From a virus, in IMG/VR virus record IMGVR_UViG_3300036398_002809, positions 1-23,228 of that record: a stretch of DNA of 23,228 nucleotides. One strand, 5' to 3'. The notes beneath the pieces were generated by a model. It ran no database searches. It saw nothing but the letters and a program-made list of their open reading frames with translations, and had not been told where the DNA came from. Both the position numbers and the translations under genes were made by a program. Positions 1 to 23,228 of this stretch are shown piece after piece (within the stretch, counting starts at the first letter, position 1; the number at the start of each line of letters is the position of its first letter).

Positions 1-529
1 CCTGAGTTGCGTGCCTCGCGTTTCCGCTCCGGTCTAGCCAAGCGCTGACACTGCCGCCACTTACCGTCAGGCTTGGGGCGTGACTCGCATCTAGCCAGAA
101 AGCAACGCCGGAGGCTGGAATCCCCGCGTCTGGCGTCACCACTCCGCTCGCCGCACCATACGGCCCCTCGCCAAGTGCGTTCACGGCCCGCACGCGGAAG
201 ATATAGCCGGTGCCATTCGTCAGGCCAGTGACCACAGCCGACGTTGCGGTGCTGGTGCCATCGGCAAACGTCGTCCACGTTGATCCTGAGTTGGACGAAT
301 ACTGCACTTGGTAATCAGTCGGCGGGGTGCCGAGCGCTGGGGCCGACCATGTGAGCGACACTTGGCCGTCGCCAGCAATGCCGACCGGCGAACCCGGCAC
401 GCCGGGGGTGGCGGGCCACTTGTTGACCCGCAAAAACTCCTCTGCCTCCCGCACCCGCCAGATACCGCTGGCAACGGATGGCGTGGGGTTCACCGTCAAC
501 CCGAAGTATGAGCCGTTGCGGCGTGGCAT
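1..529 (-). CDS. Tail fibre/adhesin with FN3 and LamG-like domains (3' end outside window)
   Basis: This gene starts with ATG at 529 and runs off the left edge, so 176 N-terminal residues are visible. Residues 1-43 hold a short leader ending in a GIWRVREAEEF segment, of the kind I know in front of tail-fibre domains. Residues 44-134 read as a fibronectin type III domain, with a typical GLTNGTGYIFRVRAVNALG strand. From residue 142 a FWLDASHAPSL...VSAWLDRSGN pattern begins, resembling the start of a LamG/concanavalin-like lectin domain. FN3 plus lectin-like modules in a phage usually bind host surface glycans or proteins. The start overlaps the stop of the preceding gene by one base (TGATG), which supports ATG at 529. 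It follows the collagen-like fibre gene, so it probably belongs to the same receptor-binding apparatus. The specific receptor cannot be read from the sequence. Confidence 0.85.
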   Translation of the reverse strand, partial: MPRRNGSYFGLTVNPTPSVASGIWRVREAEEFLRVNKWPATPGVPGSPVGIAGDGQVSLTWSAPALGTPPTDYQVQYSSNSGSTWTTFADGTSTATSAVVTGLTNGTGYIFRVRAVNALGEGPYGAASGVVTPDAGIPASGVAFWLDASHAPSLTVSGGSVSAWLDRSGNARHATQ

Positions 530-888
530 CACGAAATCTCTTCGTAGGACACGATGGCTTCCAAGTCGCCGCTATTGCTGGCAGTCAGCCGCAGGGCATC
601 GCCCTCCATGAGATACACAACGTCCTCGCGGGTGATGACCGAAAGCGTGGAGTCGGCAGGAACGGACACGGTATTGCAGATATGCCGCGTCACGCTGCCG
701 TCGAAGATCGAAACCGTAACGCTCGCGGCATCCACGCCATCGACGTTGGAGACGTAGAGCGACACGACGCGGAGCGTCTTATTGCTGGCGGCTGCATTGC
801 TGATGATCGCGGTGGCCGACGTTGTGATCGCCAGTTTGGCGTTCTTCGCTTCGACCTTCGTCGGATTGCACAGGTCAGGGATTGGCAT
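529..888 (-). CDS. Small beta-rich virion-type protein, unknown function
   Basis: The product is 119 aa with no signal peptide or membrane segment. The sequence is rich in Thr, Ser and Val with alternating hydrophobic residues, as in an all-beta domain; for example LRVVSLYVSNVDGVD is followed by ASVTVSIFDGS. The start ATG at 888 has an AGGAG ribosome site nearby, in the short gap after the fibre gene stop at 898. It sits between the collagen-like fibre and the FN3/lectin fibre genes, so a small tail-tip, chaperone or fibre-attachment role is likely. I recognise no family, and the role is inferred from position only. Confidence 0.75.
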   Translation of the reverse strand: MPIPDLCNPTKVEAKNAKLAITTSATAIISNAAASNKTLRVVSLYVSNVDGVDAASVTVSIFDGSVTRHICNTVSVPADSTLSVITREDVVYLMEGDALRLTASNSGDLEAIVSYEEIS

Positions 889-897
889 TCGCTACTC

Positions 898-2400
898 CTA
901 CATCCACCAGAATTTCTTTGCGGAAGCCGCTACGGTTACGGCCCCCGTTTGCCCGTTCACGCTGGTCACTGGCGCGGCAACCCACGCCCCATCGCCACGC
1001 AGATAGTTCGACGCCGATGCGGTGCCGGTGCCGAGCCTCGCGGTAGCCAGCACACCGCTCCCGATCTGCGAGGCGGGGAGGCTGGGGAGGCGGGCAACGT
1101 CGAACTGGCCCGAAGTCACCTGACTTGCGCTATGCGTATGAGAGAGGGCAGGTACATCGGTGCCGATGGCGAGCCCGAGATTCGTGCGCGCCGCCGAGGC
1201 CGTCGTCGCGCCGGTGCCGCCGTAGGCGACGGCAATCGCTGCACCTTGCCACTCGCCAATGGTGACAGCACTAACGCCCGCGACGCTGCCAGACTGCGAA
1301 ATCCCGAACTGTCCCGTCAGAGGGAAATTGACAGTAAACAGCGTACTTCCTGAAGATAAGTTGCCTCCGGTTGCGGTTAGACTTCCGGCCATCACCGACA
1401 TCACGCTGATCGCAGACGGCAGCCTCCCGTTCGCAAGCGTTCCCGTGAGGTCTGCCGCCGACCCGCTCGTGGCGACGGTCGCGAGGCCCGTAATGGTCGT
1501 CGCTGCCTGCGTTCCAGTGTGATTTGCCCGCTGCACCGCTGCGGCCTGGGCGGCGTTGGCCTTGGTCGTGGCGTCCGACGCGGCAGCCGAGGCTACGGCG
1601 GCGTCTGCGGCAGCTTGTGCCGTGCTGACGGGCTTCGAGGCGTCGCTGGTGTTATCCGCGTTGCCGAGGCCGACCATCGACTTGGTGACGCCGCTAACCG
1701 TTCCGGTGAACGTCGGGCTCGCGAGCGGGGCTTTCGCGGCGAGGCTGTTCGTCACGGTGGCCGAGAAGCTCGCGTCGTTCGCCAGTGCGGCGCTCAACTC
1801 TTGAAGCGTGTTCAAGCTCTCAGGGGCCGCACCCACGACGGCGGCGACCGCAGCGGAAACGTCACTCGTGCGGGCGATGTTCGAGGAGAGCCGCGCGTCG
1901 GGGAGAGTGCCGCTCGTCAAAAGCGAAGCGTTCGTGGTCGGCGGCGCGGCGGCAATGACGGCGCTTGTGAAGTCGCTGATGTCAGCGGCGACGTGCTGAT
2001 GGGTGGACGGCGGGAAGGTCGAGGGCTTGTCGGTGATGCCCGCCCAGGTCGTGGTGCCCGCAGGCCCGGCTGGTCCCGCTGGTCCCTGGATTCCGGCGAC
2101 GCCTTGGATTCCTTGAATTCCTTGCTCGCCGCGTTCGCCTTGCGGTCCCGTGGCCCCCGTTGCGCCGGTAGCCCCGGCGGGGATCGTGAAGTTCAGCACG
2201 GCCGCCGAGCTGGTGCCAGCGTTGACGACGCTCGCTGACGATCCCGGCGCACCCGTCGTCACGGTGCCGACCTGAACCGATGCAGCCGCGCCTGCCGTCC
2301 CCGTGGGGCCGACGCCACCGCTGACCGAAACGTCGATCTGCGTCTCTCCGACGCTCGCCGTGATCTGCTGGTTCGTCACGTTCGCGTTGATCGGCGGCAT
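898..2400 (-). CDS. Collagen-like tail fibre protein
   Basis: This 500-aa protein is built like a trimeric phage tail fibre. Residues about 76-116 form a collagen-like stretch of Gly-X-Y triplets (GATGATGPQGERGEQ and on to GPAGPAGPAG), which is expected to form a triple helix. The rest is Ala/Thr/Ser-rich repeats with HxH-type motifs (THQH near 132-135, HTH in the second half) and the NGQTGAVTV segment common near fibre C-termini. The protein ends with an aromatic tail, KKFWWM. The frame is open upstream to a Met at 2469, but ATG 2400 is the better start: it overlaps the TGA of the preceding gene by one base, like other junctions here, and leaves a sensible N-terminus (MPPINANV). It lies directly downstream of a baseplate-like gene, which fits tail assembly. 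Confidence 0.88.
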   Translation of the reverse strand: MPPINANVTNQQITASVGETQIDVSVSGGVGPTGTAGAAASVQVGTVTTGAPGSSASVVNAGTSSAAVLNFTIPAGATGATGATGPQGERGEQGIQGIQGVAGIQGPAGPAGPAGTTTWAGITDKPSTFPPSTHQHVAADISDFTSAVIAAAPPTTNASLLTSGTLPDARLSSNIARTSDVSAAVAAVVGAAPESLNTLQELSAALANDASFSATVTNSLAAKAPLASPTFTGTVSGVTKSMVGLGNADNTSDASKPVSTAQAAADAAVASAAASDATTKANAAQAAAVQRANHTGTQAATTITGLATVATSGSAADLTGTLANGRLPSAISVMSVMAGSLTATGGNLSSGSTLFTVNFPLTGQFGISQSGSVAGVSAVTIGEWQGAAIAVAYGGTGATTASAARTNLGLAIGTDVPALSHTHSASQVTSGQFDVARLPSLPASQIGSGVLATARLGTGTASASNYLRGDGAWVAAPVTSVNGQTGAVTVAASAKKFWWM

Positions 2401-2714
2401 CAAAGCACCTCCACGAAGCCGGTGAGGGCCGTTCGCGTGGCCTGGTTCTCGGTCCACTTCATTTGCCACCCGTAGGTGCCGCGAGCCAGGGCGGCGGTCT
2501 GCGTGTCGGTGAGGCTCACGTTTACCTGTCCGGCCGTGGCCGAGACGAACGACACGGTGAGCGGCTGCACCTCGGCACCACTCACCAGCGACGTGATGCC
2601 AGCGGTCACGGTGTAAGAGGCCAGCGATATGGAGAAGTCCACCATTGCGCTGAAGTCATCTGATCGTTTGAACGACAGATTGAGCGTGCCCGGCGTTTGA
2701 TCGTAGGAGGCCAT
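2400..2714 (-). CDS. Baseplate upper protein (BppU)-like small tail protein
   Basis: This 104-aa protein has the look of N-terminal domains of baseplate upper proteins. It is all-beta in character, with an early FKRSDDFSAMVDFSI segment, a LTDTQTAALARGTYGWQMKW segment and a closing TALTGFVEVL strand. Such proteins anchor receptor-binding fibres to the tail tip, which fits its place immediately before the collagen-like fibre gene. ATG 2714 overlaps the TAA of the preceding gene by one base. The family assignment is by pattern only. A generic small tail protein is the alternative. Confidence 0.7.
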   Translation of the reverse strand: MASYDQTPGTLNLSFKRSDDFSAMVDFSISLASYTVTAGITSLVSGAEVQPLTVSFVSATAGQVNVSLTDTQTAALARGTYGWQMKWTENQATRTALTGFVEVL

Positions 2715-3004
2715 TAGTTTGTGCCCTCGGTATTAGCAGGCCGTGCAAGCACCTGCTGGATCTCCTGCTGGCCCTTGGCGAGCTCCTGGAGCGTGTCGGC
2801 CTGCTTCGCCATCGTCTCTTTCGTGCTCTCCAGAAACTCGACGTGCGACTGCACCACCGGCTCCACAACGCTGTCGTGCAGGGCAATCGCCGCTTCACGC
2901 CCGAAGTAGAGAACGACGGCCAGAATCACGCACGGCACGCCGAACCGATCCGCGATCCGCAGGAATGTGTCGAGCACGCCCTGCTTGAGTTCTTCCGCTG
3001 TCAT
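2714..3004 (-). CDS. Small single-span membrane protein with coiled coil (holin/antiholin candidate)
   Basis: The product is 96 aa. A hydrophobic stretch around residues 22-36 (FGVPCVILAVVLYFG) makes one membrane span. It is followed by a charged helical region rich in Glu, Gln and Lys that is likely to form a coiled coil and ends in a polar tail. The frame is open further upstream, but ATG 3004 gives a four-base ATGA overlap with the preceding gene and an ordinary N-terminus (MTAEELKQG). The next gene upstream also encodes a single-span protein and the cassette includes a peptidase, so a role in membrane permeabilisation or lysis is possible. No holin family can be named from the sequence. 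Confidence 0.78.
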   Translation of the reverse strand: MTAEELKQGVLDTFLRIADRFGVPCVILAVVLYFGREAAIALHDSVVEPVVQSHVEFLESTKETMAKQADTLQELAKGQQEIQQVLARPANTEGTN

Positions 3005-3342
3005 CGCCGCATCTCCGTCTGCCAGCCTACAAGTGCAATGCGATTGCTGGCAGATTTCATCCACCACGCCAGGATCGCTTTGACAATTTCTTGAATCAGC
3101 ACACCCAGCACGAGCGTGAGGATGATCCCCATGCGGACGTTCTGCCGTTCGCTGCGTTCGATGCTGGCGGAAACCTGCTCAAGCATCACGCCGTAGGAGT
3201 CGGGCCGGGCTTGCGAGATCGCCACGGCGGGCCACTTGCGGACCACGCGCCGCACCAGGCGGGAGACGAGCGGCTTTCCGGCGAGGTGCTTTCTGGCCGA
3301 CAGGCTGGCCCACACGGCGGCGTCGAGGTCTTCGAGGCTCAC
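3001..3342 (-). CDS. Small membrane protein (holin-like candidate)
   Basis: This 113-aa protein begins with GTG at 3342, forming a GTGA overlap with the stop of the upstream lipoprotein gene. The first half is basic and soluble-looking, with several Arg and Lys. A hydrophobic segment (MGIILTLVLGVLIQEIVKAILAWWM) lies at about residues 70-95, and a short polar tail follows. This one-span topology is compatible with a small holin, pinholin or spanin-like protein, but no family signature is visible. It sits between the lipoprotein and the coiled-coil membrane protein in a tightly overlapped run. Confidence 0.75.
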   Translation of the reverse strand: MSLEDLDAAVWASLSARKHLAGKPLVSRLVRRVVRKWPAVAISQARPDSYGVMLEQVSASIERSERQNVRMGIILTLVLGVLIQEIVKAILAWWMKSASNRIALVGWQTEMRR

Positions 3343-3605
3343 TTCGCCACCTTCTTTCCGGTGCCTTTGCAGACGGGGCAGGTAAACACGGAGATTCCAT
3401 CACCACTGCGCACCTTGCCCTTGCCATCGCAGTTGTCGCACTTGTCCGACGCCGGGGCCGGTGCCATCTCTTGGCTGAGCTTGACGCTCATGCGGGCTGT
3501 CTCGCAGGCCAGATCCGCCACGATGTCGGGGTGGTCAGGCTGCACCACGCCGCAGCTGGGCACGCCCAGCAGCATCACGCCGGTGACGAGGGCGGCCGTC
3601 TTCAT
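3339..3605 (-). CDS. Small lipoprotein with DnaJ-type CxxCxGxG motifs
   Basis: This 88-aa protein has a lipoprotein signal: MKTAALVTGVMLLGVPSC, with the lipobox Cys at residue 18. Near the C-terminus it has two zinc-ribbon half motifs of the DnaJ type, CDNCDGKGK at 56-64 and CPVCKGTGK at 76-84. In DnaJ, repeats of this type bind zinc and unfolded clients. Here only one pair is present, on an exported, membrane-anchored peptide. The start is fixed by an ATGA overlap with the peptidase gene at 3602-3605. A much longer open frame through this region is an artefact of the peptidase gene in another frame. By position between a peptidase and membrane proteins it could be an outer spanin-like or chaperone-like lysis component; that is inference. 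Confidence 0.85.
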   Translation of the reverse strand: MKTAALVTGVMLLGVPSCGVVQPDHPDIVADLACETARMSVKLSQEMAPAPASDKCDNCDGKGKVRSGDGISVFTCPVCKGTGKKVAK

Positions 3606-4513
3606 AGAACGCCTCCGGTCCAATCGGGCAGCGTGCGGGGCGGGAAGCCTGCGTAGCCGCTCAAAGCGAATGAGTCTTCGCCCGAGAGCATCGACGTGCA
3701 GGTGGCGGCCTCGACCCATCCGGCCGACCGCTGGAACTGCGGCGGCAGGTTGGGGTCTACGCTGCCCGAGTAGCAATCCGCCCACGAGTTCACGCAGAGC
3801 AGGGCAGGCTTCGGGCTCCACCGCACGCCCGCGAACATCATGCAATGAGCCCACTGGCCCATCGGCGTGAGGTAGCCATCGCGGAGCGTCATGGAGAAGC
3901 CACGCATGGAGCACACGGCCACCGGGTAGCCGTTCTGGATCGCCCGTGCGGCATCCTCGAACGTCTTCACCAAGGCCACGCTGCTCACCTTGTGCTTTGC
4001 GGCGAACGGCTCGAACCGATCCGGCACGCCGTCGCGGCCCCATTCCTTTTCCCGCTGCCCCGAGTTGTCGGTGAACGCCACGCCGTCGTAATTGATCCCG
4101 TAGTGCAGCGTGCCGTAGTTCGTCACGGCCTTCGCTGCCGCGCCGCCATAGGAACCGTCGCCGCCGAGGTTCCGGCCTCCGCGAATTTCCACGCGGGAAA
4201 AGGCGTAAATCGAGGCCTCGAGCACCCGCCCGCCGTAACTCTCCCGCTCGTTTCGCAGGAGGATGTCGCAGGCCGCGAGGATGTCGCACGACAATGCCCA
4301 GCCCCAGCCGACGCAGCTGCCGATCTTCTGGGCTCCACGCTTCCAATCGGGGGCCACCTTGAGCAGGTAGTGCCCGAGGTTCACGTCTTTGCGTTCGTCC
4401 AGCACCAGGTCGGGGCCAGCCTGCGCGAGCGTCGGCCGGGCGAGCGTCGCCAGGAAGTCGTCGGTGCCCTTCCGGTCGGGCTGGTATCCCATTAAGGGGA
4501 TGAAGTCGGCCAC
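3602..4513 (-). CDS. Papain-like (C1 family) cysteine peptidase
   Basis: This 303-aa protein carries the three landmarks of a C1-type peptidase. There is a nucleophile in KIGSCVGWGWA (Cys67) with a Gln a few residues before it, a His in QWAHCMMFAG (His223), and an Asn in CVNSWADC (Asn242, matching the NSW of papain). The spacing suits a single catalytic domain. No signal peptide is visible, so export would need another route or lysis. Virion-associated and lysis-linked peptidases of this kind are known from phages, but the substrate here is unknown. Candidates are host envelope protein, peptidoglycan cross-bridge peptides or virion precursors. It lies in a run of overlapped genes for membrane, secreted and lipoproteins, which favours a lysis or envelope role. 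Confidence 0.88.
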   Translation of the reverse strand: MADFIPLMGYQPDRKGTDDFLATLARPTLAQAGPDLVLDERKDVNLGHYLLKVAPDWKRGAQKIGSCVGWGWALSCDILAACDILLRNERESYGGRVLEASIYAFSRVEIRGGRNLGGDGSYGGAAAKAVTNYGTLHYGINYDGVAFTDNSGQREKEWGRDGVPDRFEPFAAKHKVSSVALVKTFEDAARAIQNGYPVAVCSMRGFSMTLRDGYLTPMGQWAHCMMFAGVRWSPKPALLCVNSWADCYSGSVDPNLPPQFQRSAGWVEAATCTSMLSGEDSFALSGYAGFPPRTLPDWTGGVL

Positions 4514-4516
4514 GGT

Positions 4517-4993
4517 CTAGCCTCCGTTGCCGATGCCAGCCCACGCAATCGCCCTGCACGCCTCGCCGTAGGCCCGCCGCAGGTCGGCGTCCACCGGCTT
4601 CACGTCGAGCCCAACCACGCCCGTCATCGCCTTCTCGACGGCCTCACGCAGGCCGGGGTACTGCCCCGGCTTCACGCCACCTAGGCGACGCCATGCGATG
4701 TCCAGCGACAATACGGTGAAGCCCCGCAGCGATCGCGTGTCGGTGAATACCACCTCGGTGGTCACGGCGTCGCCCGCCACGACCACGGCGGCCTTCTCCC
4801 ACACCGATGCCCAGATGGCCCGCTCGGCCGGGCTGGCCGCCTTCAGCGCACGGGCAACGTCGGCCACCTTCGTCTTCATGTCGTCACTCACGTCGATCAA
4901 GAACGTCGGCGCGGCCTGCTTGGGCTGCGGCATCCCAAACGCCGCAACGCAGCCGAGTACAAACGCGATGGCAAGCCGAGTACCGACGCTCAT
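4517..4993 (-). CDS. Exported or membrane-anchored protein, unknown function
   Basis: The product is 158 aa. It starts at ATG 4993, which makes an ATGA overlap with the upstream gene. Residues 1-21 (RLAIAFVLGCVAAFGM) form a signal peptide or N-terminal anchor. The mature part is a helical and beta mix with FLIDVSDDMKTKVADVARAL and ends in AWAGIGNGG. It contains no metal or catalytic motif I can recognise. It directly precedes the papain-like peptidase gene, separated by three bases, so it may be a partner, inhibitor or envelope-side component of that system. Confidence 0.75.
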   Translation of the reverse strand: MSVGTRLAIAFVLGCVAAFGMPQPKQAAPTFLIDVSDDMKTKVADVARALKAASPAERAIWASVWEKAAVVVAGDAVTTEVVFTDTRSLRGFTVLSLDIAWRRLGGVKPGQYPGLREAVEKAMTGVVGLDVKPVDADLRRAYGEACRAIAWAGIGNGG

Positions 4994-5271
4994 TTCTTCG
5001 CCTTCGAGGTGTTGCCGAGCATCACGTCGAGCAGCTGCTGGCACAGGGCCACGCCTTCGGTGCAGCCCGCCGCCCGTAGCCTCGTGGCCAGGTCAAGCAC
5101 GACGTGCAGGTCTTTGCCCGTCACGCTTGGGGCCGCTTCACCTGGGGCCGCCACCGCACGGTCTTGCCAGTGGGCTTGGGCTTTGCGAGCCACGGCGGCA
5201 ATCGCGGGGCCAGCGACGAGAGCCACTGCCGCCAGAGCGGCGACGATACGAATGGCAGCATCAAGGGTCAC
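4990..5271 (-). CDS. Small membrane protein, unknown function
   Basis: The product is 93 aa, starting with GTG at 5271 in a GTGA overlap with the upstream stop. This is preferred over a more distant in-frame Met at 5397, which lies inside the upstream gene. A hydrophobic segment covers residues about 5-27 (AIRIVAALAAVALVAGPAIAAVA). A polar region follows, then a short helical C-terminal domain with Cys residues (LRAAGCTEGVALCQQLLDV). It is a single-span protein in the candidate lysis/envelope cassette. No family is recognised. Confidence 0.73.
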   Translation of the reverse strand: MTLDAAIRIVAALAAVALVAGPAIAAVARKAQAHWQDRAVAAPGEAAPSVTGKDLHVVLDLATRLRAAGCTEGVALCQQLLDVMLGNTSKAKK

Positions 5272-5570
5272 TTCGCTCCCTCCACTTGGAGAAGGCACCA
5301 CCGCACAAGGGCTTCGCCCTGCGGCGTTTTGAGAATGTCCGCAAGCAACCGCACCAGTTGGTCGTCGGCCGTGGCGTTCGTCTTCGAGGCCAGCCACTCG
5401 GCGGCTTCCGAGACGATGAGGCTCTTGCGGTACGGGTCAGCCTCATTCACAAACCTTTGGGCATAGGCGATGAGCGGAGCCCATGCCTGCAAAAGGGCCA
5501 GGGACTGCCACAGGTTCAGCTTGTTGCCGTAGAGGGCGATCTCTTGGTCGGTCGCGCCGTAGTTCTGCAT
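5268..5570 (-). CDS. Small helical phage protein, unknown function
   Basis: The product is 100 aa and mostly alpha-helical by composition, with no signal peptide and no clear membrane span, although the segment LWQSLALLQAWAPLIAYAQ is hydrophobic and amphipathic. ATG 5570 has a strong GGAGG site a few bases upstream, making this the first well-translated gene of the run that leads into the peptidase cassette. The family is unknown. Confidence 0.75.
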   Translation of the reverse strand: MQNYGATDQEIALYGNKLNLWQSLALLQAWAPLIAYAQRFVNEADPYRKSLIVSEAAEWLASKTNATADDQLVRLLADILKTPQGEALVRWCLLQVEGAK

Positions 5571-5581
5571 TGGTGGGCCTC

Positions 5582-5833
5582 CTACCCCGAGTCTGCCCCG
5601 CCACCCCCTCCGTCTTGCAGTTCGTCCGACAAGCCGTTCACCGTGTCATTGCAGAAGTCGTAGAACCAGTCGAAGCAGTCTTTCACTTCCTGCCGGGCGT
5701 CCTTCACGTCCAGGCGGTACGGCCAGCGGAAATGGTCGCCATCCTTCACGGTGCCGTCGCCTTCGCAGAGGTAGACGCTGATGTACTTCTGCGAGAAATC
5801 CACGACGATCTTCCCCAGGATTGGGTCGCTCAT
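5582..5833 (-). CDS. Small acidic protein, unknown function
   Basis: The product is 83 aa, with start ATG 5833 in an ATGA overlap with the upstream HTH-like gene. It has a beta-like first half (GKIVVDFSQKYISVYLCEG), a middle part rich in Asp and aromatic residues (CFDWFYDFCNDTV) and a flexible Gly-rich tail (DGGGGGADSG). No known domain was seen. The glycine tail and acidity could suit a small inhibitor or DNA mimic, but nothing in the sequence proves this. Confidence 0.7.
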   Translation of the reverse strand: MSDPILGKIVVDFSQKYISVYLCEGDGTVKDGDHFRWPYRLDVKDARQEVKDCFDWFYDFCNDTVNGLSDELQDGGGGGADSG

Positions 5834-6174
5834 TCGCCGCCCTCCATGTGCCGCAGATCCTCGGGCGTCTCGATCTGTCGCAGCTGGAATTGCGTGGGCT
5901 TCGTCACCGCCCGCTCGTAGCGGGTGTGCTCGTCCCATCGGGCCTGAATCTCCTTGCAGGCCTGCTCGATCTCGCGGGGCGTGGGGTCGCGCTGGCGTTC
6001 GGGCTTGAAACGGAACCGGCGGTCGTGCCGTGGCGGCAGATGGGCGACGGCTTTCAGCCTTATGAGCTGATCCTTCGTGATCGTCCAATGCGTGCAGATC
6101 GAGTACATCGACGAGTGCGATGCCCACTGAATCCGCAGCGTCTGGAAATCAATGGTCGCCGTCACGCCCGCCAT
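5830..6174 (-). CDS. Small HTH-like protein with DPTP motif
   Basis: The product is 114 aa. The segment HWTITKDQLIRLKAV (about residues 29-43) looks like the helix pair of a DNA-binding domain, and a basic stretch, RHDRRFRFKPERQR, follows. The C-terminal half starts with DPTPREIEQACKEIQARW, a motif also present in the HTH gene at 8466-8702 (DPTPDEIAERARECRE). I recall this combination from planctomycete phages and genomes. ATG 6174 overlaps the glycosyltransferase gene by 26 bases. A later Met at codon 23 is possible but would cut away part of the domain. The role is probably regulatory. The target is unknown. Confidence 0.72.
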   Translation of the reverse strand: MAGVTATIDFQTLRIQWASHSSMYSICTHWTITKDQLIRLKAVAHLPPRHDRRFRFKPERQRDPTPREIEQACKEIQARWDEHTRYERAVTKPTQFQLRQIETPEDLRHMEGGE

Positions 6175-7048
6175 CGGTCGGCTCCATCCAGTGCATGACC
6201 GTTCTCATCGACGGGTCGAGATACAACTTCTGCCCCGTCCGCTCCGTGATGCTGCGGTGATAGCCAACGTGCTCGCAATCCTTGTCGCCGTCGTAGTGCC
6301 CCCGCAGGTAGGCGAAGCTGTCGTAGATCGCCATGCCGCCGAACGCGCTCACCACTGGCACCGGCGGCGATCCCACTGGCGGAAGCCACTGGTGCTTCCA
6401 GCCGCCAAGCCCGGCCGTGTAGTCGTCGAACGTGGAATTGAGCCGCAAGGCCCAGGCGTCATAGTGAACCCATCCACGCACGAGTTTCGGCTGCTTGTCC
6501 TCGCCCTGTGCCATCACGGGGTATTCGATGAGAGACACGCTCGCCATGCCGTAGGCGTCGGGCGTGGCGGCCAGCGCCCCCACACCATGCAGGAAGCCCG
6601 AGTGCGACCATCCGCCCCACGCATCCCAATCCACGACCACCACGAAGTCGGCGTTGGCGTGGTGCTTACGGACCCACTCTTGGCACGCCGTGCGGTACTC
6701 GGCCAGGGCGATCGTGCGGCGTCCCGCGAACTCGGCCCCGTAGTGCTCGCGGCCCAGCGTGCGATCTCGGAAAGACGCCTGCCGGTGAGCAGCGCAGAAC
6801 GTTTCCAACACCTCCACCGTGTCGTCTGCATTGTCGTTCGTTTCGACTCGAAGAGCCCACGAGCCGCACGACTCAACCAGCTGCTCTAGCCGCAGGAGGT
6901 TGTTCCGCAGGTGCGGCCCGCAGTTGCGAGCCAGGCCCACGAAGACCACCGACGAGTCCTTCAGGATCGACTCGCCCGCCTCGGCAAGCCGCAGGTAGTC
7001 GGCCGCGAACGGCTCCAGTGGATAGACCAAGTGATCGGGGATGTTCAT
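6149..7048 (-). CDS. Glycosyltransferase, GT-A type, CAP59/mannosyltransferase-like
   Basis: The product is 299 aa. It begins a Rossmann-like GT-A fold with VVFVGLARNCGPHLRNNL (34-51). It has a DxD-like metal/nucleotide-sugar motif in VVVVDWDAWGG (Asp140-Trp-Asp142). It then has SAFGGMAIYDSFAY (234-247) and CEHVGYHRSI (258-267), which match the layout I know from CAP59-like mannosyltransferases. ATG 7048 makes an ATGA overlap with the SAM methyltransferase gene, and the pair is surely co-translated. A phage enzyme like this could decorate the host envelope (receptor masking or superinfection exclusion), a virion protein or phage DNA. The sequence does not tell which. The N-terminal extension of the open frame beyond 7048 lies inside the methyltransferase gene and is not used. 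Confidence 0.82.
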   Translation of the reverse strand: MNIPDHLVYPLEPFAADYLRLAEAGESILKDSSVVFVGLARNCGPHLRNNLLRLEQLVESCGSWALRVETNDNADDTVEVLETFCAAHRQASFRDRTLGREHYGAEFAGRRTIALAEYRTACQEWVRKHHANADFVVVVDWDAWGGWSHSGFLHGVGALAATPDAYGMASVSLIEYPVMAQGEDKQPKLVRGWVHYDAWALRLNSTFDDYTAGLGGWKHQWLPPVGSPPVPVVSAFGGMAIYDSFAYLRGHYDGDKDCEHVGYHRSITERTGQKLYLDPSMRTVMHWMEPTDGGRDGDH

Positions 7049-7572
7049 CGCTTCACCGCCACGGCCACGCCGTATGGTTCGAGCACATGCCGCCAGACGG
7101 CGATCTCGGGCCGCCGCTCCTCCACCCATTCGTCGAACGCCGTCAGCAGGTAGGGATGCGCCGGATGCGTGATGTCGTGAAACGCAACGCAGCCGCCGGG
7201 CCTGCACAGCGGCCAGACGTTCCGCAGATCGGCCAGCCCGCCCTCGTAGGAGTGGTCGCCGTCCACGAGGATCAGATCGAACTGCTCGGCCAGCGTCGGG
7301 ATCGTCTCTTTCGAGTCGCCGTCGAGGTATCGCACCTCGCCCGTGTAGAGCATCCCGGCCAGCAGCCGGTCGATGTGTTCGTGCGAGCCGCGCGAGGAGC
7401 CGCCCCACTCGCCGCCCCATGTGTCGGCACACACGATCGACTCAAGGGCCGGGGCGTTCTCCACGACCACCCGCAACGAGCCGCCGTCGCGGGTGCCGAT
7501 CTCCAAGTAGGACCGCACGGCGTTCTCTTCGCAGTGGCCCGACAAGAAATCGTAGAGGCTCTGGTTGCTCAT
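7045..7572 (-). CDS. Class I SAM-dependent methyltransferase (Methyltransf_24-like)
   Basis: The product is 175 aa. The SAM-binding Gly-rich loop is YLEIGTRDGGSL (22-33). IVCADTW (46-52) provides the acidic end of strand 2, and ILVDGDHSYEG (101-111) with FHDITH (131-136) are typical of sugar- or small-molecule-modifying enzymes of the Methyltransf_24 group (for example cephalosporin hydroxylase- or macrocin-like families). It is not a DNA methylase, since no NPPY or PC motif is present. It overlaps the next gene, a glycosyltransferase, so methylation of the same glycan is the natural guess. The start at ATG 7572 is fixed by an ATGA overlap with the RusA gene. Confidence 0.85.
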   Translation of the reverse strand: MSNQSLYDFLSGHCEENAVRSYLEIGTRDGGSLRVVVENAPALESIVCADTWGGEWGGSSRGSHEHIDRLLAGMLYTGEVRYLDGDSKETIPTLAEQFDLILVDGDHSYEGGLADLRNVWPLCRPGGCVAFHDITHPAHPYLLTAFDEWVEERRPEIAVWRHVLEPYGVAVAVKR

Positions 7573-7976
7573 GCGATCCGCACGGTGGTCCGTGCCTCCT
7601 GGCCGTAAGACTTCTCCACCACGAGCTTCGCCACCTGCGAGTCGTCCTCGAACGCCACGCCGTTCAAGGCGTCGAGGGCCGCCTTCGCGCAGTTGTCCAC
7701 GTCGAACCGTGGCAACAGCGGTGCCCCCTTCCGCAGCCCCTTCTTTGTCAGGTGCGAGGCCGGGCGGGCGAAGACGAGATCGAGGATCACCGTGAGCGGC
7801 TCCGTCGTGATCGGCGTTGCCCCGGCCTCGAGGGCCGCCGCTGCGATGGCCGCCCGGTACGCATGCACCGGGTGTTTCCCCGGCACATACGCCCGAGCGA
7901 ACCCGCCCCGCGTCGAGACTCTGGGCCTCGGCTGCGGCACGGGATCGCCGGGCACGGAGAAGGTCAACGGCTTCAC
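7569..7976 (-). CDS. rusA: RusA-like Holliday junction resolvase
   Basis: The 135-aa product matches RusA in size and in its key motifs. The core is FDVDNCAKAALDALNGVAFEDDSQV (given here as FDVDN at 91-95, the DALNG segment at 102-106 and EDDSQ at 110-114), containing the Asp residues that bind magnesium. RusA resolves four-way junctions produced by recombination or replication. The start is GTG at 7976 (VKPLTFSVPGDPVPQPRPR), overlapping the stop of a short membrane gene by four bases. The longer open frame upstream is not used. With RecT and the clamp it completes a small recombination/replication set. Confidence 0.92.
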   Translation of the reverse strand: MKPLTFSVPGDPVPQPRPRVSTRGGFARAYVPGKHPVHAYRAAIAAAALEAGATPITTEPLTVILDLVFARPASHLTKKGLRKGAPLLPRFDVDNCAKAALDALNGVAFEDDSQVAKLVVEKSYGQEARTTVRIA

Positions 7977-8122
7977 GGTGTCCTCGCGGCCATGTACAGA
8001 CCGACGTTCGCCGCCGCGTAGCCCGCGTAGGCAATTGCCAGCCCGTGCTTGCCGTGCGCAGCCAGGTCGGCAGACACGAACAGGTAGATCACGCCGGTGA
8101 GTGCGATGAGCCACGGGGCCAT
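7973..8122 (-). CDS. Very small membrane protein (49 aa)
   Basis: This is a short gene with ATG 8122 and TGA at 7973, overlapping the GTG of rusA. The product (MAPWLIALTGVIYLFVSADL, then LAIAYAGYAAANVGLYMAAR) has two hydrophobic stretches separated by a short polar turn (AAHGKHG), that is, a two-span hairpin topology. The start lies three bases after the stop of the secreted-protein gene. It is supported by perfect packing between its neighbours and by the membrane-protein composition. The function is unknown; small two-span phage proteins include holins and superinfection-exclusion proteins. Confidence 0.7.
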   Translation of the reverse strand: MAPWLIALTGVIYLFVSADLAAHGKHGLAIAYAGYAAANVGLYMAARTP

Positions 8123-8125
8123 GAT

Positions 8126-8419
8126 TCACCGATACCGGATGACGGCGTACCAGCGGCGCGTAACCGGCGAGTAGGCCACGCCTTCCTCGACGATGACCTT
8201 CTTGCCAAAGAAACAACACGCGCGCCGGGCAGCCTCTGGCGTCGACCCCATACCTATCCCTTCGGTCTGGCTGCACTGGGAATGCACGAGCGTGCCGCGC
8301 CGGGCGATGATCGTGGCGTGCTCCTGGGCAGAGACGACGGCCGGGCCGCGCACCACGATGGTCTGGCCGTAGGCACACGAAGCGGCGAGAGCGAGAAAGA
8401 CGACGAAGGCAAAACGCAT
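8126..8419 (-). CDS. Small secreted protein, unknown function
   Basis: The product is 97 aa with a clear Sec signal peptide (MRFAFVVFLALAASCAYG, likely cut near residue 18). The mature part is about 79 aa, with three or four Cys and beta-like strands (TIVVRGPAVVSAQEH, KKVIVEEGVAY) and the closing RRWYAVIRYR. An AGGAG site precedes ATG 8419. The mature domain has no catalytic motif I recognise. An exported product in the early region, away from lysis genes, hints at interaction with the host envelope, perhaps superinfection exclusion. This is inference from location and signal peptide. Confidence 0.8.
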   Translation of the reverse strand: MRFAFVVFLALAASCAYGQTIVVRGPAVVSAQEHATIIARRGTLVHSQCSQTEGIGMGSTPEAARRACCFFGKKVIVEEGVAYSPVTRRWYAVIRYR

Positions 8420-8465
8420 GGCGTTGCTCCTGGGGTGAGTGAACCCCCGCAGGATGGCAACCGTG

Positions 8466-8702
8466 TCAAGCGTCAGGCTCGGCCCGCCGCTGGGCGAAGT
8501 GCCGCTCGCGGCACTCCCGCGCCCGCTCTGCGATCTCGTCGGGCGTCGGGTCCACGATCCGCTTGCGGTACTTGCATACCCGATCCGGTATACCGTGCTC
8601 GCGGCGCAGTTCGTGCAGCCGTTGCCGCCGGATGCCGAGGTGCGCTGCGATCACATCCGCAGGCACCCCGGCATCCCACATCTTGCGAAGCGTCTCTAGC
8701 AT
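8466..8702 (-). CDS. Small HTH DNA-binding protein with DPTP motif
   Basis: The product is 78 aa, starting at ATG 8702 in a one-base TGATG overlap with the clamp gene. Residues 1-36 read as a helix-turn-helix (MWDAGVPADVIAAHLGIRRQ, then RLHELRREHGIP). The second half carries DPTPDEIAERARECRERHF, a motif shared with the gene at 5830-6174. It is probably a small DNA-binding regulator in the replication operon. The binding site is unknown. Confidence 0.8.
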   Translation of the reverse strand: MLETLRKMWDAGVPADVIAAHLGIRRQRLHELRREHGIPDRVCKYRKRIVDPTPDEIAERARECRERHFAQRRAEPDA

Positions 8703-9811
8703 CAGTCCTTCGCCAACGGCATGACCACGCCGGTGCAGTCGCCGCACCGGAACACCACCGCGCTCTGAGCGTCCACCGCCTCGACCTCGACGGGCTCGGC
8801 CTCGTCCACGCCCCGCAGGAACTCGACCACGAAGCCGGGGTCGAGCGCCACGCTCGCCGTCTGGCCCGCTTCCAGCAGACCGCACGTCACGCTCGACTGC
8901 CCCGCCTCGGCACTCTGCGCCGTCAGGTGGATGCCGTTCTCCACGAAGGCGAACGTCACGCCCTTCGACTGCTCACTCGTCACGATGGCCGCCTGCCGCG
9001 TCGCCGCCAGGAGCTCGGCCCCGTTCACGAGCGACGCCTTCGCATCCCGCTCGGGGATCACGTCACGCCACCGGGGGAAGCGGCCCTCGACGAGCCGGGC
9101 CGTCACCACCGTGCCGTCGATGGTCGCCACCACCTCGCGGTCGGTGGCCTCCAGCTGCACCGCCCCCTCGCTGTGCGAGGCGATGCTGCTGATGGTCAGG
9201 ATCGCACGCGCCGGGATCAGCGTCGTGGAGTCGTCCACCGCCTGGTCCACCTCGATGCCGTAGGACGAGAGCCGCCGCCCGTCCGTGCCCACCAGCGTCA
9301 CCGTGCCATCCTTCACCTCGACGAGCACCGCCCCGAGGGCGAACCGGCTCGAATCGGTGTCCGTCGCGTAGGCCACCGCCTTCACGGCCCGCACGAACTG
9401 GTCGGCCGGGATCCGGCAGATGGGCTTCACGGTGGGGGTTTCCCACTGTGGGAATTCCGCCGCGTCCTCCGTGGGCAGCGTCCAAGTGCCGCCGCCAACG
9501 CTCACCGTGCAAGAGTTGCCGCTGGGGGCCAGCGTCACCTCGTCGCCCGACGCGGCCCCGAGGATCGCCTGCAAGCGGGCGAACGGGAGCAGCAGCGGGG
9601 CGTCGGTGTACGGCACCTCGGCCGACACCTGAAGTTCAAGATCACTCGCCGTGATCCCGCCGTTTGCCAGGAGCACGTTGTGCAAGATCGGCTTCGGGCT
9701 TCTGCTTGGAACAGCGGCCCGCACCGCAGCCAGGGCGGCACGGAGCGCTGCGATCGGTAGGGAGATGCCACTGGCGCGAGCCTTCCGTGGCTTCGTTGCT
9801 GTTGCGGTCAT
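8702..9811 (-). CDS. dnaN: DNA polymerase III beta sliding clamp (phage-encoded)
   Basis: This 369-aa protein has the three-domain layout of bacterial beta clamps, close to the usual length. Recognisable parts include LHNVLLANGGITASDLELQVSAE in domain 1 (here HNVLLA and ASDLELQ), SSRFALGAVLVEV and LVGTDGRRLSSYG in domain 2, and ARLVEGRFPRWRDVIP plus the closing VVMPLAKD in domain 3 (compare VMPMRL in DnaN). The clamp encircles DNA and tethers polymerase and other partners through a hydrophobic cleft. No clamp loader or polymerase is seen in the window, so it would need host partners or genes elsewhere. ATG 9811 is chosen because an AGGA site precedes it and MTATATKP is a natural N-terminus. 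Confidence 0.93.
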   Translation of the reverse strand: MTATATKPRKARASGISLPIAALRAALAAVRAAVPSRSPKPILHNVLLANGGITASDLELQVSAEVPYTDAPLLLPFARLQAILGAASGDEVTLAPSGNSCTVSVGGGTWTLPTEDAAEFPQWETPTVKPICRIPADQFVRAVKAVAYATDTDSSRFALGAVLVEVKDGTVTLVGTDGRRLSSYGIEVDQAVDDSTTLIPARAILTISSIASHSEGAVQLEATDREVVATIDGTVVTARLVEGRFPRWRDVIPERDAKASLVNGAELLAATRQAAIVTSEQSKGVTFAFVENGIHLTAQSAEAGQSSVTCGLLEAGQTASVALDPGFVVEFLRGVDEAEPVEVEAVDAQSAVVFRCGDCTGVVMPLAKD

Positions 9812-9917
9812 GGGAATCCTTTCGTGAGAGTGACAAACCAACCATCACGCCGAGAACGAACGTCGCGGCGTTGAGCAAAAAACCGGCACAGATCAGGGCG
9901 AGTTGCGAGAGCGTCAT
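9642..9917 (-). CDS. Small membrane protein with long overlap into the clamp gene
   Basis: This 91-aa frame begins at ATG 9917 in an ATGA overlap with the upstream gene. Residues 1-32 (TLSQLALICAGFLLNAATFV, then LGVMVGLSLSRK) make one clear membrane span, followed by a polar region. The last 56 or so codons lie inside the start of the clamp gene in another frame (170-base overlap), and their composition (Arg, Pro, Cys) looks like a shadow rather than a selected domain. The membrane segment is convincing; the tail may be tolerated read-through. A sequencing error near 9811 that ends the gene early is an alternative. Confidence 0.6.
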   Translation of the reverse strand: MTLSQLALICAGFLLNAATFVLGVMVGLSLSRKDSHDRNSNEATEGSRQWHLPTDRSAPCRPGCGAGRCSKQKPEADLAQRAPGKRRDHGE

Positions 9918-10159
9918 GCGGCACCGCCCTTCTGGCTCAACATCGACTTGATGTAGAGCGCCATCTGGTGGGCTTCGGATTCGGTCTTCTCCAAGGTGGC
10001 GGCGTTCTTCACGAGCCGCGCGTGCAGCTCGCGGATCGTGTCGGCCGCCCACTCCAGCCGCAGCCGGGAGTCGTCGTCGATTGCGTCCAGCCATGCGGCC
10101 TGGGCGCACAGATCCGCCACGATCAGCGGAGCAGGGGCGGGGTGCGGGTTCTCACTCAT
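9914..10159 (-). CDS. Small helical protein, unknown function
   Basis: The product is 81 aa. A Pro-rich N-terminus (MSENPHPAPAPLIV) is followed by long amphipathic helices (RLEWAADTIRELHARLVKNA and onward), probably a coiled coil. ATG 10159 has a GAGGTGG-like ribosome site and overlaps the preceding HTH gene by eight bases. No family recognised. It belongs to the replication operon by position. Confidence 0.72.
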   Translation of the reverse strand: MSENPHPAPAPLIVADLCAQAAWLDAIDDDSRLRLEWAADTIRELHARLVKNAATLEKTESEAHQMALYIKSMLSQKGGAA

Positions 10160-10376
10160 CGACCACCTCCACGCTGCGGGCCTTGTTCGGGTTGCGACGC
10201 AGGTAGCCCTTCTTTTCGAGGGCGTTCAGGTGGCACTGCACCCCGTTGGGCGAGGCGATGCCGTGGGCCGCTGCGATCTCTCGCACGGTCGGGGCCGCGA
10301 GACGCGAGTTCTCACGAATCCAGTCGAGAAGCTCACGCTGGCGGGCGGTCAGGGGCGGTCGGGCTGTTGCGGTCAT
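10152..10376 (-). CDS. Stand-alone LexA-type winged-helix DNA-binding domain
   Basis: The 74-aa product matches the N-terminal DNA-binding domain of LexA almost end to end: LTARQRELLDWIRENSR (9-25), TVREIAAAHGIASPNGVQCH (30-49) as the helix-turn-helix, and LEKKGYLRRNPNKARSVEV (53-71) as the wing. The S24 autoprotease and dimerisation domain of LexA is absent, and the stop is natural, in an eight-base overlap with the next gene. A domain of this kind could bind SOS-like operators without RecA-induced cleavage, or act at the replication origin encoded next door. ATG 10376 overlaps the replication gene stop (ATGA). Confidence 0.88.
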   Translation of the reverse strand: MTATARPPLTARQRELLDWIRENSRLAAPTVREIAAAHGIASPNGVQCHLNALEKKGYLRRNPNKARSVEVVDE

Positions 10377-11218
10377 ATGTCCTCTTCCTTGAGTTTCAAT
10401 CCTTCGGCAAGTGCGGCGACTTCACGCGGTCGCCGGTATGGGGCGGCTTGGTACTGGTCACGCCAGACCTTCGGGGGCGGCTTCTCGTCGGGGCGGTTGC
10501 GGGGCGTGCGGTTCGTGCCGCCGCTGTCCTGGCACTTCGAGAGCCAGCGGACGATGAACGCCCGCCACTTACGCTTCCCGGCCCGCTCGGGGTGGGCGTG
10601 CAGCCAGGCCGTCGCCTTGGCGAGTTCCTGGTCGAGCACGGCACCGGGGAACGCCTTGGCCCACTCGGAGCGGTCTGCGTCCGTGATCCCCTTCCAGCCT
10701 GCGTCAGCAGACCACGAGACGGCATCGTGGGGCTGCGAGCGTTTCCGCCGCTTCGGCGGATCGCTCGTAGCAACAGGCGCAGCCTGTATGTCTTCTTCTG
10801 TTATGTCCTGTCCTGTTATGTCCTGTGGTAGACGCTCGCGTGGCGCACCTGCGTCTACATCACCGTCTACATGAGCGCCACGGTAGCGACTTTGGCGGCG
10901 GTTCTTGAGCGTTCGGGCCTTGGCAGCCCCTGAAAAACGGTCTATCCACTTGGGGATCTGGGCCGTCTCCTCTGCGAAGGCGATCCAGCCCACCTTCGCC
11001 ACGGCCAGCCAGAAGGATTCCGTGCCGCCACAGATGCGGCCCAGGCGGGCGGGCGTGGCCCTGAAAGTGCCATCGCTCGAATTGAGTTGAGCCCAGCCCC
11101 ACAGCTTGAACAGGCGGAAGACGATGACCTCTACCGGCTCGCCGGTCAGGTCAACGAGCTCCTGCACCTCGGGCTTCGTGTCCAGGGCAACGTCTACTGG
11201 GAACCATTCACCGGCCAT
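10373..11218 (-). CDS. Phage replication-initiator-like protein
   Basis: The product is 281 aa. Residues 1-105 (WFPVDVALDTKPEVQELVDL, VFRLFKLWGWAQL) match the winged-helix N-terminus common in phage replisome organisers of the lambda O/DnaD-like group. A flexible linker (about 105-155) includes repeats QDITG QDITE EDI. The second half is basic and Trp-rich, with AWLHAHPERAGKRKWRAFIV, and may load the helicase or contact it. The linker DNA has two 12-bp direct repeats 15 bp apart (10798-10824) and another pair 12 bp apart (10852-10872), like an origin inside an initiator gene. ATG 11218 overlaps the preceding gene by 11 bases. No helicase gene is seen nearby. Confidence 0.75.
   Translation of the reverse strand: MAGEWFPVDVALDTKPEVQELVDLTGEPVEVIVFRLFKLWGWAQLNSSDGTFRATPARLGRICGGTESFWLAVAKVGWIAFAEETAQIPKWIDRFSGAAKARTLKNRRQSRYRGAHVDGDVDAGAPRERLPQDITGQDITEEDIQAAPVATSDPPKRRKRSQPHDAVSWSADAGWKGITDADRSEWAKAFPGAVLDQELAKATAWLHAHPERAGKRKWRAFIVRWLSKCQDSGGTNRTPRNRPDEKPPPKVWRDQYQAAPYRRPREVAALAEGLKLKEEDI
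10798..10872. repeat. Short direct repeats inside the replication gene (candidate origin)
   Basis: Two copies of CTGTTATGTCCT (10798-10809 and 10813-10824) are spaced 15 bp apart, and CGTCTACAT occurs at 10852-10860 and 10864-10872. They fall in the linker of the initiator-like gene, the place where lambda-type phages keep iterons. An AT-rich melting region is not obvious. Confidence 0.5.
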
Positions 11219-11636
11219 AGTTCACCTCGGACAAGTTCATTGCCGCCTGTGCTTGATGGCAGCCGACTTCCAAATCGCAGAGCAAACGCAAGACCCGAGA
11301 CGCCTCCTCAAGGCCAGGGCGCACTAAGTGGCTGTATCTGTCGCTTAGATGCAGGCTGCAAAAAAAGCGATAAGCGTCATGGACGGCATCGACTTCGCAC
11401 GAATACACGTTCCCCGCTCTGCCAAAATGCCTCAGCATGATGCAGCCACTTTTCGTGAGCCTTTCAACCACGCCAGTCCATATTTCCGGCGAAAGACCGC
11501 GACGGTACGCATACCATCCGGTCACCGGCTCCCCATTTATCCGCCTTCGATCAGCGTCCTCCTGGTGAATCCACATGCACCAGAAGACCCGCTGGCCGAC
11601 GTAGCAATCTCGTACACGCAGGTGCTCACCGGTCAT
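11208..11636 (-). CDS. Unknown early phage protein
   Basis: The product is 142 aa, starting at ATG 11636 in a one-base TGATG overlap with the upstream gene. It is rich in Cys, His and aromatic residues (VFWCMWIHQEDADRRR, GWYAYRRGLSPEIWTGVVER) and ends in a helical region. The mixture could suit a small zinc-binding or nucleic-acid-binding protein, but no spaced CxxC pair is visible. It is translated between the PD-(D/E)XK-like gene and the initiator gene. No function assigned. Confidence 0.7.
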   Translation of the reverse strand: MTGEHLRVRDCYVGQRVFWCMWIHQEDADRRRINGEPVTGWYAYRRGLSPEIWTGVVERLTKSGCIMLRHFGRAGNVYSCEVDAVHDAYRFFCSLHLSDRYSHLVRPGLEEASRVLRLLCDLEVGCHQAQAAMNLSEVNYGR

Positions 11637-12199
11637 CACACACCTGCCTTTTGCAGCTTCATGCTGCCGCCGTAGGTTTCGTAGATCCGTGCCCACACTT
11701 CACGGCGTGGAACAAAGACGCACTCGCTGTGGTACTCGCTGCCGTTCCTGCGGGTACGCTGCGTGCTGACCTTGTATTCATCACGCCACGCTTCCCAGTG
11801 TTCAGCGAACACGCCGCAGAGCATTGGGAACGGGATAAGGCAGTAGCGGCCCGTCTCCTTCCACAGCCAAAGAACGTAGTCGCACCGCTTGTTGGTATCG
11901 CGCGTCCAGCCGACGATGCCCTTCTCAACAACGGACCACGTTTCCAGCGCTAGGTCGTCCTCGTCGGGATGGGTCGCGGCCCAGTCCTCCTCACGCACCT
12001 TGGCGTCAACAGCCAGGTGCTTGGCGTTAGTCATCTCAACCCACCAATCGACGCCGAGGCGGTCGTTTTCCTTGGCGGCAGCGTGCGCGTCCAAAGCGCC
12101 TGGAATTGCCGACAGAAGAACGTCGCGAACGTCAACTGACGCTGCGTGTCCAGACGACATCAGCAACTGCTCATCGAAGTCGTATTCATTTGGTCGCAT
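11636..12199 (-). CDS. PD-(D/E)XK-like protein, candidate nuclease
   Basis: The product is 187 aa. The central region has a PD-(D/E)XK-like order: GVDWWVE (Asp51), then AVDAKVR (Asp65-Ala-Lys67), then LETWS (Glu86), with beta-like segments between and the hydrophobic CDYVLWLWKETGRYCLIPF (107-125). This arrangement is seen in many phage and restriction nucleases, though short motifs alone are weak proof. ATG 12199 overlaps the ParB/MT-A70 gene by 14 bases. Two roles fit: an exonuclease partner of RecT, or a nuclease paired with the adenine methyltransferase. The alternative is a non-catalytic relative of the fold. Confidence 0.65.
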   Translation of the reverse strand: MRPNEYDFDEQLLMSSGHAASVDVRDVLLSAIPGALDAHAAAKENDRLGVDWWVEMTNAKHLAVDAKVREEDWAATHPDEDDLALETWSVVEKGIVGWTRDTNKRCDYVLWLWKETGRYCLIPFPMLCGVFAEHWEAWRDEYKVSTQRTRRNGSEYHSECVFVPRREVWARIYETYGGSMKLQKAGV

Positions 12200-13334
12200 T
12201 GGTGTTTTCCCCCCAAGCAACCCAGCCGGGCCGCGCCGATCGCGAGAACATTTCCAAGAACGGGCCAGGGCTGCATGACTCAACGAGCTCAAGGAATTCA
12301 GGCGGCTTGCTGCTATGCCCGGCCGGACCACGGTCGGCCTCGAAGACGGTGCCAACGTCCTTGCGCTTCAGCGGCTGGCTGCCCTTTACGCCAAACAGGA
12401 CGTGCTCGGTCTGGCCACGGAAGTAGTTGCCCATCCCGAAGTGCGGCTTAACCCATGTAATCGCCGTGATGTAGCGAAAGCCCCACGCCTCAAGCAGGCG
12501 AAAGCCCTTTGGCAGCGATCGGTTGGTGATCCACAGGTAGATGTGACAGTCGTCATCGGCCAAGCCGCCGACATCAAGTCGCTCAAGCTGCTCGATTGAC
12601 ATCGTGCTGTAGTCGGGGCGAGCGCGGCCGAGCTGGTCTTGGTCGCCTTCGTCGCCCCAGTCCCAAGGCGGATCGATGACGATCGTGGCGTACTTCGCCT
12701 GTGCGACAGCGGCGGCCTTCTCTGGCTCAGGAACGGCCGCAATCTTCTGGCGGTTCTCTTCGCGGCGAGCCTCTCGTGCCTGCTCTTTTAGTTCACGCTT
12801 TACTTGCAGGACGGGGCGGCCCTCCTCAACGGCCTTTTTCAGTTCAGGGGTTTTCTCAACCTCCTCGTAGAATTTTTCGGCACGTCGGACTGTCGCTGGT
12901 GACACTCCATGCTGAACGGCAAGCCGCTCCGCAGTCTTCAACTTGTGATCATTTTGATCACAAGTCAGGTCGTTTCTCTTGCCTTGGCTTTTTTCAAGCT
13001 TGTAGTCCAGCCCCAAAAGATACGTGAAAGAATCAGCGGTGAGGTTTCGCCGCCCGAGTTGATTCTTGACGATCCAATGGCGGGCCTCGTCGGTGCTCTT
13101 AAGCCGCATCTCGTGAACGTCAAACGGCAGTCCTAGCCGCGTGCAGATCTCGTAGCGGTTGTGGCCGTCGAGCAGCGTGAGCGTCCCTTTGCTGGCCCAC
13201 GCCACCAGCGGGTCGCGAGCACCGCCGTGCTCGACGATGTTCTCTTCGAGTTGCTGCCGCTCTTCGGCCGACAGCGGTGGGATCAGTGCGGCAAACTCGG
13301 CGTCGATCTGGATGTCTTCAAATACCTGCGGCAT
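12186..13334 (-). CDS. ParB-like/MT-A70 fusion, N6-adenine DNA methyltransferase
   Basis: The product is 382 aa with two parts. The N-terminal domain is ParB/Spo0J-like: LVAWASKGTLTLLDGHNRYE (43-62) with the LDGHNRYE box, and a helix-turn-helix at about 133-155 (KTAERLAVQHGVSPATVRR). The C-terminal part is MT-A70: DPPWDW at 221-226 as the catalytic/SAM motif, then YLWITNR, AITWVKPHFGMGNYFRGQTE and GHSSKPPEF. This fusion is known in phages and mobile elements and is predicted to methylate adenine in DNA. Its purpose may be protection from host restriction, gene regulation or origin control. A strong AAGGAGG site precedes ATG 13334. A 25-bp inverted repeat lies inside the gene at 12941-12965. 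Confidence 0.9.
   Translation of the reverse strand: MPQVFEDIQIDAEFAALIPPLSAEERQQLEENIVEHGGARDPLVAWASKGTLTLLDGHNRYEICTRLGLPFDVHEMRLKSTDEARHWIVKNQLGRRNLTADSFTYLLGLDYKLEKSQGKRNDLTCDQNDHKLKTAERLAVQHGVSPATVRRAEKFYEEVEKTPELKKAVEEGRPVLQVKRELKEQAREARREENRQKIAAVPEPEKAAAVAQAKYATIVIDPPWDWGDEGDQDQLGRARPDYSTMSIEQLERLDVGGLADDDCHIYLWITNRSLPKGFRLLEAWGFRYITAITWVKPHFGMGNYFRGQTEHVLFGVKGSQPLKRKDVGTVFEADRGPAGHSSKPPEFLELVESCSPGPFLEMFSRSARPGWVAWGENTNATK
12941..12965. repeat. Perfect 25-bp inverted repeat with two GATC sites inside the methyltransferase gene
   Basis: The arms ACTTGTGATCA (12941-12951) and TGATCACAAGT (12955-12965) are perfect over 11 bp around a TTT centre, and each contains TGATCA (a GATC site). 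The DNA codes for the linker between the ParB-like and MT-A70 parts of the methyltransferase. It may be a protein-binding or self-methylation site, or simply reflect the encoded residues. Confidence 0.75.
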
Positions 13335-13368
13335 AGATGCCTCCTTGCGTTGCGTGTCGAATCCGTTG

Positions 13369-13932
13369 CTACCGTGCCAAAACTTCCGCGCTTGGTTGGT
13401 CTTGCTCTGAAATCGGCGGCTGCGGAAAAGCCATCAAAAAGACCGTAACGAGATAGGCCAGCTTGCAGAGCGACTTCCCGGCATACTCGGGGTCGCGGGC
13501 CTTAACGGCGTTGATGTACCCGCTGGCCCAAACTGCCGCTTGGCACAACAGCAACGAAGGAAGCAGGCCACAGCCGTTCTCAGGCGGCACGTTTGCCCAG
13601 CCTGTCGGCTGAATCCAATCCTTGCCCGTGCCAAGTGACGAAAGTGCGCGGTCAAACACGGCCAGCGCAGGCCATCCGATTTCTCGGTAGGCAGTTGCCG
13701 AAAGCAGTTGTCGGCACCGCTGCTTGGTTTGCATGGCAGTCAACGCGTCATGCGGGTCAATAAGAAAGTTCGCGTCTGGCGTTGGAAGGCCGTCAAAAAA
13801 CTTTTGCTCGGCGTCCTCAAACCAGTTGGCTTCCTCAATGGTGATGCTGGAAATGTGATCGGTTGCCTTGGCAGACTCCTCGTCCGACACGCAAAGCAGT
13901 CGCAAAACTTCTTGGGCAAACTGTCGATCCAT
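13369..13932 (-). CDS. Unknown early phage protein
   Basis: The product is 187 aa, with no known domain recognised. It is acidic in its first half (VSDEESAKATDHISSITIEE) and has a hydrophobic, partly amphipathic C-terminal third (LCKLAYLVTVFLMAFPQ), which may be one membrane span. ATG 13932 is preferred because AGGAGG lies a few bases upstream; the frame is open for another 14 codons but without a better site. The codon use looks somewhat less GC-extreme than the structural genes, by eye. It follows a gene of unknown function and precedes the methyltransferase gene in the same direction. Confidence 0.72.
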   Translation of the reverse strand: MDRQFAQEVLRLLCVSDEESAKATDHISSITIEEANWFEDAEQKFFDGLPTPDANFLIDPHDALTAMQTKQRCRQLLSATAYREIGWPALAVFDRALSSLGTGKDWIQPTGWANVPPENGCGLLPSLLLCQAAVWASGYINAVKARDPEYAGKSLCKLAYLVTVFLMAFPQPPISEQDQPSAEVLAR

Positions 13933-13983
13933 CGCTTCGTCCTCCTGTTGATTTGGCCGCGTGACGTGCGGCATCCGGTCGAG

Positions 13984-14136
13984 TCACTGGCCGGGAGTTT
14001 TTTTGTTTGGGCCAGCCTCGGCTGCGGTGGATTTACGCGTCTCCCGCTTCGCCACCGCTGCCCTCGTGCGGGCTTCCCCCTGCGGCTGGGGCTGTTTCTT
14101 CTTTCGCATCTGCGTCCAACTGTCGTGCCACGCCAT
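13984..14136 (-). CDS. Possible 50-aa basic protein (tentative)
   Basis: This is a short frame from ATG 14136 to TGA 13984, encoding a very basic peptide (SWTQMRKKKQPQPQGEARTR, then AVAKRETRKSTAAEAG). Its first two thirds overlap the end of the neighbouring gene in another frame, and no convincing ribosome site was found. It may be a real small nucleic-acid-binding protein or just an open frame in GC-rich DNA. It is listed because otherwise only about 50 bases are left for it between the flanking genes. Confidence 0.3.
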   Translation of the reverse strand: MAWHDSWTQMRKKKQPQPQGEARTRAAVAKRETRKSTAAEAGPNKKTPGQ

Positions 14137-14455
14137 CGTTGTGTTCCTCAGGTGTTGCTTTGCTTGCGTGTCTCACGGCGGCGCGAGCGCCGCCCCAGAC
14201 GTTGACGATCACGGCGTCGGTCAGTTGCCCGCGCTCTGCGAGCACCTGGTCGAGCCCCACGAGTGCCTTGTAGAGCTCCCACCCAGCCGCCCTCGCCTGC
14301 TCGGGAGTGAGCGTCGCCATCGGCATCGGCTGGAAGCCGCCGCTGCGAACCCGTGAAGGCATCCGAATCGGCGGACGATCCTTCATGCGGATGTCCGACT
14401 CCTCGCGGCGAGCCTCCTCTTCGAGGTAGGCGAAGGTGGTGATGGGCTGGGTCAC
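14033..14455 (-). CDS. Small phage protein downstream of RecT, unknown function
   Basis: The product is 140 aa, starting with GTG at 14455 in a GTGA overlap with the recT stop, which makes translational coupling likely. It has a basic N-terminal third (RREESDIRMKDRPPIRMPSR), a helical middle (LTPEQARAAGWELYKALVGL) and an acidic, Ala/Gly-rich, probably disordered tail. Phage recT genes are often followed by a partner gene (single-strand-binding protein or exonuclease), but nothing here resembles either; it may be an accessory factor. Confidence 0.72.
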   Translation of the reverse strand: MTQPITTFAYLEEEARREESDIRMKDRPPIRMPSRVRSGGFQPMPMATLTPEQARAAGWELYKALVGLDQVLAERGQLTDAVIVNVWGGARAAVRHASKATPEEHNDGVARQLDADAKEETAPAAGGSPHEGSGGEAGDA

Positions 14456-15255
14456 GACTGTGCCTCCGCCATGAGTGCGTCGAGCTTCGCGTGGATGGCC
14501 GAGCAGATTTCCTTGTGCTCGTCCTCGGTGAACGTGCCGTCGCCCAGCCGCTCGTCGGCGGTCGTCCGCAGGGCTTCGAGCCGGTCGATCGTGGTCGCCC
14601 GGCTGACGGCCGCACGGGCCTTCTCAATCGCTGACGGGGCCAAGGCGACCTGCACGGCGGCAGGCACCGGCGTGTCGAACTTGGGCCGCACCTGCACCGG
14701 CTCGCGGGCGGGTTCGGCCTGCGGGTAGTCCTGGGCCTCCTCTGCCGTGATGAGGCCACGCAGGGCGTCTGCAAAGGCGTTGCGAAGGGCAAAGCCACGA
14801 GCACGCAGGGCCAGCATCCGCTCGGGGTATTGGGTCCACGGGCCGCTCTTGCCAGCCAGCCCGGCCCGCTTGGCGTCGGCCATCGAAAACCGGCTGATCG
14901 TCGGAGCCGGGTAGCCGCGACGCTTGGCCTCGCACACGGCGGTCAGGTTGTCGCCCTGGCCCTCGGTGTATTCCTTGACGTATTCGCAGACGGGGCTGCT
15001 CTGCACCAAGGCCAGGGCAGCGTCGCCCCAGATCGTGGGCCTGCCGTTGATGACGGCGATGCTCTGAAGCGATTGCATCGGGCTCAAGCCGACTTCGCTC
15101 CCGTGCTGGATGGCCAGCATGCAGGACTCTGGCTTGCCCCTGAAATCCTTGGGGGCGAACTCTGACGCCGCCACCATCTTCGAGAAGCGGAAGGCGTCGT
15201 CGAACGATTGAAGGGCAAGTCCGCCTGCCCGCTGCGTTGAAATCTCCGTGCTCAT
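14452..15255 (-). CDS. recT: RecT-family single-strand annealing protein
   Basis: The 267-aa product has RecT size and recognisable core segments: FRFSKMVAASEFAPKDFRGK (32-51), HGSEVGLSPMQSLQSIAVIN (about 60-79) followed by GRPTIWGDAAL, then the segment with SGPWTQYPERMLALRARGFA. RecT anneals complementary single strands and promotes strand invasion in phage recombination. The C-terminal quarter is helical and less conserved. ATG 15255 is supported by a purine-rich site (AAAGGGACGCGAAAG). RecT is often paired with an exonuclease; the PD-(D/E)XK-like gene at 11636-12199 is the only candidate in the window. Confidence 0.88.
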   Translation of the reverse strand: MSTEISTQRAGGLALQSFDDAFRFSKMVAASEFAPKDFRGKPESCMLAIQHGSEVGLSPMQSLQSIAVINGRPTIWGDAALALVQSSPVCEYVKEYTEGQGDNLTAVCEAKRRGYPAPTISRFSMADAKRAGLAGKSGPWTQYPERMLALRARGFALRNAFADALRGLITAEEAQDYPQAEPAREPVQVRPKFDTPVPAAVQVALAPSAIEKARAAVSRATTIDRLEALRTTADERLGDGTFTEDEHKEICSAIHAKLDALMAEAQS

Positions 15256-15332
15256 CTTTCGCGTCCCTTTCTGCGTGATGTGAAAACCGGCTCCGCGTCC
15301 TGCCTTGCCGGTCGTTTCCCTTCCGTGGCGTA

Positions 15333-15347
15333 CCCGGCTCCGCCGGG
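15333..15347 (-). other. GC-rich hairpin in the leader of recT
   Basis: A perfect 6-bp stem (CCCGGC/GCCGGG) with a 3-base loop lies between the small gene at 15357-15581 and recT. No run of T follows on the minus strand, so it is not a canonical intrinsic terminator. It could be a partial terminator or an attenuator that limits readthrough into recT. The block CCGGCTCCGC is also found about 48 bases away in the same gap, giving a short direct repeat. Confidence 0.35.
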
Positions 15348-15356
15348 CTCCGTGTT

Positions 15357-15581
15357 TCAGTGCGTGATGTCGTGAACGCTGACGGCCAGCCATGCGCCGC
15401 CCACGTCCACCGTGAGGCGGTCGCCCTCGACCCACTCGACCCGGCCCTGCCACCGGCGGCCTGCGGTGCAGCCGCTCACGAAGTCGCCCTCGGCGGGCAG
15501 GGTCGCCGGGCTCGGGGTGTGGTCAGCCATCCCAGCGACGGCGGCCAAATACTCGTTGTGATGGGGGTCGGTACTGAACAT
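15357..15581 (-). CDS. Small early protein, unknown function
   Basis: The product is 74 aa. After a polar N-terminus (MFSTDPHHNEYLAAVAGMAD) it has a small beta-rich domain (EGDFVSGCTAGRRWQGRVEW, RLTVDVGGAWLAVSVHD) resembling an SH3- or OB-like barrel in rhythm. An AGGAG site lies 11 bases before ATG 15581, and a good promoter with TTGACA sits just upstream. The family is unknown. Confidence 0.72.
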   Translation of the reverse strand: MFSTDPHHNEYLAAVAGMADHTPSPATLPAEGDFVSGCTAGRRWQGRVEWVEGDRLTVDVGGAWLAVSVHDITH

Positions 15582-15611
15582 CTGTCTACTGGCTCCTTTG
15601 AGGGTGGCGAA

Positions 15612-15639
15612 AATGTATTGATGGGTGAACTTCTGTCAA
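15612..15639 (-). promoter_or_regulatory. Promoter P1 upstream of the 15357-15581 gene
   Basis: On the minus strand a perfect -35 box, TTGACA (15634-15639), is followed by a 16-bp spacer and a -10 box TACATT (15612-15617, four of six consensus bases). Transcription would begin near 15605, giving a short leader with AGGAG before ATG 15581. A copy of the shared 18-bp operator-like element lies just upstream, at 15646-15663. Confidence 0.65.
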
Positions 15640-15645
15640 GCGGCA

Positions 15646-15663
15646 TAGCGTCGGCGTTAGAAC
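15646..15663 (-). promoter_or_regulatory. Operator-like element, copy 1
   Basis: The minus strand reads GTTCTAACGCCGACGCTA, identical over 18 bases to the element at 16087-16104. The inner 14 bases TAACGCCGACGCTA form an imperfect dyad (five of seven base pairs). It lies just upstream of the -35 box of P1. Interpretation as a repressor or activator site is inference. Confidence 0.6.
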
Positions 15664-15667
15664 AAAA

Positions 15668-15811
15668 TCAAAAAAGAGACTTGGCTGCGGTCAGGATCAT
15701 GTCGATGGCGTCGTGGACAAAGCGGGCCAGCGGCGTGTCGTGGCCGAGGTCTTGGCCCAAGCGAACCAGCACGAGCGACTCCAGCGCCCGATCCCAGTTG
15801 ATGCGTTTCAT
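15668..15811 (-). CDS. Very small early protein (47 aa)
   Basis: A short frame runs from ATG 15811 to TGA 15668. The peptide (MKRINWDRALESLVLVRLGQ, then LARFVHDAIDMILTAAKSLF) is composed like a small helical protein, with no membrane span. It lies in the same direction between the neighbouring small genes in a stretch that otherwise has no gene. A weak purine-rich sequence precedes the ATG. Function unknown. Confidence 0.55.
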   Translation of the reverse strand: MKRINWDRALESLVLVRLGQDLGHDTPLARFVHDAIDMILTAAKSLF

Positions 15812-15890
15812 GCGTGCGTCCTTGCGAGTGTGAAATCGCCACCCATTTTGCAGCTGTCGGCGGGCTGGGTGGCCCCACCTTGAATCATTC

Positions 15891-16031
15891 CTAGCGGGCC
15901 TCGATCGTCACGCTCTGGTATCCGCAAGCCTTCAGAAGCTCGGCAGTACGGCGAGCCGCCTCTTCCGTCTCGCGAACCATCTGGCCGTCGCTGCAATTGT
16001 TGTCGTGGCTGGCGAAGGTGATCTTGAACAT
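15891..16031 (-). CDS. Very small early protein (46 aa)
   Basis: ATG 16031 follows a GGGAG site. The peptide (MFKITFASHDNNCSDGQMVR, then AELLKACGYQSVTIEAR) reads like a compact beta-alpha-beta domain. The frame is open to another Met at 16076, but promoter P2 would start transcription at about that base, so the internal start fits better. Function unknown. It is the first gene of the P2 transcript. Confidence 0.65.
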   Translation of the reverse strand: MFKITFASHDNNCSDGQMVRETEEAARRTAELLKACGYQSVTIEAR

Positions 16032-16082
16032 CGTTTCGTCTCCCAGTTGTCGGCCGCGAGTCTCACTTGCTCGCATGGCCCT

Positions 16083-16110
16083 ATTGTAGCGTCGGCGTTA
16101 GAACTAGCAA
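16083..16110 (-). promoter_or_regulatory. Promoter P2 upstream of the 15891-16031 gene
   Basis: On the minus strand the -35 box TTGCTA (16105-16110) and the -10 box TACAAT (16083-16088) are separated by 16 bp. The shared operator-like element (16087-16104) fills the spacer, and its last two bases are the first two of the -10 box. A protein bound there would block RNA polymerase. Confidence 0.65.
16087..16104 (-). promoter_or_regulatory. Operator-like element, copy 2
   Basis: An exact 18-bp copy of the element at 15646-15663, here filling the spacer of promoter P2. The inner dyad TAACGCCGACGCTA begins four bases after the -35 box. Confidence 0.6.
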
Positions 16111-16140
16111 GGGGTGAGAAATTATTTTTTTCGACCCGGT

Positions 16141-16172
16141 TTTTCCCGTGAAAATCGCTAGTTTCGGGAAAA
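16141..16172. repeat. Inverted repeat at the end of the HTH gene
   Basis: Arms TTTTCCCG (16141-16148) and CGGGAAAA (16165-16172) are perfect over 8 bp with a 16-base loop. The repeat spans the stop codon of the HTH gene at 16158. A run of seven T on the plus strand lies just before it, at about 16125-16131, so it does not form a classical terminator for the minus strand. It could be a weak terminator, an mRNA-stabilising hairpin or a protein site. Confidence 0.4.
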
Positions 16173-16397
16173 CTTGCCAGGACGGCCGCCGGTCCCCCGG
16201 TCCCGCTTGGCGAATCGGAGCACCTCGGCCTCGTCAAAAACGAGGGCGGTAGGGGCGGCGTGCCACGAGTCCAGCCCGCCTTTGTCGCCCCCGAGCAGGG
16301 CCAGCTGGCGCACCCTCCCCATTGAGACGTTGAGGATCTTCGCCGCCTCGGCTGTGGAAATCAGCTTTTTCCCGGTCGGGAGTGCCACGGTAATCAT
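16158..16397 (-). CDS. Small HTH regulator (MerR/excisionase-like)
   Basis: The product is 79 aa. The motif LISTAEAAKILNVSMGRVRQ (12-31) is a helix-turn-helix of the MerR/excisionase superfamily, followed by a wing-like region and LVFDEAEVLRFAKR (52-65), and a basic tail (DRGTGGRPGKFSRN). Such proteins act as phage excisionases (directing integrase) or as repressors. It is divergent from the integrase. The best promoter places the transcription start within a few bases of ATG 16397, so the mRNA may be leaderless. The promoter contains a copy of the shared dyad, which suggests autoregulation if this protein binds it. Confidence 0.82.
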   Translation of the reverse strand: MITVALPTGKKLISTAEAAKILNVSMGRVRQLALLGGDKGGLDSWHAAPTALVFDEAEVLRFAKRDRGTGGRPGKFSRN

Positions 16398-16405
16398 GCC
16401 CTTCA

Positions 16406-16433
16406 ATACTAACGCCGTGGCAAGCGGTGTCAA
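16406..16433 (-). promoter_or_regulatory. Promoter P3 for the HTH gene
   Basis: Minus strand: a perfect -35 box TTGACA (16428-16433), a 16-bp spacer and a -10 box TAGTAT (16406-16411, four of six). The expected transcription start lies at about 16399, directly before ATG 16397. An element resembling the shared dyad occupies 16410-16423, in the same place relative to the -10 box as in P2. Confidence 0.65.
16410..16423. promoter_or_regulatory. Operator-like element, copy 3 (degenerate, inverted)
   Basis: The plus strand reads TAACGCCGTGGCAA, matching 11 of 14 bases of the dyad in copies 1 and 2 but in the opposite orientation. Its end overlaps the first two bases of the P3 -10 box, exactly as copy 2 does in P2. 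Confidence 0.5.
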
Positions 16434-16466
16434 AGGGGCGCGATCCGGTTGCCAGCATCGCCTTTC

Positions 16467-16485
16467 CCGCCCGATAATCGGGCGG
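16467..16485. repeat. Perfect 9-bp inverted repeat between the HTH and integrase promoters
   Basis: CCGCCCGAT and ATCGGGCGG flank a single A at 16476. It sits in the 173-bp gap between the divergent HTH and integrase genes, upstream of P3 and of the integrase -10 box. It looks like a dimeric-protein operator rather than a terminator, since no T run follows on either strand and the one-base loop is too small for a good RNA hairpin. The protein that binds it is not known. Confidence 0.55.
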
Positions 16486-16527
16486 TGAACAAGGCATCCA
16501 GCGGAGGGCACTCCCGCTGAAGTTTTG

Positions 16528-16533
16528 TATACT
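16528..16533 (+). promoter_or_regulatory. Possible -10 box for the integrase
   Basis: TATACT (five of six) lies 38 bases before the integrase start. No -35 box was found at 16-18 bp distance, so this promoter may need an activator. A short imperfect hairpin-like sequence (GCGGAGGGCACTCCCGC, 16501-16517) lies just upstream. Confidence 0.4.
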
Positions 16534-16570
16534 AGTGACCGAAGGACCACGGAAAGCGAAAGGAAAGGCC

Positions 16571-17458
16571 ATGAAACTGCGAGAGTTCCTGCACGAAAGA
16601 TATGCGATCCTCCACAATTTGAAAGCCCGCAGCGTCGAGCTCTACACGTTCTCGATCGACCGCTTCGGCGACTTCCTCGAACGCGAGCCGGAACTGTCTG
16701 ACTTAGAGGATCTGACGGTATCCAAGTTCCTGCGGTGGCGGGCGGTCACGCCACACAAGGGCAAGATCGCACGCCCGGCATCCGTGGCAAAGGACAAGTG
16801 CCAACTGCTCGGGCTGTGGAACGCAGCCGCACGCAAGCGGCTGGTGGAGCACTTCCCCGATCTGGCCCGCAATATCGTCCGCGTTCCCCACCGACCGCCC
16901 CAGGCGTACACGGTGGAAGAGATCAGCCGCATGGTGCGGGTGGCCAAAACCCGGCAGGGGATGGTCGGCCCGGTCCCGGCCGCGTGGGTTTGGCCGACGC
17001 TCTTGATGTCGTGCTACTTCACCGGGGAGCGCATCGGCAGCCACCTCGAAGTACGCTGGCAGCAGATCGACTCCACCCGCCGCACGGTCACGTTTCTCTC
17101 GGAACACCGCAAGGGGCTCGGGCGCACGATTACGCGGGCGATCACGCCGCAACTGGTTCAGATGCTGGACACGGCCCGTCGCGGCCCTGACGAGCTTGTA
17201 TGGCCTTGGCTGCAACACCGCGAGATCGGCTCGCTGTGGCCACGGATTCGGGACATATGCCTAGCGGCAGGCGTAACGCCGAAGGGCTTCCACGCCATCC
17301 GCAAGGCGGCCGGTTCCTATGTCAAAGCTGCTGGCGGCGATGCCACGGAGTTCCTGACGCACGCGGACGGGCGAACGACCAAGGACCACTACCTCGACCC
17401 GAAGATCGTGGGCGAGGCGTCGGCCTTGGATTTCCTGCCGCCGCTCGACATCAACTGA
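16571..17458 (+). CDS. int: Tyrosine recombinase / phage integrase
   Basis: This 295-aa protein is the only plus-strand gene. Catalytic residues are all present: Arg154 in TGERIGSHL, Lys181 in EHRKGLGRT, His241 and Arg244 in FHAIRKAAG, His264 in LTHADGRTT, and the nucleophile Tyr274 in KDHYLDP. The N-terminal 100 residues form a SAM-like core-binding domain (LREFLHERYAILHNLKAR). It would insert the phage into the host chromosome by site-specific recombination. ATG 16571 is chosen because AGGAAAGG lies immediately upstream; the frame opens 12 codons earlier without a site. An attP would be expected close by, but no core could be identified without the host junction. Confidence 0.95.
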   Translation: MKLREFLHERYAILHNLKARSVELYTFSIDRFGDFLEREPELSDLEDLTVSKFLRWRAVTPHKGKIARPASVAKDKCQLLGLWNAAARKRLVEHFPDLARNIVRVPHRPPQAYTVEEISRMVRVAKTRQGMVGPVPAAWVWPTLLMSCYFTGERIGSHLEVRWQQIDSTRRTVTFLSEHRKGLGRTITRAITPQLVQMLDTARRGPDELVWPWLQHREIGSLWPRIRDICLAAGVTPKGFHAIRKAAGSYVKAAGGDATEFLTHADGRTTKDHYLDPKIVGEASALDFLPPLDIN

Positions 17459-17472
17459 ACCGGGCTGACGGG

Positions 17473-17508
17473 GAGGCGGCAGGGAAAGGAAGGAAAACCT
17501 GCCGCCTC
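17473..17508. terminator. Hairpin between the integrase and the convergent late genes
   Basis: Perfect 11-bp arms GAGGCGGCAGG (17473-17483) and CCTGCCGCCTC (17498-17508) enclose a purine-rich 14-base loop. It lies 14 bases after the integrase stop and 15 bases after the end of the last minus-strand late gene. The position suggests a bidirectional terminator, but no T tract follows on either strand, so it may act only as a pause/stability hairpin or be a recombination-related site. Confidence 0.5.
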
Positions 17509-17523
17509 AACCCGCCGCCCGGC

Positions 17524-17724
17524 TCATTGTTCCGCTGGCCTCGGCAAGTTCTCGCGCGCCGCGATCATCGCCAGCAGCCGCTCGCGTTCTTCGAGCAGGC
17601 GGCCGATCATCCTGGCCGCCGTGCCGTTGGTGGCCGTCCACGAGTTGCTCGGCCCGTGGCGTCCCACCCACAGCCACGCTTCCTGCGCCTCGTCTTCGGA
17701 GTAGGGCACGCGGCGGTCGGTCAC
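17524..17724 (-). CDS. Small phage protein, unknown function
   Basis: The product is 66 aa, starting with GTG at 17724 in a GTGA overlap with the preceding gene. It is polar and helical (EDEAQEAWLWVGRHGP, then ARMIGRLLEERERLLAMIAA), with a likely coiled-coil second half. It is the last gene of the right-hand block. No family recognised. Confidence 0.72.
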   Translation of the reverse strand: MTDRRVPYSEDEAQEAWLWVGRHGPSNSWTATNGTAARMIGRLLEERERLLAMIAARENLPRPAEQ

Positions 17725-18071
17725 TCGACGCTCTCCCGGTACAGCACCAGGGCAATGATTGAATACGCCGCAAGGTCCAGCAGCGTGTCTTCCACGCCGT
17801 CAAATTCCACCTCGCCCCGGCGAAAGAACGACCGCAGCCGGTGCATCTTGTCGCTCATTCGCAGCACGCAGCCAGCGTAGGCGGGCACGTTGATGACATC
17901 GGCCGAGTTGCGAATGTTGCTCAGAGCATCATCGTCCTGCCCGTAGTCTTTTGTCTTCCGAAGGTGCAGCGTGCGAATCTCGTCGAGGATGTCGAGAAAC
18001 TCGCGCGAGCCGGGCCGCAATCCCTCTCGCATCACGCCATCGCCATTGAGTCGGTCGGCCACGTCAATCAT
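17721..18071 (-). CDS. All-alpha NTP pyrophosphohydrolase-like protein (DUF1599/Nmad1 type)
   Basis: The product is 116 aa. It resembles the DUF1599 / nucleotide-modification-associated family: LRKTKDYGQDDDALSNI (37-53) with the KxxDYG signature, LRMSDKMHRLRSFF (70-83), and GVEDTLLDLAAYSIIALVLY (92-111), where Glu94, Asp95 and Asp99 are likely metal ligands as in MazG/dUTPase-like enzymes. Such proteins are thought to hydrolyse or sense modified or toxic nucleotides. ATG 18071 has an ATGA overlap with the metallophosphoesterase gene. Together the two could form a nucleotide-cleaning pair. The substrate is unknown. Confidence 0.82.
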   Translation of the reverse strand: MIDVADRLNGDGVMREGLRPGSREFLDILDEIRTLHLRKTKDYGQDDDALSNIRNSADVINVPAYAGCVLRMSDKMHRLRSFFRRGEVEFDGVEDTLLDLAAYSIIALVLYRESVE

Positions 18072-19108
18072 TCCTTTCCCTTTCGCAAATCTCGGTCGCA
18101 GAACAATGGGTACGCTCGCGTCACTTCATTGCGCCGGTGATCGACAATGGCCATGCCTTGACATGGCCGCTCAGGAGAAGCGACCCGATCAGCGTATGGG
18201 GAATGTCCAATGACCGATCCGTTCGCAACGTATCTCGCACCACGCAGCCAGCCCCACGAGTGGTAGTGGCCGAAGATCGTCAGGTCTGCTTTGCGGCCAG
18301 CGTCCCATCGGGCGATTGCTTTGCTCGCTGGCAGCGCGAGACCGTAGACGCCCCCAGCGAACCGAATTGAGTGACCATGGGTCGTGCGAACGAGGAACCC
18401 ATCAAGGTTGACGTAGCCCAGGTGCCCCTCGGCAATCTGCCACTGCACGTTCTTGTTTCGCTCTTCGCGGGCGAGCGTGAAGTACATCAACTGCTCCCAC
18501 GAATGATCGAGTTCTGTTGCGACCCTCGGCTTGCCCTCGTTGCTGCGGCCGTGGTTGCCTGCGTTCGTGCAGATGACCACCTGCTCGGCGTGCTTGGCCA
18601 CGCTGTCGATGAGCCCGCGCAGCCGCTCGGCAATCCAGCGGGTGGCGTTCATCGGCGAGAGCTGTGCCACCTCTACGCAGTCGGGGTGGATGTGCCCCGT
18701 GATGAAGTCGCCGCCCAACCAGATGAGCACGCGGCGAACGTCCGCCTGGTTTCGTTCGTGTTCAAGGCAGTCGAGGAATCGCTCCTCTAACTCGGCGAGC
18801 CGCTTCTGACACACTTCGAGCGAGTAGTCGTTTTCGCCGTTCACGGTTTCAGGCAGCACCCGCTCTTCGGCGTGAACGTCCGACAGCATGAGAATCGCCG
18901 TGGCGTCGTGCCGCACCCGCTTGCGGCCCTTGGTGCCTTTGTTCAAGGCCACCGGCTTGAGGCTCGTCAGCGAGGCCAAGCCGTTCGCCCGTTCCCGCTC
19001 CTTGTCGATCTGGGCGAGCGCCGCCTTATACCGGTTCCGGTATGAAGCCACCTCGGCCCGCAGCCGGGCCAGTTCGGCGTCGGCCGCCAGCTGCGACGCC
19101 TGCTCCAT
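18068..19108 (-). CDS. Calcineurin-like metallophosphoesterase
   Basis: The product is 346 aa with the full metal-binding set: LSDVHAEE (Asp77, His79), LGGDFITGHIH (Asp134), NAGNHGRS (Asn185, His186), TTHGHS (His244, His246) and FGHYHSWG (His281, His283). It has an N-terminal helical region (residues 1-50) that is likely a coiled coil. Phage members of this group cleave phosphodiesters or phosphomonoesters in nucleotides or nucleic acid, and some counter host nucleotide-signalling defences; the substrate here is unknown. ATG 19108 is a plausible start; GTG 19117 is an alternative. The gene ends in an ATGA overlap with the NTP pyrophosphohydrolase-like gene. Confidence 0.88.
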   Translation of the reverse strand: MEQASQLAADAELARLRAEVASYRNRYKAALAQIDKERERANGLASLTSLKPVALNKGTKGRKRVRHDATAILMLSDVHAEERVLPETVNGENDYSLEVCQKRLAELEERFLDCLEHERNQADVRRVLIWLGGDFITGHIHPDCVEVAQLSPMNATRWIAERLRGLIDSVAKHAEQVVICTNAGNHGRSNEGKPRVATELDHSWEQLMYFTLAREERNKNVQWQIAEGHLGYVNLDGFLVRTTHGHSIRFAGGVYGLALPASKAIARWDAGRKADLTIFGHYHSWGWLRGARYVANGSVIGHSPYADRVASPERPCQGMAIVDHRRNEVTRAYPLFCDRDLRKGKE

Positions 19109-19128
19109 CCCGGCCACGATCTCGTCGG

Positions 19129-19377
19129 CTATTTTTCTTCGAGCCAATTCAGCACCCCGTGGTAGCCCACGGTGGCGATCCCGTGGTCGGTTAGGTACTT
19201 CGCGATTCCACGGCACACCGGCTTCTTGCCCGTGCCAAACTCGCCAGCACGATATGCCCGGCGGATTTCTGCGAGCGTTGCTTGGTGTTCTGGCGCAACC
19301 TTCTGATGCCAGCAGAGTGCCTTGCCGCTCGGGATGTTTGAGCGAATCTCAGCGAGCAGGCTTTTTGCCTTTGCCAC
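19129..19377 (-). CDS. Small phage protein, unknown function
   Basis: The product is 82 aa, starting with GTG 19377 behind an AAAGGA site. It has a helical first half (EIRSNIPSGKALCWHQKVAP) and ends in an HTH-like or wing-like region (RGIAKYLTDHGIATVGYHGV). It could be a small DNA-binding protein such as a packaging or regulatory factor. Unassigned. Confidence 0.7.
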   Translation of the reverse strand: MAKAKSLLAEIRSNIPSGKALCWHQKVAPEHQATLAEIRRAYRAGEFGTGKKPVCRGIAKYLTDHGIATVGYHGVLNWLEEK

Positions 19378-19525
19378 GGGCTTTTCCTTTCGTGGGCTTG
19401 GGCTTCGCAGATCGCCGCAGGACCATGTTCCCGTCGTCGTCCAAGGTGAAGGGCGGCTGGTCGTCGTCCTCTAAGGGATCGGCGTCAAACTGCGGCGTCT
19501 TCGCCTTGGGCGGCTTCCTTGGCAC
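19349..19525 (-). CDS. Small protein with acidic head and basic tail (58 aa)
   Basis: Start GTG 19525, stop TGA 19349, overlapping both neighbours (41 bases into the gene before it, 29 into the gene after). The product has a Pro-rich acidic first half (DADPLEDDDQPPFTLDDDGN) and a Lys/Arg/Gly-rich tail (KPKPTKGKARGKGKK), typical of disordered nucleic-acid-binding tails. The split composition argues for a real gene; the long overlaps argue a little against. Confidence 0.5.
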   Translation of the reverse strand: MPRKPPKAKTPQFDADPLEDDDQPPFTLDDDGNMVLRRSAKPKPTKGKARGKGKKPAR

Positions 19526-19922
19526 GGCGGGCCTCCGCTTTGCGGGCGTTGCTAATCGCCCGCTTCACCAGCACACTACCGGCCATGTCAACGAACGGCA
19601 GGCCGCGCTTTGTCGCCTCCTCACGCAGCCAGCCAACGATCTCGTCGACGTGGGCCTCGCACCAGCCGGGCTCGCGGGCCTCCTCCTCGTCCATCTTGCG
19701 GGCGCGGGCGTTACAGGAGCAGGTGGGCGAGGCTGTGATGCCGACGCGCTTCAAGAGCTTTTTCAGTTCGGTGCCGGGGCCGTGGGTCGTGGCTGGTGGC
19801 TGCGGTTGTGGCGGTGGCGATTCGCATTGGCACCTGCACGCAACGACATCCTTCACGCGGTCATAAATGACGCCGCAACATGTGCATTTAGCAACCGCAT
19901 TTACACCGAAAACAACAGCCAT
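19485..19922 (-). CDS. GTELKK-family protein with Cys-rich N-terminus
   Basis: The product is 145 aa. The N-terminus carries CTCCG (13-17) and CRCQC (29-33), a possible zinc-ribbon half site. After a Pro-rich linker comes GTELKKLLKRVGITASPTCS (50-69), CNARA, then CEAHVDEIVGWLREEATKRG, a pattern I recall from planctomycete genomes and their phages. Its role is unknown. It lies directly after the Cys-rich structural gene, with a TAATG overlap (ATG 19922), so a link to virion assembly or to binding of the same partner is plausible. Confidence 0.75.
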   Translation of the reverse strand: MAVVFGVNAVAKCTCCGVIYDRVKDVVACRCQCESPPPQPQPPATTHGPGTELKKLLKRVGITASPTCSCNARARKMDEEEAREPGWCEAHVDEIVGWLREEATKRGLPFVDMAGSVLVKRAISNARKAEARRAKEAAQGEDAAV

Positions 19923-20734
19923 TATGGGTACGCGATCTGCATTGTGTACGAAATTGTTAACCCGAAGCCCTCGTAAAAACCTTCGTAGTTGCTATCCCCC
20001 TGGACCCTGCACTGCCCGTTCACGGTGGCGGCTTGATGTGTCTTGAATGCCGTCTGCCCGCCAGTCCACTGGCCGTTTTCAAACGTGCAGCCAGTAAAGG
20101 CGGCGTAGCTGTACCACCCGTCAGGCGCGTAATCGCACCGCAGGTAAATAGAGGCGGTCCCTACTCCTCCAACAGGGACGTTTTCAGCCCCGTAAAACGG
20201 AGAAAATGGCAACCGGCCAACCGTTAGGTTTAGCGTTACGTTTTCGCCAGGGCAGCTTGAACCTTCGCCGGTTGTGATTGTAAGGATGGCCGTAACAGTT
20301 GGGTTTCCAGGCAATGCCAAGCAGGGCGCAATGCACGGCGGCGGCGGATTGCAAATCCCGCCGCCGCAAGTCGTCCCACACCCTTTGAACACGCCTCCGA
20401 GCTGCTGACACACAACGTCGGCCTTAATTGAGCACGACGTACCCTGGCAGCACGCGCCGTTGCAGCAAGTGTCTGGCTGGCAAGTGGGCGTGGAGCAGTT
20501 CGGCGTGCCGCCATCATTTATGCACCGTCTTTTTTTCGTGTCGTTCGTGCAAACGTAAATCTGCGAACCTTCCGGCACGGCGCAACACGGGCAGCAGCAG
20601 CAGTCCCTAGCGCCTAAGTCGCCATCCCTAATGAGGCCAAACGACGGTTCATCCGGCGCGCCAGGCACGTAGGGTGGAGTCTCCCTAGGTGCAAACAGGA
20701 ATGTTTTTGTGACAGAGTTGTAAAAAAATGCCAT
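19922..20734 (-). CDS. Cys-rich structural-type protein
   Basis: The product is 270 aa, with an extremely Cys-rich stretch at about 45-140: RDCCCCPCCAVPEGSQIYVC, then further CxxC and CC pairs, and a segment GACCQGTSCSIKADVVCQQL followed by GGVFKGCGTTCGGGIC. The CC...C...C...GG.FxG.GTxC layout is one I know from planctomycete extracellular Cys repeats. The C-terminal half is a beta-rich domain (LTITTGEGSSCPGENVTLNL and a YSYAAFTGCTFENGQWTGGQ segment). Likely a disulfide-stabilised virion surface or tail protein. The start is ATG 20734 (TGATG overlap); a TTG one codon earlier is less likely. Confidence 0.78.
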   Translation of the reverse strand: MAFFYNSVTKTFLFAPRETPPYVPGAPDEPSFGLIRDGDLGARDCCCCPCCAVPEGSQIYVCTNDTKKRRCINDGGTPNCSTPTCQPDTCCNGACCQGTSCSIKADVVCQQLGGVFKGCGTTCGGGICNPPPPCIAPCLALPGNPTVTAILTITTGEGSSCPGENVTLNLTVGRLPFSPFYGAENVPVGGVGTASIYLRCDYAPDGWYSYAAFTGCTFENGQWTGGQTAFKTHQAATVNGQCRVQGDSNYEGFYEGFGLTISYTMQIAYP

Positions 20735-21588
20735 CAACTCACCGAGCAGTTTGCGACCGGAATCGTCACGTCGATGTATCCCGATCCGACGTCAATCGGG
20801 TTAGTGTTGCCCTGCAATCCGAACGCTGGCACCCAAATCTTGCACATCTTGCATTTGATGATCGGGCCGCTGCCATTGTCCTCAAACCGGATGCTCGTGA
20901 TGACAGTCATGGGCTTTACCTCGACCCATTTCATGCACGGGTCGCCGCTTTCACGGGAAAGCAGCAGCCGAAAAACTTCCGTGTTTTCTGTGACCGCTTC
21001 TGAAGCGCTTGCGATAGACTCCTTGTCCTTGCCGGTTCCGCAGGATTGTTCTTCGTTAGCCAACTGCCACGCGCCGCCGGTTTTTGCCACGATGCAGTTG
21101 CGCGATCCAGCGGCGTTAGGGATGGCGTACAGCGAGTTGTTGACGCTGGCCGTGCTGCCGTCCGCAAACTGAACCGCCTTCGTTGTCCCCTTGCTCCACG
21201 CACCGGTGAAGCTGCCCTTGCGGATGTCGTTCGCGCCGTCCTCCATCATATTGACGAAGTACCACGCAGTGCCTTCCTTTGCGATGGCACACACCTGCGG
21301 CTGCGCCGTGTTGAGCGGGGCCACGTCGTAGAGTTGGTTGAAGGCCGCCACCGTGTTCGGCGTCGTCGTCTGATTCTGGAACGTCACCACCTGTTGGGTG
21401 CCGGTGCCCCATGCCGCCGTGAAGGTGCCGATGCGGAACGGCTTGGTGTTGGGCGGCGGCGACTGCACGGACTCAAATGACAGCGGCTTGCCCTTGGGTG
21501 CCGCAAGTTCGATGGTGCGCACCACGCCCGCAATCCGCTCAGCGGACTCGCGTGTGAACTGTACGGCGTCGCGGGGGGTTTGATTCAT
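20734..21588 (-). CDS. Structural-type protein with two internal repeats
   Basis: The product is 284 aa. Two copies of a repeat are visible: FRIGTFTAAWGTGTQQVVTF (51-70) with AIAKEGTAWYF at 101-111, and IRKGSFTGAWSKGTTKAVQF (122-141) with IVAKTGGAWQL at 166-176. Each unit reads as a small beta sandwich or barrel. The C-terminal region has a metal-like CMKWVEVKPM...CKMCKIW arrangement. This repeat occurs in phage and planctomycete proteins of unknown role; in this context a tail or baseplate component is likely. ATG 21588 has a TGATG overlap with the previous gene. Confidence 0.75.
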   Translation of the reverse strand: MNQTPRDAVQFTRESAERIAGVVRTIELAAPKGKPLSFESVQSPPPNTKPFRIGTFTAAWGTGTQQVVTFQNQTTTPNTVAAFNQLYDVAPLNTAQPQVCAIAKEGTAWYFVNMMEDGANDIRKGSFTGAWSKGTTKAVQFADGSTASVNNSLYAIPNAAGSRNCIVAKTGGAWQLANEEQSCGTGKDKESIASASEAVTENTEVFRLLLSRESGDPCMKWVEVKPMTVITSIRFEDNGSGPIIKCKMCKIWVPAFGLQGNTNPIDVGSGYIDVTIPVANCSVS

Positions 21589-22481
21589 CAGACACCAGGG
21601 AACAGCGAGGAAAAACTCACCTCAGGGCTAACCCGTCGCTCCAGAATCTCGGGCTGGCCGGAAGACAGGCCGCCGCTACCGTCTAGCGCAATTGGGTTTG
21701 GGCTGGGGAGCCACTGGGCATTCTCAAAATCAAATACAAGTGCCCTGCGCTTCTGGGCTCCTTCTATGTAGTTAAACCCAACGTCCGGCAGCAGTAGATT
21801 GTGGCCCGTCTGGCGAAAGAGGAGCGTCGCCGTTGAATCAAAGTAGCCCACCTCCGTGCCGCCAAAGACCTCTTGCTTATAGGTTGCGCTAACGCCACTC
21901 ACGCGAAGCGTGTGTTGGGCGCAGCCCAGAAAAGCGTCAGAGTTGACGCAGTTGTTTGCGCCAAGCCACGCGCTCGGATAGCCGGAAAAGTTCCGCTGAA
22001 TACTGATCCGAACGATGCCTTCCTGCGTAGTCAGGCCGGGGAAGAAGTCACCGGCGCTGTTAGTGAGCGGTGCCATGCCTTGGTCGCCAAAATAGAACAA
22101 CGCCGGAACTTCGGCATTGCTCGCTTCAAAACTCACAACTGGGCCACGATCGAGCGGCGACACCAACTCAGACGACAACACCGTGCCGTATTCCAGCACC
22201 ACCTCAACGTGATACGGCGAGCCTTCGTAGCCTTCATTGATAAATAACTTCCGCAGCTTCCAGCCCGGCGCCGTCGGGTGCGATAACCCAAACACCGGCC
22301 CTTCTACAGCCTGCGTTTCGGTGATGTTGAGCGCGGCGGCAAGCAGTGCCGTCTCAGTTGATGGCGAGCCGCTTGTTGTGCCGCCGTCCAATACGCAGAT
22401 GATTCGCCGTTTTAGGATGGCTGGGCGGCCGATCTCACGCTCGAACGTCCGCGCTAGTTCTTTGGTTGATACAACACCCAT
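21588..22481 (-). CDS. Structural-type phage protein, unknown function
   Basis: The product is 297 aa. A beta-rich sequence with an early KELARTFEREIGRPAILKRR segment, and mid-regions such as FSGYPSAWLGANNCVNSDAF and CAQHTLRVSGVSATYKQEVF. The gene directly follows the coiled-coil tail protein (three-base gap), the place where tail-tip or baseplate proteins are usual. ATG 22481 has a GTGAAG site overlapping it. No family can be named. Confidence 0.72.
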   Translation of the reverse strand: MGVVSTKELARTFEREIGRPAILKRRIICVLDGGTTSGSPSTETALLAAALNITETQAVEGPVFGLSHPTAPGWKLRKLFINEGYEGSPYHVEVVLEYGTVLSSELVSPLDRGPVVSFEASNAEVPALFYFGDQGMAPLTNSAGDFFPGLTTQEGIVRISIQRNFSGYPSAWLGANNCVNSDAFLGCAQHTLRVSGVSATYKQEVFGGTEVGYFDSTATLLFRQTGHNLLLPDVGFNYIEGAQKRRALVFDFENAQWLPSPNPIALDGSGGLSSGQPEILERRVSPEVSFSSLFPGV

Positions 22482-22484
22482 GCT

Positions 22485-23228
22485 TCACCCCATTCTCGCC
22501 GCGCCGACAATCGCCACCGGCTGGTTGAAGTAGTTGCTCGCGGCACCCGTGATGCCAGCCGCAATCGTGTTGAGTAGCCGCGTCTGCAACCGGGCCTCAA
22601 TCAGCGCCGGATCTTGCGCCTGGGCGGCCACGTCCTGCACGAGCGCCTGCCCCTCGGCTGTGCGAATGTCCGCGACGTTCACCGTGGCGTTCGTGGGCCG
22701 CGTCAGCGCCTCCATCCGGCGGGCCTGCTCCTCGGCGACGCGGGCACCTTGGGCTAAGGCGTTGTTGGCCCCGGCGTAGGCGTTTTGGAAGCCCTTCAGG
22801 AATGCTTCATTCTGGCGGCCGATGAGCGATTGAAACTGCTGGGCGGCTGAGTCAGCACGGGTAAACTGTTGCAGCTGCCGCTCGTTCGCGGCGTCGCGGC
22901 CTTGGGCGATGGCGTTCTCGGCCCGCTTGGCCTTCTCCAGCGTGCGAATCCGCTCGGCCCCGGCGCGGGCCTCTCGGATGCGGCCCTTGTCGCGGTCGGC
23001 CTCGTTCTTGCGCCGCTCCTCTTCGAGTTTGGCGTCGATGGCGGCGACGTTCTGAGCGGCCTGCTTCTTCCGCTCCTCAAGTTGGGCGGCTGCTTCCATC
23101 TCGGCCTGCTGCCGGTCGCCCAGCGTCGTCCGCAGGAAGTCCTCGACCCGCTGGGCCGCCGCCTGACGCTCGTTCGCCACGACTTGCTCTTGCTGGATCC
23201 GCTGCTGGAAGAACTCCTGCTGGCGGGC
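22485..23228 (-). CDS. Coiled-coil tail protein, C-terminal part (5' end outside window)
   Basis: The frame stays open to the right edge, so 247 C-terminal residues are visible and the true start lies beyond 23228 (a GTG at 23180 is unlikely to be the start). The first 150 residues are Gln/Ala/Glu/Arg-rich and clearly coiled coil (RKKQAAQNVAAIDAKLEEER and onward). A more globular, Ala-rich tail follows, ending FNQPVAIVGAARMG. This fits the end of a tape-measure or other long tail protein placed before baseplate-type genes, but no other mark of a tape measure (membrane segments) is in view. Confidence 0.7.
   Translation of the reverse strand, partial: ARQQEFFQQRIQQEQVVANERQAAAQRVEDFLRTTLGDRQQAEMEAAAQLEERKKQAAQNVAAIDAKLEEERRKNEADRDKGRIREARAGAERIRTLEKAKRAENAIAQGRDAANERQLQQFTRADSAAQQFQSLIGRQNEAFLKGFQNAYAGANNALAQGARVAEEQARRMEALTRPTNATVNVADIRTAEGQALVQDVAAQAQDPALIEARLQTRLLNTIAAGITGAASNYFNQPVAIVGAARMG

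Follow-up and report, generated by a model that had tools for sequence, protein, structure and literature searches.

An overlapping gene pair of a ParB-like/MT-A70 methyltransferase and a PD-(D/E)XK-like protein in uncultivated phages: a possible restriction-modification-like unit

In Mesorhizobium phage Lo5R7ANS, the gene of a BglII-family restriction enzyme (Pfam 3.2e-50) overlaps the gene of an MT-A70 methyltransferase. In marseilleviruses, a restriction enzyme adjoins an adenine methyltransferase, and this enzyme was missed by standard domain tools and found through REBASE (PMC7253447). According to another report, ParB-CTPase-fold domains are fused to methyltransferases in phage proteins, and the MT-A70 fusions of this fold are enriched in archaea (PMC12704722). 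Moreover, in a survey of gut phages most Type II methyltransferases came without a restriction enzyme, as judged by similarity to known enzymes (PMC10711547). The principle considered for the locus described here, restriction-modification, is a known one, which here comes with a new family of partner protein and with a ParB-like fusion of the methyltransferase. In the literature searched, no description of this pair of methyltransferase and 187-aa protein was found, and an earlier mention may exist.

The window, that is, the whole stretch of DNA analysed, is the virus record IMGVR_UViG_3300036398_002809 in its full length of 23,228 nt (positions 1 to 23,228), and both genes of the pair lie on its minus strand. 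The first of them in reading order, at 12186-13334, encodes a DNA methyltransferase of 382 aa, recognised from its ORF and from Pfam, PHROG and PADLOC matches. Its ParB-like N-terminal region (residues 1-125, at 12960-13334) contains an LLDGHNR box, matches the ParB-like families of PHROG and was delimited with the aid of an identity table. The MT-A70 domain follows at residues 215-376 (12207-12692; Pfam E 1.9e-25), and it keeps the catalytic motif DPPW intact within the stretch DPPWDWGDEGD. The protein also matches the PADLOC model MTase_II (E 4.7e-49), and in the alignments its MT-A70 catalytic domain is the most conserved part of the whole unit. The second gene, at 11636-12199 with its ATG at 12199, encodes the 187-aa partner, a PD-(D/E)XK-like candidate nuclease according to the alignments and an AlphaFold2 model. 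By their ORF coordinates the two reading frames share 14 bp (12186-12199), exactly as an earlier note on this DNA had reported, and this overlap suggests that the two genes are co-translated.

Several other genes of the window could be recognised. RecT is encoded at 14455-15453, close to the pair, and a RusA-type Holliday junction resolvase at 7632-8034 on the minus strand (Pfam 1.4e-18). The phage has a DNA polymerase III beta sliding clamp of its own (8702-9841, minus strand) with all three Pfam domains present, and relatives of this clamp recur across several related phage contigs. Adjoining the replication initiator, a 74-aa protein consists of a LexA DNA-binding domain alone, without the protease domain (10155-10376, minus strand; Pfam 1.6e-21). 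By eye, the product of 898-2469 (minus strand) looks like a tail-fibre protein with collagen-like G-x-y repeats (GPQGERGEQGIQG), and the ORF at 16535-17458, which lies on the plus strand, opposite to nearly all other genes, resembles a tyrosine recombinase or integrase and thereby suggests a temperate phage.

The 187-aa protein carries the signature D...(D/E)xK of PD-(D/E)XK-type proteins, and its residues D51, D65-x-K67 and E86, already pointed out in the earlier note, are indeed at these positions and are invariant in all 69 aligned sequences, together with R69, G49, G97 and W98. On the minus strand of the window, the D51 codon, for the first acidic residue, is at 12047-12049, the codons of the (D/E)xK motif D65-A-K67 are at 11999-12007, and the E86 codon is at 11942-11944. 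Among close relatives of the protein dN/dS is 0.02-0.11, and therefore the protein is real and under purifying selection. The AlphaFold2 model, computed from an alignment of 45 sequences, reached a mean pLDDT of 85.8. It contains a helix (24-31), a strand (35-40), a short helix (43-48) and a second strand (52-56) with D51 just before its start, followed by a third strand (61-69) that would bear D65xK67, a strand (82-90) that would bear E86, two further strands and then a long helix; as modelled, this order of elements fits the PD-(D/E)XK core. Searched with Foldseek, the model gave noise alone against solved structures (best E 0.28). Against viral models the top four matches had E values of 1.4e-5 to 9e-4; one of the four is a NO VEIN C-terminal-domain protein, and the others are uncharacterised proteins of phages. 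The viral matches that are named as nucleases all have weak scores. The top viral fold match is ORF5 of Phormidium phage Pf-WMP3 (ORF4-ORF5, at 1855-3729 of L105); ORF4, just before it, shows by eye a ParB-like GGGRHRRA stretch and has no methyltransferase domain. The 187-aa family matched no family of Pfam, PHROG, NCBIfam or PADLOC. Since the nuclease matches by fold are weak and no database family was matched, the protein is called PD-(D/E)XK-like with moderate confidence; the model did not show the unrelated fold that would have spoken against the earlier note, and the assignment of the fold is no more than moderate.

The pairing of the two genes is established by computation and is far beyond chance. 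When the 187-aa protein was used as the query, 18 relatives were found in IMG/VR, and the search based on the alignment found 21 loci; the methyltransferase alone as the query returned 80 loci. When the searches are pooled and each contig is counted once, the methyltransferase is encoded by 80 contigs, and in 64 of them a member of the 187-aa family comes right after it, at gaps of -28 to +19 nt. The other 16 consist of 14 contigs with a different gene family in this slot, one (L075) with both proteins in a single reading frame and one that ends inside the methyltransferase. To obtain a sample whose selection did not depend on the partner, DNA that encodes the methyltransferase signature DPPWDWGDEGD was sought throughout IMG/VR. 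This gave 72 records, some of them near-identical and hence not all independent. The partner lies directly after the methyltransferase in 67 of the 72, with the L075 chimera included; in four the stretch ends after the methyltransferase, two of these belonging to contigs whose partner is known (L065, L058), and in one (L160) a different gene is found downstream. In total, 69 of the 70 signature records that can be assessed carry a relative of the 187-aa protein directly downstream, so that the pairing is near-obligate in this sample and the supposition that the two genes rarely co-occur clearly fails. The partner family itself spans 20-97% identity to the protein of the window, and all four of its homologues in bacterial genomes follow such a methyltransferase. 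One relative is very distant (L029 7839-8456; 20% identity in the full alignment), and nothing in its 16-kb stretch matches the methyltransferase. Among sequenced phages and plasmids, relatives were found neither for the 187-aa protein of the window nor for a distant member, the second slot family or the L160 gene. In phages sampled by eye, namely a Mannheimia phage, Stx phage P27, a Hafnia phage and a Nitratiruptor phage, an MT-A70 gene stands without an annotated nuclease beside it, and therefore the pairing is not general among the MT-A70 genes of phages. The idea that L075 is a natural fusion was rejected: its methyltransferase match ends at residue 350, so that about the last 30 residues are missing, and the partner contains an in-frame stop beyond which its remainder can still be read. 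L075 thus has the look of a chimera made by deletion.

The 14 contigs with another gene in the slot (L078 3318-3851, L094 7350-7895 and 12 further loci) carry it after a different type of MT-A70 domain. This family 2, of about 180 aa, has no significant Pfam or PHROG match, and its model is of lower confidence (pLDDT 72.9) with an order of elements similar to that of family 1, the 187-aa family. It probably has the same fold as family 1, because three viral fold matches (A0A6J7X1K0, A0A6J5QZY8 and A0A516KWU2) are shared by both. The hhalign comparison of the two families is weak (P 0.02) and places D51 on D42 and D65-A-K67 on A-C-R, so that D65 and K67 have no counterparts in family 2. In L160, the slot gene (8636-9232; 199 aa) overlaps the methyltransferase by ATGA, and this methyltransferase apparently has no ParB-like N-terminus. 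The gene has no significant database match and no D-x-K; by eye it resembles family 1 in the order E-D-..-G-V-D followed by Q-V-R-A-R, which at most suggests a kinship, and hhalign gave a 30-column match alone, in the E-D-..-G-V-D region. If the family 2 and L160 genes are relatives of family 1, proteins that lack the usual catalytic pair can also occupy the slot.

The relation between the two genes is also visible in how they change. Where a member of the 187-aa family adjoins the methyltransferase, the identity to the window's enzyme is 64-97% in the MT-A70 half, and in the ParB-like half it is 28 to 80% or there is no match. For the 14 family 2 loci the figures are 31-34% in the MT-A70 half and 52-81% in the ParB-like half, and their RecT, replication initiator and clamp are still recognisable as those of the window's relatives. 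That is to say, phages that differ from the window in the MT-A70 domain and in the partner gene still share the ParB-like region. In the sliding comparison of L078 with the DNA of the window, the identity is 85-100% from 14148 to 13129. Over what remains of the methyltransferase gene, over the partner gene and over the small ORF that follows, most values lie below 55%, and at 11226 the identity begins to rise again. Therefore, the MT-A70 domain and the partner are replaced jointly while the flanks on both sides are conserved, and the exchanged cassette occupies 11226-13129 (minus strand). In the 69 loci compared, partner divergence tracks that of the MT-A70 domain when the ParB-like domain is corrected for (partial r 0.41), and the relation of the partner to the ParB-like domain with the MT-A70 domain accounted for is close to zero (partial r 0.05). 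The raw correlation between partner and MT-A70 divergence is moderate (0.54), so the two are coupled and do not diverge in lock-step. Indirectly, the joint exchange in L078 may point to a recognition sequence common to both enzymes.

Taken together, the best-supported reading is that the methyltransferase and the 187-aa protein form a phage-borne restriction-modification-like pair, to which we give about an even chance. The layout has precedents in the marseilleviruses and in Lo5R7ANS, the latter being a clear case of it from a phage. The MT-A70 enzyme would methylate adenine within a recognition sequence of the phage's own DNA, with the ParB-like domain as the likely DNA-handling or NTP-switch part of the methyltransferase, and the PD-(D/E)XK-type protein would cut unmarked DNA, be it of the host, of plasmids or of competing phages. 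For the partner we infer the nuclease fold and activity, the dependence of its cutting on methylation, the target site shared with the methyltransferase and this biological target. The modification and cleavage pair proposed in the earlier note thus stands as far as it concerns a conserved unit (69 of 70 records), its joint exchange (L078), an invariant signature and a matching predicted order of elements; against it, the sequence of the 187-aa protein matches none of the known families of restriction enzymes or nucleases. Cutting, moreover, may not be required of the slot, given the family 2 and L160 genes without D-x-K. Nothing else speaks as strongly against a simple restriction reading as these slot genes, and on their account the explanation is kept that the 187-aa protein is a non-cutting accessory, that is, a nuclease-like fold serving as a subunit for DNA recognition, as a clamp or as a regulator which targets or restrains the MT-A70 enzyme. 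Family 2, in 14 loci, shares three fold matches with family 1 and has no counterparts of D65 and K67, the L160 gene lacks the motif as well, and the exchange together with the MT-A70 domain would suit a specificity partner equally well. However, D51, D65, K67 and E86 do not vary in 69 sequences that are otherwise down to about 20-30% identical to the protein of the window, and because such invariance is hard to explain without catalysis the accessory explanation is weakened; we consider it possible, though on the whole unlikely.

Two further explanations would give the 187-aa protein a place in the DNA metabolism of the phage. As a structure-specific or repair nuclease, it would act as a Holliday-junction resolvase or by nicking in the manner of Vsr or MutH, on replicating or hemimethylated phage DNA. 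Its gene sits in a recombination and replication region, the distant member L092 weakly matches the PHROG of Holliday junction resolvases (phrog_843, E 0.034), and in other phages MT-A70 genes lie near an annotated resolvase (Malisha) or RecU (nd4). The window, however, encodes RusA, and a RusA match occurs in nine further pair records, in eight of them over the cut-off. Since RusA is encoded in these records, the role of resolvase is already filled there, which makes it less likely for the 187-aa protein; a joint exchange with the MT-A70 domain would also be unexpected for a general repair enzyme, and this explanation is thus distinctly doubtful. The earlier note had also proposed a recombination nuclease that pairs with RecT, and an exonuclease working with this annealing protein would suit the RecT gene nearby, no other exonuclease having been recognised among the window ORFs scanned. 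Against this, seven pair records (L024, L049, L061, L064, L086, L092 and L098) contain a separate YqaJ exonuclease that passes its curated cut-off, and they also match RecT, over the curated cut-off in five of the seven and below it in L024 and L061. RecT, YqaJ and RusA all accompany the pair in the records L086 and L092, and many other pair records, which may be incomplete, have no RecT match. No exonuclease family of Pfam or PHROG was matched by the window protein or by the 45 aligned members. The RecT-partner exonuclease is therefore disfavoured and is regarded as highly improbable.

If the restriction-modification-like pair is true, it is a phage-borne pair for marking and cutting DNA that occurs in many uncultivated phages and is missed by present databases. 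Phage methyltransferases are often counted as orphans, whereas those of the present class nearly always have a partner, one that escapes Pfam, PHROGs, NCBIfam and PADLOC. Should this partner be a cutting enzyme, complete restriction-like systems would be more numerous in phages than has been counted, and phages could turn them on host DNA or on rivals; should it not be one, it would represent a new kind of methyltransferase accessory. A wider and more tentative proposal, which we think rather unlikely as a whole, is a modular system for marking and cutting (or marking and binding) DNA. In it, a ParB-like methyltransferase with an NTP switch would work with interchangeable PD-(D/E)XK-like partners, some of them catalytic and others without the catalytic pair, and phages would change the target that they recognise by trading the MT-A70 domain together with its partner.

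Compared with known systems, the present pair is like that of Lo5R7ANS in that a phage MT-A70 gene overlaps the gene of a PD-(D/E)XK-type protein, a designation that for the 187-aa protein is a prediction. It differs in that its methyltransferase has a ParB-like domain and in that the methyltransferase gene comes first in order, and no similarity between the 187-aa protein and the BglII-family enzyme of Lo5R7ANS was detectable. As regards the fold, the likeness is to NO VEIN C-terminal-like and uncharacterised phage proteins such as PfWMP3_05, which share the predicted fold and the pattern D...(x)xK...E...W...D; the best matches of this group have about 11-16% identity to the 187-aa protein, and PfWMP3_05 has serine in place of D65 and is preceded by a gene without a methyltransferase domain. 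With the ParB-CTPase-fold fusions, the locus has in common a ParB-like domain and a methyltransferase in one phage protein, a partner nuclease not being mentioned in the passages of that report considered here (PMC12704722). Like the marseilleviruses and chloroviruses, the phages studied here carry a methyltransferase beside a protein which standard domain tools miss, but those are viruses of eukaryotes and their enzymes are GATC-specific and related to CviAI (PMC7253447). Finally, the methyltransferase domain matches the Type II methyltransferase models of PADLOC, and in this respect the pair resembles Type II restriction-modification systems.

Follow-up and report, generated by a model that had tools for sequence, protein, structure and literature searches.

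A conserved near-palindrome in the early promoters of a phage family, with the small winged-HTH protein HTH79 as its candidate binder

The locus considered here, in which one short element recurs at several early promoters of a virus, raises the question of what the element is for and which protein binds it. The DNA is the 23,228-base IMG/VR virus record IMGVR_UViG_3300036398_002809 (positions 1 to 23,228), and we refer to this whole stretch, at its full length, as the window. A tyrosine integrase gene (16571-17458, + strand) is divergent from the gene of HTH79 (16158-16397, - strand), a 79-aa winged-HTH protein with a predicted Xis/BldC-like fold and a GRP-rich tail, which is our candidate for the operator binder. 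The HTH79 gene has the same orientation as the early operon, and leftward of it are small ORFs and genes for a RecT-like protein, an MT-A70-type methyltransferase and a LexA-type DNA-binding-domain protein, with further genes beyond. The first ORF behind promoter P2 encodes 46 aa (15891-16031, - strand) and differs among relatives, and the first ORF behind promoter P1 encodes 74 aa (15357-15581, - strand), with the RecT-like annealing protein gene of the P1 operon next (14452-15255, - strand). Farther leftward we found LexA74 (10152-10376, - strand), a 74-aa protein made up of a LexA DNA-binding domain only, and a phage-encoded DNA polymerase III sliding clamp (beta subunit; 8702-9808, - strand). 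Searches of 50,697 phage and 72,556 plasmid records gave no match to HTH79; the integrase had one phage match (28.6%) and none among plasmid records. The clamp protein matched 302 plasmid records, all at less than 60% identity, and plasmid dnaN resembled it at 25-29% among the matches listed. At the DNA level, positions 15010-15119 within the RecT-like gene showed 73% identity over 109 bp to 20 Salinibacter ruber phage records.

A sequence-only reading of the window had described two exact 18-bp copies of an element containing a 14-bp imperfect dyad, a degenerate inverted copy of it, and three promoters with 16-bp spacers, all of which we recovered. The 18-bp core GTTCTAACGCCGACGCTA is present on the - strand at P2 (16087-16104) and again, identically, at P1 (15646-15663), and its 14-mer is an imperfect dyad with five of seven pairs complementary. 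The inverted copy agrees at 11 of 14 bases (TAACGCCGTGGCAA at 16410-16423, three mismatches) and is part of a degenerate operator at P3 that reads ATACTAACGCCGTGGCAA on the + strand (16406-16423), of which only the half CTAACGCC is well conserved. The three promoters, all on the - strand, scored as sigma-70-like in a promoter scan: P1 (TTGACA-16-TACATT, 15639-15612), P2 (TTGCTA-16-TACAAT, 16110-16083) and P3, the promoter of the HTH79 gene (TTGACA-16-TAGTAT, 16433-16406), whose -10 box ends 8 nt before the ATG. As had been claimed, the element in P2 and P3 begins four bases past the -35 box and reaches into the -10 box by two bases; at P2 it fills the spacer and the first -10 bases. The position outside the promoter that had been given for P1 stood for the window, where the element ends 6 bp upstream of the -35 box of this promoter (P1b); many relatives have the first P1 site in a spacer too, that of an upstream promoter we call P1a. 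In the window P1a appears as a weak remnant around the P1 operator (TTGATT-18-TATGCC, 15642-15671, - strand), and its function there is putative.

How much of this could arise by chance differed between the copies. Four sigma-70-like sites with 16-bp spacers were found in 13000-18500 against a shuffle mean of 0.6, and by arithmetic an exact 18-bp repeat is expected about 0.01 times in 23 kb. A motif scan of the window returned six sites with at most three mismatches against a shuffle mean of 1.75 (two of 100 shuffles reached six), and those at 16873, 20413 and 21822 look like chance matches. The P3 copy scored 9.2 bits with a matrix made from P2 sites, and simulated windows hold several sites of at least 8 bits. 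On the evidence of the window by itself, the exact repeat reaches significance but the third copy does not.

We turned to relatives, which were collected by the HTH79 protein and not via the motif. Alignment A1, comprising 11 HTH79 relatives from motif-bearing loci, was used as the query for viral_contigs and led to 56 loci, which with the window made 49 distinct contexts. L098 and L099 proved to be unrelated MerR-like proteins without the element and were left out, and L052, L070, L080 and L096 end before P2, leaving 43 contexts for the P2 count, in which sites were located with regular expressions. The P2 spacer element was present in all 43, although some of their HTH proteins are as little as 55% identical to HTH79, and the P2 spacer was 16-18 bp in every context and 16-17 bp in 41 of the 43 (for nine spacers scored as 17 bp the -35 box was taken as CTTGCA, and with TTGCAC, shifted by one base, they come to 16). 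The 49 contexts include many close relatives of one another; after thinning to 32 with differing HTH proteins, the mean majority base was 0.94 in the element versus 0.45-0.68 in the flanks, the latter made up of 0.47 at -45 to -26, 0.68 at -25 to -6 (the A/T tract and -35 region), 0.58 at -5 to -1, 0.53 at +5 to +24 and 0.45 at +25 to +60. The element in its commonest form is the near-palindrome TTCTAACGCCGACGCTAGAA. Of 11 pairs, 8 are complementary in the commonest P2 site, GTTCTAACGCCGACGCTAGAAT, 7 in the P2 site of the window and 9 in that of L064 and L066. The P2 sites modestly exceeded column shuffles in dyad similarity (P 0.03) but not in direct-repeat similarity at 9-12 bp (P 0.60), and we dropped a direct-repeat reading of these sites on that ground.

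The P2 transcript carries a small hairpin in its 5' leader, at 16056-16074 (- strand), GCGAG ... CTCGC with a loop of about CAAGTGAGA, which is found in the same place in many relatives. Its arms appear to co-vary, with five of seven pairs changed on both sides among 18 leaders chosen from 42 for alignment, near-duplicates and leaders without the hairpin having been left out.

What makes the P3 copy credible is that its half-site recurs in relatives: CTAACGCC, with at most one mismatch, on the opposite strand and within 30 nt of the ATG, was found in 41 of the 46 contexts that have upstream sequence, versus 1.65% of random places. Among the others, L064, L066 and L083 have P3 dyads with altered halves, L095 has an exact half-site ahead of an earlier start codon, and L089 showed no P3 site where one was sought and no P1 site. 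P3 has a 16-bp spacer in 43 of the 46 contexts (L098 and L099 left out) and hexamers near consensus in most. The -10 box ends 6-8 nt before the ATG in 42 of 46, these being the contexts with a 16-bp-spacer promoter scoring at least 9/12, and because of this spacing the HTH79 mRNA made from P3 is probably leaderless. Behind HTH79, a further site of at least 13 bits (P1) was found within 1.7 kb in 41 of 43 contexts, a count that leaves out the unrelated L099; the site of L082 sits just past the 1.7 kb scanned. The P1 sites are tandem pairs 27-31 bp apart in 22 of the 41. In 27 of 41 the site lies 16-17 bp after a -35 box matching at least 5/6, and is therefore within a promoter spacer there too; in the window and its nearest relatives P1a has a weak -35 box (TTGATT, 18 bp), and P1b just downstream is the good promoter. 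Across the window and its relatives, one and the same element marks the promoter of the candidate regulator as well as early promoters, at places that overlap the site of RNA polymerase.

Searches that started from the motif led back to the same gene. The exact 18-mer occurred in 31 stretches from 30 IMG/VR contigs of viral_contigs, and the promoter form (the 18-mer with the -10 bases and degenerate positions) in 37 contigs; by comparison of contig names, all 30 and all 37 were also in the list fetched with HTH79. A reversed 18-mer, as control, occurred in four stretches of viral_contigs. In 18 long stretches that we scanned, sites of at least 20 bits were found only near the HTH79 gene. The element is conserved, and it is linked to the HTH79 gene beyond chance in both search directions, from motif to gene and from gene to motif. 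The linkage may come from common descent of one locus, as the integrase is also always near.

On this comparative evidence, the element is probably the operator of a switch specific to this phage family, with HTH79 as the candidate binder that represses the early promoters and its own gene. The sequence-only reading had pointed to a phage control switch, possibly with the small HTH protein of promoter P3 as its binder, and this idea gives the best fit to the conservation and the two-way linkage. HTH79, made from P3, would bind the near-palindrome in the P2 spacer and at P1, and would bind P3 via its one good half. Once bound, HTH79 would shut RNA polymerase out of P2 and P1, the early promoters, where its sites are strong, and at higher concentration it would also close P3, where its site is weak, giving negative autoregulation. 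Because the sites are strong at P2 and P1 and half-degenerate at P3, their relative strength suggests that rising HTH79 closes the early promoters first and its own promoter next.

In alignment A2, of 29 family members, the recognition segment MGRxRQ is invariant (29/29) and the tail is approximately TGRPxGGFKAN, a GRP-rich tail that appears AT-hook-like; no dimerisation domain was evident in HTH79. The operator core is nearly invariant, as is the recognition segment, and both recognition helix and operator are too constant to reveal co-variation. An AlphaFold2 model predicts a winged HTH of helix-helix-hairpin-helix arrangement (pLDDT 78.7, with residues 68-79 below 50). Among solved folds, those nearest to this model belong to BldC (Z 7.7, the highest), Pukovnik Xis (Z 6.9), RdfS (E 0.054, the best by Foldseek) and MerR proteins; the scores are weak to moderate and may reflect a common arrangement. 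HTH79 of the window matched Pfam HTH_17 with an E-value of 0.0015, and its family matches are below the Pfam cut-offs; phrog_66 ("excisionase and transcriptional regulator") matched 20 of the 29 members, at best 3.6e-6, and TIGR01764 one of 29. A PDB sequence search with the family profile gave one chance-level match.

We considered other binders and other functions for the element. HTH79 is the best candidate binder because the integrase is exchanged among records, two records (G026 and G027) are without a LexA-type match, and no CI-type match over the cut-off was found in 21 records. That the phage's own LexA74 binds the element, in the manner of truncated LexA homologues in other phages such as GIL01, we consider unlikely. 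LexA74 is a strong family match (Pfam LexA_DNA_bind, 1.6e-21), proteins of its type are found in 23 of 28 family records, and GIL01 gp6, a truncated LexA homologue, acts on a phage promoter (sections of PMC6182141); yet G026 and G027 keep their P1, P2 and P3 sites with no LexA-type match, though both, while extending over the place expected for its gene, are possibly fragments. G026 covers the sliding-clamp gene that is usually beside the LexA74 gene, whereas G027, with neither a clamp nor a RecT match, is the weaker case; in the other three records with no LexA-type match (G024, G029, G032) the expected place is beyond the contig end. A LexA-type protein would also be better suited by a different, LexA-like dyad, TGWAC-N4-GTWCA, seen near the integrase promoter and behind P1 in some relatives. 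This dyad lies near the integrase -10 box and behind P1 operators (e.g., L086, L075, L063, L077). Of the 49 contexts, 16 have it upstream of HTH79 and 12, the unrelated L099 among them, have it up to 1.7 kb behind that gene; the window itself lacks an exact match. Host LexA or the phage's own LexA-type protein may recognise this dyad, which is there in G027, a record that gave no LexA-type protein match.

It is likewise improbable that the sites are integrase arm or excisionase sites serving recombination and not transcription operators. They lie less than 1 kb from the integrase gene, and HTH79 resembles excisionases both in its phrog_66 matches and in the similarity of its model to the Xis and RdfS folds. 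Against this, the sites at P2 and P3 keep a fixed register with the -35 and -10 boxes, they are dyads and not direct repeats one turn apart, and the same element is accompanied by integrases ranging from 32% to 100% identity to that of the window. The integrase has been swapped (43% identity) even between records that share HTH79 and the elements exactly, e.g., in L050, and this exchange is what makes arm sites unlikely. In a combined role, HTH79 could also be an excisionase.

A host regulator could bind the element, with the phage borrowing a host box, and this we regard as very unlikely. Phages that use host LexA exist (GIL01; PMC6182141). In genome_contigs, covering 257 Gb and 84,980 species, the 18-mer with one two-fold degenerate position occurred in four stretches, below the approximately 15 cellular matches expected by arithmetic with equal base use. 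The sequence-only reading had named a motif equally frequent at random in the host genome as an outcome that would speak against it, and, as far as cellular genomes can show, this was not what we saw. The host-box reading was rejected because the motif is not above chance there, and as far as can be tested the element is a phage element; a host lineage, as yet unsequenced, may use the box. The family carries an integrase, yet in cellular genomes the 18-mer was confined to these four stretches, and no HTH79 relative was seen in the four matching genomes, in a search run without a positive control. The host lineage may be unsequenced, or prophages may be rare. The 14-mer was absent from the literature searched, where excisionase- and MerR-type repressors and planctomycete phages gave related systems only. 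Finally, it is highly improbable that HTH79 activates P2 and P3 in MerR fashion from between the -35 and -10 boxes, as the location of the element in the spacer and the MerR proteins among its structural neighbours might suggest, because spacers are 16 bp at P3 (43/46) and 16-17 bp at P2 (41/43) versus 19-20 bp in MerR promoters (excerpts of PMC5859096), HTH79 is too short to include an effector domain, and in most contexts P3 has hexamers close to consensus.

Returning to HTH79 as the repressor of the early promoters and of its own gene, we infer that it most likely binds and represses in the order given by site strength, as either a lysogenic repressor or a Cro/Cox/Apl-like early regulator. 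The same-direction layout and the Xis-like fold favour the role of an early regulator like Apl, Cox or Cro. The lack of another recognisable repressor favours a lysogeny-keeping role: in 21 family records, which may be incomplete, no HTH_3 match was over the cut-off (three records had sub-threshold matches) and no S24 peptidase was found. A bolder and tentative possibility, which we think doubtful, is that a widespread uncultured lineage has HTH79 as its only immunity repressor, which would combine an excisionase fold, an AT-hook-like tail, a leaderless mRNA and palindromic operators in promoter spacers, in place of direct-repeat sites for recombination, to keep lysogeny with no CI-type protein. 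The outcome is a candidate set of regulator and operators for a phage lineage in which we found no cultured member. If HTH79 is a master regulator, then excisionase-type proteins can act on palindromic operators as sequence-specific repressors of a switch, and this operator could serve to mark the family in metagenomes and to predict which phages are cross-immune.

In a lambda-type CI/Cro switch one regulator acts on a few operators in its own and early promoters, with a weaker site at its own promoter, and the lambda cI mRNA made from PRM is leaderless. The system proposed here would share operators in the regulator's own and early promoters, the weaker own site and, probably, the leaderless regulator mRNA; unlike in lambda, neither an HTH_3 match over the cut-off nor an S24 peptidase was found in 21 family records, and its regulator gene is directed as the early operon. 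The apl and cox genes are positioned near the integrase and the start of the early operon, and like apl the HTH79 gene is near both. Apl of coliphage 186 is an excisionase as well as a regulator of early promoters, and HTH79 resembles it as a small excisionase-type protein that is a candidate repressor of phage early promoters (sections of PMC7498355). Apl, however, is described there as using six-bp direct repeats spaced by one helix turn, to which it binds with low specificity and from which it spreads, whereas here a single specific near-palindrome is found in promoter spacers. BldC and RdfS, the HTH_17 winged-HTH proteins with the nearest solved folds to the HTH79 model, likewise use direct repeats or no consensus and form head-to-tail oligomers, in contrast to the conserved dyad here (excerpts of PMC5859096 and PMC11963761), and in the portions of these three sources direct repeats or no consensus is mostly what excisionase- and BldC-type proteins bind (PMC7498355, PMC5859096, PMC11963761). 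RdfS represses its own promoter via a weaker site and regulates its integrase (excerpts of PMC11963761). The LexA/gp7/gp6 control of GIL01 offers a parallel, in that this phage too encodes a truncated LexA homologue and, as seems to be so here, lacks a dedicated repressor of CI type (PMC6182141); unlike in GIL01, our operator differs from a LexA-type box, and two records with no LexA-type match, possibly fragments, retain it. The repressor of cluster A mycobacteriophages with its stoperators is a further likeness, in its unusual repressor design and its repeated sites, but stoperators are asymmetric and genome-wide (excerpts of PMC9283540), whereas the element here is near-palindromic and, in the stretches scanned, found in the control region only.
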